A stretch of DNA of 64,000 nucleotides, from assembly GCF_001570785.1 (NCBI RefSeq), contig NZ_BCSI01000008.1, positions 1 to 64,000 of the forward strand. Reading direction: 5' to 3'. This DNA is from Dermabacter hominis NBRC 106157 (GTDB lineage Bacteria; Actinomycetota; Actinomycetes; Actinomycetales; Dermabacteraceae). Numbering within the stretch: position 1 is the first letter of the stretch; every line of letters begins with the position of its first letter. This document shows positions 1 through 64,000 of this stretch, piece after piece. Position numbers and translations under genes: made by a program. A model generated the notes under the pieces. That model was not told the origin of the DNA and did no database searches. It was given only the letters and a program-made list of their open reading frames with translations.

Positions 1-83
1 CACCCCACTCACCCCATTTTCGTGGGGCCCGCGAGGAGCTGATGTTCGCCGGAAGTTCACTCGACCTCTCGGCGCGAGTCACT

Positions 84-112
84 AGCTTAGCAACCCTTTC
101 CGACCCGGTCAA
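84..112 (-). promoter_or_regulatory. Downstream promoter of a probable rRNA operon reading out of the window
   Basis: On the minus strand the sequence reads TTGACC, 17 bases, TAAGCT, a near-consensus housekeeping promoter (-35 at 107-112, -10 at 84-89). No coding sequence follows in the remaining 83 bases. They hold a short CCCCA/TGGGG hairpin at 12-27. Two strong tandem promoters behind tyrS with no ORF downstream fit an rRNA operon, which often follows tyrS in actinobacteria. The rRNA gene itself is outside the window, so that part is inference. Confidence 0.65.
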
Positions 113-243
113 GTTGACTCACCGTGTTCCGTGCCACTCTTTACCGGATGCTCACCCGGGGTTCGTGCACGATCTTCACGGCGGCCACTTTCGGCCGCGG
201 CTAGAAGTCGAATTTCTTCGGCTTCGCGAACCAACGAACAAAA

Positions 244-272
244 ACACTACGCGACCCCGCACCCCTGGTCAA
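244..272 (-). promoter_or_regulatory. Upstream tandem promoter of the probable rRNA operon
   Basis: The minus strand shows TTGACC (267-272), a 17-base spacer and TAGTGT (244-249). It has the same -35 and spacing as the promoter at 84-112, 160 bases further downstream. A perfect 6-bp hairpin (GCGGCC/GGCCGC, 181-198) lies between the two. Tandem promoters of this type are typical of actinobacterial rrn operons. Confidence 0.6.
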
Positions 273-308
273 GCCACTTAGGCACCCGCGTGCTCACCGC
301 CACAATGC

Positions 309-347
309 AAAGCGCCTGCGGCCCTTATCGAGGGGGCAGCAGGCGCT
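309..347 (-). terminator. Probable terminator after tyrS
   Basis: A perfect 9-bp inverted repeat (AGCGCCTGC at 311-319, GCAGGCGCT at 339-347) begins 34 bases after the tyrS stop. On the minus strand it is followed by a short T-containing stretch (TTTGCATT). The long loop and weak T tract make it a moderate intrinsic terminator, but its place between tyrS and the next promoters fits. Confidence 0.6.
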
Positions 348-381
348 AAGTAGGCGTGTTCAGCAGCAGTTCACCGCGTGC

Positions 382-1656
382 TCAACTTGCAACTTTCACC
401 ATGGCGGCATTCTTCTTGCCGCGCCGCAGCAGCAGGTAGCCACCGGCAAGCAGGGTGTACGCGCCTAGCTCGGTCTCAAGAACGTCGACGTCGCCCGCAA
501 TCTTTTCGCCGTTAACCGAGAGGCCCCCTTCCTTGAGCGCCCTCCGCACTGCGCCGTTCGAGTTCAAAAGCTCGGTAGCTGTAAAGGCCTCGACGATGTT
601 CGCCGTCGCGGGAAGCTCCACACACGGAAGCTCCCCTGCGATCACGGCAACCGTCGGACCATCGAGCTCACGCACATCTCCGCGCCCGAACAGCACAGAA
701 GCCGCCGCCTTCGCTTGCGCGGTCGCTTGCTCGCCGTGGACGAGAGTCGTCATGTCGTCCGCGAGAAGTTTCTGCGCGGCACGCTCATGTGGACGCTCAG
801 CCGTGGCAGCCTCGATCTCCGCGAGTTCTTCCGCCGGGCGGAATGTGAAGAACCTCAGGTACTTGAGGACATCGCGGTCGTCAGCTCCGAGCCAGAACTG
901 GTGGAAGGCATACGGACTCGTGAGCTCGGGATCGAGCCACACGGCGCCGCCCTCGCTCTTACCGAACTTCGTTCCATCGGCCTTCGTCACGAGCGGGGTC
1001 GTGAGGGCATGCGTTTGCACGCCCTCGACTTTGCGGATCAGCTCTGCACCGCCAACGATGTTGCCCCACTGGTCGTTTCCGCCATACTGAAGCGTCACAC
1101 CGTAGCGTCGGTACAGCTCAAGGAAGTCCATCGCTTGGAGAATCTGGTACGAGAACTCGAGGTAGCTGAGGCCTTCTTCGGAGTTCAGGCGTTTCGCGAC
1201 GATTTCCTTCGACAGCATCGTGCCCATGCGGAACTGCGAGCCGTAATCGCGAAGGAAACTCAAGACGTTGAGATCCTTGGTCCAGTCGTAGTTATTGACC
1301 ATCGTGACCCTGAATTCGCCTTCGGGATCGAGGAAGCGCTCAATCTGGCCGCGGAGCGACTCAACCCAGGTCGCCACGATGTCGGCCGAATTCATCTTGC
1401 GCTCGCCCGACATACGGGGATCACCCACGAGGCCCGTAGCGCCGCCGACGAGGGCGAACGGCTTGTTGCCCGCGAGCTGAAAGCGACGCATGGTGAGAAT
1501 CTGTGTGAGGTGCCCAACGTGGAGGGAGGACGCGGTCGGGTCAAAACCGCAATAGAGCTTGATCGGGCCCTCGTTTGCTGCGGTGCGGATCGCCTCGATC
1601 CCGGTCGAATTCACCAGCAGGCCACGCCATTCAAGCTCGTCAACGATGTTGACCAT
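382..1656 (-). CDS. tyrS: Tyrosyl-tRNA synthetase
   Basis: This class I aminoacyl-tRNA synthetase charges tRNA-Tyr with tyrosine in the cytoplasm. The 424-residue product has the bacterial TyrRS length. The HIGH motif appears as HVGH (residues 46-49) and the KMSKS loop as KFGKS (230-234), the KFGKS-type variant common in bacteria. The YGGNDQWGN segment (191-199) is the tyrosine-site region and the C-terminal part from about residue 350 is an S4 RNA-binding domain. The ATG is preceded by GGAG at suitable distance. It lies 73 bases after argH and is the last gene before the rrn-type promoters. No T-box leader is visible. Confidence 0.97.
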   Translation of the reverse strand: MVNIVDELEWRGLLVNSTGIEAIRTAANEGPIKLYCGFDPTASSLHVGHLTQILTMRRFQLAGNKPFALVGGATGLVGDPRMSGERKMNSADIVATWVESLRGQIERFLDPEGEFRVTMVNNYDWTKDLNVLSFLRDYGSQFRMGTMLSKEIVAKRLNSEEGLSYLEFSYQILQAMDFLELYRRYGVTLQYGGNDQWGNIVGGAELIRKVEGVQTHALTTPLVTKADGTKFGKSEGGAVWLDPELTSPYAFHQFWLGADDRDVLKYLRFFTFRPAEELAEIEAATAERPHERAAQKLLADDMTTLVHGEQATAQAKAAASVLFGRGDVRELDGPTVAVIAGELPCVELPATANIVEAFTATELLNSNGAVRRALKEGGLSVNGEKIAGDVDVLETELGAYTLLAGGYLLLRRGKKNAAMVKVAS

Positions 1657-1729
1657 CGTGCCTCTCCATTCCTTTCGTCAGGGCGGCTCTCACACGCCGC
1701 GCATCTTCTCCACAGTAGCGCACGCCCTC

Positions 1730-4437
<2,708 letters not shown>

Positions 4438-4486
4438 GGGTTTTTCCTCCTAGGTCGAGTGGATCGGGGTGGCTCGCATCCGTGTT

Positions 4487-5029
4487 CTACGTGTGGTCGT
4501 CGGCTGTTATCCGGCGACCGTCGGCGAGCTCGCGCAGCGTAGACGCGAGTTCGCGCCCCTGCGCTGCGCCTCGAGCGACAATGAGGATCGTGTCGTCTCC
4601 CGCAACCGTGCCGAGGATCGAGGGCAGCACGGAGTGATCCAGTGCGCTCGCGAGATACTGTGCGGCCCCGGGCGGCGTGCGCACGACCACCAGGTTGTCG
4701 CTTGCCTCCGCGCTCACGAGCAGCTCTTCCGCGAGGCGTTGAAGCCTCGCCGCGTAGTGTTCTTGCGAGGGTGGGCGTCGCAAACTGTGAACCCGCTCGC
4801 CGCCTTCGGGAGGGAGCATGTACACGAGAGAACCGGAGCTCGAGCGCACCTTTTCGGCACGCAGCTCCACGAGGTCGCGCGACAGCGTCGCCTGGGTAAC
4901 GCTCACGCCGTCTTTCTCCAAAAGCGCGAGAAGAGCGGTTTGCGATGTGACCTCGGTGCGGTTCAGGATGTCGACGATCTTGCGTTGGCGCGAGATCTTG
5001 GTCTGCGGTTGCTGCGGTTGATCGCTCAT
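4487..5029 (-). CDS. argR: Arginine repressor ArgR
   Basis: ArgR is a hexameric, arginine-sensing repressor of arginine metabolism. The N-terminal winged helix carries the typical TQATLSRDL recognition region. The C-terminal domain has GTVAGDDTILIV, the oligomerization and arginine-binding segment. The reading frame is open to about 5086, but the ATG at 5029 has AAGGA five bases or so upstream and gives a 180-residue protein starting MSDQPQQPQ, close to the family length. Two ARG-box-like palindromes lie about 60-90 bases upstream, implying autoregulation. It directly follows the pheT terminator. Confidence 0.95.
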   Translation of the reverse strand: MSDQPQQPQTKISRQRKIVDILNRTEVTSQTALLALLEKDGVSVTQATLSRDLVELRAEKVRSSSGSLVYMLPPEGGERVHSLRRPPSQEHYAARLQRLAEELLVSAEASDNLVVVRTPPGAAQYLASALDHSVLPSILGTVAGDDTILIVARGAAQGRELASTLRELADGRRITADDHT

Positions 5030-5086
5030 CGATGTCCTTTCATGCCGCGGGGATCCTCGCGCGGGCGGCACACCGCGCACCACCAA

Positions 5087-5120
5087 AGCATTTTATTGCA
5101 GTCACATGCATGACTATACA
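5087..5120 (-). promoter_or_regulatory. Double ARG box (ArgR operator) upstream of argR-argG-argH
   Basis: Two imperfect palindromes match the ARG-box plan TGAAT-N4-ATTCA: TGCAT-GACT-ATACA (5107-5120) and AGCAT-TTTA-TTGCA (5087-5100). Their centres are 20 bases apart, about two helical turns. That is the arrangement known for ArgR hexamer binding in other bacteria. The AT-rich patch stands out from its GC-rich surroundings and lies between the pheT terminator and argR. The function is inferred from motif, spacing and position. Confidence 0.6.
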
Positions 5121-5167
5121 TAAAGAGCCTGAGCCCCGCCGCTCAATGCAAGCGACGGGGCTCAGGC
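5121..5167 (-). terminator. Intrinsic terminator after pheT
   Basis: A long inverted repeat pairs 5127-5143 with 5151-5167 (GCCTGAGCCCCG against CGGGGCTCAGGC) with one or two mismatches. On the minus strand it is followed by CTCTTTAT. It begins 30 bases after the pheT stop and directly abuts the ARG boxes, separating pheST from the arg transcript. Confidence 0.85.
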
Positions 5168-5196
5168 CGACTCCTTACCCGCGAGGGGCGAAGTCC

Positions 5197-7791
5197 TTAG
5201 GCGCGCAGCTCACCACCCACGGCCGATTCAACCGCGGCGATGGCTCGGGCACGGATCTCGTCGATCTCGGCGCCCTTGAGCGTTTTCTCATGAGGCCTAA
5301 GACGTACGGCGAATGCGAGCGACTTCTTGCCCTCAGGGACCTGGTCACCGCGATATTCGTCAAAGAGGCGAACCTCTTCCGCAACATCGCCAATCCCCAC
5401 GATGAGGGCCGCACGCACGGCCTCGGCGGGCGTGTCGTCATTCACGACGAAAGCAAAATCTTCCTTGGCGATCGGGAACGTCGAGATCGGCTCCGCCGGC
5501 ACCAGGGCGGGCGCGGACTCAATCACGGCTTCGAGATCAAGCTCGAACGCAGCCGCGTTCTTCGGAAGACTGAACGCCTTGATGACCGTCGGGTGAAGTT
5601 CGCCGGCAACGCCCACACGCTCCCCCTCAACGGTCGACAGGATCGCCGTGCGACCCGGGTGGAAAGCACTCGCTGTTCCCTGTTCGATCACGAGTTCAGT
5701 ACCGGCAGCGGCAGCGACGCGACGCGCGAAGGCAATCGCATCGGCCCAGTCCCACGCACGCGGCTTGGTCAACGGCCCCGCAGCAGTGATGGGGCCGCCC
5801 GCCACGAGCGCAACGTGGCCATCTTGCTTCGCGAGCGAGGAAGCGATCTCCTCCAACTCGGCATCGCTGGGGCGCGAGGAAGCACTCGGCACCGGAACGC
5901 GTTCGCCTCGCTTTTCGAAAACGAGACCGGACTCGAAGACCGCAACCGAATCCTCGCCGCGCGCGAGATTGCGCTGAGCAACGGGAAGAAGAGTTTCGAG
6001 AATCGCCGTTCGCATGAGCGGTTCATCGTCAGCGAGCGGATTGAGCAGTCGCACCGCATTGCGCAGCGGAGAATCCTCCGGCAAACGAAGCTTCGCGAAA
6101 GTCTTGTCGTTCGTGAACGGGAAGCTCACGACTTCGGTCGCGCCCGCCTCGGCGAGGGCATTTGCGACGGCACGCCTCGCCCGCTGGGCGCGAGTGAGGC
6201 CGCGCCCGCCGGGGGCCGATGGCAGCCTCGACGCAATCGCGTCATAGCCCTCGAGCCGCGCAATCTCCTCGACGAGATCCTCGGGGATGCGAAGATCGCC
6301 GCGCCACGTGGGCGGAACAACCACGAGAGTTTCCTCTCCGTTGTCTCCCCCTGCGGCGGAAGATACGGTGCAGCCGATCTTCTCGAGCGATCCGACGACC
6401 TGCTCACGCGTGTATGCAACGCCCACGACGCGCTCCGCGTAGTCAAGAGGCAGCGAAATTTCGGTCGCGACCTCCTGTCCGGCGCGCGCGTGCGTTCGGT
6501 TCGAGTCAAGCGTTCCACCGCCGTACTCGACGAGGAGCTGGGCGGCACGCCGGGCTGCAACCTCCACCAGCACAGGATCGACCCCGCGCTCGCCACGCTT
6601 GCCGGCCTCGGACACGAGCTTGTGGCGGCGCGCGGTGCGCGCCTGAGTCGTCGGGTCGAAGTGCGCAGCCTCGATCACGACATCGACGGTCGAGGAGTCG
6701 ACCTCGGTTTCGCTTCCGCCCATGACGCCCGCGAGCGCGACGGGACGTGCGCCATGACCACCGGTCGAGTCCGCCACCACGAGGTCCTCGGGGTGAAGCG
6801 TGCGGGCCTTGTCGTCGAGAGTCGTGAGCACCTCGCCTTGCTTAGCGCGGCGCACCACGATCGGTTCCGTAAGCTTCGCGGCATCGAACATGTGCAGCGG
6901 CTGGCCGAGATCGAGCATGACGTAGTTGCCGACGTCGACGATGAGCGAGATCGGACGCATGCCAGCGAGCGAAAGGCGCTGCTGCATCCAGCGAGGGCTA
7001 GGCGCCGAGGTGTCCACGCCGTTCACGCGCTGGGCGACATAGGAGGTCGCGCCGACGTTGCCGCGGATCGGGGCGTCATCTTCGAGGAGGACCTGAATGC
7101 CCTCACCGCTTGCCTCGGGCACCTCGACCTCAAGGGCGGGGTCGGTGAAACGCGCCCCGGTCGCGTGGGAGTACTCGCGCGCAACGCCTCGCATCGAGAA
7201 GCAGTAGCCGCGATCGGGCGTCACGTTGATTTCGACGACTTCCTCATCGAGGCCAAAAAGGGCGATCGCGTCATCGCCTGGCTTCGCTTCGATACCGTCG
7301 GCGATCCCACGGCCGAGAACGATGATGCCGTCCTCGGGATCCTCGCCGAGGCCCAGCTCGCTGGTCGAGCAGATCATGCCGTCGGAAAGGTGACCATAGG
7401 TCTTGCGTGCCGCAATCTCGAAGTTCCCGGGAAGAACTGTTCCGGGAAGCGACACCACGACGAGGTCACCCTCGACGAAGTTGTGCGCACCGCAAATGAT
7501 GCCGCGGCTCGGCACTTCTTCGCCGGGCTGCGGATCTTTCGGATTGTCGAGTGCTTCATTGTGCGCGTCGCCAACGTCGACGCGGCACCAATTGACGGTC
7601 TTACCGTTTTTGTGGGTTTCCTTGACGAGGTTCAAGACGCGGCCCACGACGAGGGGCCCCGTGACCTGAGCGCCAAAGATACCTTCTTCCTCGAGGCCGA
7701 CGGAGACGAGCGAGGCTGCGACAGCCTCGGCATTAGCGCCATCGGCAAGCTCAACGTGTTCGCCGAGCCATGAAAGGGGAATGCGGGGCAT
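5197..7791 (-). CDS. pheT: Phenylalanyl-tRNA synthetase beta subunit
   Basis: PheT forms the alpha2-beta2 phenylalanyl-tRNA synthetase with PheS. The 864-residue chain shows an N-terminal tRNA-binding OB-fold (about 40-155, including VVGRVLNLVKETHKNG). B3/B4 editing and B5 domains follow in the middle, then a catalytic-like core. The C-terminal ferredoxin-fold anticodon-binding domain includes SFPIAKEDFAFVV. Its start lies 3 bases after the pheS stop, so the pair is an operon. A strong terminator follows. In many actinobacteria argC comes next; here argR does. Confidence 0.97.
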   Translation of the reverse strand: MPRIPLSWLGEHVELADGANAEAVAASLVSVGLEEEGIFGAQVTGPLVVGRVLNLVKETHKNGKTVNWCRVDVGDAHNEALDNPKDPQPGEEVPSRGIICGAHNFVEGDLVVVSLPGTVLPGNFEIAARKTYGHLSDGMICSTSELGLGEDPEDGIIVLGRGIADGIEAKPGDDAIALFGLDEEVVEINVTPDRGYCFSMRGVAREYSHATGARFTDPALEVEVPEASGEGIQVLLEDDAPIRGNVGATSYVAQRVNGVDTSAPSPRWMQQRLSLAGMRPISLIVDVGNYVMLDLGQPLHMFDAAKLTEPIVVRRAKQGEVLTTLDDKARTLHPEDLVVADSTGGHGARPVALAGVMGGSETEVDSSTVDVVIEAAHFDPTTQARTARRHKLVSEAGKRGERGVDPVLVEVAARRAAQLLVEYGGGTLDSNRTHARAGQEVATEISLPLDYAERVVGVAYTREQVVGSLEKIGCTVSSAAGGDNGEETLVVVPPTWRGDLRIPEDLVEEIARLEGYDAIASRLPSAPGGRGLTRAQRARRAVANALAEAGATEVVSFPFTNDKTFAKLRLPEDSPLRNAVRLLNPLADDEPLMRTAILETLLPVAQRNLARGEDSVAVFESGLVFEKRGERVPVPSASSRPSDAELEEIASSLAKQDGHVALVAGGPITAAGPLTKPRAWDWADAIAFARRVAAAAGTELVIEQGTASAFHPGRTAILSTVEGERVGVAGELHPTVIKAFSLPKNAAAFELDLEAVIESAPALVPAEPISTFPIAKEDFAFVVNDDTPAEAVRAALIVGIGDVAEEVRLFDEYRGDQVPEGKKSLAFAVRLRPHEKTLKGAEIDEIRARAIAAVESAVGGELRA

Positions 7792-7794
7792 TGC

Positions 7795-8892
7795 TCAGAT
7801 CTCCGTTCCGTAGTGCTGGGAGAAGCGCACGTCGCCCTCCACGATGTCGTGCATGTCCGTTACCGAGTTTCGCAGCATGAGGATGCGTTCAATTCCGAGG
7901 CCGAACGCGAAGCCGCGGTATTCACTCGGATCGATCCCGCACGCGCGAAGCACAGCGGGGTTGACCATGCCGCAGCCGCCCATTTCAATCCAGCCCGTTC
8001 CGCTGCACACGCGGCACGCGGGATCCGCATCGGCATCGAGACCGTTCTTCGCCTCGCATTTGAAGCATCGGAAGTCCATCTCGGCGCTCGGTTCGGTGAA
8101 CGGGAAGTATGAAGGACGCAGACGCGTGATCGGCTTGCCGCCAAACAGGGCCTCGGCGACTTTGTCGAGCGTACCCACGAGATCCGCCATCGTCAGATCC
8201 CGGTCAATCGCGAGCCCCTCGACCTGGTTGAACACGGGGGCGTGGGTGGCATCGAGTTCATCGGTACGGAAAACTTTGCCGGGGCAGGCGATGTAGAGGG
8301 GAACGCCGCGCTCAAGCAACGTGCGCGCTTGAACGGGAGAGGTGTGCGTTCGCAGCACCTGGCCGCTTCCCTCGGGCGCAACGTAGAACGTGTCTTGCAT
8401 CTGGCGCGCAGGATGGTCCTCGTCGAAGTTGAGCGCGTCGAAGTTGAACCACTCGGCTTCGATCTCTGGGCCTTCGGCGATTTCCCAACCGAGACCAACG
8501 AAGACGTCCGCGATGCGATCCTGGAGGATGCCGAGCGGGTGGCGTGCACCGCGCGGAAGCCGGTCAACTGCTGTCGTGACATCCACGCGATCCTTCGCGA
8601 GCGCCTCAGCTTCTTCCTTTTCGGCGATCTCCTTCGAGCGCGCCGCGAGTGCCTGCTGCACGCGCCCCTTGGAACCGCCGATGAGTTTGCCAGCAGCGGC
8701 CTTCTTCTCGTTGGGCAGATCCTTAATACCGCGGTTCGCGCGTGAAAGCGGGGAATCGTCCCCGACATGGGCGATGCGCACCTGCTTGATCTCGGCCGAC
8801 GTCGTGGCCTCCGCAATCGCGGCGAGCGCAGAATCGACCGCGCGCGCGATCGCCTCCTCGCTCATGTCCACACTGTTCGTCACATCTGACAC
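7795..8892 (-). CDS. pheS: Phenylalanyl-tRNA synthetase alpha subunit
   Basis: PheS is the catalytic class II subunit of phenylalanyl-tRNA synthetase. Motif 2 (FRTDELDATHAPVFNQVEG, from residue 208) and motif 3 (GLGIERILML, 331-340) are clear. An N-terminal coiled coil occupies about residues 1-100. An insertion with two CXXC pairs (C276/C279 and C293/C296) looks like a small zinc knuckle, as seen in many bacterial PheS. The GTG start at 8892 has GGAG five bases upstream; an internal ATG at codon 10 is the alternative. Confidence 0.97.
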   Translation of the reverse strand: MSDVTNSVDMSEEAIARAVDSALAAIAEATTSAEIKQVRIAHVGDDSPLSRANRGIKDLPNEKKAAAGKLIGGSKGRVQQALAARSKEIAEKEEAEALAKDRVDVTTAVDRLPRGARHPLGILQDRIADVFVGLGWEIAEGPEIEAEWFNFDALNFDEDHPARQMQDTFYVAPEGSGQVLRTHTSPVQARTLLERGVPLYIACPGKVFRTDELDATHAPVFNQVEGLAIDRDLTMADLVGTLDKVAEALFGGKPITRLRPSYFPFTEPSAEMDFRCFKCEAKNGLDADADPACRVCSGTGWIEMGGCGMVNPAVLRACGIDPSEYRGFAFGLGIERILMLRNSVTDMHDIVEGDVRFSQHYGTEI

Positions 8893-8984
8893 GAATTCTC
8901 CACATCCTCACGTTGACACAGCACGCGCGCATGCCCGCACTCGATCGCCGCTGGCATCGGATACATACGCGGGGTGCACGTTCT

Positions 8985-8996
8985 TTGCATTAGCAA
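8985..8996. promoter_or_regulatory. Small inverted repeat in the pheS/mscR divergent intergenic region
   Basis: The 232-base region between the divergent starts of pheS (8892) and mscR (9125) must hold both promoters. The only palindrome I see is TTGC-ATTA-GCAA. I could not identify convincing -35/-10 pairs for either gene by eye. No T-box or attenuator structure is visible before pheS. The repeat may be an operator, but that is speculative. Confidence 0.2.
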
Positions 8997-9124
8997 TGAT
9001 ACGTGGGCGATACGGTGGGGCTTGCACGCCCTCTCAGCGCAAAGCTCCGCACCTGGCGGCGCACGCGCACCCATCCGGGCGTTCACCCACGCCTTGACCG
9101 CGCGACAACAGAAAGGCTCCTCAT

Positions 9125-10228
9125 ATGCCCACGACAGTCCAAGGACTCGTCTCCTTCGCCGCACATGAACCCGCGAAACTCGTCGACATTATGATTCCCG
9201 AGCCCGGCCCGCGCGACGTGATCGTCGACGTAAACACGTGCGGGGTGTGCCACACCGATCTCGCCTACCGCAACGGAGACATCACCGACGACTACCCGTT
9301 TCTGCTCGGTCACGAGGCAACCGCAGTCGTGAGTGAGATCGGCGAGGATGTCACCCACGTCGAGGTTGGAGACACCGTCATCCTTAACTGGCGCGCCGTG
9401 TGCGGGCAGTGCCGCGCATGCAAGAAAGGTGAGCCGAAATACTGCTTCGACACCTTCAATGCCTCGAAACCGATGACCCTCACCGACGGCACCGAACTCA
9501 CGGCTGCCCTCGGCATCGGCTCCTTCGCCGAAAAAACCCTCGTTCACGAACTCCAGTGCACGAAGGTCGATCCCAATGCCGATGCGGCAGCCGTCGGCCT
9601 CCTCGGATGCGGCGTCATGGCCGGAATCGGCGCGGCGCTCAACACGGGCGAGGTCCAGCGTGGTGAGTCGGTTGCAGTGATCGGCGCGGGTGGCGTCGGC
9701 CTCGCCGCCGTTGCCGGCGCAAAACTCGGGGGCGCCACCACGATCATCGCTCTCGACCTCGACGACAAGAAGTTTGACAAAGCACGCGCCCTCGGAGCCA
9801 CCCACACGGTTGCCACGAAAGGGCTCGAACCCGAGGAGGTTGCCGAAAGAATCCGGGAGCTCACGGGCGGCTTTGGTGCCGACGTCGTCGTCGATGCCGT
9901 CGGTATCCCCGCCACGTACACCGCGGCCTTCTACGGGCGCGACCTCGCGGGGCGTGTTGTCCTCGTCGGCGTCCCAAACCCCACCGCCGAGATCACGCTG
10001 CCCCTGATCGACGTGTTCAGCCGGGGCGGCTCCCTCAAGAGCTCGTGGTACGGGGACTGCCTGCCCGAGCGCGACTTTCCGTACCTCGCTGACCTCTTCG
10101 CACAAGGCCGCCTACCCCTCGACGAATTTGTGAGCGAACGCATCGCGCTCACGGATGTCGAGGGCGCTTTCGAACGCATGAAGGGCGGCACCATCCTCCG
10201 CAGCGTCGTGGAAATGCCACGCGCCTAA
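9125..10228 (+). CDS. mscR: S-(hydroxymethyl)mycothiol dehydrogenase
   Basis: This zinc-dependent medium-chain dehydrogenase oxidizes the formaldehyde-mycothiol adduct (and S-nitrosomycothiol in characterized MscR) with NAD+. Catalytic zinc ligands C39 and H63 and the structural zinc set C93, C96, C99 and C107 are present. The NAD-binding glycine motif is GAGGVG (187-192). The 367-residue length fits the mycothiol-type enzyme. The next gene is the MBL-fold hydrolase that accompanies mscR in other actinobacteria. Its presence implies the cell makes mycothiol. A generic zinc alcohol dehydrogenase is the alternative. Confidence 0.88.
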
Positions 10229-10267
10229 ATCCAACCCTCACGCACATCACCGAAAAAGGACTTCACC

Positions 10268-10903
10268 ATGAACCTCCGAATCGACCATGCCGTCACCGAG
10301 GGCACATTCACCCTCGACGGCGAGACATTCGACGTCGCCAACAACGTGTGGGTCGTCGGCAACGACGAGGACTGCGTCGTGATCGACGCTCCACACGACA
10401 TCGACACCATTGAAAAGCTCGTGGGCGAGCGTACGCTCCTCGCGATCCTCTTGACGCATGCCCACGACGACCACGCGCGTTTTGCCCCTGAGCTCGCCGA
10501 GCGCTTTGACGCACCGATGCTCCTGCACCCGGGCGATAAGAAGCTGTGGGCACTCACCCACGGGGATCTCGAATGGGATGCCGACCTTGAGGACGGCGAC
10601 GCTTTCAGCATCGCCGACCACGAGCTCAACGTCATCCACACGCCCGGGCACTCCCCCGGGTCGGTGTGCTACCTCCTGCGCAGCACCACCGAAGGCGAGC
10701 CCGATCAGGTGTTCTCCGGCGACACACTCTTCGAAGGGGGCCCCGGCGCGACCGGACGCTCCTACAGCGACCGAGGGCAAATTGAGGACAGCATCCGCGA
10801 AAAGCTCTTTAGCCTCGACGACGCGACCATCGTTCACACGGGCCACGGCCCGGATACAACGATCGGCGCCGAGCGTGAGCGCGCGAAGGGCGACTGGCTC
10901 TAA
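10268..10903 (+). CDS. MBL-fold hydrolase paired with MscR
   Basis: This 211-residue metallo-beta-lactamase-fold hydrolase has the full metal-binding set: THAHDDH (H64, H66, D68, H69), H128 in HTPGHSPG, D152 in SGDT and H193 in TGHG. It resembles glyoxalase II. Its position 39 bases after mscR suggests it hydrolyses the S-formyl- or related thioester of mycothiol produced by MscR. That substrate is inferred from context. AAAGGA lies just before the ATG. An intrinsic terminator follows inside the convergent kinase gene. Confidence 0.85.
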   Translation: MNLRIDHAVTEGTFTLDGETFDVANNVWVVGNDEDCVVIDAPHDIDTIEKLVGERTLLAILLTHAHDDHARFAPELAERFDAPMLLHPGDKKLWALTHGDLEWDADLEDGDAFSIADHELNVIHTPGHSPGSVCYLLRSTTEGEPDQVFSGDTLFEGGPGATGRSYSDRGQIEDSIREKLFSLDDATIVHTGHGPDTTIGAERERAKGDWL

Positions 10904-10921
10904 ACGCGCCTCACGCCGCAA

Positions 10922-11929
10922 TTACCGCGAAGCGAGCTGGTCGAGGGTCTCCTCGACCAGCTCTTTTTCTCGCGCTCCATACGTGCCAGCGAAAGCGCTG
11001 AGCGCCTCTCTGCCCGGCGGCATACCGTGCGCGGCAGCACCCGCAACGCGCGCAGCGGCGACGAGCTGCGCAAAATCGAGAGCGTCCCCGAGCTCGCGCC
11101 CCGCGACCACCGCGGTCACGAGCGCCGCCACGAGCGTGTCTCCCGCCCCCGTCGCATTCGCGCGCTCGACGACAAACCCCGGCCTCTCGAGCACCTGACC
11201 GCGACCCGCATCGATCGCGACAAGCCCCTTTCGGCCACGAGACACCACGACGAGCTCCACCCGATCGGCAAGTGCGCGCGCGGCCTCGAGCGCGGAATCG
11301 GTACGTGTGTAGCGTTTGGCTTCCTCGTCATTTGGGCAAAACGCGTAGCAATGCTCGAGGTGGCGCAAGATCGCCGGATCCCACGCGCCCGAGTCGTCGT
11401 GGCCAACGTCGGCCCAGATTCGCGTGCCGCGCTCCCGCTCCCCCGCAAGCAGAGGCATGGTGTCGCGCTCGAGCGAGACCGTGAGGTGCTGCGCTTGCTC
11501 GGCAAGAACATGCTCGGTCGTCGCAAGCGGAGCGCTCGGCAGGCCCCCCGTGTAGAACATGCGATCGCCTTCGTACGGGATCGCCGCTGTACACGGAACA
11601 TCCCAGCCCGCGCGCCTCACGCTCGCTCCGAGTCCCACACCGTCGGCCTCGAGCATCGGCTCGACGAGTCGGGAAATGGGCCCTTCACCAAGCTCGGTTC
11701 CGAGCGTGACGTCCATATCGAGCGCCGCCGCGGCACGCGCAACGTTTGCCGCGCCTCCAACAGCGAGGGCAACAGACTGCGTATGGCACTCCTCGCCAAG
11801 CTCCGGGAGCTGGGTGAAAGGCGTGAAAAGGACATCGAGGAACACAGGTCCCACGCATGCGAGATCACGAAGCGATAGGGTCGTTGGTGCCGCATCGTTG
11901 CAGGCTAGATTTTGATTCAGGTTCGTCAC
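10922..11929 (-). CDS. PfkB-family carbohydrate kinase
   Basis: This ribokinase/PfkB-family sugar kinase uses ATP to phosphorylate a sugar or nucleoside; the substrate is not predictable here. The N-terminal glycine motif VGGAANVARAA and the C-terminal signature ATGAGDT, with catalytic Asp near residue 264, are present. The GTG start at 11929 has no visible ribosome-binding site, and a start further in (before GPVFLDV) is possible. It is divergent from a GH4 phospho-glycosidase, so the two may act on the same imported sugar. Its 3' end also encodes a terminator for the opposite strand. Confidence 0.85.
   Translation of the reverse strand: MTNLNQNLACNDAAPTTLSLRDLACVGPVFLDVLFTPFTQLPELGEECHTQSVALAVGGAANVARAAAALDMDVTLGTELGEGPISRLVEPMLEADGVGLGASVRRAGWDVPCTAAIPYEGDRMFYTGGLPSAPLATTEHVLAEQAQHLTVSLERDTMPLLAGERERGTRIWADVGHDDSGAWDPAILRHLEHCYAFCPNDEEAKRYTRTDSALEAARALADRVELVVVSRGRKGLVAIDAGRGQVLERPGFVVERANATGAGDTLVAALVTAVVAGRELGDALDFAQLVAAARVAGAAAHGMPPGREALSAFAGTYGAREKELVEETLDQLASR
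10934..10968 (+). terminator. Intrinsic terminator of the mscR operon inside the pfkB-like coding end
   Basis: A perfect 13-bp stem (GAGCTGGTCGAGG 934-946, CCTCGACCAGCTC 951-963, counting from 10000) with a 4-base loop is followed on the plus strand by TTTTT. It lies 31 bases after the MBL gene stop. It is wholly within the last codons of the convergent kinase gene, where it encodes part of ELVEETLDQLASR. Confidence 0.85.
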
Positions 11930-11969
11930 GTAAAAAGGCTATGGCGCGCACGGGCGCCCGTCAAAGACG

Positions 11970-11990
11970 CGAGTGCACCTGTCGCACTCG
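11970..11990. promoter_or_regulatory. Inverted repeat between the divergent kinase and GH4 genes
   Basis: CGAGTGC-N7-GCACTCG is a perfect 7-bp inverted repeat in the 91-base divergent spacer, 30 bases before the GH4 start. Its position and symmetry suggest an operator for a sugar-responsive regulator that is not encoded nearby. No cognate regulator can be named. Confidence 0.4.
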
Positions 11991-12020
11991 TTCACACCAC
12001 ACCCATGAGGAGGCCCTCAC

Positions 12021-13409
12021 ATGAAACTCACGCTGCTCGGTGGAGGAGGCTTCCGCGTCCCGCTCATGGTTCGCACGCTCCTCAAGGACAGCTCCGAACA
12101 GCGGGTTCGCGCCCTCACCCTGTGGGACGCGAACGAGGAGCGCCTGCGCACGATGGCGCGGATCGTCGAAGCTATGACCGCCTCGGTCCCCCACGCGCCG
12201 AGCGTACGCATCGCTACTGACATGCGCGATGCGGTGCGCGGAGCCGATTTCGTTTTCAGTGCGATTCGCGTCGGTGGCACCGATGGCCGCGCGCAGGACG
12301 AGCGCATCGCGCATTCGTGCGGCGTGCTCGGCCAGGAAACGACGGGCTTCGGCGGCCTGAGCTACGCACTTCGCGGTATTCCCGTGGCGAGGGCCATCGC
12401 GGAGGCAATCCGCGACGAAGCCCCAAACGCCTACCTCATCAACTTCACGAACCCCGCGGGAATCATTACCGAGGTCTCGAGCGAGATTCTCGGTGACCGC
12501 GTGATCGGCATTTGCGACTCCCCCGTGGGCCTCGCTCGCCACGCCCTCACAGCACTCGAAGATGCCGGCGAGGTCGACCCCGGCACGAGCAGCCGCATCT
12601 TCGAAACCGGCGGTCCGGTGCACATCGACTACCTGGGCCTCAACCACCTCGGTTGGGTGCACCGCATCCTCGTGAACGGCCGCGATGTTCTCCCCACGGT
12701 TCTCGAGCGCCCCGACCTCATTGAATCGTTCGAGGAGGGCAAGCTTTTCGGTGCCAAGTGGGTTCAGCACATTGGCGCGCTGCCGAACGAGTACCTGCAC
12801 TACTACTACTACGCGCGCGAAGCGCGCCTTGCCGACGATCGCGCGGAAGCAACGCGCGGGATCTTCCTTGCCTCCCAGCAGGCCAATTTCTATCGCGAAG
12901 CCGCGCACCTCGACGGGCACGCGGCATTCGAGGCATGGAACCGCACGCGTGAAGAGCGCGAAGAAACGTATATGGCGACGAACCGCGAAGCCGCGGGTGG
13001 AATCGAGCGCGAGGCCGCGGACATCGAATCGGGCGGTTACGACCGCGTTGCGCTCGCCGTGATGAAGGCCCTCGCCTTCGATCAGGCGACCGAGCTGATC
13101 GTCAACACGCCCAATAGGGGCCGCATTCCGTCGCTCCCGGACGATGCCGTCGTCGAGGCTCCGTGCCGCATCGACTCTAATGGCGCGACGCCACTGGAGG
13201 TCACCCCGCTCACAGGCCACCAGCTCGCCCTCGTCACCCAGGTCAAGAACGCCGAGCGCACCGTGATCGCTGCTTCCCGCGAGGGAAGCGCCGATCTGGC
13301 CGTCGAGGCGTTCTTCTCCCACCCGCTCGTCGACGGCGTCGGTGTCGCGCGCGAGCTGCTCGAGAAGGCCAAAGAGAGCTTCGCCGAGGACCTCGCCTAC
13401 CTCCGCTGA
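12021..13409 (+). CDS. Glycoside hydrolase family 4 (probable 6-phospho-beta-glucosidase)
   Basis: GH4 enzymes cleave (usually phosphorylated) glycosides by an NAD+- and divalent-metal-dependent redox mechanism. The 462-residue protein shows the N-terminal nucleotide-binding [15 protein letters not shown] (141-147), the metal-ligand cysteine C165 in GICDSP and GLNHLGW with N208/H209. Overall it resembles actinobacterial phospho-beta-glucosidases, but CDSP differs from the usual CN(V/I)P, so the anomer and phosphorylation state of the substrate are open. AGGAGG precedes the ATG. No PTS transporter is in the window. It ends 13 bases inside the convergent CtaG-CopD gene. Confidence 0.82.
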
Positions 13410-15493
13410 GCGGAATCAGACTCATCGCCTACGTGCGTGCCCTCGCCATCCTGTAGGGCACGCAAGTAGGCGTTGTAGTTTTCGAGCTCAGCTCCTCCGT
13501 CGCGCTCCGCCTTGCGGTCATAGTTACGGGCCGCCCTCTCTTCGCTGCGCGACCACTGGATTCCCGCGATGAGGGCATAGAACGCCGTGGGGACCTCGCT
13601 GATACCCCACATGATCGAGCCGCCCGCAAATTGCTGACGCTCAAGTTCAGCGCGCGGGAACATATTGAGAAGCGTGTACCAATCTCCGCCGATGAGCCAG
13701 GTCGCGCTCACGACAGCGATGCCAAAGAAGGCGTGGAACGTGAGCGTAACAAGCAGCGTGACGAGCTTGAGCACGGGGCTTATGGGCTTTTGGGCGGGGT
13801 CGATGCCGATAATCACCCACGCAAACAGGTAGCCCGCAAGGAGGAAGTGGACGGTCATGAGGAGGTGACCGACGTGTTCGAACATCGCCCACGTGAAAAA
13901 CGGGGTGAAATAAAACAGCACGAGCGAGCCCGCGAAGAGGAAACCGGCAATCGGCGGGCTTGAGACGACGGCCGCGTAGCGCGTGTGAAGGATCGCGAGG
14001 ATCCACTCGCGCATGCCGCGCGAGCCGTCGCTCCTGGGCGTCGCGGCCCGGCTGAGCATCGTGACCGGCGCGCCGAGTACGAGAAGCGGCGGGACAATAA
14101 CCATGAGCGCCATGTGCTGGGTCATGTGGGCATCGAAACGCACGCGCCCGAACGCGGCCGCACCACCGCTCATCACCCAGAAAAGTGCGAGACACCCCGC
14201 AAGCCAGAAGATCGTGCGCGAGAGCGGCCAGTGGTCTCCGCGTGTACGCAGACGGGCCAGCCCCATGATGTAGAGCACGGCAAAGAGAGCAGCAACGCCC
14301 GTGAACATCCAGTCCATCTGCCATACGGTGATGAGGCTCAGGAGGGAGAACTCGCCGCTCGGAGGCTCGTATCCCACGAGAGAAAGTACGCGATAGGTCT
14401 CGGGCGGCACGTACTGAGGTACCGGCGGCTGGGAACGGCCGAGGGCACTCGAGGCGCCGAGAATGACGGCAGCAATAAGCACCTCCACGCGCGCGAGGCG
14501 GGCGAAGGCGCGGCGGGCTGCGCGCTCGGCATGCGCGTGGGCCGGTCCGACGGTTCCCTTCATCCTGTCGCCGCGCGCGACGGAGGTGTAGGTATTCACA
14601 AGCGGGGTGAGCGCGCGGCGCCGTTGCGCGTACCCAATCGCGGCGATGGCAACCGTAAGCAGGGCCTTGAGAAGCACGAGCCATCCGTAGCGAGTGGTGA
14701 CGAATTGCGCGGGGTTTTCCAGCCGGATCGCGGCGTTGATGATCCCGGAATAGACGAGCGCGAGGATGGCAAAGAGAGCCCACGGGCTATAGCGCTTGAG
14801 CCACGTTGCGAGAGTCGCGGTATCGGTTCGGTGTGCTTCGGCAAGAAACACGAGGAGCGGACCGAGCCACGTGAGAACGCCAAGGAGGTGCGCGATCATG
14901 GCGTTGACGGCGTTGAGGTGGTCGGTCGAGTTGCCGGCGTGCCCGAGGAACCCGAGGGCGATGACACTCAGGGCAAGCAGGGCGGTCAGCCACCCTGCTC
15001 CGCGCAGGTGCCTCGTGAGGGCGCCGATCCCCGCGGATAGGAGGGCGAAGACGAGGGCCCACACGGTGGCGCGCCCCAGGTCGGTCCTCCATATGAAGTA
15101 GCCGAGCTGCTGAGGGGACATCGAGCCCCGCGCGTTGGCGTACGTGAGATAGGTGCCGAGCGCGAGGAGCAGCGCGTAGCCGAGGGTGAAGAGTACGGCG
15201 AGCCGGCGCTGCCGATCCTGCACACCGCTCAGACGAGGGCTCTTATGGCCGCGCGTGCGGCCGCTGCCCGGCTGAAAGAGGCTCAGCGTGAGTGCATAGC
15301 CAAAGGCGAGGGCAAGCGCGAGGTATTCGGCGCATTTGACGGCAACGACAAGGTCGTTGGTAAGGGTGCCAAACGTGCTCGCAAGCGGTCCGTTTGCTTC
15401 ACCGGTGAGGGTGAGACCAAGGACCGCCGCGAGGCCACCGGCAACAATGACGAGAACGCTCAGGGGCAAGAGAGTGCGCGAGAGTCCTTTCAC
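13397..15493 (-). CDS. CopD-CtaG fusion membrane protein
   Basis: This is a polytopic membrane protein. The first half resembles CopD (copper resistance/import) and the second half, from about residue 390, resembles Caa3-type CtaG, a copper-delivery assembly factor for cytochrome c oxidase. Such fusions are common in actinobacteria. Many hydrophobic spans and conserved His-containing segments (for example DAHMTQHMALM) support membrane copper handling. The frame is open to 15532, but a GTG at 15493 overlaps the stop of the upstream methyltransferase as GTGA and is the likely coupled start (698 residues). Confidence 0.85.
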   Translation of the reverse strand: MKGLSRTLLPLSVLVIVAGGLAAVLGLTLTGEANGPLASTFGTLTNDLVVAVKCAEYLALALAFGYALTLSLFQPGSGRTRGHKSPRLSGVQDRQRRLAVLFTLGYALLLALGTYLTYANARGSMSPQQLGYFIWRTDLGRATVWALVFALLSAGIGALTRHLRGAGWLTALLALSVIALGFLGHAGNSTDHLNAVNAMIAHLLGVLTWLGPLLVFLAEAHRTDTATLATWLKRYSPWALFAILALVYSGIINAAIRLENPAQFVTTRYGWLVLLKALLTVAIAAIGYAQRRRALTPLVNTYTSVARGDRMKGTVGPAHAHAERAARRAFARLARVEVLIAAVILGASSALGRSQPPVPQYVPPETYRVLSLVGYEPPSGEFSLLSLITVWQMDWMFTGVAALFAVLYIMGLARLRTRGDHWPLSRTIFWLAGCLALFWVMSGGAAAFGRVRFDAHMTQHMALMVIVPPLLVLGAPVTMLSRAATPRSDGSRGMREWILAILHTRYAAVVSSPPIAGFLFAGSLVLFYFTPFFTWAMFEHVGHLLMTVHFLLAGYLFAWVIIGIDPAQKPISPVLKLVTLLVTLTFHAFFGIAVVSATWLIGGDWYTLLNMFPRAELERQQFAGGSIMWGISEVPTAFYALIAGIQWSRSEERAARNYDRKAERDGGAELENYNAYLRALQDGEGTHVGDESDSAQRR

Positions 15494-16365
15494 CACGCAC
15501 CTGCTCGTGCGCGCGCCGACTCGAACAGGCACAGGGTTGTGGCGGTTGCAAGGTTGAGGGATTCGGCGCTCCCGTAAATCGGGATGGCCACGCGAGTATC
15601 GGCCGCCTCGAGTGTTGCCTCGTCAAGACCGTGGGCCTCGTTGCCCATGAGCCACGCGAGGCGCTCGGGTGGAGTCCAGTCAAATAGATTCTGCGCGCCT
15701 CGCGGGCTGGTCGCCGCCGTTGCGATGTTGCGAGAGCGCAGCGCATCGAGGAGTTCACCCATGGGGACCTTGCGGGCAAAAGGAACGTGAAAGAGGCTTC
15801 CGGCACTTGCGCGTACAACCTTGGGCGCGAGCGGGTCGACGGAGCCCTCGGAAAAGAACACGGCGTGGGCACCGGAGGCGTCGGCCGTGCGCATGACGAG
15901 CCCGGCGTTACCGGGGTCCTGAAGGCGCTCGCACACGACGATCGTCACGGGCCCCGTCCCCTGGGCATCGAGCAGATCACGCCAGTCACGCTCCACACTT
16001 CGCGCAACGGCGATGGCACCCTGAGGATTTGTGACGCTCTGATGGCCCTGCTCGCGCACCATGGCCTCAATGACGTCGGGGGTGACGAGGCGCGGGCGCG
16101 CGCCGACCGTTTCAGCAAGCTGCTCGAGCTCCGGATGTGCGTCGCGCGCTTTTGTCGTCAGGTAGAGCTCGTCGAGGATGCCGCCCCGCCCCTCGGCTCG
16201 GTCGCGAGCTTCGCGTTCGAGGAGCGCGCGTACCGCTTGGGGGCCCTCCACCCGGAATCGACCTTCGCGCTGACGCACTGAGCGCCCGGAAAGGGCGGCG
16301 ATTTTTCCGACCCGCGCACTTCGCGGCGTCAGCATCGCACCCTCCGGGCGCTCAGAGTGTGTCAT
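15490..16365 (-). CDS. SpoU/TrmH-family rRNA 2'-O-methyltransferase
   Basis: This SPOUT-class RNA methyltransferase, 291 residues, probably modifies 23S rRNA. It has the SPOUT signatures: the middle segment VCERLQDPGNAGLVMRTADA, NEAHGL and the C-terminal IPIYGSAESLNLATA knot motif. The N-terminal part is a substrate-binding domain. It begins nine bases after the rplT stop in the infC-rpmI-rplT operon, the standard place for this gene in actinobacteria. Its exact target nucleotide cannot be told from sequence. Confidence 0.9.
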   Translation of the reverse strand: MTHSERPEGAMLTPRSARVGKIAALSGRSVRQREGRFRVEGPQAVRALLEREARDRAEGRGGILDELYLTTKARDAHPELEQLAETVGARPRLVTPDVIEAMVREQGHQSVTNPQGAIAVARSVERDWRDLLDAQGTGPVTIVVCERLQDPGNAGLVMRTADASGAHAVFFSEGSVDPLAPKVVRASAGSLFHVPFARKVPMGELLDALRSRNIATAATSPRGAQNLFDWTPPERLAWLMGNEAHGLDEATLEAADTRVAIPIYGSAESLNLATATTLCLFESARARAGAW

Positions 16366-16373
16366 TGGGTAGA

Positions 16374-16754
16374 TCAGGCTACCGGTGCGTTGACGTCCTT
16401 CGGGAGGGCGTTCTTCGCGATGGTCACGAGCTGGGCGAACGCAGCCGAGTCGTTCACGGCGAGTTCGGCGAGCATACGGCGATCAACCTCGACACCCGCG
16501 AGGCCGAGACCCTGGATGAAGCGGTTGTAGGTCATGCCGTTGGCGCGTGCCGCAGCATTGATGCGCTGGATCCAGAGGCGACGGAAGTCGCTCTTGCGAA
16601 CCTTGCGGTCGCGGTAGCTGTAGGTACCCGAGTGGAGCACCTGCTCCTTCGCCTTGCGGTACAGGCGCGAGCGCTGACCGCTGTAACCGGAGGCCTGTTC
16701 GAGGATCTCCCTGCGCTTTTTCTTGGCGTTGACCGCCCTTTTCACGCGTGCCAC
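16374..16754 (-). CDS. rplT: 50S ribosomal protein L20
   Basis: L20 binds 23S rRNA early in large-subunit assembly. The 126-residue basic protein starts [15 protein letters not shown] and contains [16 protein letters not shown], both diagnostic. It is third in infC-rpmI-rplT, 48 bases after rpmI. Its C-terminus (PKDVNAPVA) is slightly extended relative to the shortest homologues, which is common in actinobacteria. Confidence 0.98.
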
Positions 16755-16802
16755 GTGATTCTCCTTTGGTCGAAATGAAAAGTCTTATGGGGTGCTGAAA
16801 AC

Positions 16803-16997
16803 TCAGCGGCCAAGCATGCGCTTGAGGTTCTTGACGTCGCTCTTGGCAACGTCGGTCACGCCGGCGAGGCGGCGCTTGTGGCGCGAGGTCTTGGCCTCGG
16901 CCTTGTGGTACGCGTTTGCGCGTTGGCGCTGCAGCTTGCCGGAGCCGGTGATGCGGATGCGCTTCTTCGCACCGGAGTGCGTCTTGTTCTTCGGCAT
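16803..16997 (-). CDS. rpmI: 50S ribosomal protein L35
   Basis: L35 is a 64-residue basic protein of the large ribosomal subunit. The start MPKNKTHSGAKKRI and the segment ITGSGKLQRQRA are family hallmarks. AAGGAGAA precedes the ATG. It sits 29 bases after infC and before rplT, the conserved operon order. Confidence 0.98.
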   Translation of the reverse strand: MPKNKTHSGAKKRIRITGSGKLQRQRANAYHKAEAKTSRHKRRLAGVTDVAKSDVKNLKRMLGR

Positions 16998-17026
16998 AGT
17001 GCCTGTTCTCCTTCTGATTAAGCGCC

Positions 17027-17614
17027 CTATTCGGCGCTGGCTTCCTTCGCTGCGGCCTTTTCCGCATCGCTCTTGCGCTTGCGGGCTTCGGCGCGAGCCT
17101 GGGACTTCTTCTTGTGCGGCCCGAGCACCATGACCATCGTGCGGCCATCGACGCGCGGGTGGGATTCGACGAAGCCTGCTTCAGCGACGTCTTCAGCCAT
17201 TCGCTGCATGAGCTTCATGCCCATTTCGGGGCGCGACTGCTCACGGCCGCGGAATCGAATCATGACCTTGACCTTGTCGCCACCGTTGAGGAACTTCTCG
17301 ACGTTGCGCTTCTTGGTCTCGTAGTCGTGCGTGTCAATCTTGAGGCCCATGCGAATTTCCTTCTGCTGGGCATTGACCTGGTTCTTGCGCGCCTCGCGAG
17401 CTTTGAGCTTCGCTTCGTATTTGAACTTTCCGTAGTCCATGAGGCGTGCGACCGGTGGGTTCGCACCCGGAGCAACCTCGACGAGGTCGAGATCGGCTTC
17501 GTTCGCGAGCCGCAACGCGTCTTCGATACGGACTTCCCCGACCTGTTCACCGTTGGGCCCCACAAGAAGGACCTTGGGCGAGCGGATCTGCCCGTTGATT
17601 CGCTGTTCGCTGAT
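17027..17614 (-). CDS. infC: Translation initiation factor IF-3, probable AUC start
   Basis: IF-3 binds the 30S subunit and enforces start-codon fidelity. A conventional start would be the GTG at 17563, but that omits the conserved N-terminus. Upstream in frame the sequence reads [17 protein letters not shown], matching the family N-terminus, and an in-frame TGA lies three codons before that. The only sensible initiator is ATC at 17612-17614, preceded by GAGGAG with GGAG five bases away. Rare AUU/AUC starts in infC are a known autoregulatory device: IF-3 represses initiation at its own non-standard codon. The product would be 195 residues. Confidence 0.93.
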
Positions 17615-17650
17615 GACTGCTCCTCACACAATAGAAATGCCTGGAACATC

Positions 17651-17701
17651 AAAAAGGCCCCCGTGCATGCGGAGGCCCAACTCGCGCGAGGGTGCGCGAG
17701 T
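17651..17701 (-). promoter_or_regulatory. infC leader with attenuator-like hairpins
   Basis: On the minus strand two hairpins precede infC. The first is a perfect 8-bp stem, ACTCGCGC/GCGCGAGT (17680-17701). The second, GGCCTCCG/CGGGGGCC (17656-17677), is followed by TTTTT (17651-17655), a complete intrinsic terminator 37 bases before the infC start codon. A terminator placed between promoter and gene suggests transcription attenuation of infC-rpmI-rplT, as with ribosomal-protein leaders in other bacteria. The sensing mechanism is unknown. Confidence 0.65.
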
Positions 17702-17750
17702 CTCGTACTGACCCGGCAGCCTCGGCCGCTCGGGTGGGAGTGGGCTCCAC

Positions 17751-17779
17751 TTGTAAGGGAACGCGAATGTTCCGAACAA
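17751..17779 (-). promoter_or_regulatory. Possible infC operon promoter
   Basis: The minus strand reads TTGTTC (17774-17779), 17 bases, TTACAA (17751-17756). The -35 is fair and the -10 weak. It would give a leader of about 130 bases containing both hairpins. No better candidate is visible between 17702 and 17800. Confidence 0.35.
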
Positions 17780-17919
17780 CAACGTTAGCAGGCGGCGCGA
17801 TTGTGCGGAAGGGGTGGCCGCGCCCGTGTGGCAGGCCTTACAAGCCCGACGCCACCCATCCCCTACGACTTTCCCGTTCGCCTCACTTCTCACACATCAC
17901 CAATTAAGAAATCCTGATT

Positions 17920-17961
17920 TTGCATAATCGGCGCGGCCTCTGTAAGGATAGGGCAGCCTTA
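17920..17961 (+). promoter_or_regulatory. Promoter and DtxR/IdeR-like iron box of the siderophore importer
   Basis: TTGCAT (17920-17925), 17 bases and TAAGGA (17943-17948) form a possible promoter. Overlapping its -10 is a 19-base inverted repeat, TAAGGATAGGGCAGCCTTA (17943-17961). It agrees with the DtxR/IdeR consensus TTAGGTTAGSCTAACCTAA at roughly 13 of 19 positions by eye. A metal-loaded repressor bound there would block transcription of the four-gene transporter when iron is plentiful. Confidence 0.55.
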
Positions 17962-18005
17962 CCTCAGTCGATGAGCGACCGAGGACGACACAGAAAAGAG
18001 ACTCT

Positions 18006-19007
18006 ATGACGTCCATGACGCGCCGACAGCTCGGCCTCTTCACCCTTGCCGCGTGCTCCACGGGCGCCCTCGCCTCGTGCAGTGGCGACTCGACAAAGCA
18101 GGACGCCCGGTCGTCAAGCGACGCGAGCGGCACCCGCACCGTCACCGACGCTCGCGGCAAAGTGGACGTTCCCGTATCACCGAAACGCATTGGTGCAACC
18201 GACAACCGGATCTTCCGCAGCCTCGAGGCATGGGGAGTCGACCTGGTCGTCGCGCCGCGCCAGCTCATGCCGAAGGGCATTTCCTACAAGGATGACGAGA
18301 ACATTCTCGATTCGGGATCACACCGCGAACCCGACCTCGAACAGTTCGTCGCTGCCGATCCCGATCTCGTTCTCAATGGCCAGCGCTACGCGCAGTACTA
18401 CGAGGACATCAAGGCTCTCGTGCCAAACGCGGCGATCGTCGACACCGACATCGACACTGAGAAGAAACCGCTCGACGACGAGCTCAAGCGCCAGATCACA
18501 CTCCTCGGCGCCACCCTCGGACACGAAACCGAAGCGCAGAAGCTCATCGAGGCTTTCGAGGCCGCCATCGAGCGCGTCAAGACGGCATATTCCACCGACA
18601 ACACGGTCATGGGGCTCATTACCTCGGGCGGAACGATCAATTATGCGGCTCCCAAAACGGGCAGGGCCATAGGCCCCCTGTTCCCCGTCCTGGGCCTCAC
18701 TCCCGCGCTCGAGGTTGAAGGCACCGGCGACCACAAAGGCGACGATGTATCGCTCGAAGCCATCGCCTCCGCGAACCCCGACTGGATCATCGTCATGGAC
18801 CGCGACGCGGCCGTCGCCGCCGACGAGGAAGGTTACAAGCCCGCCGCCGAACTCATCGAGAACGCTGAAGCCCTCGCGCACGTCACGGCCATCACCGAAG
18901 GTCACGTCGTGTACATGCCCTCGAACTTCTACATCACCGAGGACATCCAGGCCTACACGGAATTCCTCGAGACCTTCGCGGACGCTCTCGAGTCGAAAAA
19001 GAGCTGA
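18006..19007 (+). CDS. Siderophore ABC transporter substrate-binding lipoprotein
   Basis: This is the extracellular receptor for a ferric siderophore. The N-terminus has a twin-arginine-like TRRQLGLF and a lipobox ALASC (C25 lipidated), so it is probably a membrane-anchored lipoprotein. The mature part is a type III (FepB/FatB-like) binding protein with the DARGKVDVPVSPKRI opening and DPDLVLNGQRY. It resembles the YclQ/CeuE group, whose members bind catecholate or mixed siderophores; the actual ligand is unknown. Two permeases and an ATPase follow in one operon. Confidence 0.9.
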   Translation: MTSMTRRQLGLFTLAACSTGALASCSGDSTKQDARSSSDASGTRTVTDARGKVDVPVSPKRIGATDNRIFRSLEAWGVDLVVAPRQLMPKGISYKDDENILDSGSHREPDLEQFVAADPDLVLNGQRYAQYYEDIKALVPNAAIVDTDIDTEKKPLDDELKRQITLLGATLGHETEAQKLIEAFEAAIERVKTAYSTDNTVMGLITSGGTINYAAPKTGRAIGPLFPVLGLTPALEVEGTGDHKGDDVSLEAIASANPDWIIVMDRDAAVAADEEGYKPAAELIENAEALAHVTAITEGHVVYMPSNFYITEDIQAYTEFLETFADALESKKS

Positions 19008-19022
19008 CGCACAAAGGACTGC

Positions 19023-20042
19023 ATGAGTGTGACAGAAGCCGCCCCACCGGCGGAGCGGAGAAGGCCCGCGAGCGGAACCTCGCTCGCGGGCCCTCGACGC
19101 AATCGCATCGCCCTGATCGTCGCTCTCTTCGCGACCCTCGCCCTTCTCGTGCTCTCACTTTTCGTGGGCGTCTACGACATCACGGGTGGCGATCGTGGAT
19201 GGGACATCTTCCTCATCACGCGCGTCCCACGAACGCTTGCGCTCGTGCTGTCGGGCAGCGCGATGGCGATGTGCGGCCTCATCATGCAGCTGCTCACGCA
19301 AAACAAGTTCGTTGAGCCCTCCACGACGGGCACGACCGAGTGGGCGAGTCTCGGCCTCATAGCCGTGATGATCCTCTTCCCTACGGCAGGGCTCGTTCCC
19401 CGCATGGTCGGTGCGATCATCTTCGCGCTTATCGGCACCCTCGTATTTTTTGGGTTCCTCGAGCGCGTAAGCCTCAAGAGCTCTCTCATCGTGCCCATCG
19501 TCGGCATCATGCTCGGCGCTGTCGTCGGGTCACTGACAACCTTTATTGCCCTCGAAACCGACACGCTGCAAAGCCTCGGCATTTGGTTCACGGGAAGTTT
19601 CACGGGCCTCGTGCGCGGCCGCTACGAGCTCCTCTTCCTCGTGCTCCTCGTTCTCGTCGCGGCATTCATCGTCGCGGATCGCTTCACGGTCGCGGGTCTC
19701 GGCAAGGACGTCGCCACCAACGTGGGCCTCAACTATCGCGCCGTCGTTTTTCTCGGTGTCTTCCTCGTCGCAGTAGCCACCGGAATTGTCACCGTGATCG
19801 TGGGGCGCCTGCCCTTCCTCGGCCTCATCGTCCCGAACATGGTCTCGATGATCCGCGGAGACGATCTGCGCTCGAACCTCCCCTGGGTCATGCTGCTCGG
19901 GGTGTGGGTCGTGACGGTCTGCGACCTCATCGCACGCACGATCATCGCCCCATTCGAGATGCCCGTGAGCGTCGTGCTCGGCATCATCGGCGCAGCAGTT
20001 TTTCTCGTCCTCATCGTGAGGAGGAACCGTCGTGGCCGATAG
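19023..20042 (+). CDS. FecCD-family siderophore permease 1
   Basis: This is an integral-membrane permease subunit of a type II ABC importer. The 339-residue protein has an arginine-rich cytoplasmic start and about nine to ten hydrophobic helices. It carries the FecCD signatures RVPRTLALVLSGSAMAMCG and GRLPFLGLIVPNMV, the latter being the ATPase-coupling loop. It starts 15 bases after the binding-protein gene and overlaps the next permease gene by 11 bases, so the pair is translationally linked and probably forms a heterodimer. Confidence 0.92.
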   Translation: MSVTEAAPPAERRRPASGTSLAGPRRNRIALIVALFATLALLVLSLFVGVYDITGGDRGWDIFLITRVPRTLALVLSGSAMAMCGLIMQLLTQNKFVEPSTTGTTEWASLGLIAVMILFPTAGLVPRMVGAIIFALIGTLVFFGFLERVSLKSSLIVPIVGIMLGAVVGSLTTFIALETDTLQSLGIWFTGSFTGLVRGRYELLFLVLLVLVAAFIVADRFTVAGLGKDVATNVGLNYRAVVFLGVFLVAVATGIVTVIVGRLPFLGLIVPNMVSMIRGDDLRSNLPWVMLLGVWVVTVCDLIARTIIAPFEMPVSVVLGIIGAAVFLVLIVRRNRRGR

Positions 20043-21213
20043 CACTCGCGAGCCCACCCTCCATCCGAGCGCGGCAACTCTCAAGGATCCCTCGCTCGCG
20101 ACTGTCACCGACATTCGCGACGTCGAGAAAGCACAGGAGCAGCGCACACGCAAGGGCATTCCCAATCTGCTGGCAACCGTCGGACCAGCGCGCGTAAGCG
20201 CGTGCGCTCCCGAACGACACTCCGGTCCCTTCATCACCCGTTCCTCGCGCACCCGATACGCGCTCCTGCTCGCGAGTCTCGCCACGATTGCGGTGCTGAC
20301 GACCACCGGAATCTTGGCGTGGAACAACCCGCTGCCCTTCGGAACCGAGGGTTTCTGGCGGATCGCGACGATGCGCGCGAGTGCGATCGTCGTCATGGCG
20401 GTGGTCGCCACGTGCCAGGCATTCGCCACCATCGCCTTCCAAACGGCGACGGCGAACCGCATCATCACGCCCTCGATCATGGGCTTCGAGTCGCTGTACG
20501 TCCTTTTGCACACCTCCGCGGTATTTTTCCTTGGCGCGGCGGGGATTACGCAGCTCACGGGTACCGGGCAGTTCTTCCTTATGGCGGCCCTCATGGTGGG
20601 CTTCTCCGGGCTTTTGTACGGCTGGCTGCTCAACTCTAAGACGGGCAGCATTCACGTCATGCTCCTCGTGGGAATCGTCCTCGGCGGCGGCCTGGGCTCG
20701 CTCTCAACGTTTATGCAGCGGCTGCTTGATCCGAGCGATTTCGACATTCTCACCACCCGCATGTTCGGCAATATCTCAAACGCCGAACTCACCCACCTCC
20801 CGTTCGTGATCCCGATCGTCGTGCTCGCCGCAGCACTGCTGTTCGCTTACTCGCCTCGCCTCAACGTCCTCGCACTCGGGCGCGAAACGGCGACCAACCT
20901 CGGCGTTCACCACAAGCGCGCAACGATCCTCGTGCTACTGCTCGTCTCTATTCTCATGGCGATGACGACCTCGCTCGTCGGCCCGATGACCTTCCTCGGC
21001 TTCCTCATCGCCGCCCTCACCTACCAGCTCACCGACACCTACGACCACCGACTCCTGTTTCCCGCGGCGATCCTCATCGGCTACGACGTCATGACGCTCG
21101 CCTACTTCATCCTCCGGCACGTCTTTAACGCGCAGGGCGCGGTCACCGTCATCATCGAGCTCATTGGCGGGCTCGCGTTTTTGCTGTTCATTCTCCGAAA
21201 GGGGCGCCTGTGA
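20032..21213 (+). CDS. FecCD-family siderophore permease 2
   Basis: This second permease subunit has 393 residues. Its GTG start overlaps the previous stop. About 75 mostly hydrophilic residues precede the first membrane span, longer than usual, so an internal start is possible. The rest is a typical FecCD permease, with TSLVGPMTFLGFLIAAL as the coupling region. It overlaps the ATPase start as GTGA (21210-21213). Confidence 0.9.
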   Translation: MADSTREPTLHPSAATLKDPSLATVTDIRDVEKAQEQRTRKGIPNLLATVGPARVSACAPERHSGPFITRSSRTRYALLLASLATIAVLTTTGILAWNNPLPFGTEGFWRIATMRASAIVVMAVVATCQAFATIAFQTATANRIITPSIMGFESLYVLLHTSAVFFLGAAGITQLTGTGQFFLMAALMVGFSGLLYGWLLNSKTGSIHVMLLVGIVLGGGLGSLSTFMQRLLDPSDFDILTTRMFGNISNAELTHLPFVIPIVVLAAALLFAYSPRLNVLALGRETATNLGVHHKRATILVLLLVSILMAMTTSLVGPMTFLGFLIAALTYQLTDTYDHRLLFPAAILIGYDVMTLAYFILRHVFNAQGAVTVIIELIGGLAFLLFILRKGRL

Positions 21214-21962
21214 TTCGCGTAGAGAACCTCACGAAAAACTATGGGCAGGGCGTACAGATCGGTCCCGTCAACGTCGAGATTTCGAGCGGCCTCACCGCTC
21301 TCGTGGGCCCAAACGGCGCGGGCAAATCTACTCTCCTGACCATGATTGGCCGCCTTCTCGAGGCGGATTCGGGCACGGTCACGATCGATGGGCGCGATAT
21401 CGCCTCGATGCCCTCGCGCGAGGTCTCGACGATGCTCGCGATCCTCCGCCAAGACAATCACTTCGTCACTCGCCTCACGGTGCGTCAGCTCGTCGCTTTT
21501 GGCCGCTTCCCGTATTCGCGTGGCCGGCTCACCGTCAAAGACGAGAGGATCGTGTCCGAAGCGATCGATTTCGTGAACCTTACGCCGCTCGAGAATCGCT
21601 TTCTCGACGAGCTTTCGGGAGGCCAGCGCCAGCGCGCATACGTCGCGATGGTGCTCGCGCAAGACACCGAATATCTGCTGCTCGATGAACCACTCAACAA
21701 CCTCGACATGCAGCACAGCGTGCAAATGATGAAACAGCTTCGTCGCGCGAGCGACGAGCTGGGGCGCACGGTCGTGATCGTCGTGCACGACATTAACTTC
21801 GCGGCGCACTACGCGGACCACATCATCGCGATGAATGACGGTAAGGTCACCGTCCAGGGCTCACCCACTGAAATCGTGTGTGGCGAGACCCTCTCGCGCG
21901 TGTTCAAGACCGACGTCGACGTCGTCGACGGGCCGCGCGGGCCGCTCGCCGTCTATTTCTAA
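21210..21962 (+). CDS. Siderophore ABC transporter ATP-binding protein
   Basis: This cytoplasmic ATPase energizes ferric-siderophore import. Walker A is GPNGAGKST, the ABC signature LSGGQRQR, Walker B YLLLDEP and the switch His lies in IVVHDINFA. The 250-residue length and the RQDNHFVTRLTVRQLVAFGRFPYSRGR segment resemble YclP/CeuD-type ATPases. It is the last gene of the four-gene operon. A convergent MFS gene ends about 100 bases further on, and I see no strong terminator between them. Confidence 0.93.
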   Translation: MIRVENLTKNYGQGVQIGPVNVEISSGLTALVGPNGAGKSTLLTMIGRLLEADSGTVTIDGRDIASMPSREVSTMLAILRQDNHFVTRLTVRQLVAFGRFPYSRGRLTVKDERIVSEAIDFVNLTPLENRFLDELSGGQRQRAYVAMVLAQDTEYLLLDEPLNNLDMQHSVQMMKQLRRASDELGRTVVIVVHDINFAAHYADHIIAMNDGKVTVQGSPTEIVCGETLSRVFKTDVDVVDGPRGPLAVYF

Positions 21963-22064
21963 ACCTGCCGCGCACGCCATCTGCGGGTGCAAACATCGGT
22001 CGGGCGGGCTGGAAATCAGGGCACGTCAGGCGGCTACCTGGACCGTTTTGGGGCCGACGATCGC

Positions 22065-23438
22065 CTAGGCTGCCTCGATGCCGAGTTCTTTCGCGGCGCG
22101 CGCCCTCACGCGCGAGCGATGCACGCGCATGGCCACGAGCCCGCACACGGCGACGACGAGACCGAAAGCACCCGCGGAAAAGAACGCTGCGCCGGCGCCA
22201 CCCGCGTCGATGACGACGCCCACGATCGGGCTGCCAAGGCTCGAGCCGATCGTCATGGCACTGCCGTGCCAGCCCATGGCCTCGCCGCGCGCAATCTCGG
22301 GGACGCGCCGCGAGATCGCTTCGCCCGTTGCGGCGATGCTCGGCGCGATCCCGAGGCCGGATATGAAGCACAGGATGAAGGCCGTGGGAAGGTTCGATAC
22401 AAGCGCGATGGGCATGGTCACGATCGACAGCCAGAAGAGCACCCACAGCGGGTGAAGGTCGTTTTTCATGGCGCCGTAGGCGAGGCCACCGATCGCGCTG
22501 CCGAGGCACCAGATCGCGACGACGGGGCCGATGAAGTCTTTGTGATCGAGCTCTTCCATGAGGGCAACGATGCCCAGGTCCCCGGTGACGAGGATGACGC
22601 TGCCCACCGCCGTCGCGATGAGGATCGCGATGCCGCCGAGCGAGAGGAGTTGCCTGCGCGCGAGGGAGCGGGCTTCGTCGAGCGCTCGCGACGTTTCGGG
22701 AGAGGTCTCGTCGAGGTCGGCCTGGGACAGAGCGGTGATTTGACCGGTTTGTGTGTTCTCGAAGGCGATGCGCTCAGCGACCGCTGCGGGCGAGCGCTCG
22801 AGGCCGCTCTCAGCAACTTCGAGCGGCTCGGGCATACGTGTGGGCAGCACGATCTGCTCGCTCGAGAGGGGCGGGTCAACGATCATGAGCCCGATGCCGG
22901 CGATGACAACCGCGCCGCCAATCACCCACATCGCCACGTACGAGCCCCACGTGAAGACAAGGACGGTTCCCGCAGCCGGGCCGAGCATGAACACGAACTC
23001 GGTGATAACGGAGTCCAGAGCGAACGCGGATTTACGGATTTTTGCGGGGATGACGACCGAAAGGGAGGTACGCACGATCGAAAAGACCGGGATCGAAAAC
23101 AGCCCCGCAACAAAGACCGCTGGGAGGAGAAGTCCGAACGGCAAAAACGGCGCGATCGCCCAAAAGGCGAGGTTGACGATGATCGGCGGGATGAGGGTGC
23201 GCGCAAGCCCCTTCGTATCCATGAGCCGCCCTCGCCACGGCGCCGAGATCGCTGCACCAAGGGTCGAAGAGGTCACGACGAGGCCGGCCATCATGTAATT
23301 CTGGCCGAGGCTCATGACGGTGTGGAGCGTCAGCACGAGACCCGTTGCAGAAAACGGGAAGCGTGCGAGGAACCCAAGGAGATAAATGGAGGGTGCCTTG
23401 GGAACCTGGAGAACCTCGCGGTACGTCGAAAGAGCCAC
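22065..23438 (-). CDS. Major facilitator superfamily transporter
   Basis: This 457-residue membrane protein has about twelve hydrophobic segments. The WRGRLMDTKG loop between helices 2 and 3 matches the MFS signature region, and a hydrophilic central loop spans about 190-260. The substrate cannot be predicted. It begins nine bases after the SseB-like gene and is the last gene of the priA operon. The siderophore operon converges on it, but a role in siderophore export is only a guess. Confidence 0.85.
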   Translation of the reverse strand: MALSTYREVLQVPKAPSIYLLGFLARFPFSATGLVLTLHTVMSLGQNYMMAGLVVTSSTLGAAISAPWRGRLMDTKGLARTLIPPIIVNLAFWAIAPFLPFGLLLPAVFVAGLFSIPVFSIVRTSLSVVIPAKIRKSAFALDSVITEFVFMLGPAAGTVLVFTWGSYVAMWVIGGAVVIAGIGLMIVDPPLSSEQIVLPTRMPEPLEVAESGLERSPAAVAERIAFENTQTGQITALSQADLDETSPETSRALDEARSLARRQLLSLGGIAILIATAVGSVILVTGDLGIVALMEELDHKDFIGPVVAIWCLGSAIGGLAYGAMKNDLHPLWVLFWLSIVTMPIALVSNLPTAFILCFISGLGIAPSIAATGEAISRRVPEIARGEAMGWHGSAMTIGSSLGSPIVGVVIDAGGAGAAFFSAGAFGLVVAVCGLVAMRVHRSRVRARAAKELGIEAA

Positions 23439-23447
23439 CAGACGATC

Positions 23448-24257
23448 CTATCGCCGCGCGGGGATCACGGTGATTTTCAGGGAACTGACTCGCTCCGCGA
23501 TGACCTGGGAGTGGGCGAGGTAGGTGTGGACCCGCGCCATGAGTGCATCGAGTTCTGCTTGCTCGAGGCCGGGAGTGAGGCCGAGCTTCAACTCGACTTC
23601 GCGCTCCTGCCCTGCCAGCACTTCGGCACCCTCAACTCCGTCGATAGCAGCCACGAGCGCCTCAACTTCGTCGAGCACCGTCGAGTCTTTGTACGGCGCG
23701 CACCAACGCCTGCCCTGCGCGATTGCCCAGAGCGCCGATCGGCGAAGAACGAGCGGTGCGCCGTCGCGTCCGAGGTCGAGGGCGAGGCACGTGCACCCTT
23801 CCGCGACGGCCGACTGAGCTGCCTGTTCGAGCACCATCGGCACGGGGCGAGCCTCGGGGCTCCACGCGGAGAGAGCCGCGGCGCTTGTGAACACGGGAAG
23901 CGCCATCTGCCCATCGCTCAGTTGAAGCTTGAGCATGGCCATGTCGGAGGCGTTATCGGCGTGCAGCCCGCTCGCCGTTGTCGCGGTCTCGGTTGCAATC
24001 GCTTGGATTGGAATAAGCACACGCGTGCCGGCTAGGGCTTCAACGAGTTTTTCGCGTGTGGGGTCCTCCCCCGCATCGCACGCGTCGAGCGCCTTGGCGA
24101 CGCCCTCGTTTCGCTCCCCCATATCACCAGGGAAGTGTGAAGGCGTGAGGTCGCGCCCGTGCCACGGTGTTCCCGCGGTGTCCGCGCGCTGATCCTTCGT
24201 TGCGAAATGCGGGGGTAGCGTGCGCGCGACCTTGGGATCTTGTCTCCGAAGGCTCAT
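23448..24257 (-). CDS. SseB-family protein
   Basis: This 269-residue cytoplasmic protein is SseB-like: the core contains LPVFTSAAALSAW and the C-terminal part resembles the SseB C-terminal region. Its biochemical role is not established. The frame stays open far upstream, but the ATG at 24257 overlaps the stop of the PriA/HisA gene as ATGA, so I take that start. The pairing of an SseB-like gene with priA is common in actinobacteria. Confidence 0.8.
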   Translation of the reverse strand: MSLRRQDPKVARTLPPHFATKDQRADTAGTPWHGRDLTPSHFPGDMGERNEGVAKALDACDAGEDPTREKLVEALAGTRVLIPIQAIATETATTASGLHADNASDMAMLKLQLSDGQMALPVFTSAAALSAWSPEARPVPMVLEQAAQSAVAEGCTCLALDLGRDGAPLVLRRSALWAIAQGRRWCAPYKDSTVLDEVEALVAAIDGVEGAEVLAGQEREVELKLGLTPGLEQAELDALMARVHTYLAHSQVIAERVSSLKITVIPARR

Positions 24258-25006
24258 TTTTTCCTTTCCGACGGTTGCTCGGCACCCTCGTTTTCGACTC
24301 TCTGCACGCACGCGAGACCGAAACGCCCTTCGAGGAGGGCGCGGCCCACGATGGTCCCTGCCACTCGGGTGTGGCCGGCAAGCCGCGCAAGGTCCTCGAT
24401 GTCTTTCAGGTCCGCGATTCCTCCCGATGCGATGAGTTCGGCGTCGGTCGCCCTCGAGACGCTCTCGAGGAGGGCAAGGGGCGGGCCTGAGAGAGCGCCG
24501 TCGCGATCGATCTCCGTGACGATGAGGCGAGCGCAGCCCGCGTCGTTGAGAAACGCGAGGATGTCCGTGAGCTCCCCGATGGGGTCCTCGCTTCCGCGAG
24601 GGTGAACGAGGGTTCCGCGCACGTCGACGCACACGGCGATACGCTCTGCGCGCGCATGAATCGCCTCTCGCACAAAGCCACGGTCCGCGAGCGCGGAAGC
24701 GGAGAGATTGACGCGCGCACACCCGGTTGCGAGCGCCGTGGTGAGGGCATCGCGAGAGTCGATACCGCCCGAACACTGGGTGCGAACCCCGAGGTCTCGT
24801 GCGCCGCGCACGATCTCGGCGAGCAGCGCCTCATTGTTCCCTCTCCCAAAAGCCCGGTCGAGGTCAGCAAGGTGGATCCACGCGGCGCCGCTGCGCGCGA
24901 AGAGTCGGGCAGCCTCGGCTGGGTGCAGAGCGTCGTGTCCGCGTGGTGCGCGTGCGAGGGCCCCACCCGCGATGTCAATAGCGGGCAGAAGGGCGAGCTG
25001 AGACAT
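24254..25006 (-). CDS. PriA/HisA-family isomerase, possibly TrpF-specialized
   Basis: This (beta/alpha)8 sugar isomerase has 250 residues. Actinobacterial PriA does both the HisA step (ProFAR) and the TrpF step (PRA). Catalytic D11 (LLPAID), R19 and D169 (EIDRDG) are present, as is the phosphate-binding SGGI. In the loop after DVRG, where PriA has RGW (R143 and W145 in M. tuberculosis), this protein has RGS (137-139). In studied PriA, the Trp is used for ProFAR and the Arg for PRA. Its loss, and the lack of other his genes nearby, suggest a TrpF-only enzyme. The alignment is by eye. Confidence 0.85.
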   Translation of the reverse strand: MSQLALLPAIDIAGGALARAPRGHDALHPAEAARLFARSGAAWIHLADLDRAFGRGNNEALLAEIVRGARDLGVRTQCSGGIDSRDALTTALATGCARVNLSASALADRGFVREAIHARAERIAVCVDVRGTLVHPRGSEDPIGELTDILAFLNDAGCARLIVTEIDRDGALSGPPLALLESVSRATDAELIASGGIADLKDIEDLARLAGHTRVAGTIVGRALLEGRFGLACVQRVENEGAEQPSERKK

Positions 25007-25015
25007 GCTCCAGTC

Positions 25016-25174
25016 CTAGCCCATCCGGATACGCCAAAAGGCGACGAGAACGCACGCGAGGCCCGTAACTGCGAGCGCGATGACAGCGAGGATCGGCTTC
25101 TTTTGCTTCGTGAACGAGTAGGCGCCGCCGAGGAGAATCCCTCCGAAGGCAAGCATGACGTAGGCGAGAATCAC
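25016..25174 (-). CDS. Small two-helix membrane protein
   Basis: This short protein has two hydrophobic helices (VILAYVMLAFGGILLGG and ILAVIALAVTGLACVLVAF) joined by a basic KQKK turn. A GTG start at 25174 overlaps the upstream stop as GTGA and gives 52 residues. An ATG at 25198 would give 60 residues but overlap the upstream gene by 28 bases. It ends nine bases before priA. I do not recognise a named family. Confidence 0.6.
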   Translation of the reverse strand: MILAYVMLAFGGILLGGAYSFTKQKKPILAVIALAVTGLACVLVAFWRIRMG

Positions 25175-25929
25175 TTGCGTCGACCGCCCGCGATCCACTT
25201 CACCGCTTCGAGGCGGCTGATGCTCGAGGGATCGTACGTCTCCTCGAGATCCTCGAGCGCATCGACGCCGAGGAGAAGATCCTCGACCTCCCCCGCAAGC
25301 GCGCCGAGCACGAGTGCCGGTGAGGTCTCCCCTTCGTTGCGACCCGCGCGGTAGCGGAACGCCATCATTCGATCACCGCGGCGCCAAAACATCACGACGC
25401 CCTGGCGCTGAAGCCCGAGGGACACGAGGCGGGCAAGCGTGTGTGCCTCTTCCTCATCCACATGGCCCGTGAGGATCGCGCCCGTTTCCGCCTGCGCAGT
25501 GACGGCTCCCTCGGGAAACGGTGTGCGATCGTCTTCAGCGGCGAGCGCAAGACGCACCACGCCCGCGAGCGCCTTCGCCGACGCGAGTGGGGTTGCGACA
25601 ATGGCGATCGGGGTGGGGGCTGCCGGGTCTTCGGCCGGCGCGGAATCATGGAGGGTCGAGAGATCGTCGGGGACCTCCACGTCATCGCCGCTTCCGCCGG
25701 GCGTCGCTGGAGTGGGGCCCGTGAGCGAGCCAGCGCTTCCCGGCGTGTTGGGTCCCGTTGGCTTGCGCAGACTGCCGGGAACCGCGTATCCGGTTGGCGG
25801 TTCGTCCCCTGAGCCTAGGATGGAATCGTCGATGTCGATCCCCCGCATCATCGCCTCGAACTCGGCATCGATTTTCGCCTTATCGCGATCGCTCTCGCCG
25901 TTCTCGCCGTTGCTGGGGGTCGCGGTCAT
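25171..25929 (-). CDS. Conserved actinobacterial protein of unknown function
   Basis: The ATG at 25929 (AAAGG upstream) gives 252 residues; the frame is open to 25986. Residues 1-50 are acidic and hydrophilic, about 50-100 is a Pro/Gly/Thr-rich linker, and the remainder is a compact domain including AIVATPLASAKALAGVVRLAL and GHVDEEEAHTLARLVSLGLQ. No signal peptide or membrane span is visible. It is first in the operon with the small membrane protein, priA, the SseB-like gene and the MFS gene. I assign no function. Confidence 0.65.
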   Translation of the reverse strand: MTATPSNGENGESDRDKAKIDAEFEAMMRGIDIDDSILGSGDEPPTGYAVPGSLRKPTGPNTPGSAGSLTGPTPATPGGSGDDVEVPDDLSTLHDSAPAEDPAAPTPIAIVATPLASAKALAGVVRLALAAEDDRTPFPEGAVTAQAETGAILTGHVDEEEAHTLARLVSLGLQRQGVVMFWRRGDRMMAFRYRAGRNEGETSPALVLGALAGEVEDLLLGVDALEDLEETYDPSSISRLEAVKWIAGGRRK

Positions 25930-26023
25930 CGTGCGGGCCTTTCGTCGACGTCGGTGGGCGGGTCCGTCACCTTCACGGACCCTCACGTAATTTTACGCCC
26001 CGGGAAGGGGCTAGGGTGGCGGG

Positions 26024-26413
26024 GTGAGAAATTACTACAGGGCCCTCGCGGCCGACGCTTTCCTCGTTGTCCTCTTTTCCGTACTCGGAACGCTGAGCCA
26101 CAACGGCGCGCTCACACTCGTGAACCTTGCGCGTGTCGCGTGGCCGTTCCTCGCGGGACTCGTGCTCGCCCACCTCGTGCTGCGCGCGTGGCGTGTCGAA
26201 CCGTGGCGGCTGTGGCCCCACGGCGTGTTCATCGTTGCCATCACGGTCGTGACCGCGATGCTTCTGCGCACCCTCACGGGCGCGGGCACCGCGCTGCCGT
26301 TCGTTCTCGTCTCCTTCGCCGTCAATGCGCTGTTCCTCCTGGGCTGGCGGGTGATCGCGGGGCTTGTGACGCGACGGAAGCAGGCAGACGTCGGACACAG
26401 CTCCACGCACTAA
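26024..26413 (+). CDS. DUF3054-type membrane protein
   Basis: This 129-residue protein has four predicted membrane helices. The order and sequence (AADAFLVVLFSVLGTLSH near the start, WPFLAGLVLAHLVLRAWR next, GTALPFVLVSFAVNALFLLGWR late) fit DUF3054, a small actinobacterial family of unknown function. It starts with GTG about 38 bases after a divergent promoter region and is monocistronic; dnaE converges on it 25 bases after its stop. Confidence 0.7.
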   Translation: MRNYYRALAADAFLVVLFSVLGTLSHNGALTLVNLARVAWPFLAGLVLAHLVLRAWRVEPWRLWPHGVFIVAITVVTAMLLRTLTGAGTALPFVLVSFAVNALFLLGWRVIAGLVTRRKQADVGHSSTH

Positions 26414-26438
26414 AACCGCGGCCGCACCCCGAGCGCCC

Positions 26439-29400
26439 CTAGTTCAGGCACTGCGCGCCCAGCAAGGTCTTGAGGGAGGCAAAAAGGGCAGGCGAAGGCG
26501 CCACCGACAGTCGCCGATCCACGCGCATAAGCGTCGATCGGCCGGGCTCGGTAAGGCGCAGGCGCACCTCGCTCCCGCCCGGGTTGTCCTCGAGAATCCC
26601 GCGCAGCTGCTGGGCGACCTCGCTCGTCATGCGCGAATCGGGGACGGTGATCATCAGGGGACCATCGGACATCGCCCCGGACGTGTCAAGCACCCGCATC
26701 TCCTGCACGCGCATCTCGGGTGACCCCTTCGAGTTGTCGACGCGCCCCTTCATCGAGACGACGAGATCGCCCGCGAGCTCCGTCGCAACCTGCTGATACG
26801 ACTGCGGAAACATGAGACAGTCGATTGCACCCTCGAGATCCTCGACGGTGACGATCGCCCACGTATCGCCCTTCTTCGTGATCTTGCGCTGAATATTCGT
26901 GATGAGACCCGCGATCGTGACCATCCCAAGCGAGTCCGTATCCTCGGCTTCCGCGAGGGCTGTGATCGAATGCGAGCTCGCCTGCGCAATGACGTGCTCA
27001 AGGCCCTGAAGGGGATGGTCACTCACGTATAGGCCAAGCATCTCGCGCTCGAACGCGAGCTTCTGCTTGCGATCCCACTCGGGAAGCTCCGGAATCTGAA
27101 TCGTCGCGGCGCTACCCGACGCATAGTCGTCGCCGAACATGCCGCCGCCGAAAAGGTCATCCTGCCCCTGAGCTTCCTTGCGTTTGACGTCCACGATCCC
27201 GTCAACCGCGTCCTCGTGCACGAGGACGAGCGAACGGCGGTTGTGACCGAGCGAGTCAAACGCGCCGCCCTTGATGAGCGAATCGATCGTGCGCTTGTTG
27301 CATACCGAAAGCGGAACCTTGTCGAGGAAGTCCGTGAATGACGTGAACTCGCCCTTTTCTTCACGCGTCTTGATGATCTCTTCGACGACGTGCGCGCCGA
27401 CATTCTGAATCGCCGACAGCCCGAAGCGGATATCAGAACCGACGGCCGCGAAGTTCATGAGCGAGGAGTTCACGTCCGGTGGAAGCACGGTGATGTGCCG
27501 GTGGCGGCAATCGCCGAGGTAGAGGCCGAGCCGGTCGCGGTTGTTCTGGGTCGACGTGAGAAGCGCGGCCATGTATTCGGTGGGATAGTTCGCCTTGAGG
27601 TAGGCGGTCCAGTACGACACGACGCCGTACGCCGCCGAGTGCGACTTGTTGAACGCGTAGTCCGCGAAGGGAAGCAGCACATCCCACAGGGCCTGTACGG
27701 CGGAATCGCTATAGCCATGGTCGAGCATGCCCTGGCGAAAGCCCACGTACTGCTTATCGAGTTCTGCCTTCTTCTTCTTGCCCATGGCTCGACGAAGAAT
27801 GTCAGCTTGACCAAGCGTGAAGCCCGCGACTTGCTGCGCGGTCTGCATGACCTGCTCCTGGTACACGATCACGCCGTAGGTCTCGGCGAGAATGTCGTGA
27901 AGCGGCTCCTCGAGCTCCGGGTGGATCGGCGTGATCTCCTGGAGCCCGTTCTTCCTGAGCGCGTAGTTCGTGTGCGAGTTCATGCCCATCGGGCCCGGAC
28001 GATACAGGGCCGACACGGCGCTAATGTCGCCGAACTTATCGGGTTTCATCTGGCGAAGCAGGGAGCGCATGCCCGCACCATCGAGCTGGAACACGCCGAG
28101 AGTATCGCCGCGTTGAAGCAGATCGAACGTCGCCGGATCTTCGAAGCCAAGGTGGTCGAGGTCGGGGACCTCTTTGCCGTTCGACTCGATGTTCTCAATC
28201 GCGTCGGAAATCACCGTGAGGTTACGCAGCCCAAGGAAGTCCATCTTGAGCAGGCCGAGGGTTTCACACGTCGGATAGTCGAACTGCGTGATGATCTGCC
28301 CATCGGAAGGGCGACGCATCATCGGGATGATGTCGGTGAGGGTCTCGCTCGACATGATCACCGCGCACGCGTGCACACCCCAGCCGCGCGTGAGGCCCTC
28401 GACGCCCTGCGCGATATCCATAACGCGCTGCCACGACGGATTTTCCCGATACTGACGGCGGAAATCCTCAGCCTCCGCGTAGCGCTTATCGTTTTCGTCG
28501 AAAATCCCCTTGAGCGTGATGTCCTTGCCCATCACCGCGGGCGGAAGCGCCTTCGTCATCTGGTCGCCGAGCGCATACGGCTCGCCGAGCACACGCGCCG
28601 AGTCCTTGATCGAGTTCTTCGTTTTCATCACGCCGTACGTGATGACCTGCGCGACCTTGTCATCGCCGTAGCGTTCGGTCACATACTCGAGCACCTCGCC
28701 GCGACGGCGATCGTCGAAGTCCACGTCGAAGTCGGGCATGGACACGCGATCCGGGTTGAGGAAGCGCTCGAAGAGAAGCCCGTGAGGAAGGGGGTCGAGA
28801 TCGGTAATTCGCATCGCGTACGCCACCATCGAGCCCGCACCGGAACCACGGCCCGGCCCCACGCGGATACCGCGTTCCTTCGCCCAGCGGATGAAGTCGG
28901 AGACGACGAGGAAGTACCCCGGAAAGCCCATGCGCGTGATGATGCCAACCTCGTAGTCGGCGCGTTCCTGCACTTCGTCGGGGATCCCGCTCGGGTAACG
29001 CTCGTGCAAGCCCTTTTGGACTTCCTTCACGAACCAGGAGTGTTCGTCCTCTCCCTCGGGAACCGGGAAACGCGGCATGTAGTTCGCGCCCTCCGCGGTC
29101 GTCGTGAACTCCACGTCGCACATTTCGGCGACCCGGAGAGTGTTATCGCATGCCTCGGGCAGCTCCCGGAAAAGCTCGCGCATCTCACGGGCGCTCTTGA
29201 GGTAATAGCCCGAGCCATCAAACTTGAAGCGCCCCGGCGTATCGAACGTCGAGCCAGAGTTAATGCACAAAAGGGCGTCTTGGATTTTCGCGTCATCTTC
29301 GTACACGTAATGCAGGTCGTTGGTGGCAAGGAGGGGCGCGCCAATCTTCTTCGACAGCTCGATGAGGTCTTTTGTGACGCGCCGCTCAAGCTCAAGACCG

Positions 29401-29996
29401 TGGTCCATGAGTTCGACGAAGTAGTTCTCCTTACCGAACATGTCCTGGTATTCGCCAGCGGCCTTGACGGCTTCGTCCCACTGCCCGAGGCGAATGCGAG
29501 TCTGAATCTCACCGGAAGGGCAGCCCGTCGAGGCGATCAGACCATCGGAATACTTCGAGAGAATCTCGCGGTCCATGCGGGGCCACTTGCCCATCTGACC
29601 ATCGAGCGAAGCGAAGCTCGCGAGCCGGAACAGATTGTGCATGCCCGCGGTCGTGCGGCTCAGGAGTGTGAGGTGGGTGTAGGCACCGCGCGCCGAAACG
29701 TCATCGCCAGCATCCTGCTGCGCTTTCGTTCCCCACTGCACGCGCGATCGATCGTGACGGCTCGTGCCGGGCGTCACGTACGCCTCAACGCCGATGATGG
29801 GCTTCACGCCCGCGGCTACAGCGTTCTTGTAAAACTCGTAGGCCCCAAACACGTATCCGTGGTCGGTGATCGCGATTGCGTTCTGGCCGGCTTCAGCGGC
29901 GGCGTTCACGAGCTTGCTGATCTTCGAGGCCCCATCGAGCATCGAGTAATCGGTGTGGACGTGAAGGTGAACGAAATCCTCTGAAGCCATGCCCAC
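26439..29996 (-). CDS. dnaE: DNA polymerase III alpha subunit DnaE
   Basis: This is the replicative polymerase subunit. The 1185-residue chain has an N-terminal PHP domain (HVHTDYSMLDG, about residues 11-21). The palm active site PDFDVDFDDRRR lies near residue 420, followed by the finger/tau-binding region (FNKSHSAAYG near 782). The C-terminal OB-fold is about 1000-1100. The GTG at 29996 and the ATG at 29990 (MASEDFVHLHVH) are both possible starts. It is downstream of the lspA-rluD end of the division block. Confidence 0.97.
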   Translation of the reverse strand: MGMASEDFVHLHVHTDYSMLDGASKISKLVNAAAEAGQNAIAITDHGYVFGAYEFYKNAVAAGVKPIIGVEAYVTPGTSRHDRSRVQWGTKAQQDAGDDVSARGAYTHLTLLSRTTAGMHNLFRLASFASLDGQMGKWPRMDREILSKYSDGLIASTGCPSGEIQTRIRLGQWDEAVKAAGEYQDMFGKENYFVELMDHGLELERRVTKDLIELSKKIGAPLLATNDLHYVYEDDAKIQDALLCINSGSTFDTPGRFKFDGSGYYLKSAREMRELFRELPEACDNTLRVAEMCDVEFTTTAEGANYMPRFPVPEGEDEHSWFVKEVQKGLHERYPSGIPDEVQERADYEVGIITRMGFPGYFLVVSDFIRWAKERGIRVGPGRGSGAGSMVAYAMRITDLDPLPHGLLFERFLNPDRVSMPDFDVDFDDRRRGEVLEYVTERYGDDKVAQVITYGVMKTKNSIKDSARVLGEPYALGDQMTKALPPAVMGKDITLKGIFDENDKRYAEAEDFRRQYRENPSWQRVMDIAQGVEGLTRGWGVHACAVIMSSETLTDIIPMMRRPSDGQIITQFDYPTCETLGLLKMDFLGLRNLTVISDAIENIESNGKEVPDLDHLGFEDPATFDLLQRGDTLGVFQLDGAGMRSLLRQMKPDKFGDISAVSALYRPGPMGMNSHTNYALRKNGLQEITPIHPELEEPLHDILAETYGVIVYQEQVMQTAQQVAGFTLGQADILRRAMGKKKKAELDKQYVGFRQGMLDHGYSDSAVQALWDVLLPFADYAFNKSHSAAYGVVSYWTAYLKANYPTEYMAALLTSTQNNRDRLGLYLGDCRHRHITVLPPDVNSSLMNFAAVGSDIRFGLSAIQNVGAHVVEEIIKTREEKGEFTSFTDFLDKVPLSVCNKRTIDSLIKGGAFDSLGHNRRSLVLVHEDAVDGIVDVKRKEAQGQDDLFGGGMFGDDYASGSAATIQIPELPEWDRKQKLAFEREMLGLYVSDHPLQGLEHVIAQASSHSITALAEAEDTDSLGMVTIAGLITNIQRKITKKGDTWAIVTVEDLEGAIDCLMFPQSYQQVATELAGDLVVSMKGRVDNSKGSPEMRVQEMRVLDTSGAMSDGPLMITVPDSRMTSEVAQQLRGILEDNPGGSEVRLRLTEPGRSTLMRVDRRLSVAPSPALFASLKTLLGAQCLN

Positions 29997-30056
29997 GATG
30001 GTAGTCGGCCGAACGCGAATAGGCGGCCTCAGAAACCCGCGCGTGCGATCCTGCTC

Positions 30057-30983
30057 CTAGCTCGAGCGCAACACCTCGAGCGCGTGCTCAAGATCCGCCG
30101 GGTACGGGGCCTCGAACGCCACGCGCGCATGCCTCGTGGGGTGCTCAAACGCGAGCGCTCGCGCGTGCAGCCACTGCCGCACGAGACCAAGCTTCTCGGC
30201 CAGTTTCGGATCGGAACCATACTGCGGGTCCCCCGCAAGGGGATGCCCGGCAGCACTCATATGCACGCGGATTTGGTGGGTCCTGCCAGTTTCGAGTTTG
30301 ATGTCGAGGAGGGAGGCGCCCGGAAACATCTCAATCACGTCGTAGTGCGTGACCGACGGTTTTCCGCTTGCCATAACGGCGAACTTGTAGTCGTGCTTCT
30401 GGCTGCGCCCGATAGGCGCGTCGATTGTGCCCTTCATATTGTCGAAGTGTCCCTGGGCGAGAGCGTGGTAACGCTTGTCGACGAGCCGGTTGCGAAACGC
30501 GTTCTTCAAGACCGAGTAGGCGACTTCGCTCTTCGCGACAACCATGAGGCCGCTCGTGCCTACGTCGAGGCGGGAGACGATACCGCGACGCTCCTGCGCG
30601 CCGCTGGTCGTGATAGCCACGCCCGCGCCAAGCAGGCCGCCGAGAACGGTCGGGCCTTCCCACCCGACGCTCGGATGCGCGGCAACGCCCACGGGCTTAT
30701 TGACTACAACGATGTCGGCATCCTCGAAGACGATGTCCATACCGTCCACTTTTTCGGGGGCAACATCCGCGATGTCGCGCACCTCGGGAAGCGTCACCGC
30801 GAGCTCCTGGCCCTCGCTCACGCGTTCCGAGCGAGCGGGGACCTCACCGTCGATGAGGACGTTGCCCGACTGCACGAGGTCCGCGACCTTCGTGCGCGAG
30901 AGCCCCAGGAGGCGGGAGAGTGCGACGTCGACGCGCTCCCCTTCGAGCCCACCGGGGACGAAGAAGAGTCGCTCGCCACTCAC
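30057..30983 (-). CDS. rluD: RluA-family 23S rRNA pseudouridine synthase (RluD-like)
   Basis: This enzyme isomerizes uridines in 23S rRNA; the RluD name is by family resemblance. The N-terminal S4 domain spans about 18-65. The catalytic motif SRLDVGTSG contains Asp140, and [20 protein letters not shown] is present later. The 308-residue length is standard. Its start overlaps the lspA stop as ATGA, so the two are coupled. The divIVA-lspA-rluD-dnaE order is common in actinobacteria. Confidence 0.92.
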
Positions 30984-31534
30984 TCGCTCGCCTCGATCTT
31001 CTCCCCCGCATCCAACGGGACGTTGACAAGGGTGAGGAGCACGAGCAGAACGGCTCCACTCGTGACGGCGATGTCCGCGACGTTAAAGATCGGCCAGTGC
31101 GGGAGCTCGAGGAAATCGACAACGTGACCGGTGAGCGGCCCCGGGTCCCGAAAAAGGCGATCGACGATGTTTCCGAGAGCGCCCCCGAGAAGAAGCGAGA
31201 GCGATATCGCCCACGCGCGCGAGCGCACGGTGCGGACGAGAACGATGACAACGGCGAGCGCGATCCCAATCTGAACACCGGTGATGATCGGGGTGATCGA
31301 ACCACCGAACCCGAAAGCAGCGCCCGAGTTATAGATGAGGCGGAGTTTGAGGATGTCCCCGACGAGGGGCTGCGCGAGGTTGTGCTCGAGGGTGTTTTCG
31401 GCCCATAGCTTCGACAGCTGGTCGAGCACAAAGACGATCGCGGCGATCGCGAACGCCACGATCAGGGTGGAACGGGCGGAAGCGCCGGCCGCACGTGCGG
31501 TTCCGGCGCTTCCCTTCATCGTGTTGCCGCTCAT
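30980..31534 (-). CDS. lspA: Lipoprotein signal peptidase
   Basis: LspA (signal peptidase II) cleaves the signal peptide of diacylglyceryl-modified prolipoproteins such as the siderophore-binding protein in this window. The 184-residue protein has four membrane helices. The conserved aspartates lie in GNIVDRLFR and FNVADIAV, the two catalytic Asp motifs. A short Ala/Arg/Ser-rich cytoplasmic N-terminus precedes helix 1. Its start overlaps the divIVA stop as ATGA. Confidence 0.95.
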
Positions 31535-32202
31535 AGGCCGTAGTTGGCGGCCTTCTCCTGGCTTTCGCCAGTGTCGAGATCGCGAAGCTGGTTCTCGAGG
31601 TAGTTACGCAGGCGAGTGCGGTAGTCACGCTCGAAGGTGCGCAGCGATTCGATTTCCTTCTCGAGTTCGCTCTTGGTGCCCTCGAGGCGCTCGAGCGTGG
31701 TGCGCGAGGTCTCGTTGGCCTCGTTGATGATGCGCTCGTGCTCGGCGGTACCCTCGCTGATGAGGCGATCGCGCTCGGCCTGACCGTTCGCAACGTGCTC
31801 GTCGTGGAGGCGCTGCGCGAGCGAGATGAGCTCGGAGGCGGAATCGGTTTCGCCAACGCGAGTCGCGCCTGCGGCCGCAGCGGGAGCAACGGCAGCGACA
31901 GCGGTTTCGGTCTCCGGCTCGGTCGCGGGAGCCTCGGTCGGCTCATCGGCGCTTTCGGTTCCGACGGCTGCCGGCGCGACGGCACCGTCGCCTTCCTGGT
32001 TGACGCGGGCCTCGAGTTCGGCAACGCGGCTCTGTGCTTCCTCGAGCTCGCGCTTCAGGCGGTCGTTTTCCTCGATGAGTTCACGAAGGCGGGGAATGAC
32101 GTCGTCGTCGAGGTACTTGTCGACCTCGTCCATGTCGTAGCCCTCGGTAAAGCGCACGGGAGTAAAGCGCTTGTCTTCGAGATCCTTTGGCATAAGAGCC
32201 AT
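31531..32202 (-). CDS. divIVA: DivIVA/Wag31 polar growth and septum protein
   Basis: DivIVA marks curved membrane at poles and septa and recruits wall-synthesis machinery. The N-terminal membrane-binding domain contains TPVRFTEGYDMDEVDKYLD. Two coiled-coil regions follow, separated by an Ala/Pro/Glu/Thr-rich linker at about 80-125. The ATG at 32202 with GAGGTGG upstream gives 223 residues. A TAGAGT sequence about 60 bases upstream may be its own -10 element. Confidence 0.93.
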   Translation of the reverse strand: MALMPKDLEDKRFTPVRFTEGYDMDEVDKYLDDDVIPRLRELIEENDRLKRELEEAQSRVAELEARVNQEGDGAVAPAAVGTESADEPTEAPATEPETETAVAAVAPAAAAGATRVGETDSASELISLAQRLHDEHVANGQAERDRLISEGTAEHERIINEANETSRTTLERLEGTKSELEKEIESLRTFERDYRTRLRNYLENQLRDLDTGESQEKAANYGL

Positions 32203-32301
32203 GGGTTCCACCTCTTGTCGTTTGAACAGATGATGACTATTTAACTCTACCCGAGAGTGCGGGCGCACCCTGAAAACACGGATCGTTTCCCGCAGCTACG
32301 C

Positions 32302-32592
32302 TCACAACACGAAGGGAGCGACGAGCATCGAGATGATCGAGCACGCAAAGAAGATCACGAGGACGCTCACATCGAGCGCTACATCGCCGAGCCTCAGTGG
32401 CGGAATCACGGACCTCAGGGCCTTCACCGGAGGGTCCGTCACCGTATAGATCAACTCGCATACCACGAGCACAAAGCCGCGCGGCTTAAACGATCGCGCG
32501 TACGACTGGATCATCTCGAGACCAATCCGCACGAGCAGAAGGATCGAGAATAGATACGCCGCGAGGTAGACGACAGAGGCGAGGATCGCCAT
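32302..32592 (-). CDS. YggT-family membrane protein
   Basis: This 96-residue protein has two hydrophobic hairpins. The segment YTVTDPPVKALRSVIPPLRLGDVALDVSVLV is typical of YggT. The family is consistently found between sepF and divIVA in Gram-positive bacteria and has been linked to osmotic stress and division, without a defined activity. It begins 2 bases after the sepF stop. Confidence 0.9.
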   Translation of the reverse strand: MAILASVVYLAAYLFSILLLVRIGLEMIQSYARSFKPRGFVLVVCELIYTVTDPPVKALRSVIPPLRLGDVALDVSVLVIFFACSIISMLVAPFVL

Positions 32593-32594
32593 GT

Positions 32595-33077
32595 TCAGCT
32601 CTGGTTGTAGAACGTGCCCTCGTCGGTGCGGGACTCACCCTCAACTTCGATGAACTCCGGCGACAGCAGGAACACCTTGGTGGTCACGCGCTCAATCGTG
32701 CCGCGAAGACCAAACACAAGGCCCGCCGAGAAGTCAACCATGCGCTTCGCGTCAGCTTCACTCATGTCAGAGAGATTGAGGATAACGGGAACGCCATCGC
32801 GGAACGATTCACCGATGCTCTTGGCGTCGTTGTAGGAGCGGGGGTGAATCGTGGTGATGCGCTGCATGGTCTCCGGTGCGGCCGGCGCAAGCGAGACGCC
32901 GGTCTGGTGCGGACGAAGCGGGGTCACGTTTGCCTCCTGGACCTTGGGCTCCGCGGTGCGCTCCGGGACGCGCGCAGCGTGCGTGTCCTCGGCCGCGTAG
33001 CTCTGGGTGTCGTCGTAGTAGGTGTCCTGTTCTTCGGCGAGCCCAACGCTCACCATCAAGTTGCGCAATGCGCCCAT
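32595..33077 (-). CDS. sepF: Cell division protein SepF
   Basis: SepF anchors FtsZ to the membrane and orders the ring in bacteria lacking FtsA. An N-terminal amphipathic membrane-binding helix ([15 protein letters not shown]) is followed by a variable linker. The compact C-terminal domain contains [15 protein letters not shown] and [17 protein letters not shown], the FtsZ-tail-binding and dimer region. The ATG at 33077 with GGGAG upstream gives 160 residues. The FtsZ encoded upstream ends in the matching conserved tail. Confidence 0.94.
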
Positions 33078-33216
33078 CGAAGTTCTCCCTATAAAGAAGC
33101 CGGTTGTTCGCCCCTGGGGAAGCACGGGAGTGCGGGGTCTTTCTTGAAACTACCGCAGGAAACCCTGGTGCCGCGGAATTTACACGCGTGTCGCACGTTG
33201 CGCTTAGGCGCGATTC

Positions 33217-33951
33217 TCACACGGCCCGGGGGCTCCGCGTAATGACGCCCGCAAAGCGCCCGGTTCGTGGATCACGGCGGTAGGAAAAGAGTTCTTCGCT
33301 TTCGAGCGTGCACCGCTCGAGAACCTCGATCCCCTCGGGTGCAAGACCCGCGTCTCGCAGCGCGGCGACAGCACCGGCTGGCAGGTCGAGCGCCGGGGTA
33401 TTCCACGACGTGCGCGAGGCTAGCGCAGGCTGAATCTCGACCGATTCCCGGAACATCGGCTCGGGAACTTCGTAGCATCGCCCGCACACCGACGGGCCGA
33501 TAAGTGCGCGGATATTCGCGGGGCATGCATCGAGGCCCATCATCGCCTCAACACTCGCACCGAGGACTCCGCCGAGAAGGCCGCGGCGCCCCGCATGCGC
33601 TGCCGCGATCACGCCACGCTGTTCATCGGCGAGCAGCACCGGAACGCAATCGGCGACCATGATCGCAAGGGCGACGTCGGGACGGTCAGTCACAAGAGCA
33701 TCCGCGACGTGCGCGTGCTCCCGCATGGCACGGACGTCCCGCTCGCTGCGCACGATAGCGACGTCCGCGGAATGTACTTGTTCGACGAAAACGAGAGGTA
33801 CCCCGAGTTCGCGCTCGAGAACCTCCCGACGCGCACGCACCCGATTCGGGTCGTCGCCTACGTGCAGCGCAAGGTTGCCTTCAGCAACGCCCGTGAAAAG
33901 GGCGCGGGCCCCCGACAAGTCGAAGGCCCGCGCACATGATTCGCTGCTCAT
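33217..33951 (-). CDS. pgeF: Peptidoglycan editing factor PgeF (YfiH family)
   Basis: PgeF/YfiH-family enzymes are multicopper-oxidase-like laccase-domain proteins. They remove mis-incorporated residues from peptidoglycan precursors in E. coli, and related proteins are purine nucleoside enzymes. The 244-residue protein keeps the metal-site motifs QVHSADV, ADCVPVLLAD, AAHAGRRGLLGG and GPSVCGRCYEV. It starts 3 bases after ftsZ and precedes sepF, the usual Gram-positive order. Confidence 0.9.
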   Translation of the reverse strand: MSSESCARAFDLSGARALFTGVAEGNLALHVGDDPNRVRARREVLERELGVPLVFVEQVHSADVAIVRSERDVRAMREHAHVADALVTDRPDVALAIMVADCVPVLLADEQRGVIAAAHAGRRGLLGGVLGASVEAMMGLDACPANIRALIGPSVCGRCYEVPEPMFRESVEIQPALASRTSWNTPALDLPAGAVAALRDAGLAPEGIEVLERCTLESEELFSYRRDPRTGRFAGVITRSPRAV

Positions 33952-33954
33952 GGT

Positions 33955-35211
33955 TCAGCGAAGGAACTGGGGAATATCGAGATCGTCGTCCGGGTTCGAA
34001 TCCTGCTGGATCGAGGGAACGTTGGGCACCTGCGGCCGCTCAACCTGGACTGCGCCTTCCGCCTCAGCTGGATCCTGCTGCGCCCCCTGAGCCTGTTCGG
34101 TGTTGACCTGCGGCGAGCGAGCCGGGATGTAGCCCTGGCCCTGCGCGGGAGCCGAAACCCAGTCGCGGCTCGAGCTTTGCTGCTCGGGCTGGGCGGGGGC
34201 AGCCTGCGGGGCGCTATTCGGCACACCCTGCTGCTTCTGCTGCGCGGCATCCTCTGCGCGCTCGGGCTTCGGGTCGAAGCCCGCGGCGATCACGGTCACG
34301 CGCACTTCGTCGCCGAGGGCATCATCGATGGCGGTACCGAAGATGATGTTCGCGCTCGGGTGAGCAGCTTCCTGGATGAGGCGCGCGGCATCCGACACTT
34401 CGACGAGGCCGAGATCGCTGCCACCCTGAACCGACAGGAGCACGCCGTAGGCGCCGTCGATCGACGCCTCGAGCAGGGGGCTCGAGACCGCGAGTTCAGC
34501 GGCCTGGAGGGCGCGGTCGTCACCGCTCGCGGTGCCGATGCCCATGAGCGCAGTGCCGGCGTCCTTCATCACGCTCTTGACGTCAGCGAAGTCGAGGTTG
34601 ATGAGGCCCGGGGTGGTAATGAGGTCGGTGATGCCCTGCACGCCCTGAAGGAGAACCTGATCGGCGAGCTTGAACGCGTCGATCATCGACACCTTGACAT
34701 CGGCAAGTTGGAGCAGCTTGTCGTTCGGGATGGTGATGAGCGTGTCGACCTCGGCCTGGAGAGCATCGATGCCCGAATCGGCCTGGGTCGAGCGGCGGCG
34801 GCCCTCGAACGTAAACGGACGCGTCACCACGCCGATCGTGAGAGCACCGAGCGAGCGGGCAATCTTCGCGACGACGGGCGCGCCGCCCGTTCCGGTGCCG
34901 CCACCTTCACCAGCGGTCACGAACACCATGTCGGCTCCTTCGAGCGCCTCGGCGATTTCGTCGTTGTGATCTTCGGCAGCCTTGCGCCCGACCTCCGGGT
35001 CAGCACCGGCGCCGAGGCCGCGGGTCAGTTCCTTGCCGACATCGAGCTTGACGTCGGCATCCGACATGAGCAGCGCCTGGGCATCGGTGTTAATGGCAAT
35101 GAACTCGACGCCCTTGAGGCCGGACTCGATCATCCGGTTCACGGCGTTGACGCCGCCGCCGCCGACACCGACGACCTTAATGACTGCGAGGTAGTTCTGC
35201 GATCCGTCCAC
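33955..35211 (-). CDS. ftsZ: Cell division protein FtsZ
   Basis: FtsZ is the tubulin-like GTPase that forms the division ring. The GTP-binding signature [11 protein letters not shown], the N-terminal [15 protein letters not shown] and the T7-loop region are present. A Pro/Gln-rich linker leads to the conserved tail [11 protein letters not shown] that binds SepF. The frame is open to a GTG at 35253. However, a GTG at 35211 with AAGGA seven bases upstream gives the normal family N-terminus ([15 protein letters not shown]), so I prefer it (418 residues). Confidence 0.96.
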
Positions 35212-35331
35212 GTGGATGTCCTTGCTTTCGTTGCTCCAGCTCCACCCCATCACACTGCCTAGTGCGCCTCCCGCGCCCGGCGCGGACAGGACAGAAGAGA
35301 CATGGGGAGTGGCACATTTGTCTCGTACTCG

Positions 35332-35361
35332 ACGCTATTGCCTGACAGGCGTCTAGGGCAA
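35332..35361 (-). promoter_or_regulatory. Possible ftsZ promoter
   Basis: In the 200-odd bases between ftsQ and ftsZ the minus strand reads TTGCCC (35356-35361), 18 bases, TAGCGT (35332-35337). This gives ftsZ a promoter separate from the upstream dcw genes, as is usual. A 7-bp GCGCGTA/TACGCGC hairpin lies just after the ftsQ stop. Confidence 0.45.
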
Positions 35362-35432
35362 CATTGTCGGGCGCGTGTCTTACACGAATGTCATTTTCTC
35401 GTCACAGCCTCCACGGAACGTGGGAACGACGC

Positions 35433-35454
35433 GCGCGTATTTGGGTGTACGCGC
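35433..35454 (-). other. Hairpin just downstream of ftsQ
   Basis: GCGCGTA and TACGCGC form a 7-bp stem with an 8-base loop, starting six bases after the ftsQ stop. There is no T tract on the minus strand, so it is not a standard intrinsic terminator. It may stabilize the 3' end or pause polymerase before the ftsZ promoter. Confidence 0.35.
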
Positions 35455-35459
35455 ATCTT

Positions 35460-36506
35460 TTAGCGAATCGTCGGAGCTTCCGGCGAAGAGACGTCAATCA
35501 CCGCGCCAGGCTGGCTGAGAAGCGCCTCGAGCACTTTCGCTTTGAGCTCGGAATCCTCGGGGCCTCCCCACACGACCGTGCGAGGGCCCGCTTTCGTGGA
35601 AACTTCGAGTGTCACGTTAGACGGCGCGCTCGCCGTGGCCTTCGTGAGGGCGGCACGCAAATTCGGCGGGAGTACCCGCACGATCTCGAGGAGGGCAGCT
35701 TCCGTCGCCTTCGTATTCGCCGATGCCGGATCGACAACAAGGTGCGGCAGATCCGCCGGGTTCGCCGCGCTCGAGGGAAGCGCGGTGCCCGAGCCGTCTA
35801 CGAGCACGCTGTGGCCGCCCGAATCGAGGTTGGCGATCGCGGTCCGTTCCGTGACGACGACGCGGATCGTGCTCGGCCAGTGACGCGATGCCTTCGCCTC
35901 CTTGACCCCTGGAACAGCCGCGAGGTCCTTTTCAAGAGAGTCAAGGTCGGCAAAGGCGAGAGCCTGCCCCTCACGGGCGCTCCCAATCTGTTCCAGGGCG
36001 CTCGCATCGACGTACGTTGCGCCAGCCACGCGCACCTCGGACACCTTGAGCTGCGGGAGAAAGGCCAGGGCGAGCAACGCGAGGACGACAAGCGCCGCAA
36101 TCGTGCCGACGGTGAGAGTAAGCCAGTGCCGGCCCTGCTGCCACGGCTTCCTCCGCACGCGACTCGTGAACCTCTCCCTCGCATCAACGATCGGCCCTTC
36201 CGAGGGTCTCGTTCGGGAAGGCGCGTGGGCACCAACGGGAGTCTTTTTTTTCTTCCGACGGTTGCCGAGCGCACGCCAGGGCTTTGGGATTTGGCTGGTC
36301 TTTGCCTTCTTATCCCCCACGCGTTCGGGATTCACGGGCGGACGAGGGTGTGCACCCGAGCGAGGCTTTGCCACGACTCGAGATTGGGCGGATTCGCGGG
36401 CAGCTTCGGCGCTCGCGTTCGGCGCGGCCTTCGCGCCTTGACGGGCTGAGTGTTCCGTCGTGCGCGTGGGGCGCACGGGGCGTGGCGGGCGTTTTGCTGG
36501 GCTCAT
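35460..36506 (-). CDS. ftsQ: Cell division protein FtsQ
   Basis: FtsQ is a bitopic divisome protein linking early and late components. It has a long basic, Pro-rich cytoplasmic N-terminus (about 1-125, including KKKK near 85-88) and one membrane helix (about 128-150). The extracellular POTRA domain starts LKVSEVRVAGATYVDASAL and the beta domain follows. The 348 residues include a longer N-terminus than proteobacterial FtsQ, as usual in actinobacteria. It overlaps the murC stop by 4 bases. Confidence 0.9.
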   Translation of the reverse strand: MSPAKRPPRPVRPTRTTEHSARQGAKAAPNASAEAARESAQSRVVAKPRSGAHPRPPVNPERVGDKKAKTSQIPKPWRALGNRRKKKKTPVGAHAPSRTRPSEGPIVDARERFTSRVRRKPWQQGRHWLTLTVGTIAALVVLALLALAFLPQLKVSEVRVAGATYVDASALEQIGSAREGQALAFADLDSLEKDLAAVPGVKEAKASRHWPSTIRVVVTERTAIANLDSGGHSVLVDGSGTALPSSAANPADLPHLVVDPASANTKATEAALLEIVRVLPPNLRAALTKATASAPSNVTLEVSTKAGPRTVVWGGPEDSELKAKVLEALLSQPGAVIDVSSPEAPTIR

Positions 36507-37987
36507 GCGCCCCTCGCCTTGAGCGCCTCGAGCACGCGCGGGCTCACATCCACGATGTCTCCGGCCCCCATCATGAGGACCACGCGCGCGTCATGCGCGT
36601 GCTCAGCGAGGTAGTTGGGCACATCGCCCGCCTCCAAAACGCGGGCACCGCCGTCCACGAGAGCGGCGATGTCCTCGCTTCGAATACTCGGGTCGAAATC
36701 CTCGCGTGCCGGGTAGATCGGCAGGAGAACGGCCTCATCCGCGAGGCTCAGCGCCTCGGCAAACTCGCGCGTAAACGCTTTCGTGCGCGAGAACAGATGC
36801 GGCTGAAAGACGGCAACGAGCCGCCCGCCCTCTGCACGCTCGCGGCCCGCCGCAAGCGCAGCCGCGACCTCGCGCGGGTGGTGCGCATAATCATCGATCA
36901 CGGCGACATCATTCACTTGGCCCGCAACCTGGAAGCGTCGATCCGCCCCCTCGAATTCGGCGAGTCCGCCAAGGGCGCTCTCGCGCTCAATGCCCAGGAC
37001 GTCGAGAGCGGCGAGCACGCCGAGGGCGTTGAGGACGTTATGTCGGCCTGGAACGCGCAAGGCGAGGTCGACGTTCTGCCCATTCGGTGCGACGACCTGG
37101 ACGTGAGCGCCGGAAGCATTCGAGTGATCGGCGACAATCCGCCACGTCGCTTCGGGGTGTTCGCCATACAGCACGACGCGAAGGCCTGCGTCGCGCGCGT
37201 CCAGGGCAAAGGCGTGCGCGCCGGGGTCGTCCGCGCACGCAACGAGCGTGCCGTTCGTCTCTGAGAGCCTCGCGGCGAATGCCGAGAGCACCGCGCGGAG
37301 GTTCTGTTCGGTGCCGTGGAAGTCGAGATGGTCGGCCTCGAAGTTCGTGAGCACGAGAACCGAGGGAGCGAAGGCGACAAAGGAGCCGTCGGACTCATCC
37401 GCCTCCACGACCGCATATTCACCCGCGCCCTGGCTCGCGTTCGCACCAAGCTGCGCGACCGCCGCACCAACCGCCCAGGCGGGCTCGGCACCCGCCGCGC
37501 GCAGGGCCAGTGTCGCCATCGCACTCGTCGTAGTCTTGCCGTGAGTGCCCGCGACAGCGATGATCGCATGCGTGCCGAGGAGACCCGCGAGCCCTGCCGC
37601 CCTGTGAATCACGGGGATAGACAGCTCGTGCGCGCGGCGCACTTCGGGGTTATCGGCACGTACGGCAGTCGACACGATCACGAGATCGGTGTCCTCTTCT
37701 ACGGAGTCAGCGTCGAAACCGACGGTGATACGTGCACCGAGTTCGCGCAGGGGCGGCAGGAACCGACCCTCTTGGGATTCGGAGCCCGTGACTTCGAGGC
37801 CCGCTTCGAGCGCGAGGCGTGCGACGGCGCTCATACCCGCCCCGCCGATGCGGATCACGTGGATCTTCCTGACGTTCTCTTCGGGCCACGCGGCAGCAGT
37901 CACGACTGCGCCGGGCCTCAGCATAGTGCGCACCTCCCCCGGGGAGAACGGGCGAAGGTGAGAGAGAAAATCGCTCGACGTGGTCAT
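36503..37987 (-). CDS. murC: UDP-N-acetylmuramate-L-alanine ligase
   Basis: MurC adds L-alanine to UDP-MurNAc with ATP in the cytoplasm. The N-terminal nucleotide-sugar-binding motif GGAGMS (48-53) and the ATP P-loop GTHGKTT (147-153) are clear. The middle ligase and C-terminal domains complete a normal 494-residue enzyme. It overlaps both murG and ftsQ by four bases (ATGA type), consistent with coupled translation. Confidence 0.96.
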   Translation of the reverse strand: MTTSSDFLSHLRPFSPGEVRTMLRPGAVVTAAAWPEENVRKIHVIRIGGAGMSAVARLALEAGLEVTGSESQEGRFLPPLRELGARITVGFDADSVEEDTDLVIVSTAVRADNPEVRRAHELSIPVIHRAAGLAGLLGTHAIIAVAGTHGKTTTSAMATLALRAAGAEPAWAVGAAVAQLGANASQGAGEYAVVEADESDGSFVAFAPSVLVLTNFEADHLDFHGTEQNLRAVLSAFAARLSETNGTLVACADDPGAHAFALDARDAGLRVVLYGEHPEATWRIVADHSNASGAHVQVVAPNGQNVDLALRVPGRHNVLNALGVLAALDVLGIERESALGGLAEFEGADRRFQVAGQVNDVAVIDDYAHHPREVAAALAAGRERAEGGRLVAVFQPHLFSRTKAFTREFAEALSLADEAVLLPIYPAREDFDPSIRSEDIAALVDGGARVLEAGDVPNYLAEHAHDARVVLMMGAGDIVDVSPRVLEALKARGA

Positions 37988-39132
37988 CGGGCACCTCCTT
38001 TGGGGCGCTGAGTCGCGAGCGCCGGAATCGTCGCAGCGATGCGGTCGGCGACTTTTTCAGCAGCGTCCCGCTTGCCGAGGGAGAGAGCTGCTTTCTCCAT
38101 CCGCCCGCGCACTTCGGTATCGAGCAGGCATTCACCGACGGTCTCGACGAGAAGCTCGGGCGTGAGGAGCGCATCCTTGATCATGCGCGCGCCGCCGGCC
38201 GCGACCATGTCGGCCCCGTTGAGGGCCTGTTCGCCATTGCCGATGGGGAGCGGCACGAACAGCGCAGGTAGCCCCACGGCGGCGAGTTCACACACGGTTC
38301 CTGCTCCTGAGCGTGTGAGCGCGAAATCGGCGGCTGCGTAGGCGCCTTCCATGCCGTCCACGTACTCGACCTGCACGTAGTGTTTTCCCCGAGCCGGGAT
38401 CCGCTTGCCCTTGCCGGTGACGTGGAGAATCTGCACGCCGAGGCCCTCGAGCGGGCCCATAGCCGCGATCAAGGTTTCGTTGAGGCGCTGCGCGCCGAGC
38501 GAGCCGCCCGTCACGAGAAGGGTCGGCTTGTCGGGGTCAAGGCCGAACGACTCACGCGCCTCGGCCCGCTTTGCCTCGCGATCGAGATGCGCAATCTCCG
38601 GTCGCATGGGCATTCCTACCCACTCTGCCTGTGAGAACGGCCCCGACGACCCGCTCATATCGAAAGCGGTCATGGCGCGCGCCCCGAGTCGTACCCCAAG
38701 CCTGTTGGCCATTCCGGGCCGCTTATTGGCTTCATGGACCACTAGCGGAAGCTTGGCGTGCCTTCCCGCAAGGTAGGCGGGCGGGCACACGTAGCCACCA
38801 AACCCCGCGATCGCATCAACGTGCTCGGTGCGAATGAACCGCCGAACATCGCCCAGTCCGCGACCGAACTCGCGCGGAAATCGCAAGGCTGCGGCGTTTG
38901 GACGGCGAGGGAATGGCACCTTCTCAATCGTGAGAAGCTCGAAGCCCGCCGCCGGAACGAGATCTGCTTCGAGGCCGACCTTCGTGCCGAGGGCGACCAC
39001 TCGCACTCCCTCATAGCGCTCCGTGAGCGCTCTAGCAACCGCGAGCATGGGCGAGACGTGTCCCGCGCTTCCGGCGCCCGCGACGAGAACGGTTGCCTCG
39101 GCATCTGCCTGGGTGCTGGGTTGAGGTGTCAT
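37984..39132 (-). CDS. murG: UDP-GlcNAc:lipid I GlcNAc transferase
   Basis: MurG converts lipid I to lipid II at the inner face of the membrane. The GT28 N-terminal loop GAGSAGHVSPMLA, the second glycine loop GGSLGAQRLNE and the FALTRSGAGTVCELA donor-site region are present. The frame stays open upstream, but the ATG at 39132 overlaps the ftsW stop as ATGA and gives a normal 382 residues. Confidence 0.96.
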   Translation of the reverse strand: MTPQPSTQADAEATVLVAGAGSAGHVSPMLAVARALTERYEGVRVVALGTKVGLEADLVPAAGFELLTIEKVPFPRRPNAAALRFPREFGRGLGDVRRFIRTEHVDAIAGFGGYVCPPAYLAGRHAKLPLVVHEANKRPGMANRLGVRLGARAMTAFDMSGSSGPFSQAEWVGMPMRPEIAHLDREAKRAEARESFGLDPDKPTLLVTGGSLGAQRLNETLIAAMGPLEGLGVQILHVTGKGKRIPARGKHYVQVEYVDGMEGAYAAADFALTRSGAGTVCELAAVGLPALFVPLPIGNGEQALNGADMVAAGGARMIKDALLTPELLVETVGECLLDTEVRGRMEKAALSLGKRDAAEKVADRIAATIPALATQRPKGGAR

Positions 39133-40433
39133 GAGCGCGATCCCTTCGTGGCACGTGTTTCCGACGCCGGCTTCGCGACCACCGTCGCCGATTTCTTCGA
39201 GTAGTTCGCGTGCGCCCGAAGTGCCTCGGCCGCACCGGGTTCCGATTTCGCAAAGGCGAGTAGCACGCCGAGCGCGAGCATCGAGGCAATGAGCGCCGAT
39301 CCGCCAGCCGACACAAAAGGTAGCGGCACGCCAAGAACCGGCAGTAGGCCCGTCACAACGGCCATGTTCACGAACGCCTGCGCGAGAATCCACGACGTGA
39401 TGCCCGCGATCGTGATCTGTACGAAGGGATCGCGCAGGCGGACCATCATGTGGTACAGCACGAGAGCGAGCAGCGTAAAGAGCACCACGATCAAGAGCGT
39501 GCCGAAGAGCCCGAGCTCCTCGCCGATGATCGAAAAAATGAAGTCATTGTCGGCCTCGGGCACACGCCCCCATTTTTGGCGGGACTGCCCGATACCGACG
39601 CCCCACCAACCGCCTGTCGCGAGCGCCATGAGGCCGTTGTCGGCCTGGTAGCACGAATCGCCAGCGCACTCTCCGTGCAACCAGTTGAGAGCGCGCGCCA
39701 TGCGGTTAGGGCTCGCGAGGACGAGTCCTATGACGAGCGCGGCGGCGCCGCCACCAGCGATGAGAAACCAGCGTTTTGGCACACCGGCAACCCAGAAGGC
39801 TCCCGCGGCGAGAATGCCCACCATCATCATCGTGCCGAGGTCTCGGCCGAGAATAATGAGCCCGAGCGCCGCGCTCGTTCCCGCGATTGCCGTTGCGAGC
39901 ACGGGAAGTTCGCGCAGCCGGTCGCGGTTCTTCGACAAGAACGCTCCGAGCCACACCGCGAGTGCAAGCTTGAGAAATTCCGAGGGCTGGCCACGGATCG
40001 GGCCGATGTGGATCCAGTTCCTATTGCCGCCCTTGCCGAGCCCGAGAGGCGTGAACACGAGCGCCTGGAGGAACAGGCCGAGAGCGAGCAGCAGCGTCGC
40101 AACGCCGATGTTCTTGTACCACCTCACCGGTGTGAGCGTCGCGGCAATCAGTAATACGAGGCCGATGACAGCAAAGGCTCCCTGGGTCATGAACGACGCG
40201 TACGGGGAGTGTCCTTTCGCGATGTTGGTCACCGAAGAACTGGAAAGCACCATCACGAGACCAACCGTGATGAGAATGCCACCGATCACGGCGATCGCGT
40301 AGAAGTCAAGCGCGGGCGACTGGAGCCAGCGGCCGAGCGTTGATTTCACTTCGCCGCCAACGTCACCGAGCGGGTTTTGCTCGCTCGGGCGTTGCGGCGT
40401 GCGTGCGCCCCGCTGCCGTGCGCGCTCGCTCAC
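39129..40433 (-). CDS. ftsW: Lipid II polymerase/septal SEDS protein FtsW
   Basis: FtsW is the SEDS-family peptidoglycan glycosyltransferase of the divisome, acting with the FtsI transpeptidase. The 434-residue protein has about ten membrane helices and conserved SEDS segments such as NDFIFSIIGEELG, NMAVVTGLLPVLGVPLPFVS and RDLGTMM. The cytoplasmic N-terminus is short and basic. Its start overlaps the murD stop as ATGA. Confidence 0.95.
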   Translation of the reverse strand: MSERARQRGARTPQRPSEQNPLGDVGGEVKSTLGRWLQSPALDFYAIAVIGGILITVGLVMVLSSSSVTNIAKGHSPYASFMTQGAFAVIGLVLLIAATLTPVRWYKNIGVATLLLALGLFLQALVFTPLGLGKGGNRNWIHIGPIRGQPSEFLKLALAVWLGAFLSKNRDRLRELPVLATAIAGTSAALGLIILGRDLGTMMMVGILAAGAFWVAGVPKRWFLIAGGGAAALVIGLVLASPNRMARALNWLHGECAGDSCYQADNGLMALATGGWWGVGIGQSRQKWGRVPEADNDFIFSIIGEELGLFGTLLIVVLFTLLALVLYHMMVRLRDPFVQITIAGITSWILAQAFVNMAVVTGLLPVLGVPLPFVSAGGSALIASMLALGVLLAFAKSEPGAAEALRAHANYSKKSATVVAKPASETRATKGSRS

Positions 40434-41935
40434 GGCGTGCCCCCGAGCCCCCGAGCAGCTTCCGCGAACAGGTTCCCCCGCTCGGCGTAATTCGTGAACT
40501 GATCGATACTCGCAGCAGCCGGCGCCAAAAGCACAACGTCACCGTCGCTCGCGTGCGACGCTGCTTCGGTCACGGCCGCCTGCATAAGCGCACGCGTGTC
40601 CCCGTACTTTTCGGGGTCGATCCAGACGCGAGGGACATCCGGGGCGTTGTCATCAAGCGCCGCGGTGAAGGGCGCCGGATCGCGGCCAATGAGCACAACC
40701 GACTTGAGCCGTTCGGCCTGCGCAGCGACGAGGCTGTGGAGGTCCGCCCCCTTGGCATCGCCGCCGGCGATCCACACCACTGACTGCGCGGCGCTGAGCG
40801 CCGCCGCTGCAGAATCGGGGTTCGTCGCCTTCGAATCGTCGATGAAGGCGACGCCGCCCTCAACGTGGACGATTTCGCTTCGATGTTCCCCGGCGCGATA
40901 CGCCGCGAGACCTTCGCGCACGTGGATCGGTTCGACGCCGAACGAGCGCGCGAGGCCGGCGGCAAAAAGGGCGTTGAGTGCAACGTGCGGCGGGGCGCCG
41001 TGGGGACCGAGGTGCGCAACGGTATCGAGGTTCGCGATCTCCGCTGCCTGAGAGTGCCGGTTCTCGCAAAAAGCGCGATCCACGAGGAGATCCTCAACAA
41101 GGCCAAGTTCGCTCGGCCCCGGCGAGGAAAGCCCAACGCCAATCGCGCGGCAGCCTTCGACCACATCGGCATCCTCGAGTGCACGGAGCGTGCGTTCGTC
41201 GGCTTTGTTGTACAGGCACGCGTGCTGCGTCCCGGCATAAACCTTCGCTTTTGCCTGCGCGTAGGCGTCCATCCCTCCGTGCCAATCAAGATGATCGGCA
41301 CCGATGTTCAGGATTGCGCTCGAATGAGCGCCGAGGTTGTCCGTCCAGTGAAGCTGGAAACTCGACAGCTCCAACGCAATCGCCTCGAAACCCACGGGAT
41401 CGAGGGCCGCTTCGATCAGCGGGAGCCCAACATTGCCCGCTGCGACCGCCCGAACACCGGCATGCTGCAGAATCGACTCAAGCATCGTGACGACCGTGGT
41501 TTTCCCGTTCGTCCCCGTGACCGCGAGCCACGCCGGGCCATCGGCCTTTTGCATGCGGCGCGCGAGCTCAATCTCCGACCAGATTTCGATGCCTTCGTTC
41601 TGCGCGGCAACGAGAAGCGGGTGATCGGGCCGCCACCCGGGAGACGTGACAACGACGTCGAAGGGGGAACCGTCGGCGTTCGTGGGAAGCGCGCGAGTGT
41701 GCTCCTCGCCGAGCAAGATCCGGGCTCCGAGGGTCTCGAGCACCTTGGCACGCTCGAGGTTCGATTCTGATCGCGACGCGTCCACGGCAGTGACGTGCGC
41801 TCCTCGCTGAAGGGTCTGGTCCACGATCGCGTAGCCCGAGACTCCAAAACCCGTCACAAGAATGCGGGCGCCCGACACGTCGAGACCCGGGAAGGGGCGC
41901 TCGGGAAGTCGCTTAGATGTTTCAGATGCAGTCAC
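40430..41935 (-). CDS. murD: UDP-N-acetylmuramoylalanine-D-glutamate ligase
   Basis: MurD adds D-glutamate to the growing UDP-MurNAc peptide. The ATP P-loop GTNGKTT is at 141-147. The N-terminal TGFGVSGYA nucleotide-sugar motif and the late DDSKATN catalytic segment are present. The GTG start has AGGTGG upstream. At 501 residues it is at the upper end of the family range. It begins 38 bases after mraY. Confidence 0.96.
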   Translation of the reverse strand: MTASETSKRLPERPFPGLDVSGARILVTGFGVSGYAIVDQTLQRGAHVTAVDASRSESNLERAKVLETLGARILLGEEHTRALPTNADGSPFDVVVTSPGWRPDHPLLVAAQNEGIEIWSEIELARRMQKADGPAWLAVTGTNGKTTVVTMLESILQHAGVRAVAAGNVGLPLIEAALDPVGFEAIALELSSFQLHWTDNLGAHSSAILNIGADHLDWHGGMDAYAQAKAKVYAGTQHACLYNKADERTLRALEDADVVEGCRAIGVGLSSPGPSELGLVEDLLVDRAFCENRHSQAAEIANLDTVAHLGPHGAPPHVALNALFAAGLARSFGVEPIHVREGLAAYRAGEHRSEIVHVEGGVAFIDDSKATNPDSAAAALSAAQSVVWIAGGDAKGADLHSLVAAQAERLKSVVLIGRDPAPFTAALDDNAPDVPRVWIDPEKYGDTRALMQAAVTEAASHASDGDVVLLAPAAASIDQFTNYAERGNLFAEAARGLGGTP

Positions 41936-41973
41936 GCGATGCCACCTGGCAATTGGTCGAGAACGGACGGGGG

Positions 41974-43056
41974 TTAGATAAAGCGCAAAGCGTCAAGGTA
42001 GAAAAGGCCGAGGCCGAACGCCGCGAACACCCCCGCGATGATCCAGAAGCGCACGACGATCGTCACCTCATTCCAGCCTTTGAGCTCGAAGTGGTGCTGG
42101 AGAGGCGCCATTCGGAAAACGCGCTTGCGCGTCAGCTTGAAGCTCGTGACCTGAATGATCACGGACAGCGAGATGATGACGAAGAGGCCGCCGATGATTC
42201 CACCGACGAGCTGCGTGCGCGACAGGATTGTGAGGGCCGCAAGCACGCCGCCGAGCGCCAACGAACCCGTGTCGCCCATAAAAATGCGTGCGGGCGAGGT
42301 GTTCCACCACAGGAAGCCTACGCACGCCCCGAGCACCGCGGCAGCGACAATCGCAAGGTCGAGCGGATCCCTCGCGGCATAGCACGAGCGAACTTCTTCG
42401 ATGCCGCACTGCTGGCGCCACTGCCAAAATGAAATAAGCACGTAGGCACCCGCAAAGATAATCGTGGCCCCAGAGGCTAGACCGTCGAGGCCATCCGTGA
42501 GGTTGACCCCGTTCGACCACGCGGCAACAAGGAAGTTGGACCAGATCGCGAACAGGACGATGCCGACGGCTGTGCCGGCAAAGGCGAGATTCAGCCACGG
42601 GATGTCGCGCACGAATGAGATGTGCGTCGAGGCGGGCGTGTACCCCCAACGATCGGGGAACTGGAGAGCAAGAACGGCGAAGGCAGTACCGATCAGTCCC
42701 TGTCCCACAAGTTTTGCGCGTGGGGAAAGACCGAGCGACTGCTTCTTGGCGATCTTGGCGTAATCATCCATGAAGCCGAGCACGCCTAGCCCGACCATGA
42801 GCAAGAGTGCAAGCAGGCCCGACACTGACGGCACGCGGAGAATGCTCAGGTGCCCCATCCCGTAGCCGATGAGGGTCGCGAGGATGATCATGACGCCGCC
42901 CATCGTGGGCGTTCCACGCTTGGTCGCGTGGGTCGTGGGGCCGTCATCGCGCACAAACTGCCCGTATTGCTTCTTCACGAGGAAGCGAATATAAAGCGGG
43001 GTCAGGGAGAACGACAGGACCGCGGCTACGGCCCCCGCGATCAAGATTCCGATCAT
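41974..43056 (-). CDS. mraY: Phospho-MurNAc-pentapeptide translocase
   Basis: MraY attaches phospho-MurNAc-pentapeptide to undecaprenyl phosphate, making lipid I in the membrane. The 360-residue protein has about ten helices. It carries the signature loops GTPTMGG, NGVNLTDGLDGLASG (with LTDGLDG), FMGDTGSLALGG and APLQHHFELKGW. Its start overlaps the murF stop by four bases. Confidence 0.97.
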   Translation of the reverse strand: MIGILIAGAVAAVLSFSLTPLYIRFLVKKQYGQFVRDDGPTTHATKRGTPTMGGVMIILATLIGYGMGHLSILRVPSVSGLLALLLMVGLGVLGFMDDYAKIAKKQSLGLSPRAKLVGQGLIGTAFAVLALQFPDRWGYTPASTHISFVRDIPWLNLAFAGTAVGIVLFAIWSNFLVAAWSNGVNLTDGLDGLASGATIIFAGAYVLISFWQWRQQCGIEEVRSCYAARDPLDLAIVAAAVLGACVGFLWWNTSPARIFMGDTGSLALGGVLAALTILSRTQLVGGIIGGLFVIISLSVIIQVTSFKLTRKRVFRMAPLQHHFELKGWNEVTIVVRFWIIAGVFAAFGLGLFYLDALRFI

Positions 43057-44501
43057 GCCTTTTCTCCTGCGTCTTCCGCTTTCGTGGGCTCAGCTGCCCA
43101 CGTGCGCACGAGGGACTCACCAAGTTTCGCGAGACCCGCACCATTCGATGATTTGAGCAAGAGGGTACTTCCGGGCCTCTTCACCGTTTCTAGCACAGCG
43201 GGCGCATCCTCGAGGCGTTCGACATACACCGCGCGCTCGTTCTCACCACTGGTTTCGGTCACACCTTCGTGGATCGCATGCGCCCCGCATCCAATCGTGA
43301 CAATGACGTCGATCCCCTGCTCTACTGCGAAAACACCCATATCCCGGTGTGCCTTCTCGCTCTCGGGACCGAGTTCGAGCATTTCGCCAAGGACCGCAAC
43401 GGTGTGGCGTTCACGACCAAGAACCGCAAGAGCGCTCAGGCCAGCGCGCATCGAATCGGGGTTCGCGTTGTAGGCGTCATTGATGAGTGTCACGTCGCCC
43501 GGCAACTCGCTCACCTGCATGCGCCCCGGGGAGCGCTGCTCGGCGGAGCGAAGCCCTGCAACGATGTCCTCAAAGCTCACTCCAGCGGCCGCGGCTGCGG
43601 CCGCGGCCGCAAGCGCATTTTTCACGTGATGCTCGCCCGTGAGCGTGAGAGAGACGGGCGCCTCCTTACTGCCCATATGGAGTATGAAGCTCGCCCTAGC
43701 GGCGCCATCAAGGCCAACCTCGCTCGCGTAGGCCTCCGCGGAGTCGTCAGTAAGGGAAAAGTGCACGACCCTAGCGCGCGTGCGCGACTGCATTGCCTTT
43801 ACTCGCGCATCATCGGCATTGAGCACGGCGGTTCCGGTTTCCTCGAGAACCTCGACCAGCTCCCCCTTCGCGAGGGCGATGTTATCGAGGCCTCCGAACT
43901 CGCCCACGTGGGCCGAACCGACGTTGAGGACAAGGGAAATATCGGGGCGCGCGATGCGCGTGAGATGGGCGATGTGGCCGATGCCGCGCGCCCCCATCTC
44001 GAGCACGAGGAAGCGCGACGTTTCGCTGAGCTCGAGGACGGTGAGAGGAAGGCCAAGCTCGTTATTGCGGCTTCCAATGGGTGCGATTGTGTCCCCTATT
44101 GGCGCGAGGATTGCGTGAAGCAGATCTTTCGTACTCGTTTTACCGTTCGAGCCTGTCAGCGCGATCACGATCGGCGGCCTCGCACTCGCACGTGCTTCGG
44201 CCAATTCGTGTCGTGCGAGGGTTTCGAGCGCCTCGAGAGGATCCGCGACCTGAATAGCGGGAAGTTCGAGACCGGGGACAGGCTTCGTCACGAGAGCCGC
44301 AGCAGCACCGGCCCTCGCGGCCGCGCCCACATAGTCGTGACCATCGACGTGCTCACCCTCGAAGGCGACAAACAGGTCTCCTTCACCGATGGCACGCGAG
44401 TCAACGCTCGCCTTTCCGTGGACGCATTCGCTGCCGTGAGCGCCACCAACGAGTCGGCCGCCCACGAGGCGCGCGATTGCGCCAACCGTCGTCTTACGCA
44501 T
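43053..44501 (-). CDS. murF: UDP-MurNAc-tripeptide D-alanyl-D-alanine ligase
   Basis: MurF adds D-Ala-D-Ala to the UDP-MurNAc-tripeptide. The P-loop TGSNGKTS (116-123) and the later NDAYNANPDSM motif are typical. The 482-residue length is normal. The ATG at 44501 overlaps the end of murE by eight bases. A ddl gene for D-Ala-D-Ala synthesis is not in this window. Confidence 0.96.
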   Translation of the reverse strand: MRKTTVGAIARLVGGRLVGGAHGSECVHGKASVDSRAIGEGDLFVAFEGEHVDGHDYVGAAARAGAAAALVTKPVPGLELPAIQVADPLEALETLARHELAEARASARPPIVIALTGSNGKTSTKDLLHAILAPIGDTIAPIGSRNNELGLPLTVLELSETSRFLVLEMGARGIGHIAHLTRIARPDISLVLNVGSAHVGEFGGLDNIALAKGELVEVLEETGTAVLNADDARVKAMQSRTRARVVHFSLTDDSAEAYASEVGLDGAARASFILHMGSKEAPVSLTLTGEHHVKNALAAAAAAAAAGVSFEDIVAGLRSAEQRSPGRMQVSELPGDVTLINDAYNANPDSMRAGLSALAVLGRERHTVAVLGEMLELGPESEKAHRDMGVFAVEQGIDVIVTIGCGAHAIHEGVTETSGENERAVYVERLEDAPAVLETVKRPGSTLLLKSSNGAGLAKLGESLVRTWAAEPTKAEDAGEKA

Positions 44502-46089
44502 CGCGCACCTCCGTCGTCAGGTCCGTCTTATGTGCACGCTGCCACGCCGCAAGCGCCGTGCGTGCGTGGATCCGGTCGTCAAACTCAATCGTGCGATCGG
44601 CGAGTACCTGTCCGCTTTCCGCGCCTTTGCCCGCGATAAGCACGACGTCACGCGCGTCCGCTTCGCCGATCGCTCGCGCGATCGCTTCGGCACGATCTCC
44701 CACGTTCTCGACTTCGGCACGGCACGTCGACGGAATGCCCGCGAGCACATCGCGCCTAATCGACGCCGGATCCTCATCGCGCGGATTGTCGTCCGTAACG
44801 AACACGCGATCAGAAAGTCGCGCAGCGATCTCTCCCATGATCGGCCGTTTGAGTGAATCCCTGTGCCCGCCCGCACCGAAAACCGTCACGATTTTTCCGA
44901 CGCCCTCGAGGGTATGGAGCGTCTCGAGAGCCTGCTCAAGCGCGTCCGGAGTGTGCGAATAGTCCACGACGACGCGCGGACAAGCGTCGGACTCGGCGAC
45001 CCTCTCCATGCGCCCCGGGACCGTGCCCGCCACCGCAAGCGCCCGGCGCACCGCCTCCCCCTCGAAGCCGAGCGCCCGAAGAACGAGCGCGACCGCGAGG
45101 GTATTGGCCACGTAGTGGGTGCCCGGAAGCGCGCTTTCGAGCGTAAAAGGTTCGCCTTCCGACGGCTGCACGGTGAACACCGTTCCGTACTCTCCGCGGC
45201 GGATCTCCCCCACCGTGAAGTCGGCTTCGTGCCCTTTCGCGGAGTACGTCGTCACCGGAACGCTCGCATGGGCCGCGAGACGACGGCCCCACTCGTCGTC
45301 GACACACACGATCCCCCGCTTCGCATGCGCGGGCGTAAACAGTGACGCCTTCGCCTCGAAGTACTCCTCCATGTCCTTGTGAAAGTCGAGGTGGTCCTGA
45401 CTGAGGTTCGTAAACACCGCAACCTCGAACAGGACGGCGGCGACCCTGTGGAGCACCATCGCGTGGCTCGATACTTCGAGCGCGGCACACGTCATACCCT
45501 CATCGACCATGTGGCGCATAAGCGCGTGGACGTCAGTCGCCTCGGGGGTCGTGCGCTCCGTCGGAATTTGCTCCTCGCGCCCGCCTGCCCACGCGAGAAA
45601 CGTCCCGTTCGTGCCGACGATTCCGGCACTTTCACCAAGCTCTTGGAGCGTGCGCGCACACATCGTCGTGACCGAAGTCTTGCCGTTCGTTCCGGTCACA
45701 CCGATCAAGGGGATGGCATGCGAGGGCTCGCCATACACGAGATTTGCGGCGAAGCCCGCGAGCGCGCGGGGATCCTCGCACACGAGCACCGAGTAGTCGC
45801 CCCCCGGATGCGCGTCGTTCACGATCGCAGCGCCCGCGTCGTCCGTAAGAATTGCGGCGCAGCCCTGGCCGAGCGCCGCCTCGGCGTAGCTCGCTCCGTG
45901 CGCGTTTTCACCCTGAACGGCGACGAAGAGAGCGCCGGTTCCCGCCTTGCGGGAATCGATCGTCACGGATGAGATCGGCACACTCCTACCGCGCAGCTCG
46001 AGTACGCCCGCTCCAGGCGCCCCTTCGAGCTGCCGGGCGAGATCTCCCAGCATGAGATCGGTGCGATCACTCACGAGTTTCACTTCCAT
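44494..46089 (-). CDS. murE: UDP-MurNAc-dipeptide meso-diaminopimelate ligase
   Basis: MurE adds the third stem-peptide residue. The P-loop GTNGKTS is at 133-139. The DNPR motif (in TDDNPRDEDP, about residue 433) marks enzymes that use meso-diaminopimelate rather than lysine, matching dapF later in the window. The chosen ATG overlaps the ftsI stop by ten bases. A GTG at 46074 with GGAAG upstream is an alternative, giving a protein starting SDRTDLML. It is a normal 531 residues with the longer start. Confidence 0.96.
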   Translation of the reverse strand: MEVKLVSDRTDLMLGDLARQLEGAPGAGVLELRGRSVPISSVTIDSRKAGTGALFVAVQGENAHGASYAEAALGQGCAAILTDDAGAAIVNDAHPGGDYSVLVCEDPRALAGFAANLVYGEPSHAIPLIGVTGTNGKTSVTTMCARTLQELGESAGIVGTNGTFLAWAGGREEQIPTERTTPEATDVHALMRHMVDEGMTCAALEVSSHAMVLHRVAAVLFEVAVFTNLSQDHLDFHKDMEEYFEAKASLFTPAHAKRGIVCVDDEWGRRLAAHASVPVTTYSAKGHEADFTVGEIRRGEYGTVFTVQPSEGEPFTLESALPGTHYVANTLAVALVLRALGFEGEAVRRALAVAGTVPGRMERVAESDACPRVVVDYSHTPDALEQALETLHTLEGVGKIVTVFGAGGHRDSLKRPIMGEIAARLSDRVFVTDDNPRDEDPASIRRDVLAGIPSTCRAEVENVGDRAEAIARAIGEADARDVVLIAGKGAESGQVLADRTIEFDDRIHARTALAAWQRAHKTDLTTEVRDA

Positions 46090-47915
46090 TCGTTCTGAAG
46101 TTGAGTTCCAGGCTCGCCGGAGGGGGCGATGCCGCGGCGTTGAAGAGCGTAGCCAAGGAGTTCGGAAACCGCTGGGCCCGCCACGACCGAGCCCGACTTG
46201 AACCCCTTAATCCCGTAGACGAACACGCCAACGACGAGTTGCGGGTCGTCCATCGGGGCCATTGAGATAAACGACGAGGTGTACGTTCCCCCGGGCACTT
46301 GCGCCGTTCCGGATTTTCCACCGACCGCGTAGCCCGCGACGCTACCGGCAGCCTTGCCATCGTCATCGACATCGTTATCCATAAGAGCCCTCATGGTCGC
46401 AGCGGTCTCACTCGAGACCACGCGAGTGTGCTGTCCCTCGGGTTCCGGGGTGAAGGATCCGTCTTTGGCGACGCGTCCCTTGACGATGCGCGGCTGAATG
46501 TGCACACCGTCGTTCCCAAACGTCCCCACCGCCGAGGTGATCTGGAGCGCGGTGACGGCGTATCCCTGGCCAAAGGCCGTCGCGTACTGCGTACGCCCGC
46601 GCCAGTCCTTCGCCGCGTGGAGGATGCCTGCGGATTCACCGGGGAGGTTCACTGCGGTTTTCGCGCCGAACCCAAACCCCCGCAAGTACTCTTCCCGCTT
46701 TTCATTCGGGACCCGCTCAGCGATTTCGACCGTGCCGACGTTGGAGCTGTGCTTCAGGACTCCGGCGAGCGTGTAGTGCGCTACGGGGTGCTCATGCGAG
46801 TCCTTGATGCTCTCTCCGCCAAATTCTTTGCGGTACGGGATCGTGAAGTGGTCGTCGACCTTTGCCTTGCCCTCGTTTATCACCGTAGCCACGGTGAAAA
46901 GTTTGCCTGTGGAGCCGGGCTCGAAGACGTTGGAAACGGACTGGTTTCCGCGGTACTTTGCGTCGGACGCGCCCGGGTTGTTCGGATCGTACGTGGGGTA
47001 GTCCGCGAGCGCGAGAATGTGGCCGGTCTTAGGATCGATGACCACGGCCGAACCGCCGCTGCCCCCAAAATCCTTGACACGCTGCGCAAGGATTTCCTGG
47101 GCGCGGTACTGAAGGTCTCGATCGATCGTGAGCTCGATGCTTTCACCGTCGATCGCTTCTTTTTCATGGACCTTAGCCGAGGGAATGAGTTGGCCGCCCG
47201 CACCACGCTCGTACTGGCGTTCACCGTCGGTCCCTCGCAGAATCTTGTCGAATGACAGCTCAGCGCCCGCAAGGGCCGTGCCGTCGGAGCCCGTGAAGCC
47301 CACGATATTACCGGCGACCTGGCCTGCCGGGTACAGGCGCTCGGCGACTCGTTCCGAGGTGACACCACCGATCTTGAGTTGCTTGACGGCAGCCTCAACC
47401 TCAGGGCTCACGTCTTTCGCAAGGACGGTGTAGCCCGATTTACCCGTGAGCTTCTCTTCGAGCTCCTCCACGCTCATCTGCAAAAGAGGTGAAAGCTCCA
47501 TCGCGACGGCCTTGACGCCCTTGACCGTCGCCGTCTGCGACTTTGCTCGGTACTCGGGCATCTGACGCTGGTCCACAATGATCGTGTAGCGCTCGGTGCT
47601 CGTCGCGAGCACCTGCCCGTTCGCGTCGAGAATATCGCCGCGTAGAGCCGGAACTGGCTCGGTGTGCAAGCGCTTCGCCCGGGCCTCAGCCGCGAGCTCC
47701 GCCGAGTTGATGCCCTGAATCCACACCAGGCGCACGCTGATCGCGAGGGCCGCAATCAACATGAGCGCCACGATCACGCGGTGGCGGCGATACGGCTCAT
47801 ACCCGTTGCGGGCACGCGCGGCGCCGGCCGATTGACGGGAAGCGTGAGAACGCCCGTCACGCACGGTGCGCGGCGGGCGGCTGCGAGAATCTCGCGGCGG
47901 ACGGGAATTCGGCAC
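46080..47915 (-). CDS. ftsI: Septal class B penicillin-binding protein (FtsI/PBP3)
   Basis: FtsI is the septal transpeptidase partner of FtsW. It has a short basic cytoplasmic tail, one membrane helix (about 47-68) and a pedestal domain with ALRGDILDANG. The transpeptidase domain has S335-TGK (SXXK), SSN at 389-391 (SXN) and KSGT at 533-536 (K-S/T-G). The 611-residue length is standard. It starts 2 bases after the FtsL-like gene. Confidence 0.96.
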   Translation of the reverse strand: MPNSRPPRDSRSRPPRTVRDGRSHASRQSAGAARARNGYEPYRRHRVIVALMLIAALAISVRLVWIQGINSAELAAEARAKRLHTEPVPALRGDILDANGQVLATSTERYTIIVDQRQMPEYRAKSQTATVKGVKAVAMELSPLLQMSVEELEEKLTGKSGYTVLAKDVSPEVEAAVKQLKIGGVTSERVAERLYPAGQVAGNIVGFTGSDGTALAGAELSFDKILRGTDGERQYERGAGGQLIPSAKVHEKEAIDGESIELTIDRDLQYRAQEILAQRVKDFGGSGGSAVVIDPKTGHILALADYPTYDPNNPGASDAKYRGNQSVSNVFEPGSTGKLFTVATVINEGKAKVDDHFTIPYRKEFGGESIKDSHEHPVAHYTLAGVLKHSSNVGTVEIAERVPNEKREEYLRGFGFGAKTAVNLPGESAGILHAAKDWRGRTQYATAFGQGYAVTALQITSAVGTFGNDGVHIQPRIVKGRVAKDGSFTPEPEGQHTRVVSSETAATMRALMDNDVDDDGKAAGSVAGYAVGGKSGTAQVPGGTYTSSFISMAPMDDPQLVVGVFVYGIKGFKSGSVVAGPAVSELLGYALQRRGIAPSGEPGTQLQNEWK

Positions 47916-47917
47916 GT

Positions 47918-48403
47918 CTAGCGCGCCCTCTCGTTACCCATGCCGTAATCGTAAAGATTCTTCGGCGCTTTTGCGACGTGCGGAACGAGCGCGGCCGCTC
48001 CCTGCGTCGCGGCCGCAGGCTCACCGATAATGCTGCCGTTCGCGAGATCGATGTAGGCGACCTTCCCTGCAGGCACCATCCCGAGCTCACGTGCCTGGCG
48101 CTCAAGCTCCTGTGGTGTTCCGAGAAGATCCGACTTCTCCTCGAGCATCTGCGTCTGCTCGCTCAGTTCACGCGATTCGCGCTGGAGCTTCGCGACCTCG
48201 TAGCTCATGTTCGTCATCGAAATGTTGAGCAATAGGGTCGCGACCACGGCGCCGAGCAGCACGAGCGTGCACAGCACCGTGAACGGAATGGAGCTGCGTT
48301 GGATGTGCGGGCGCGAGACAAGCGCGAGGTTCGCCTTGCGCGCATGAGCAGGGACGAAGCCAGCACGCCTGCGTGAGGCGGGGGATGCAGCGAGCTGTGC
48401 CAT
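47918..48403 (-). CDS. ftsL: FtsL-like divisome protein
   Basis: This 161-residue bitopic protein has a basic N-terminal tail and one membrane helix (FTVLCTLVLLGAVVATLLL). A leucine-zipper-like coiled coil follows (YEVAKLQRESRELSEQTQMLEEKSDLL), then a short extracellular end. This plan and its place between rsmH and ftsI identify it as FtsL, although sequence conservation in the family is low. FtsL bridges FtsQ/FtsB and FtsW/FtsI. Confidence 0.82.
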   Translation of the reverse strand: MAQLAASPASRRRAGFVPAHARKANLALVSRPHIQRSSIPFTVLCTLVLLGAVVATLLLNISMTNMSYEVAKLQRESRELSEQTQMLEEKSDLLGTPQELERQARELGMVPAGKVAYIDLANGSIIGEPAAATQGAAALVPHVAKAPKNLYDYGMGNERAR

Positions 48404-48405
48404 AG

Positions 48406-49377
48406 CTATGAAATCTCCGGTGGTGTTATGCGTTCAATCGCGCGCAAACGCACGCTTGCAGAACGGGGGTTGGTTTCTTGCTCGCTCGCTGGCGCCTTCA
48501 TGGCGCCACGCTTCACGAGCGAAAAATCGGGGGCAAACTGAGCGAGGTCGACGGGCAAGCCTTCGGGGGCCTTCGACGAACTCGCCGCGGTGAAGGCTTC
48601 CTTGACCATTCGATCCTCGAGAGAGTGGTACGACTCGATCACGAGCCTCCCTCCCGGCGCTAGGGCCGCGAGAGCGTTGTCGAGCGCGTCGTGCAGGATG
48701 TCGAGTTCCTCATTCACGGCGATACGCAACGCCTGGAAGGTGCGCTTGGCCGGGTGGCCGCCTGAGTGGCGGGACTTCGCGGGAATGGACTTTTCGATCG
48801 CACTGACGAGCTGAGGGGAGCGCTCGAAGGGGTCCGACGCCCGCTCCTTCACGATCGTGCGCGCGATTCGCCTGGAGAACTTTTCTTCGCCGTAGCGATA
48901 CAGGACGTTCGCAATGTCCTGCTCCGACCACGTGTTGAGGATGTCCGCCGCGGTGAGCGCATCTCCATCGGGGTTCATACGCATATCCAGCGGGGCATCT
49001 GCGCTGTACGCAAACCCGCGTTCGCGCGTATCAATCTGAAAACTCGAGAGCCCGAGGTCCATGAGGATGCCGTCGGCCCTATCGCGCCCCGCGTGTGCGA
49101 GCGCGTCGGCAACGCGATCGTAGGTGGTGTGCACGAGAGTGAAACGCCCCTCGAAGCCTTCGCTCGTGAGCCGCTCACGCGCGAGACCAAGCGCGGCGCG
49201 GTCACGGTCGATACCGACGAGATGCGCATGCGGGAAAGCGTCGAGCACCGCACAGGCGTGGCCAGCCATTCCAAGTGTGCAATCCACGTAAGTGGATTCT
49301 TCCCGCTCAAGCGCCGGTCGAAGGAGTTCGAGGCACTCCTCGCGCATGACGGGTGCGTGAAGCTGGGATGCGTCCAT
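48406..49377 (-). CDS. rsmH: 16S rRNA m4C1402 methyltransferase
   Basis: RsmH (MraW) methylates the N4 of C1402 in 16S rRNA. The N-terminal HAPVMREECLELL, the SAM-binding VDCTLGMAGHACAVL and GIDRDRAAL, and the LMDLGLSSFQID motif are diagnostic. The 323-residue length is normal. It is second in the dcw cluster, after mraZ, with an unusually structured 162-base gap between the two. Confidence 0.96.
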   Translation of the reverse strand: MDASQLHAPVMREECLELLRPALEREESTYVDCTLGMAGHACAVLDAFPHAHLVGIDRDRAALGLARERLTSEGFEGRFTLVHTTYDRVADALAHAGRDRADGILMDLGLSSFQIDTRERGFAYSADAPLDMRMNPDGDALTAADILNTWSEQDIANVLYRYGEEKFSRRIARTIVKERASDPFERSPQLVSAIEKSIPAKSRHSGGHPAKRTFQALRIAVNEELDILHDALDNALAALAPGGRLVIESYHSLEDRMVKEAFTAASSSKAPEGLPVDLAQFAPDFSLVKRGAMKAPASEQETNPRSASVRLRAIERITPPEIS

Positions 49378-49464
49378 GCCGTGCCTCCCTTCGCGCTTCG
49401 CTTACTTTCGCCGTTGCGGCGCCGATGTCGTGGTCGTTTCGCGGGTGACGTCATACCGTCAGAC

Positions 49465-49522
49465 ATCTCCTCGCTTGCGTCCCGCCACCGGGGAAGATGC
49501 GTCGGGGCGCAAGCGAAGAGAT
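49465..49522 (-). other. Long hairpin in the mraZ-rsmH intergenic region
   Basis: Positions 49465-49484 pair with 49503-49522 in a 20-bp stem with one mismatch and one G-U pair, and an 18-base loop. The core is TCGCTTGCG/CGCAAGCGA. It lies 17 bases after the mraZ stop and about 90 bases before rsmH. No T tract follows on the minus strand, so it is not a classical terminator. It may modulate read-through or mRNA stability. Confidence 0.5.
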
Positions 49523-49539
49523 GCCTCGCGGCACGTCGT

Positions 49540-49971
49540 CTAGAACAAACCTGGAACGATTTCGGTTGCCGTTTGAGCGAAGGCCTCCTCGGTCTGTCCC
49601 AGATATGTCTCCCACGCCTCGCTCGACCAGATCTCGATGCGATTACCGGCACCAATAACCGTGCATTCGCGATCGAGCCCCGCATACGAGCGAAGGTGCG
49701 AAGGAATGGTCACGCGTCCCTGCTTATCCGGCACGACGTCTTCCGCTCCCGAGAGGAGCACGCGGAGGTAATCGCGCGCGTCCTTGCTCGTGACCGGCGC
49801 CTGCCGCAACTGCTCGTGGAGACTCTCAAACTCACGCATGGGGTACACCGTCACGCAGTGTTCCTGGCCGCGGGTCATGACGAGTCCAGCCGCGAGCTGG
49901 TCACGAAACTTTGCCGGAAAGATGAGCCGCCCCTTGTCATCGAGCTTGGGCGTGAAGGTGCCAAGAAACAT
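49540..49971 (-). CDS. mraZ: Transcriptional regulator MraZ
   Basis: MraZ is an AbrB-fold DNA-binding protein that represses its own dcw promoter. Two tandem repeats carry the signatures [15 protein letters not shown] and [17 protein letters not shown] at 49977 lies inside the ribosome-binding site. The ATG at 49971 with GGAGG five bases upstream gives the normal start [14 protein letters not shown] (143 residues). Repeats matching the known MraZ operator type lie 48-72 bases upstream. Confidence 0.95.
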
Positions 49972-50018
49972 GGGCACCTCCGTTTCCCCGCTCGATTCGG
50001 GTGGACCTCTCCTTACGC

Positions 50019-50043
50019 CCCCACTTTACCCCACTTCCCACCA
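50019..50043 (-). promoter_or_regulatory. MraZ operator repeats upstream of mraZ
   Basis: On the minus strand TGGTG, TGGGG and TGGGG occur with an exact 10-base period (50039-50043, 50029-50033, 50019-50023), each separated by five bases. MraZ in E. coli and mollicutes binds TGGGN repeats with five-base spacers in the mra promoter. The match in sequence, period and place, 48 bases from the mraZ ATG, supports an autoregulatory operator. Confidence 0.65.
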
Positions 50044-50310
50044 CAAACAACACCCCCTCCCCCACTTTGTCACGAAATCGATATAAAACTGCAGTTCACG
50101 GCAGTGGGGGCAAGTGGAGGAGATTCCCCGCACAGCTCTTCAATCACCCAAAATCGGAGGGTTTTCCCAGACTCACCGCGCTGCCCGCACGGAAATTGCG
50201 CGACACCGACCGAGACGCATCTACACACAAAATGCCTGTTCAGAACAGCTAATTGGCGCAAAGAGTGCACCGTCGCACCAAGGTCGCAAGATCCTGGAGG
50301 GCAACGCGGG

Positions 50311-50356
50311 TGGAGGAAAGTGGGGAGAGTGGAGGGAAGTGGAGGAGGCAGTGGAA
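50311..50356 (+). repeat. TGGRG repeat array upstream of mraZ
   Basis: On the plus strand TGGAG, TGGGG, TGGAG, TGGAG and TGGAA begin at 50311, 50321, 50330, 50340 and 50352, a near 10-base period. A shorter pair, TGGGG and TGGAG, begins at 50105 and 50115. They resemble the MraZ box but lie on the opposite strand and further from mraZ. Auxiliary MraZ sites are one reading; a simple purine-rich repeat is another. Confidence 0.4.
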
Positions 50357-50466
50357 AGTCAAGGGCGAGGGAAGCACGCTCTAGGACTTAGAACCTAAGG
50401 AATGCAGTAGAGAGCCGGGATCGAAGGACGATGCCGGTTTCCTTTATCGCTGGCGCTTGCCTACAC

Positions 50467-50498
50467 AATAAACCGGCTTCCCTTTCGTGAAGCCGGTT
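50467..50498 (-). terminator. Probable terminator of the DUF3040 gene
   Basis: AACCGGCTTC (50471-50480) and GAAGCCGGTT (50489-50498) form a perfect 10-bp stem with an 8-base loop. The minus strand continues TATTGTG. It lies 38 bases after the stop of the DUF3040 gene. The T tract is weak, so termination efficiency is uncertain. Confidence 0.6.
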
Positions 50499-50535
50499 CC
50501 TACAGGACGATCCGGGCAACGGCGCCCGGGAAACG

Positions 50536-50946
50536 CTAGCGCTCGCGACCGCGTTCGTCCCAGCGATCTTCGAGTTTCTTCATGAAGCTCGACTGCTGAG
50601 CCCCCTTGGAATTCTTCCCCGCAACTCCCTGCGTGAAGGACGGGTGCATCCGTCGCGGGTCATCGAGGGGAATGGTCTTTGGCTTTTCCGCTGAAAGACA
50701 CACGAATGCCCCGACGACCATGACGATAAAGGCAAGAACACCGAGCCACACTGCCGGCAGCGACACCGCAAAAATCAGAAGCGCGAGACCACCGACGATG
50801 ACGCCGCCACCGAGTGCGATGCGGCGAGGGTTAAACGACGACGACTTTTCAGCCCCACCGAACTGGTGCGCAAGCGTGGGGTCATCGCTCGACAGCTGCT
50901 TTTCGAGCTCGTCGAGGATCCTCTGCTCTTTTTCGGAAAGTGGCAT
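50536..50946 (-). CDS. DUF3040 membrane protein
   Basis: This 136-residue protein starts MPLSEKEQRILDELEKQL, the typical DUF3040 N-terminus. Two adjacent hydrophobic helices follow at about 48-90. The C-terminal tail is charged. The family is widespread in actinobacteria, often near dcw genes and dinB, and its function is unknown. AAGGAGG five bases before the ATG fixes the start. Confidence 0.85.
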   Translation of the reverse strand: MPLSEKEQRILDELEKQLSSDDPTLAHQFGGAEKSSSFNPRRIALGGGVIVGGLALLIFAVSLPAVWLGVLAFIVMVVGAFVCLSAEKPKTIPLDDPRRMHPSFTQGVAGKNSKGAQQSSFMKKLEDRWDERGRER

Positions 50947-51067
50947 TGGTGCCTCCTTACACCGAGACAAAGCGGGCCCTATCCACGCACGAGAGTGAGG
51001 GGTGCTGCTCGGCGGATCGTCGTGCCTTCAGTGTAGGCAGCAAACCTGAGATTCGGAAAACGCACCG

Positions 51068-52309
51068 CTACCGAGAGCCCCCTCCTCGCGTCTCGCCAGT
51101 GCCCGCATCCGTGCCGTCCTTCGCCTCAAGGTCACGTTTGTCGAGCCCGGACGCTCTGGCGAGCGACCTGACGCCGAAGCGTTCACGAGCACGGTCCATC
51201 GCCCGATCCACATCGCTCCACGTCGCCGATCGCCCTTCGAGATCACCCTGCGCATGCACACTCGAGGCAGGCACGAGGTGCTCAGCCCGCACCCCGAGAA
51301 GGCGCACGGCACCCACCCCTTCGAGGGCACGCTCGCACACGACGAGGGCGCGCTCACGAAACTCCTCGCTCTCCTGAACAGGAATGGGGAAGCTACCCGT
51401 TCGCGTGAGGCTCGACCAATCGGGGCGACGAACCTTGATGGAGACGCTCTTCGCGGCCAGGCCCCGCCTGCGCAATCGGTACGAGACTTCGTCAGCCATA
51501 CTCGTTGCGATCGAGCGCAGCCGCACGGGATCAGCGATATCGGTCGAGAACGTACGCTCCTTTCCGATGCTCTTATCTTTCGCGCTCGCGCCGACGGGAC
51601 GCGAATCCTCGCCGCGCGCGAGCGCAAGCAGCGCGGGGGCGGCGGAGCCCACGGCTCTGTGCACAACGCTCGGAGGGAGGGCCGCGAGATCTCCGACGGT
51701 GACGACACCGAGGTTCGTGAACTTCTTCTGCGCGACGGGGCCCACGCCGCCGATGGCGGAAAGCGGAAGCGGCGCAAGGAACTCAGCCGTACGTTCAGGC
51801 TCAACGACGTCAATGCCGTGGGGCTTGGCGCGCGAGGACGCGATCTTCGCAACGGATTTTGAGATACCAACGCCCACGGAGCAGGTCAGGTGGACTTCGT
51901 CCCATACAGCCTGGCGGATGTCTCTCGCGATCGTTGCCGGCTCCCCTAGCAGGCGCTGTACCCCGGAGATATCGAGATACGCCTCGTCTACGCTTACCGC
52001 TTCCCGAAGGGGCGTAAACCGGTCGAGAACACCCATGATCTGCGCGGACACGTCCCGATAGTGGGCGTGTCGACCGGGCAAAACAATCAGATCGGGGCAC
52101 AGTGCACGCGCGCGGCTCATGGGCATCGCCGAGTGGACACCGTATCGGCGTGCCTCGTAGCTAGCGGTCGCGACGACTCCCCTGGGCCCATCGCCACCAA
52201 CCGCAAGGGGGCGGCCCCGCAAACGCGGGTCGTCGCGAACTTCGACGGAGGCGAAAAAGGCATCCATGTCGACATGCGCGATGGCGCGCTGCCACGGCTC
52301 ACCGTCCAT
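51068..52309 (-). CDS. dinB: DNA polymerase IV (Y family)
   Basis: DinB is an error-prone translesion polymerase. The Y-family active-site motifs HVDMDAFFASVE (catalytic Asp) and SVDEAYLDIS are present. The helix-hairpin-helix region is AIGGVGPVAQKKF and the little-finger domain follows. The 413-residue length is normal. I find no LexA-like box in its short upstream spacer, so SOS control is not evident. Confidence 0.94.
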   Translation of the reverse strand: MDGEPWQRAIAHVDMDAFFASVEVRDDPRLRGRPLAVGGDGPRGVVATASYEARRYGVHSAMPMSRARALCPDLIVLPGRHAHYRDVSAQIMGVLDRFTPLREAVSVDEAYLDISGVQRLLGEPATIARDIRQAVWDEVHLTCSVGVGISKSVAKIASSRAKPHGIDVVEPERTAEFLAPLPLSAIGGVGPVAQKKFTNLGVVTVGDLAALPPSVVHRAVGSAAPALLALARGEDSRPVGASAKDKSIGKERTFSTDIADPVRLRSIATSMADEVSYRLRRRGLAAKSVSIKVRRPDWSSLTRTGSFPIPVQESEEFRERALVVCERALEGVGAVRLLGVRAEHLVPASSVHAQGDLEGRSATWSDVDRAMDRARERFGVRSLARASGLDKRDLEAKDGTDAGTGETRGGGSR

Positions 52310-52347
52310 GCCGCACCTCCCAACGCTTGATACTTAAGCCTACGCGG

Positions 52348-52794
52348 TCAGGCAGCGGCAAGAGCCTCAAGCCCGAGGAGCTCCTCCTTCACCGAGTGAA
52401 CATAGGCGAGGGTCTGTTCGGCGTGCTCCTGCACGTCCTGCTGGGAGATTCGACTCGTGTGCTCCCAGTAGTGCTCCGCGCTACGGCGAAGCTCGACAAA
52501 ACGCGCCGCCTCCCGTGCGCGCGCCCTGTGCATTCCCCCCATGCGCTCAAGCGCTACCCACACGTTCAGCGGGAGCTTGCGTTTCCTGTGAGCGTTTGCC
52601 CGGCGAATCGCGAGCCCCGCACTCTTGAGCGCCGCGCGGTGGACGCGCTCAAATCGTTCAGCGGCGCTCATGCCTGCCTCATCAAGGCTCGCGTGGATCT
52701 CGGCTTCGAATGTCTCCAGGCGATCCAGATCCGCGTTAAGGTCCCGAATTTCGCGCAGCGCCGCCGGCGCTGCCACTGTCATGGTCGATGGCAT
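52348..52794 (-). CDS. HEPN-type protein (SAV_6107-like)
   Basis: This 148-residue, all-helical, Arg/Ala-rich protein has no membrane span. The ERFERVHRAALKSAGLAIRRA segment and location beside dinB resemble the SAV_6107 HEPN family found next to dinB in other actinobacteria. HEPN folds often belong to nucleases, but I see no clear R-X4-H catalytic motif, so an RNase role is not supported. The ATG at 52794 is chosen over an upstream open frame that would cross the divergent promoter. Confidence 0.6.
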   Translation of the reverse strand: MPSTMTVAAPAALREIRDLNADLDRLETFEAEIHASLDEAGMSAAERFERVHRAALKSAGLAIRRANAHRKRKLPLNVWVALERMGGMHRARAREAARFVELRRSAEHYWEHTSRISQQDVQEHAEQTLAYVHSVKEELLGLEALAAA

Positions 52795-52831
52795 GATTCT
52801 TCCCCTTTCTCGACACTCACGACGATAGGAA

Positions 52832-52857
52832 GGGGGTGAGACATTTAAACTCGAGTC
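52832..52857 (+). promoter_or_regulatory. Leaderless-type promoter sharing a 22-bp element with lexA
   Basis: Positions 52832-52853 are identical to 57718-57739 upstream of lexA. The core is TGAGACATTTAAACT, with a possible -10 TAAACT at 52846-52851. Here the ATG follows the -10 after six bases, so transcription would start at or next to the A of ATG, giving a leaderless mRNA. No matching -35 hexamer is visible, so the conserved spacer may be a protein-binding site. Confidence 0.5.
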
Positions 52858-53706
52858 ATGGCACGCAACCGTCGATCGAACCGGCTCCCCCTCCACCTCC
52901 CCTTCTTCGAGGACATCCCCACTAGCCACTCAGTCGTGCGGTTGGAACCCGAAACAGACGGTTCCTACACCGTGATCATCGATGGCATGGAGAGCTCCCA
53001 CATCCATCCTGATCCCGAACACCTCGTCTTCGAATACATGCGGTGGATCGCCCTGATCATGACGACGACGTACCCCCGTGAGACGACACTGAACATCGCC
53101 CACCTCGGCGGCGGAGCCGCCTCACTCCCCCGAGCCCTCGCCCATCATTTCCCCGCCTCTCGAAACTCCGTCATCGAACTCGACGCGAAGCTGATCAACC
53201 TCGTTCGCGAATGGGTCGACCTTCCCCCTTCGCCTCGCGTCGCCATTCGCGAGGGCGATGCCTTCGCCGTCCTTCCCACACTGCGCACCGCACGCTTCGA
53301 CGTGGTGATACGCGACGTCTTCTCCAACTCCCGCACGCCCCTCGCCATGCGTAGCCTCGAAGCAGCACGCGAACAGCGCCGAATACTCAACGACGACGGC
53401 ATGTTTCTCGCCAACATCGCCATGGACCGAGACCAGCACGAACTCGCCGATGAGATCGTCACGCTGCGCGAAGTCTTCGGCGAGATCGAGCTCATCGCGG
53501 AACCGAGCGCCATCAAGAAGCGCCGCCGCTCTAACTGCATCGCCGTCTACGCGCCCGGCGGGCTCAGCGACGATGCCCGCCGAGCGATTCGAACCGACGC
53601 GGTGACAGTGCGCACTCTCGACAAAAGGACCGTCGACAAGCTCGCCAGTGGCGGCAGCGTTGTTGAGCTCGGAGGCGATGCGAGCGCAGCCACCGTCGGA
53701 CATTAA
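52858..53706 (+). CDS. Spermidine-synthase-like methyltransferase-fold protein
   Basis: This 282-residue Rossmann-fold protein resembles SpeE-like proteins. The AdoMet-type loop LNIAHLGGGAASLPRALA, the acidic VIELDAKLINLVREW and the RDVFSNSRTP segment occur in order. The polyamine-site acidic residues of true spermidine synthases are not obvious, and no speD or speA gene is nearby, so the substrate is unknown. There is no ribosome-binding site; the gene is probably leaderless. It converges on the cold-shock gene with a shared terminator region. Confidence 0.75.
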   Translation: MARNRRSNRLPLHLPFFEDIPTSHSVVRLEPETDGSYTVIIDGMESSHIHPDPEHLVFEYMRWIALIMTTTYPRETTLNIAHLGGGAASLPRALAHHFPASRNSVIELDAKLINLVREWVDLPPSPRVAIREGDAFAVLPTLRTARFDVVIRDVFSNSRTPLAMRSLEAAREQRRILNDDGMFLANIAMDRDQHELADEIVTLREVFGEIELIAEPSAIKKRRRSNCIAVYAPGGLSDDARRAIRTDAVTVRTLDKRTVDKLASGGSVVELGGDASAATVGH

Positions 53707-53737
53707 AAAAGTTCCGCACCCTGCACGGGTGCGGAAC
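53705..53737 (-). terminator. Intrinsic terminator after the cold-shock gene
   Basis: GTTCCGCACCC (53711-53721) and GGGTGCGGAAC (53727-53737) form a perfect 11-bp stem with a 5-base loop. The minus strand continues TTTTTT (53705-53710). It ends the cold-shock transcript and abuts the stop codon of the convergent SpeE-like gene. Confidence 0.92.
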
Positions 53738-53757
53738 GAAAGCCTAGCGAGGCGAAC

Positions 53758-53964
53758 CTACGCGAGCGAACGAACGTGCGCGGCCTGCGGGCCCTTGTCG
53801 CCGTCGACAACCTCGAACTCGACACGCTGGCCCTCATCGAGGGTGCGGAAACCGTCCATGTCAATGCTCGTGTGGTGAACGAACACGTCAGCGCCGCCAC
53901 CATCAACCTCGATGAAGCCGAAACCCTTTTCGGCGTTGAACCATTTAACTGAGCCCTGTGCCAT
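53758..53964 (-). CDS. Cold-shock protein (CspA family)
   Basis: This single cold-shock-domain RNA chaperone has RNA-binding motifs KGFGFIEV (RNP1) and DVFVHHTSI (RNP2) in a 68-residue protein starting [14 protein letters not shown]. The ATG at 53964 with AGGGGAG upstream is clear; upstream in-frame codons belong to the 5' region. The 237-base spacer to the next gene could hold a long leader, as in other csp mRNAs. A strong terminator follows. Confidence 0.95.
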
Positions 53965-54105
53965 GCGTGGACTCCCCTTACTTCTCGTACCAAACTGCGC
54001 GAAAACACGCGCAGGTACCATCATTCCACGCTCGGCATTCACGCGCCCAGTTTCCCTTCAGCGTGTCGAGCAGATTCCCGCTAACCGCGCGAGCGCACAC
54101 CCGGG

Positions 54106-54134
54106 TTGGAACGCACATGAAAAGCGACCATAAT
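54106..54134 (+). promoter_or_regulatory. Probable promoter of the HelD/HelR-type helicase gene
   Basis: TTGGAA (54106-54111), 17 bases and CATAAT (54129-54134) form a good housekeeping promoter, giving a leader of about 60 bases. AAGGA lies six bases before the GTG start. No obvious rifamycin-associated element was identified by eye. Confidence 0.6.
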
Positions 54135-54201
54135 GGAATGTCGCTTCTGCCTCCCGCGAAGGGACGCAAGCGAATCGTGACCCATCCTGGAAGGACCCAA
54201 C

Positions 54202-56442
54202 GTGGCTTCCTCTGACGAGCAAATCGCCCTCGAGCAGCGCTACGCCGACCGAGTCTACGCACGCATCGACGAACAAATCGCACGCCTCGAAACGCAACTC
54301 ACTGACGTCATCAGCGCCCAGACGGCGAGCACGCACCAAAACCGCAGCGAGCGAGACTCCTTCGCGACTTTCTACGAGGATCGGATCGGGCTGCTGAGGT
54401 CCGTCTCAGAGAACGCTATTTTTGGCCGGCTCGACAGGTCCGACGCCACCCGGCACTACATTGGGCGCATCGGCGTGTTCACCGCTGAAGGCACCCAACT
54501 CCTGGTCGACTGGCGCGCCCCCGCAGCCGCCGCGTTTTACCAGGCAACGCCGAGGCACCCGCAGGGCGTTCGCTTGCGTCGGCACCTCGTCACTTCGGGA
54601 CGCACCGTGACCGATATCGAAGACGACGTTCTCGACGGCACGCTCCTCGACTCAGATGAGCACCATTCGAGCCTCCAGGGAGAAGGGGCACTCCTTGCGG
54701 CGGTCTCCGCGAAACGCACGGGCCGCATGGGCGATATCGTCGCGACAATCCAGGCCGAACAAGATCGCATTATCCGCCACGAAACACGCGGCGCGCTCGT
54801 TGTGCAGGGAGGCCCCGGCACCGGCAAGACTGCCGTCGCCCTCCACCGCGCGGCTTACCAGCTCTATACGCACCGTAAGAGGCTCGAGCATTCGGGCGTT
54901 CTCATCGTTGCCCCCACGCGCGGCTTCCTGCGCTACATCGAGCGCGTGTTGCCCAGCCTCGGCGAAACAGGCGTCGTCACCCTCACGCCGGGCGAACTCG
55001 TTCCGGGCGTGCGGGCAGACACACACGATCGCGAAGACGTCGCCCGCGTCAAAGGGTCCCTCGCGATGGCAAAGGTTCTGCGCCGTGCCGTCAAGGCGCG
55101 CCAGCAAGTTCCCAAAGGCCCCATCGACCTCAATATCGACGGGGTCCACATCACTCTCACTCCGGGCGATGTCCGTACAGCGCGCGCGGAGGCCCGCGCG
55201 ACGGGCAGGCCGCACAACCATGCACGCACAACCTTCGTACGCGCCGCACTCGACCGCCTCGTTGAGGCCTATGTCGCCGAGCTCACGCGCCTCGAACGCC
55301 CGTGGGCAGAGGAGGACCGCGCGGATCTCCTCCACGATCTGCGAACGAACCACGACGTCAAAGTCGCCCTCAACCGGTGCTGGCTGCCATACAGCCCGCA
55401 ATCCTTCGCCCGTTCATTCTTCGCGAGCATCGAGCGGCTGGTTCACGCGGCGGGCGACCACATGAGCGCGCGGGAGATCAAGCTTCTTCACCGCTCGAAG
55501 GACGCCGAGTGGACGATCGAAGACGTCGCCCTCCTCGACGAAATCGCGGAGCTCCTCGGTGAAGACGACACCGCCACGCAGCGCGAGAAGGACAAGGCTC
55601 GCACCACCGAACGCTCAAACCTCGAGTATGCCGAAAAGGTGCTGTCCATGATTGATTCCGAGGGGATCGTCAGCGCAGCTGAACTCGCCGCTCAGGTTGG
55701 CGCACGGCGCGACAGTCGCTCCCTCGCCGAGAAAGCCGCAGCGGATCGCACCTGGACCTACGGCCACATCGTGGTCGACGAGGCACAAGAGCTCTCGCCG
55801 ATGATGTGGCGTGCACTCATGCGTCGAAACCCCACGAAATCGTTCACAATCGTGGGCGACGTGGCGCAGACCTCCTCGGTCTCCGGCGCCGACTCGTGGG
55901 ATCACGCGCTTTCGCCATTTCTCGAGGATCGGGCGAGCATTGAGGAGCTCACCGTCAATTACCGCACGCCGTCGCGGATCATGCGTCACGCCTCCGCACT
56001 CGCTGCCGCACACGGCTTGCGAGTGACGGAGGTCAGGAGCGTGCGCGAAGGTGAACACGACGTACGTTTCCGGCACACACGTGCCGACAGGGTCATCGAG
56101 GAGGCAGTTAACGAGGCGCGCACGCTTGCCGACCTCACGCAGGGCCGCGTGGCGATCCTTTGCCTCACCGATGATCTTGGTGCCCTCCTGGCGGGAGCTT
56201 CGGCAGTTTTCGGTGCCTCGGCAGTGGGCCGCGGCTCGGTCGGTGTGGACCGGGAAGTTTCCGTGATGACGCCGACGGATGCCAAGGGACTCGAATTCGA
56301 CGCGGTCGTCATCGTGCGCCCCGCCGAGATTCTCACGAGCCATGCTCGCGGCGCTAACGATGTGTACGTCGCGCTCACGCGACCAACTCAGGCGCTCAGC
56401 GTGGTTTATTCGGGAGATCTTCCCGCCGGGTTACGCGCGTAA
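54202..56442 (+). CDS. HelD/HelR-type RNA polymerase-associated helicase
   Basis: This UvrD-like superfamily 1 ATPase has 746 residues. Walker A GGPGTGKT is near residue 203 and VDEAQELSPMMW (Walker B) near 523. The long N-terminal region includes ISRQ-like coiled-coil helices and LLVDWRAPAAAAFYQ, characteristic of HelD. HelD proteins dissociate stalled or inactive RNA polymerase from DNA, and some actinobacterial HelR forms protect polymerase from rifamycins. Which class this is cannot be told without structure-based alignment of the N-terminal arm. Confidence 0.88.
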   Translation: MASSDEQIALEQRYADRVYARIDEQIARLETQLTDVISAQTASTHQNRSERDSFATFYEDRIGLLRSVSENAIFGRLDRSDATRHYIGRIGVFTAEGTQLLVDWRAPAAAAFYQATPRHPQGVRLRRHLVTSGRTVTDIEDDVLDGTLLDSDEHHSSLQGEGALLAAVSAKRTGRMGDIVATIQAEQDRIIRHETRGALVVQGGPGTGKTAVALHRAAYQLYTHRKRLEHSGVLIVAPTRGFLRYIERVLPSLGETGVVTLTPGELVPGVRADTHDREDVARVKGSLAMAKVLRRAVKARQQVPKGPIDLNIDGVHITLTPGDVRTARAEARATGRPHNHARTTFVRAALDRLVEAYVAELTRLERPWAEEDRADLLHDLRTNHDVKVALNRCWLPYSPQSFARSFFASIERLVHAAGDHMSAREIKLLHRSKDAEWTIEDVALLDEIAELLGEDDTATQREKDKARTTERSNLEYAEKVLSMIDSEGIVSAAELAAQVGARRDSRSLAEKAAADRTWTYGHIVVDEAQELSPMMWRALMRRNPTKSFTIVGDVAQTSSVSGADSWDHALSPFLEDRASIEELTVNYRTPSRIMRHASALAAAHGLRVTEVRSVREGEHDVRFRHTRADRVIEEAVNEARTLADLTQGRVAILCLTDDLGALLAGASAVFGASAVGRGSVGVDREVSVMTPTDAKGLEFDAVVIVRPAEILTSHARGANDVYVALTRPTQALSVVYSGDLPAGLRA

Positions 56443-56493
56443 GGCCCGGCGGCTTGTCCACTCGGGCCGAGGCGACCGCTTCGGCGGGGGCAT

Positions 56494-56534
56494 AAAAGAA
56501 CCGATGGCCGCGGCTTCCCCTCCGCGACCATCGG
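56494..56534 (-). terminator. Intrinsic terminator between nrdR and the helicase gene
   Basis: CCGATGG-C-CGCGG (56501-56513) pairs with CCGCG-A-CCATCGG (56522-56534) with one mismatch. The minus strand continues TTCTTTTATG. It lies 200 bases after the nrdR stop and is the first clear terminator for minus-strand transcription from nrdR. The intervening 56535-56733 holds no gene I can support. Confidence 0.7.
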
Positions 56535-56733
56535 CCAAGAAAATCATACAGGGTTTTTGGAGGGTCTCCGACCACTTTTCTGAAAATCTCTCAAGCAAAG
56601 AATTATGCGGCGAGATTTTTCGTCCGCTCCGGGGGAAAGCGGCGGAGTCCAGGGCTGGCGGGAACGGGGCAAATGACGCGTATCGCCGACCAACCTTCGG
56701 CTCGCTCAACTCGCCCGACAGGGGTACTGCGCC

Positions 56734-57186
56734 CTACTTCTCACCCTCGGTTCGTAGCTCCTCGATGGCTGACTCAAAATCCTCGAGGCAGTCGAATCCG
56801 CGATAGACGCTCGCGAAACGAAGGTAGGCGACGAGGTCCAGTTCCTTGAGCGGTTGCAGAATCGCGAGGCCGACATCGTGGGCGTCGATCTCCGACACGC
56901 CCTTGAGACGAATCGCCTCCTCCACGCGCTGCGCGAGGACGGCGAGTTGGTCGTCTGTCACTGGTCTCCCCTGGCATGCTTTGCGCACGCCGGAAATCAC
57001 CTTGGATCGCGAGAACGGTTCACTCACGCCAGAGCGCTTATGGACCGCGAGCGACGCTGATTCCGTAGTCGAGAATCGCTTATTGCACGCGGGGCACTGC
57101 CGACGGCGGCGGATTGTCATGCCGTCGTCGGCTGTACGCGAGTCCACGACGCGCGAATCTTCATTCCTACAAAATGGGCAATGCAC
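56734..57186 (-). CDS. nrdR: Transcriptional repressor NrdR
   Basis: NrdR senses ATP/dATP and represses ribonucleotide reductase genes. The N-terminal zinc ribbon has C3, C6, C31 and C34, and [17 protein letters not shown] is diagnostic. An ATP-cone domain follows to about residue 140, including [13 protein letters not shown]. The 150-residue length is standard. It sits between the LysM gene and the helicase, near lexA, a usual actinobacterial neighbourhood. Confidence 0.97.
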
Positions 57187-57234
57187 CCCGCAATTCTATC
57201 AGGGCGCCCCATTCACGCTTCGAGGCCCTACCTG

Positions 57235-57582
57235 CTAGAGCGTGGGCAGCGCGAGCTCCTGACCCGGGTGAATCACGGTGCCATCGAGACCGTTGACGTC
57301 CTGGACAAGCATGAGGTAGTCGCGGACATCGGTGCCGGCGGGCGCGTGAGCCGAGACAATGCCCCAGAGGCTCTGGCCCTCCTCGACCTGGACGGTCGTG
57401 TACGACACGGCGCCCTCAGCACCCGCGATCGCCGCGGGCGAGAACAAGACAACGCCGGCGACAATTGCCGAAGCAGCGAGTACGAGCGCAATGAGCGATG
57501 CCACGACGATGCGGCCGCGGCGAGTAAGACGAAGGCGAACATTCTTTCGAACCGGCTGAGTGCTACACGAAGAAGTAGTCAT
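57235..57582 (-). CDS. LysM-domain protein divergent from lexA (SOS division-suppressor type)
   Basis: This 115-residue protein has a short cytoplasmic tail and one membrane helix (about 25-47). An extracellular LysM domain follows (YTTVQVEEGQSLWGIVSAH...VIHPGQELALP). LysM proteins divergent from lexA, such as YneA in Bacillus and Rv2719c in M. tuberculosis, are SOS-induced and delay division or bind the wall. The four LexA-like boxes in the shared spacer support that role here. The specific activity is inferred from family and place. Confidence 0.8.
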   Translation of the reverse strand: MTTSSCSTQPVRKNVRLRLTRRGRIVVASLIALVLAASAIVAGVVLFSPAAIAGAEGAVSYTTVQVEEGQSLWGIVSAHAPAGTDVRDYLMLVQDVNGLDGTVIHPGQELALPTL

Positions 57583-57585
57583 TTT

Positions 57586-57681
57586 TAGAATCCTTGTTCG
57601 ATTGACGACATGACGAGCGTACGATCATCTGTTCGAAAAAGTCAAGACACTTTCGAACACACGTTTGGAACAAGCGTTCTG
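57586..57681. promoter_or_regulatory. Cluster of LexA boxes between lexA and the LysM gene
   Basis: Against TCGAAC-N4-GTTCGA, four sites stand out. TCGAAC-ACAC-GTTTGG (57653-57668) and TGGAAC-AAGC-GTTCTG (57666-57681) overlap by three bases. ACGATC-ATCT-GTTCGA (57621-57636) and TAGAAT-CCTT-GTTCGA (57586-57601) are weaker but keep one perfect half-site. The first pair lies towards lexA, the last two towards the LysM gene. Binding at the weaker two is inference. Confidence 0.7.
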
Positions 57682-57709
57682 TTCCGGTACCTTTGAGGTA
57701 CGCCTCCAC

Positions 57710-57739
57710 TAGACAACGGGGGTGAGACATTTAAACTCG
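57710..57739 (+). promoter_or_regulatory. lexA promoter with shared 22-bp element
   Basis: TAGACA (57710-57715), 16 bases and TAAACT (57732-57737) form a plausible promoter. Positions 57718-57739 are identical to 52832-52853. Here the ATG is 21 bases after the element and has AAAGGA, so lexA has a short leader with a ribosome-binding site. Confidence 0.55.
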
Positions 57740-57760
57740 CCCCACCGAAAGGACCGGCGC

Positions 57761-58429
57761 ATGGCACCCACAGCTCACGGCTCTTCAGCTGGCGCCCCCG
57801 CCCTCACCGAACGCCAACAACGCATCCTTGAAACGATCTCCCGTTCCATCCGCGCAAACGGTTACGCGCCCACGATGCGCGAAATCGGCGAAGCAGTGGG
57901 CCTCCAGTCGCCGTCGTCGGTCTCCCACCAACTCTCGGAGCTCGAGCGCAAGGGATACATTCGCAAAGATCCGAAACGACCCCGCACCCTCTGGCTCGTG
58001 GAAGCAGATGAGGAAGGCGAGCCGCTCCCGAGCGAATTCGAAGCACCCGGCTCCCCCGCCGTCAACGTGCCACTCGTGGGCACGATCGCGGCTGGCGTGC
58101 CGATCACCGCTGAGGAACAGGTAGAAGATGTTTTCGCGCTCCCCTCGCAGCTCGTGGGCGATGGCGAACTCTTCCTGCTCAAGGTTCAAGGTGATTCGAT
58201 GATCGATGCCGCCATTTGCGACGGCGACTGGGTCGTCGTCCGCCAGCAGAAGGTTGCGGAAAAAGGCGAGATTGTCGCGGCCATGATCGATGGCGAGGCA
58301 ACAGTGAAGACCTTCGCACGAAGCGACGGGCACGTGTGGCTCATGCCCCACAACCCTGCCTTCACTCCGATCCTGGGCGACGAAGCCGAAATCCTCGGCA
58401 AAGTTGTGGCGGTTCTCCGCGCGGTCTAG
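57761..58429 (+). CDS. lexA: SOS repressor LexA
   Basis: LexA represses SOS genes until RecA-stimulated self-cleavage. The N-terminal winged HTH ([21 protein letters not shown]) is followed by the cleavage site A111-G112 in GTIAAGVP. The catalytic dyad is S146 (GDSM) and K183 (EATVKTF). The ATG at 57761 with AAAGGA seven bases upstream gives 223 residues. Its stop overlaps the dinG stop tail-to-tail by four bases. Confidence 0.97.
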
Positions 58430-60471
58430 AGACTGTCTGGATGCGGCGGCGCAGCGAGCTCTGTGCGCAGCCGCTCGAGTGCTGCAAGCGCCACGGCGCT
58501 ATCCCGCGTCGTCCACAGCGGAGGAATTGCCTGGCGAATCACGCCTCCATAGGACTTCGTCGCGAGCCTCGAATCCAGCACCGCCACCATCCCACGGTCG
58601 CTCTCGGCACGGATAAGTCGCCCGGCTCCCTGCGCCATGCTGAGTGCCGCCTGTCGAACGGCGACCTCGTAGAAGCCGTTGCGCCCGAGTCGGGCGTATT
58701 TTTCTTGTCTCGCTGAAGCGAGCGGATCATCGGGCCGCGGGAATGGGATCCTGTCGATGAGTACAAGGCGGCAGGACTCGCCGGCGACGTCAATGCCCTG
58801 CCAGAAGGTGCGCGTCCCGAACAGGCAGGTGTCGCGACTCTGCCGGAAACGCGAGGCGAGCGCCGCGTTCGAATCCTCACCCTGCAGGAGCACCGTGCGC
58901 CCGGTCATCCGTCGGACATACTCCGCCGCCTCCTCGGCCGCTCGGCGGGAGGAGAAGAGTCCGAGCGCTCCTCCTCCGGCGGCGTCAATGAGTTCGACGA
59001 TGTGGTCAAGTGTCGCGCTCGGAATACCCTCGCGCCCCGGGGCGGGAAGATGCGAGGCGACATAAAGAATCCCTTGCTGGGCGTACGCAAACGGAGAGCC
59101 CACATCGAGGGCCGACCACCACTCGCGCGCAGCATCCTCGCTTCGAGTCGCACCAACGTCGCTTTCAGGCTCGGCATACTTGTCAGCGCGAAGCCCGAAG
59201 GAGAACGCGGCGCTTTCAAACCGGCCGCCGAACGTGAGCGTCGCAGAGGTAAAAATCGATGTGCGCTCATCGAGGATCCGGGTTTTAACGAGGCCAGCGA
59301 CGCTGAGTGGAGCGACGTCGATAAATGTTCGGCCGAGGGCCTCGCTGTGATTGAGGTAGACGACATCGTCCTCGTGGGGCGCGAGCAATCTCTCGCACAC
59401 GTCGATGATTTCTTGCAGCTTTGCACGCACGGATGTGCGCGCCCCCGCGGTCGTTGCGTCGGAGCTATCGCCGGTATTTTTGGCTTCCTCGCGCGCCGAC
59501 TCAGCTTCGGCGCGGATGACCGCGAGAGTGTCTCGCAGCCGGGCTTCGAGTTCGCCACGCACCCTCCCGTCGGGGAGCGGGGCGAGAGCTTCCTGGAGGG
59601 CACTTCCCGCATCGTCAAGTTCGAGTGCACTCACGCCGAGGCTCCTCAGCTCCCGAACGGCGCCGCGAATCGCGCCCTGATGCAGCGATTCGGTCACCGA
59701 TGAAGTCACGCGGTCAACAAACTCGTGGGCTTCGTCGATGACCACGACATCGTGCTCGGGGATGATCCCGTGCCCGTCGAAGGCGTCGATGGCGTAGAGC
59801 GCATGGTTTGTCACGATGACGTCGGCCTCGCGCGCGAGTGCGCGATTGCGTTCAGCGAAGCATTCGTCGTGGAATGGGCAGGAAGAGCCAATGCACTGGG
59901 AGCCGGTCACGGAGACCTGGCGCCACGCTCGGTCCGACACCGGGGTGTCGAGATCGTCGCGGTCACCCGTATCTGTCGCCTGTGCCCACTCGCGCAGCCT
60001 CTGCACCTGCGCGCCGAGACGTTCGGAATCGTGCTTGACTCCCGTGACCGAAGCCTCGGCGAAGAGCGAACCTTCCTCGAGTTCGTCGGGATAGCCGCCC
60101 TCCAGCTTGTGGAGGCACACGTAGTTGCCGCGCCCCTTAAGGAGGCTGAAGCTCGGCACACGCTCGAGTTTCGTCCCGAGGGCTTCAACAATGCGAGGGA
60201 GGTCCTTGGCTACGATCTGGCTTTGCAGCGCGAGCGTCGCGGTCGTGACGACGACGGGGGTGCCGCGATCAATCGCGCGCTTAAGGGCGGGAACGAGGTA
60301 CGCGAGAGACTTGCCCGTGCCCGTCCCTGCCTGCACGAGCAGGTGGCGGCGCAGCTCGATGCTTCGCTCGATGGCGCCAGCCATGGCCCGCTGCCCCGGG
60401 CGATCTGCGCCGCCGACTGCGGCGACCGCTGTCGCGAGTAGCTGTTCGAGGTCCGTGCCTGATGCGTTCAC
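58426..60471 (-). CDS. dinG: DinG/XPD-family ATP-dependent DNA helicase
   Basis: This superfamily 2 iron-sulfur helicase resembles DinG/YoaA. Walker A AGTGTGKS is at 48-55 and DEAH at 246-249. The four cysteines C119, C193, C198 and C204 probably hold the 4Fe-4S cluster ([18 protein letters not shown]). The 681-residue length fits YoaA-type enzymes, which resolve replication blocks and R-loops. Its start overlaps hflX as ATGA, so the two are cotranscribed. I see no LexA box of its own. Confidence 0.9.
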
Positions 60472-62099
60472 TGGCGCGCGGCGGCGAGTTCGGAAGCGAG
60501 GGTTTCGTCGACGCGTGCCACGAGGCGCGTGCCCTCAGCGAGGAATTCCTCGCTCACGAGCTCGCCCTGGGTGTGCACGCGCGAGACGAGGTCGCCGCGC
60601 GTATAGGGCACGACGACATCGATGTCGACCGAGGGCCGCGGGAGCATGTCGGCGATGAGTGCACGCAACTCCTCGATGCCTTCACCCGTGCGGGCCGAGA
60701 CGACGGCCGCGTGTTCCACTTGCGAGCGCAGACGCGCGATCGTTTCGGGACTCGCGAGATCCGCTTTGTTCAGAGCCACGATTTCAGGCACGTCGAAGCC
60801 TTCAATATCAGCGAGTACGGCGCGCACGGCGCGAATCTGCCCCTCGGGATCGGGGTGGGAGGCATCGACGACGTGCAGGAGGAGGTCCGCCCCGGAGACT
60901 TCCTCGAGTGTGGAGCGGAAGGCCTCCACGAGCTCGGTGGGAAGGGAGCGCACGAATCCGACGGTATCCGCAAACGTGAATTCGCGACCGTCGGGCGTCA
61001 CGGACCTGCGCACGGTTGGGTCGAGTGTCGCAAACAGCGCGTTTTCAACGAGGACGCCGGCACCCGTCAGGCGGTTAAGCAGGGAGGACTTCCCGGCGTT
61101 TGTGTATCCGGCGATCGCAACAGAGGGAACGTTGTGGCGTTTGCGGTCGGCGCGCTTGGCCTCGCGCGAGGGAGCCATCGCCTTGATGTCGCGCCTGAGC
61201 TTAGCCATGCGCGTGCGGATGCGGCGGCGGTCGAGTTCGATTTTCGTTTCGCCGGGGCCGCGGGAACCGATCCCGGCGCCACCGGCAACGCGGCCACCCG
61301 CTTGGCGCGACATCGACTCGCCCCAACCGCGCAGGCGCGGCAGGAGGTACTCGAGCTGCGCAAGCTCAACCTGGGCCTTACCTTCGCGGGATTTTGCGTG
61401 CTGGGCAAAGATGTCGAGGATGAGGGCCGTACGATCGATGACCTTGACCTTGATAATGTCCTCGAGCGCGCGGCGCTGCGAAGGGGCAAGCTGCCCGTCG
61501 CAGATCACGGTGTCAGCACGAAGGTCGGCCACGATCTCGGCGAGTTCCTTCGCCTTGCCCGAGCCGAGGAAGGTGGCGGGGTCGGGGTGGGCACGGCGCT
61601 GCATGACGCCGTCGAGAACGCGTGAGCCCGCAGTCTCGGCAAGCGCTGCGAGCTCGCGCATCGAGTTTTCTGCGTCCTCGACGTTGCCGGTCGTGAAAAG
61701 CCCCGCGAGCACGACGTTCTCAAGTCGAAGCTCGCGGTATTCAACCTCGGTGACGTCTTCGAGGTCGGTGCGCAGTTGATCGACGCGGCGCAGAGAGTGG
61801 CGCTCGGCGAGATCGAGTTGGTCGCCGTCGGCATCGCTCTCATACGTTGTCGCCGAGATCGAGGCGTCGCCGCGTGAGAGGACGCGCTGCATAATCGAGG
61901 ATTCGCGGGCGTCGCTTCCCGCATTCTCGGGCTCCGCTGCCTGCGGCGCTGCGTGTGATGTCTCGAATTCGGGATCGGGGACGAAGGGTGTCAAGTGCGC
62001 CTTTACTCCAGGTTCTCTCAAGTAGGGCCTCGCATGAGGTCTGCGTATAAGTGTGTCACGTCCGAACCCGTTGCGGGAGCTTTTCGCGTTCTGCGCCAC
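60468..62099 (-). CDS. hflX: Ribosome-associated GTPase HflX
   Basis: HflX splits stalled 70S ribosomes under stress. The glycine-rich middle region GGAGIGSRGPGETKIELDRR and the G1 motif GYTNAGKSS (near 331) are present. G3 is DTVGFVRSLP and G4 NKAD. The 543-residue length includes an N-terminal extension of about 100 residues, as in other actinobacteria. The GTG at 62099 has AAGGAG four bases away. That Shine-Dalgarno sequence overlaps the -10 of the divergent methyltransferase gene. Confidence 0.94.
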   Translation of the reverse strand: MAQNAKSSRNGFGRDTLIRRPHARPYLREPGVKAHLTPFVPDPEFETSHAAPQAAEPENAGSDARESSIMQRVLSRGDASISATTYESDADGDQLDLAERHSLRRVDQLRTDLEDVTEVEYRELRLENVVLAGLFTTGNVEDAENSMRELAALAETAGSRVLDGVMQRRAHPDPATFLGSGKAKELAEIVADLRADTVICDGQLAPSQRRALEDIIKVKVIDRTALILDIFAQHAKSREGKAQVELAQLEYLLPRLRGWGESMSRQAGGRVAGGAGIGSRGPGETKIELDRRRIRTRMAKLRRDIKAMAPSREAKRADRKRHNVPSVAIAGYTNAGKSSLLNRLTGAGVLVENALFATLDPTVRRSVTPDGREFTFADTVGFVRSLPTELVEAFRSTLEEVSGADLLLHVVDASHPDPEGQIRAVRAVLADIEGFDVPEIVALNKADLASPETIARLRSQVEHAAVVSARTGEGIEELRALIADMLPRPSVDIDVVVPYTRGDLVSRVHTQGELVSEEFLAEGTRLVARVDETLASELAAARQ

Positions 62100-62105
62100 T
62101 ACACT
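62100..62105 (+). promoter_or_regulatory. -10 element of a probable leaderless methyltransferase mRNA
   Basis: TACACT lies seven bases before the GTG at 62113, and no ribosome-binding site precedes that GTG. Actinobacterial -10 elements (TANNNT) at this distance typically give mRNAs starting at the initiation codon. No convincing -35 is visible. Confidence 0.4.
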
Positions 62106-62112
62106 CCTTGCT

Positions 62113-62742
62113 GTGACAAGCGACGCCCATTACTTCTCTCCCGCGCCCGGTACGGACCTGGAGCGCCGCGACCTGCGCGTGCACCTCGCTGGCGCCGAAC
62201 GGAGCCTCGTGAGCGCGAAGGGTCTGTTCAGTTTCGATGGGCTCGACAAGGCAACCGCCATACTCCTCGACCATGCAGAGTTGTTCGCACCGCTCGCACC
62301 CAGAAGCGAGGTTCTCGATATTGGCTGCGGCTGGGGCCCGATTGCACTGAGCCTCGCGCTTACCCAACCGGACTGCCACGTCACGGCGATCGACATCAAT
62401 CCGCACGCACGTACCATCACGCGCGAGAACGCCGCACGGCTCGGCCTGTCAAACGTCACTGTCGCCGCGCCAGACGAAATTCCTGAGAGTGCCCGCTTCG
62501 ATGCGCTCTGGTCGAATCCGCCGATCCGCATCGGCAAGAGCGAGCTGCACGCTGTTCTTACGCGGTGGATCGGCCAGCTCCGCGGGACGGGTACGGCCGC
62601 GATGGTCGTCGGGAAAAATCTAGGCGCCGATTCGCTCGCCACGTGGCTCGCGGGCCAATTCCCGACCCGGCCGGTCGAGAAGGTCCATTCCTCGAAAGGG
62701 TTCCGCTTGCTCGGCGTAGGCCCGGAGCGCCCAGAAGTTTAG
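62113..62742 (+). CDS. Class I methyltransferase, RsmC-like
   Basis: This AdoMet-dependent methyltransferase has the small-methyltransferase (MTS) domain of RsmC/RsmD type. The AdoMet loop is VLDIGCGWGPIALSLAL and the catalytic motif WSNPPIRIG (NPPI-type), typical of N-methylation of guanine or glutamine. The GTG at 62113 (VTSDAHYFSPAPG) gives 209 residues. A GTG at 62053 would extend it but crosses the divergent hflX start. An rRNA or tRNA guanine is the likely target, without proof. Confidence 0.85.
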   Translation: MTSDAHYFSPAPGTDLERRDLRVHLAGAERSLVSAKGLFSFDGLDKATAILLDHAELFAPLAPRSEVLDIGCGWGPIALSLALTQPDCHVTAIDINPHARTITRENAARLGLSNVTVAAPDEIPESARFDALWSNPPIRIGKSELHAVLTRWIGQLRGTGTAAMVVGKNLGADSLATWLAGQFPTRPVEKVHSSKGFRLLGVGPERPEV

Positions 62743-62793
62743 AAACGCTCGCGCATGGGGAGGCGTCGGAATTCCGACGCCCGACTAGCCTTC

Positions 62794-63669
62794 CTACTTC
62801 CCTCGCTCGCGCGCTGGCCCGCCGCAGGTGAGCTCACCGAGTTCGGCCGGGCCCGTGAGGGTCATGCGCCCGTAGGGGTCCCAACCAATTTCGAGGCGCC
62901 CGCCGCGCACATCGACGCGCCACGGCTCGCGCGTGTCGTCCTCACGTGCCTCAGCGATAGCGGCAACCACGGCAGTAGCGCCGGTTCCGCACGAGAGGGT
63001 CTCCCCCACCCCTCGCTCGAAAACCCGCATGGCGACGTGTCGATCGCCGCGGATCTCCACAAACTCAATGTTCGTGCCATCTTCGGGCTCGGGTTCAAGC
63101 TCGGGGCGTTCGGTGAGGTCAAGCTCGTCTAGGCTGAGGTTTTCGGGTAGCTCCACGACAGTGTGGGGGTTGCCCACGTTCACGTCAGTGCCTTCGAGGA
63201 AGCGGTCGGCAACGCGGACGATCCTCGTGACACCTTCAAGTTCTGCGGCCCCCATGCCCACGCGCACCTGCCACTGTGGGCCTTCCTCGAGGATCTCGAC
63301 CGTGCGTACACCCGCGCGAGTCATGACGTCGAACACCCGATCCTCAACGTAACCGCGATCAGCGAGAAACGCTGCGTAGGCCCGAACGCCGTTGCCGCAC
63401 ATTTGCGCAATCGTGCCATCTGCATTGCGATAGTCCATAAACCACTCGGGGACCGTGTCGAGCCCCTGGCTTGCCGGGTCACCGAGGCATCGCGTGCGAA
63501 TCGCGCGGATCACCCCGTCCACTCCCGTGGGGCCCGCGAGCTCACGAACGCGTGCGCTGTTGAGCTCGCCTCGACCCGCAGGGTCGTCGATCATCACAAA
63601 ATCGTTTTTGGTGGCACTCGCGTAGCTTAGAGCCTTGCGCGCGTTGGGGCATGAGGATGCAGTGGCCAT
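62794..63669 (-). CDS. dapF: Diaminopimelate epimerase
   Basis: DapF converts LL- to meso-diaminopimelate for MurE and lysine synthesis. The two catalytic cysteines lie in MCGNGVRAYAAF (C91) and SCGTGATA (C227). The ATG at 63669 gives 291 residues. It has no ribosome-binding site but is six bases after TATGAT, so the mRNA may be leaderless. It begins 31 bases after miaA, the usual neighbour in actinobacteria. Confidence 0.95.
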   Translation of the reverse strand: MATASSCPNARKALSYASATKNDFVMIDDPAGRGELNSARVRELAGPTGVDGVIRAIRTRCLGDPASQGLDTVPEWFMDYRNADGTIAQMCGNGVRAYAAFLADRGYVEDRVFDVMTRAGVRTVEILEEGPQWQVRVGMGAAELEGVTRIVRVADRFLEGTDVNVGNPHTVVELPENLSLDELDLTERPELEPEPEDGTNIEFVEIRGDRHVAMRVFERGVGETLSCGTGATAVVAAIAEAREDDTREPWRVDVRGGRLEIGWDPYGRMTLTGPAELGELTCGGPARERGK

Positions 63670-63675
63670 GGCCCG

Positions 63676-63681
63676 ATCATA
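63676..63681 (-). promoter_or_regulatory. -10 element of dapF, leaderless type
   Basis: The minus strand reads TATGAT, six bases, then the dapF ATG. A close-to-consensus -10 at leaderless distance, with no Shine-Dalgarno sequence, suggests transcription starting at the ATG, in addition to any read-through from miaA. No good -35 was found. Confidence 0.4.
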
Positions 63682-63700
63682 GGCACACGCACGCGGGACC

Positions 63701-64000
63701 TCACACCTCAGCGTTTGACGGGCGCCTAGCGGCGTGCGCAATCTCGCGCTCAATCACGGCGAGCGCTTCGTCGGAATCCTCCCCCGGCACCCACGTGAGC
63801 CGCGTATCCCGCCTGAACCACGTGTCCTGCTTGCGCACGAGACGGCGGGTATTGGTGATCGTCGACTCGATCGCTTCTTCGAGACTCCAGTGGCCCCGCA
63901 CGTGCTTGATCATTTGGGCGTAGCCGATCGCCTGGCGCGCCGTCACCCCGCGCTCAAGTCCCGCATCGAGCAAGCCCTCGACCTCGTCGCGAAATCCGGC
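63701..64000 (-). CDS. miaA: tRNA dimethylallyltransferase MiaA, C-terminal part
   Basis: The last 99 residues are in the window and the gene continues beyond 64000. MiaA adds a dimethylallyl group to A37 of tRNAs reading UNN codons. The segment GVTARQAIGYAQMIKHVRGHWSLEEAIE and the later TRRLVRKQDTWFRRD are typical of the MiaA C-terminal region. The N-terminal P-loop is outside the window. It is followed by dapF in the same direction. Confidence 0.93.
   Translation of the reverse strand, partial: AGFRDEVEGLLDAGLERGVTARQAIGYAQMIKHVRGHWSLEEAIESTITNTRRLVRKQDTWFRRDTRLTWVPGEDSDEALAVIEREIAHAARRPSNAEV

Follow-up and report, generated by a model that had tools for sequence, protein, structure and literature searches.

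An argR-argG-argH cluster beside pheT in Dermabacter hominis as a probable citrulline-to-arginine module left by gene loss

The window analysed here is a stretch of 64,000 nucleotides from Dermabacter hominis NBRC 106157 (assembly GCF_001570785.1, contig NZ_BCSI01000008.1, positions 1-64,000; genome G000). On its minus strand, between positions 7791 and 1730, pheT is followed by a terminator-like hairpin and then by argR, argG and argH in a row (Table 1). Gene identities in the window were assigned by NCBIfam models at the curated cut-off of each model's own family. The reading frame of argR could be extended to 4487-5086, but this start was rejected as too early, and the ATG preceded by AAAGGA sits at 5029. 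ArgR possesses both the DNA-binding and the arginine-binding domains over the curated family cut-off, its residues 5-166 align with PDB 3ere with GTVAGDDT included, and the products of argR, argG and argH are all full length. The hairpin, already read as a terminator in the first-pass annotation, overlaps a segment (5120-5165) that folds far more stably than its shuffles (z = -6.95).

Table 1. Features of the locus from pheS to tyrS, in the direction of transcription (window coordinates)
Feature	Position	Strand	Evidence or remark
pheS, upstream flank gene	7795-8892	-	NCBIfam TIGR00468 over cut-off
pheT, last gene before the junction	5197-7791	-	TIGR00472 over cut-off
Terminator-like hairpin 3' of pheT	5126-5168	-	20-pair stem, T-rich tail
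TATAGT, -10-like box, probably from an argC promoter	5113-5118	-	spacing to the presumed leaderless start
ARG box TGTATAGTCATGCA over the -10	5107-5120	-	sole TGNATNNNNATNCA match in the window; also in G039 and G041
Second ARG-box-like site, overlapping, 1 mismatch	5097-5110	-	present in all three genomes
Presumed leaderless stub ORF, 21 codons	5040-5105	-	first ~6 codons argC-start-like
argR, arginine repressor, 180 aa	4487-5029	-	TIGR01529 and NF002880 over cut-off
argG, argininosuccinate synthase	3196-4437	-	TIGR00032 over cut-off; PDB 4u7j, E 1.5e-190
argH, argininosuccinate lyase	1730-3199	-	TIGR00838 over cut-off; PDB 6iem, E 4.6e-190
tyrS, downstream flank gene	382-1656	-	TIGR00234 over cut-off; same side in Dermabacteraceae loci

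The pheT-argR junction was compared with those of the two closest relatives examined, G039 (locus L001) and G041 (L124), and of two argC-bearing relatives, the nearest one G040 (L002) and G045 (L007). The gap between the tblastn ends is only 114 bp in the window, 164 bp in G039 and 157 bp in G041, compared to 5521 bp in G040 and 5639 bp in G045; from the pheT stop to the argR ATG, the three short junctions measure 167, 193 and 210 bases, respectively. The ~5.5 kb of G040 is occupied by argC, argJ, argB, argD and argF, each over its NCBIfam cut-off, and none of these five was found between pheT and argR in G000, G039 and G041. Thus argCJBDF are indeed missing from their usual place, as had been noticed from the window alone.

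The five genes might instead lie elsewhere in the genome or in an assembly gap, given that the G000 assembly is in 28 contigs and that argD was covered at the locus only, where it is missing from the cluster of all three genomes. However, the assembly is 99.97% complete, the junction is internal to a contig, and G041, a single contig, shows the same junction and the same gene absence. Genome-wide profile searches, which gave the expected matches in G040 and control genomes, returned no match at all to argJ or ornithine carbamoyltransferase (argF) and nothing over the cut-off for argC and argB in G000, G039 and G041, and carB, the fifth family searched, likewise had no match over cut-off. We therefore consider a hidden location extremely unlikely; a complete argCJBDF cluster elsewhere, which would have overturned the earlier reading, was looked for and not found. 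The weak matches were identified by annotation in G000: that to argC is the aspartate-semialdehyde dehydrogenase Asd, and those to argB are the glutamate 5-kinase ProB (contig C3) and an aspartokinase (C10). The argB model also picks up the true carbamate kinase of G040 (38.6 bits), so the same cross-match would probably have revealed such an enzyme in G000.

The arginine-gene loss is accompanied, in the same three genomes, by a loss of carbamoyl-phosphate genes at the pyr locus. In G040, G042, G043 and G045 this locus reads efp-nusB-pyrR-pyrB-pyrC-carA-carB-pyrF-mihF-gmk, whereas in G000, G039 and G041 it reads efp-nusB-pyrR-mihF-gmk (genes of G040, and PyrR and mIHF of G000, named by NCBIfam), with pyrR kept and pyrB-pyrC-carA-carB-pyrF not found at the locus; pyrB gave no cross-match in the genome-wide ornithine carbamoyltransferase search either. 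The large subunit of carbamoyl phosphate synthetase, CarB, exceeds the cut-off in 43 of the 47 family genomes and is present as a large fragment in G027, but G000, G039 and G041 have only weak partial matches below the cut-off genome-wide, of which the one in G000 (C6) is a biotin-carboxylase-type protein. Judged from gene content, the remaining arginine steps are those downstream of the carbamoyl-phosphate step. With argJ, ornithine carbamoyltransferase, argC, argB and carB not found, a dependence on external citrulline or arginine, suspected in the first-pass annotation, is predicted by the gene set.

Arginine-citrulline recycling cycles are known in other organisms, and ArgG and ArgH might recycle citrulline formed internally from arginine by an NO synthase, an arginine deiminase or a related hydrolase. 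This appears very improbable, as the NO synthase oxygenase domain (PF02898) was found in none of four genomes and the arginine deiminase family (PF02274) in G040 only among the four, and as G000, G039 and G041 have no arcA, a gene that six other family genomes also lack. Equally improbable is that the two enzymes are retained for another reason, such as an aspartate-to-fumarate flux or a by-product derived from argininosuccinate: they could have another use of argininosuccinate, but nothing specific speaks for it, citrulline is the required substrate of ArgG, and the operon keeps argR and the ARG box. We favor the reading that arginine is probably made only from citrulline taken up from the surroundings.

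The regulatory region upstream of argR appears to have been inherited from the lost genes. The pattern TGNATNNNNATNCA, which we take to be that of the ARG box, matches once in the 64 kb window, where 0.21 matches are expected on average (21 of 100 shuffles had at least one), and this single match taken alone is weak evidence. Nevertheless, a box stands at the identical place in G039 and G041, which agrees with the earlier proposal that argR has its own ArgR operator, here a predicted one. This predicted operator looks as if it were placed on the old argC promoter: the distance from the -10-like box to the presumed leaderless start equals that in most argC-bearing relatives, and the beginning of the stub ORF is identical to the argC start of G040 at 26 of 37 positions, a resemblance attained by none of 5000 shuffles, although the match is poorer when G039 or the Helcobacillus reference is used. 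A descent of the promoter and the stub from argC is therefore well supported but not certain, and what survives as a scar seems to be a -10 together with a leaderless start and roughly six codons resembling those of argC; the stub stop ends 10 nt upstream of the argR ATG. No sigma-70 -35/-10 pair passed the scan of positions 4400-5300.

Compared to the argCJBDFRGH clusters beside pheT in Brachybacterium, Helcobacillus and G040, the locus of G000 has the same flanks and a similar placing of the -10 before the first gene, but lacks argCJBDF and differs in its operator. In 11 of the 15 argC promoters examined, a box with 0-1 mismatches is located between -35 and -39, whereas the perfect box of G000 lies at -15 and overlaps the -10; by the same pattern, no good box (2 mismatches) precedes argC in G040 and G043, the two closest genomes that carry this gene. 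Leader-peptide attenuation was considered for the stub ORF, which contains 3-5 Arg codons, but is not proposed, as the 116-nt leader with the start region folds like its shuffles (z = 0.08). Genome-wide, the exact pattern matches seven times in G000, against two for a reversed control. The six sites other than that of argR are each located in an open frame or at its beginning, one of them where a MoeB/ThiF-type protein begins, and a wider regulon is not claimed. Of these six sites, four are also found, identical or almost so in sequence, in at least one of the sister genomes, which coding sequence could explain by itself.

G000, G039 and G041 form one clade in the trees of PheT (support 100/100) and ArgG (100/99), and a single origin of the loss is compatible with, though not proved by, these trees. 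Within this clade, purifying selection acts strongly on argG, argH and argR, all of them intact, with dN/dS of 0.020-0.032, 0.033-0.081 and 0.059-0.064, respectively, compared to 0.01-0.02 for pheS; all these values are rough, as dS is near saturation. Since the gene set permits growth on imported arginine, the three genes could be idle leftovers of a vanishing pathway, with arginine simply imported. We regard this as unlikely, because the three proteins are full length, their dN/dS since the split (0.02-0.08) falls inside the tyrS and pheT range (0.03-0.08), and each of the three genomes has the ARG box.

Altogether, we propose, with a probability of roughly 0.77 for the explanation as a whole, that the citrulline-to-arginine module of this clade is what remained after an old excision. 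In the common ancestor of the three genomes, argCJBDF would have been removed by a deletion that began near codon 6-9 of argC and stopped shortly before argR, and pyrB-pyrC-carA-carB-pyrF would have been lost from the pyr locus in this lineage. The order and the cause of the two losses are inferred. Without carbamoyl phosphate synthetase, the arginine steps through ornithine carbamoyltransferase would be useless, which would leave citrulline as the earliest usable precursor. Imported citrulline would then be converted to arginine by ArgG and ArgH, and ArgR with arginine would shut the argRGH operon by way of the ARG box that overlaps the former argC -10. The pathway would thus be truncated exactly where the shared metabolite is used, with the synthesis of that metabolite lost as well and argR and pyrR spared. 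The predicted nutrition is a requirement for citrulline (or arginine) and uracil, with ornithine useless.

Truncation with a requirement for citrulline, and also uracil, is a known type of event, of which this locus is a new example with a tidy anatomy. In the gonococcus, the joint need for citrulline and uracil is linked to carAB. The Neisseria gonorrhoeae auxotypes PCU- (proline-citrulline-uracil) and CUH- (citrulline-uracil-hypoxanthine), as named in PMC2775202, resemble the phenotype expected here, in which carbamoyl phosphate would not be made and ArgG and ArgH are kept; the gonococcal trait is at strain level, whereas here the operons, argF and pyrB included, are missing from all three genomes of a clade. 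As described for Staphylococcus aureus in PMC9239276, exogenous citrulline rescues arginine-free growth and argGH is repressed by the ArgR-type AhrC. G000 similarly has argGH and an ArgR-type regulator, with citrulline use predicted from its genes. Unlike G000, S. aureus retains ornithine carbamoyltransferase and deiminase genes in that account, and ornithine also rescues its growth.

Dermabacter is a host-associated, skin-dwelling genus. As possible sources, arginine of filaggrin is converted into citrulline in skin (PMC9140947), and a recipe for artificial sweat contains citrulline at 50 mg per litre (PMC9927561). If citrulline comes from host skin, the deimination of host protein would be tied to the diet of a commensal. 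A more far-reaching scenario would have the clade make no carbamoyl phosphate and feed on uracil and host citrulline from deiminated filaggrin and sweat; in addition, the deletion would have converted the start of argC into a leaderless leader ORF, set the ARG box on the -10 and made argRGH a self-contained, autoregulated switch, with translation of the stub, which would terminate next to the start of argR, coupled to or tuning argR. Taken as a whole, this combination seems doubtful to us.

Erosion of amino-acid pathways had also been suggested for this genome. Beyond arginine, a general erosion is not supported: proB, lysC and asd are intact and a diaminopimelate epimerase is encoded in the window. 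A study of PriA, an enzyme changed by gene loss in Actinomycetaceae (PMC5404923), likewise deals with the loss of amino-acid pathways from actinobacterial genomes that have undergone reduction, and includes Dermabacteraceae in its tree; its focus is on his/trp, and the word arginine occurs 0 times in its main text. The PriA of G000, earlier described as altered, is indeed divergent, scoring 188.6 bits against a cut-off of 306.45.

The minus strand of the window carries, in order, pheS, pheT, a terminator, argR (start taken at 5029 rather than 5086), argG, argH and tyrS, which bears out the first-pass annotation that argR-argG-argH directly follow pheT and a terminator. This window, on contig C8 of the D. 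hominis assembly G000 (2.155 Mb, 28 contigs, 99.97% complete), is placed within the Dermabacteraceae, and its nearest ArgG among the named loci listed is that of L001 from the close relative G039, with 95% identity. Comparison of the pheT-argR junction in related genomes, suggested by the same annotation, confirmed that argCJBDF are missing from their usual place. By alignment ends, the two genes lie only 114-164 bp apart in the window and in the two closest relatives G039 and G041 (together, the three genomes), whereas they are at least 5.5 kb apart in the Dermabacteraceae loci with both genes, L001 excepted: 5521 bp in L002 (G040, the nearest argC-bearing relative), 5639 bp in L007 and 8143 bp in L003 of Helcobacillus massiliensis (G043). 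The gap of G040 is filled by argC-argJ-argB-argD-argF, all above cut-off. Of the 29 loci compared, a few of which are two copies of one genome, 27 gave an argC match, and the other two (L013 and L017) are short contigs ending before that region. In H. massiliensis (L003/L132), ~2.5 kb of additional sequence separates pheT and argC.

Genome-wide profile searches covered argJ, ornithine carbamoyltransferase (OTC), carB and argR in 47 family genomes, and argC and argB in four genus genomes. The argJ model matched 41 of 47 genomes, the exceptions being the three genomes and G030, G032 and G033, assemblies of hundreds of contigs. OTC matched 44 genomes (41 above cut-off), leaving the three genomes as the sole ones among the 47 with no match whatever. 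Both argC and argB were above cut-off only in G040 among the four genus genomes; their weak matches in G000 are Asd, ProB and aspartokinase. The argR search matched 46 of 47 genomes, all but G033. A gap in the assembly does not account for the missing genes, since G041 consists of one contig (2,392,314 bases). The genome-wide absence raised as a possibility at first pass thus holds for the families searched, with no match to argJ or OTC and none above cut-off to argC, argB or carB in the three genomes.

The loss reaches carbamoyl phosphate. Among the 47 genomes, carB was above cut-off in 43 and present as a large fragment in G027, whereas the three genomes gave weak partial matches only, that of G000 being a biotin-carboxylase-type protein. 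A second, weaker OTC-model match, which in G040 is aspartate carbamoyltransferase, was listed in 43 of the 47 (in pieces in G003) and is absent from the three genomes and the 74% complete G030. Using G040 frames as tblastn queries, we found the order efp-nusB-pyrR-pyrB-pyrC-(a small gene in some)-carA-carB-pyrF-mihF-gmk-rpoZ-coaBC in G040, G042, G043 and G045; efp, nusB, pyrR, pyrB, pyrC, carA, pyrF, gmk and coaBC of G040 were identified by NCBIfam, carB by the genome search and mihF by its assignment in G000, and rpoZ is presumed from gene order. In the three genomes mihF directly follows pyrR, which shares 91-92% identity between G000 and G039/G041, and pyrB-pyrC-carA-carB-pyrF are missing there. 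As pyrR adjoins mihF without pyr/car genes and argR is kept without argCJBDF, two operons meeting at carbamoyl phosphate have each lost their enzyme genes and kept the regulator gene. Either carAB or the arginine genes may have been lost first. Pyrimidines must be obtained by salvage if pyrC and pyrF do not lie elsewhere in the genome; the name of the PyrR family also designates it a uracil phosphoribosyltransferase.

The shortened junction appears to retain a scar of the argC promoter. With argC starts of relatives chosen by eye as the first ATG or GTG downstream of a TATA-like box, TGTATA occurs in 12 and GTATA in 14 of 15 promoters (L010 differs), ~15 bases before the start; this leaves no space for a ribosome-binding site, and the start is accordingly termed leaderless. 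In 11 of the 15, a TGNATNNNNATNCA match with 0-1 mismatches is located at -35 to -39, whereas the nearest argC-bearing relatives G040 and G043 have sites with two mismatches only, that of G040 at -15. The three genomes likewise have a TGTAT box at -15 of a start codon followed by argC-like codons, the stubs starting VTAIKC, MIANRF and VIANQF compared to MSAKTF in G040 and MIEKAF in Helcobacillus. Of 37 bases at the G040 start, 26, 22 and 26 are identical in the gaps of G000, G039 and G041, equalled by 0, 4 and 0 of 5000 shuffled gaps, respectively; for the Helcobacillus start, 20, 22 and 22 positions are identical, equalled by 46, 11 and 2 of 5000 shuffles. The pieces were picked after the sequences had been seen, and shuffles preserve base composition only; support is good for G000 and G041 against the nearest reference and weaker for the other pairings. 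In G000, G039 and G041 the stub reading frame runs for 21, 37 and 36 codons, respectively, and the end of its stop lies at -10, +8 and -10 counted from the start of argR. In agreement with the operator assigned to argR at first pass, each of the three genomes has a perfect predicted ARG box over the -10 region and, at -5, another with one mismatch. Together with the scar comparison, this suggests that the argR operator most likely sits on the former argC promoter, where the box over -10 was most likely gained or improved.

Coordinates of the features discussed
Feature	Position	Strand	Remark
Presumed leaderless stub ORF, argC-start-like, ending beside the argR start	5040-5105	-	Open in all three genomes
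pyrR-mihF junction without pyrB-pyrC-carA-carB-pyrF	G000:C12 (L157:8937-10074); also L158, L159		tblastn; NCBIfam naming in G040
PriA (HisA/TrpF-type)	24254-25006	-	Divergent
HelR/HelD-like RNA polymerase recycling ATPase	54202-56442	+	Under cut-offs of named models

In PheT and ArgG trees (17 rows), the three genomes group together with support of 100/100 and 100/99 and one change of state, which allows a single loss without proving it. Their dN/dS values are 0.020-0.032 for argG, 0.033-0.081 for argH and 0.059-0.064 for argR, beside 0.063-0.084, 0.027-0.051 and 0.014-0.024 for the flanking pheT, tyrS and pheS, respectively; these ratios are rough because dS of argG and argH (0.84-1.48) is near saturation. 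The values speak against decay of argG, argH and argR, the products of which align to solved structures over residues 1-395 of 413 (ArgG), 23-482 of 489 (ArgH) and 5-166 of 180 (ArgR).

Because carbamoyl phosphate synthetase and OTC are missing, ornithine would not be convertible to citrulline. ArgG and ArgH would instead turn externally acquired citrulline into arginine, which with ArgR would repress argRGH; citrulline-fed arginine synthesis under ArgR control is the most likely function, judging from gene content. As for internal sources, arcA had no match in the three genomes, nor in G016, G025 and G043-G046, and its loss is not peculiar to the three. The ADI family is likewise absent from the three, as is carbamate kinase, judged from a cross-match of the argB model, and NO synthase was found in none of four genomes. 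In G040 (L084, G040:C3), arcA, arcB (a second OTC) and carbamate kinase are adjacent.

The genus Dermabacter is associated with humans and with skin. Comparable arginine and pyrimidine lesions occur in lactobacilli. The nearest known cases are gonococci requiring citrulline and uracil (PMC2775202) and the citrulline rescue of S. aureus (PMC9239276). In the Dermabacter literature on arginine, citrulline, auxotrophy and pyrimidines, the loss is undescribed in titles and abstract openings among the matches listed, a coverage outside which most subscription journals fall. A study that examined D. hominis among other strains with sweat and sebum gives 50 mg per litre each of citrulline, ornithine HCl and arginine in artificial sweat, and 100 mg per litre arginine in the basal medium (PMC9927561). 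Other work describes deimination in epidermis (PMC12471417), and filaggrin that is citrullinated and whose degradation in the upper stratum corneum yields free amino acids (PMC9140947). These reports make a host citrulline source plausible, no more.

Elsewhere in the window, the PriA reported as altered at first pass is indeed divergent, scoring 188.6 bits with TIGR01919 against a cut-off of 306.45, and a HelR/HelD-like ATPase is also encoded.
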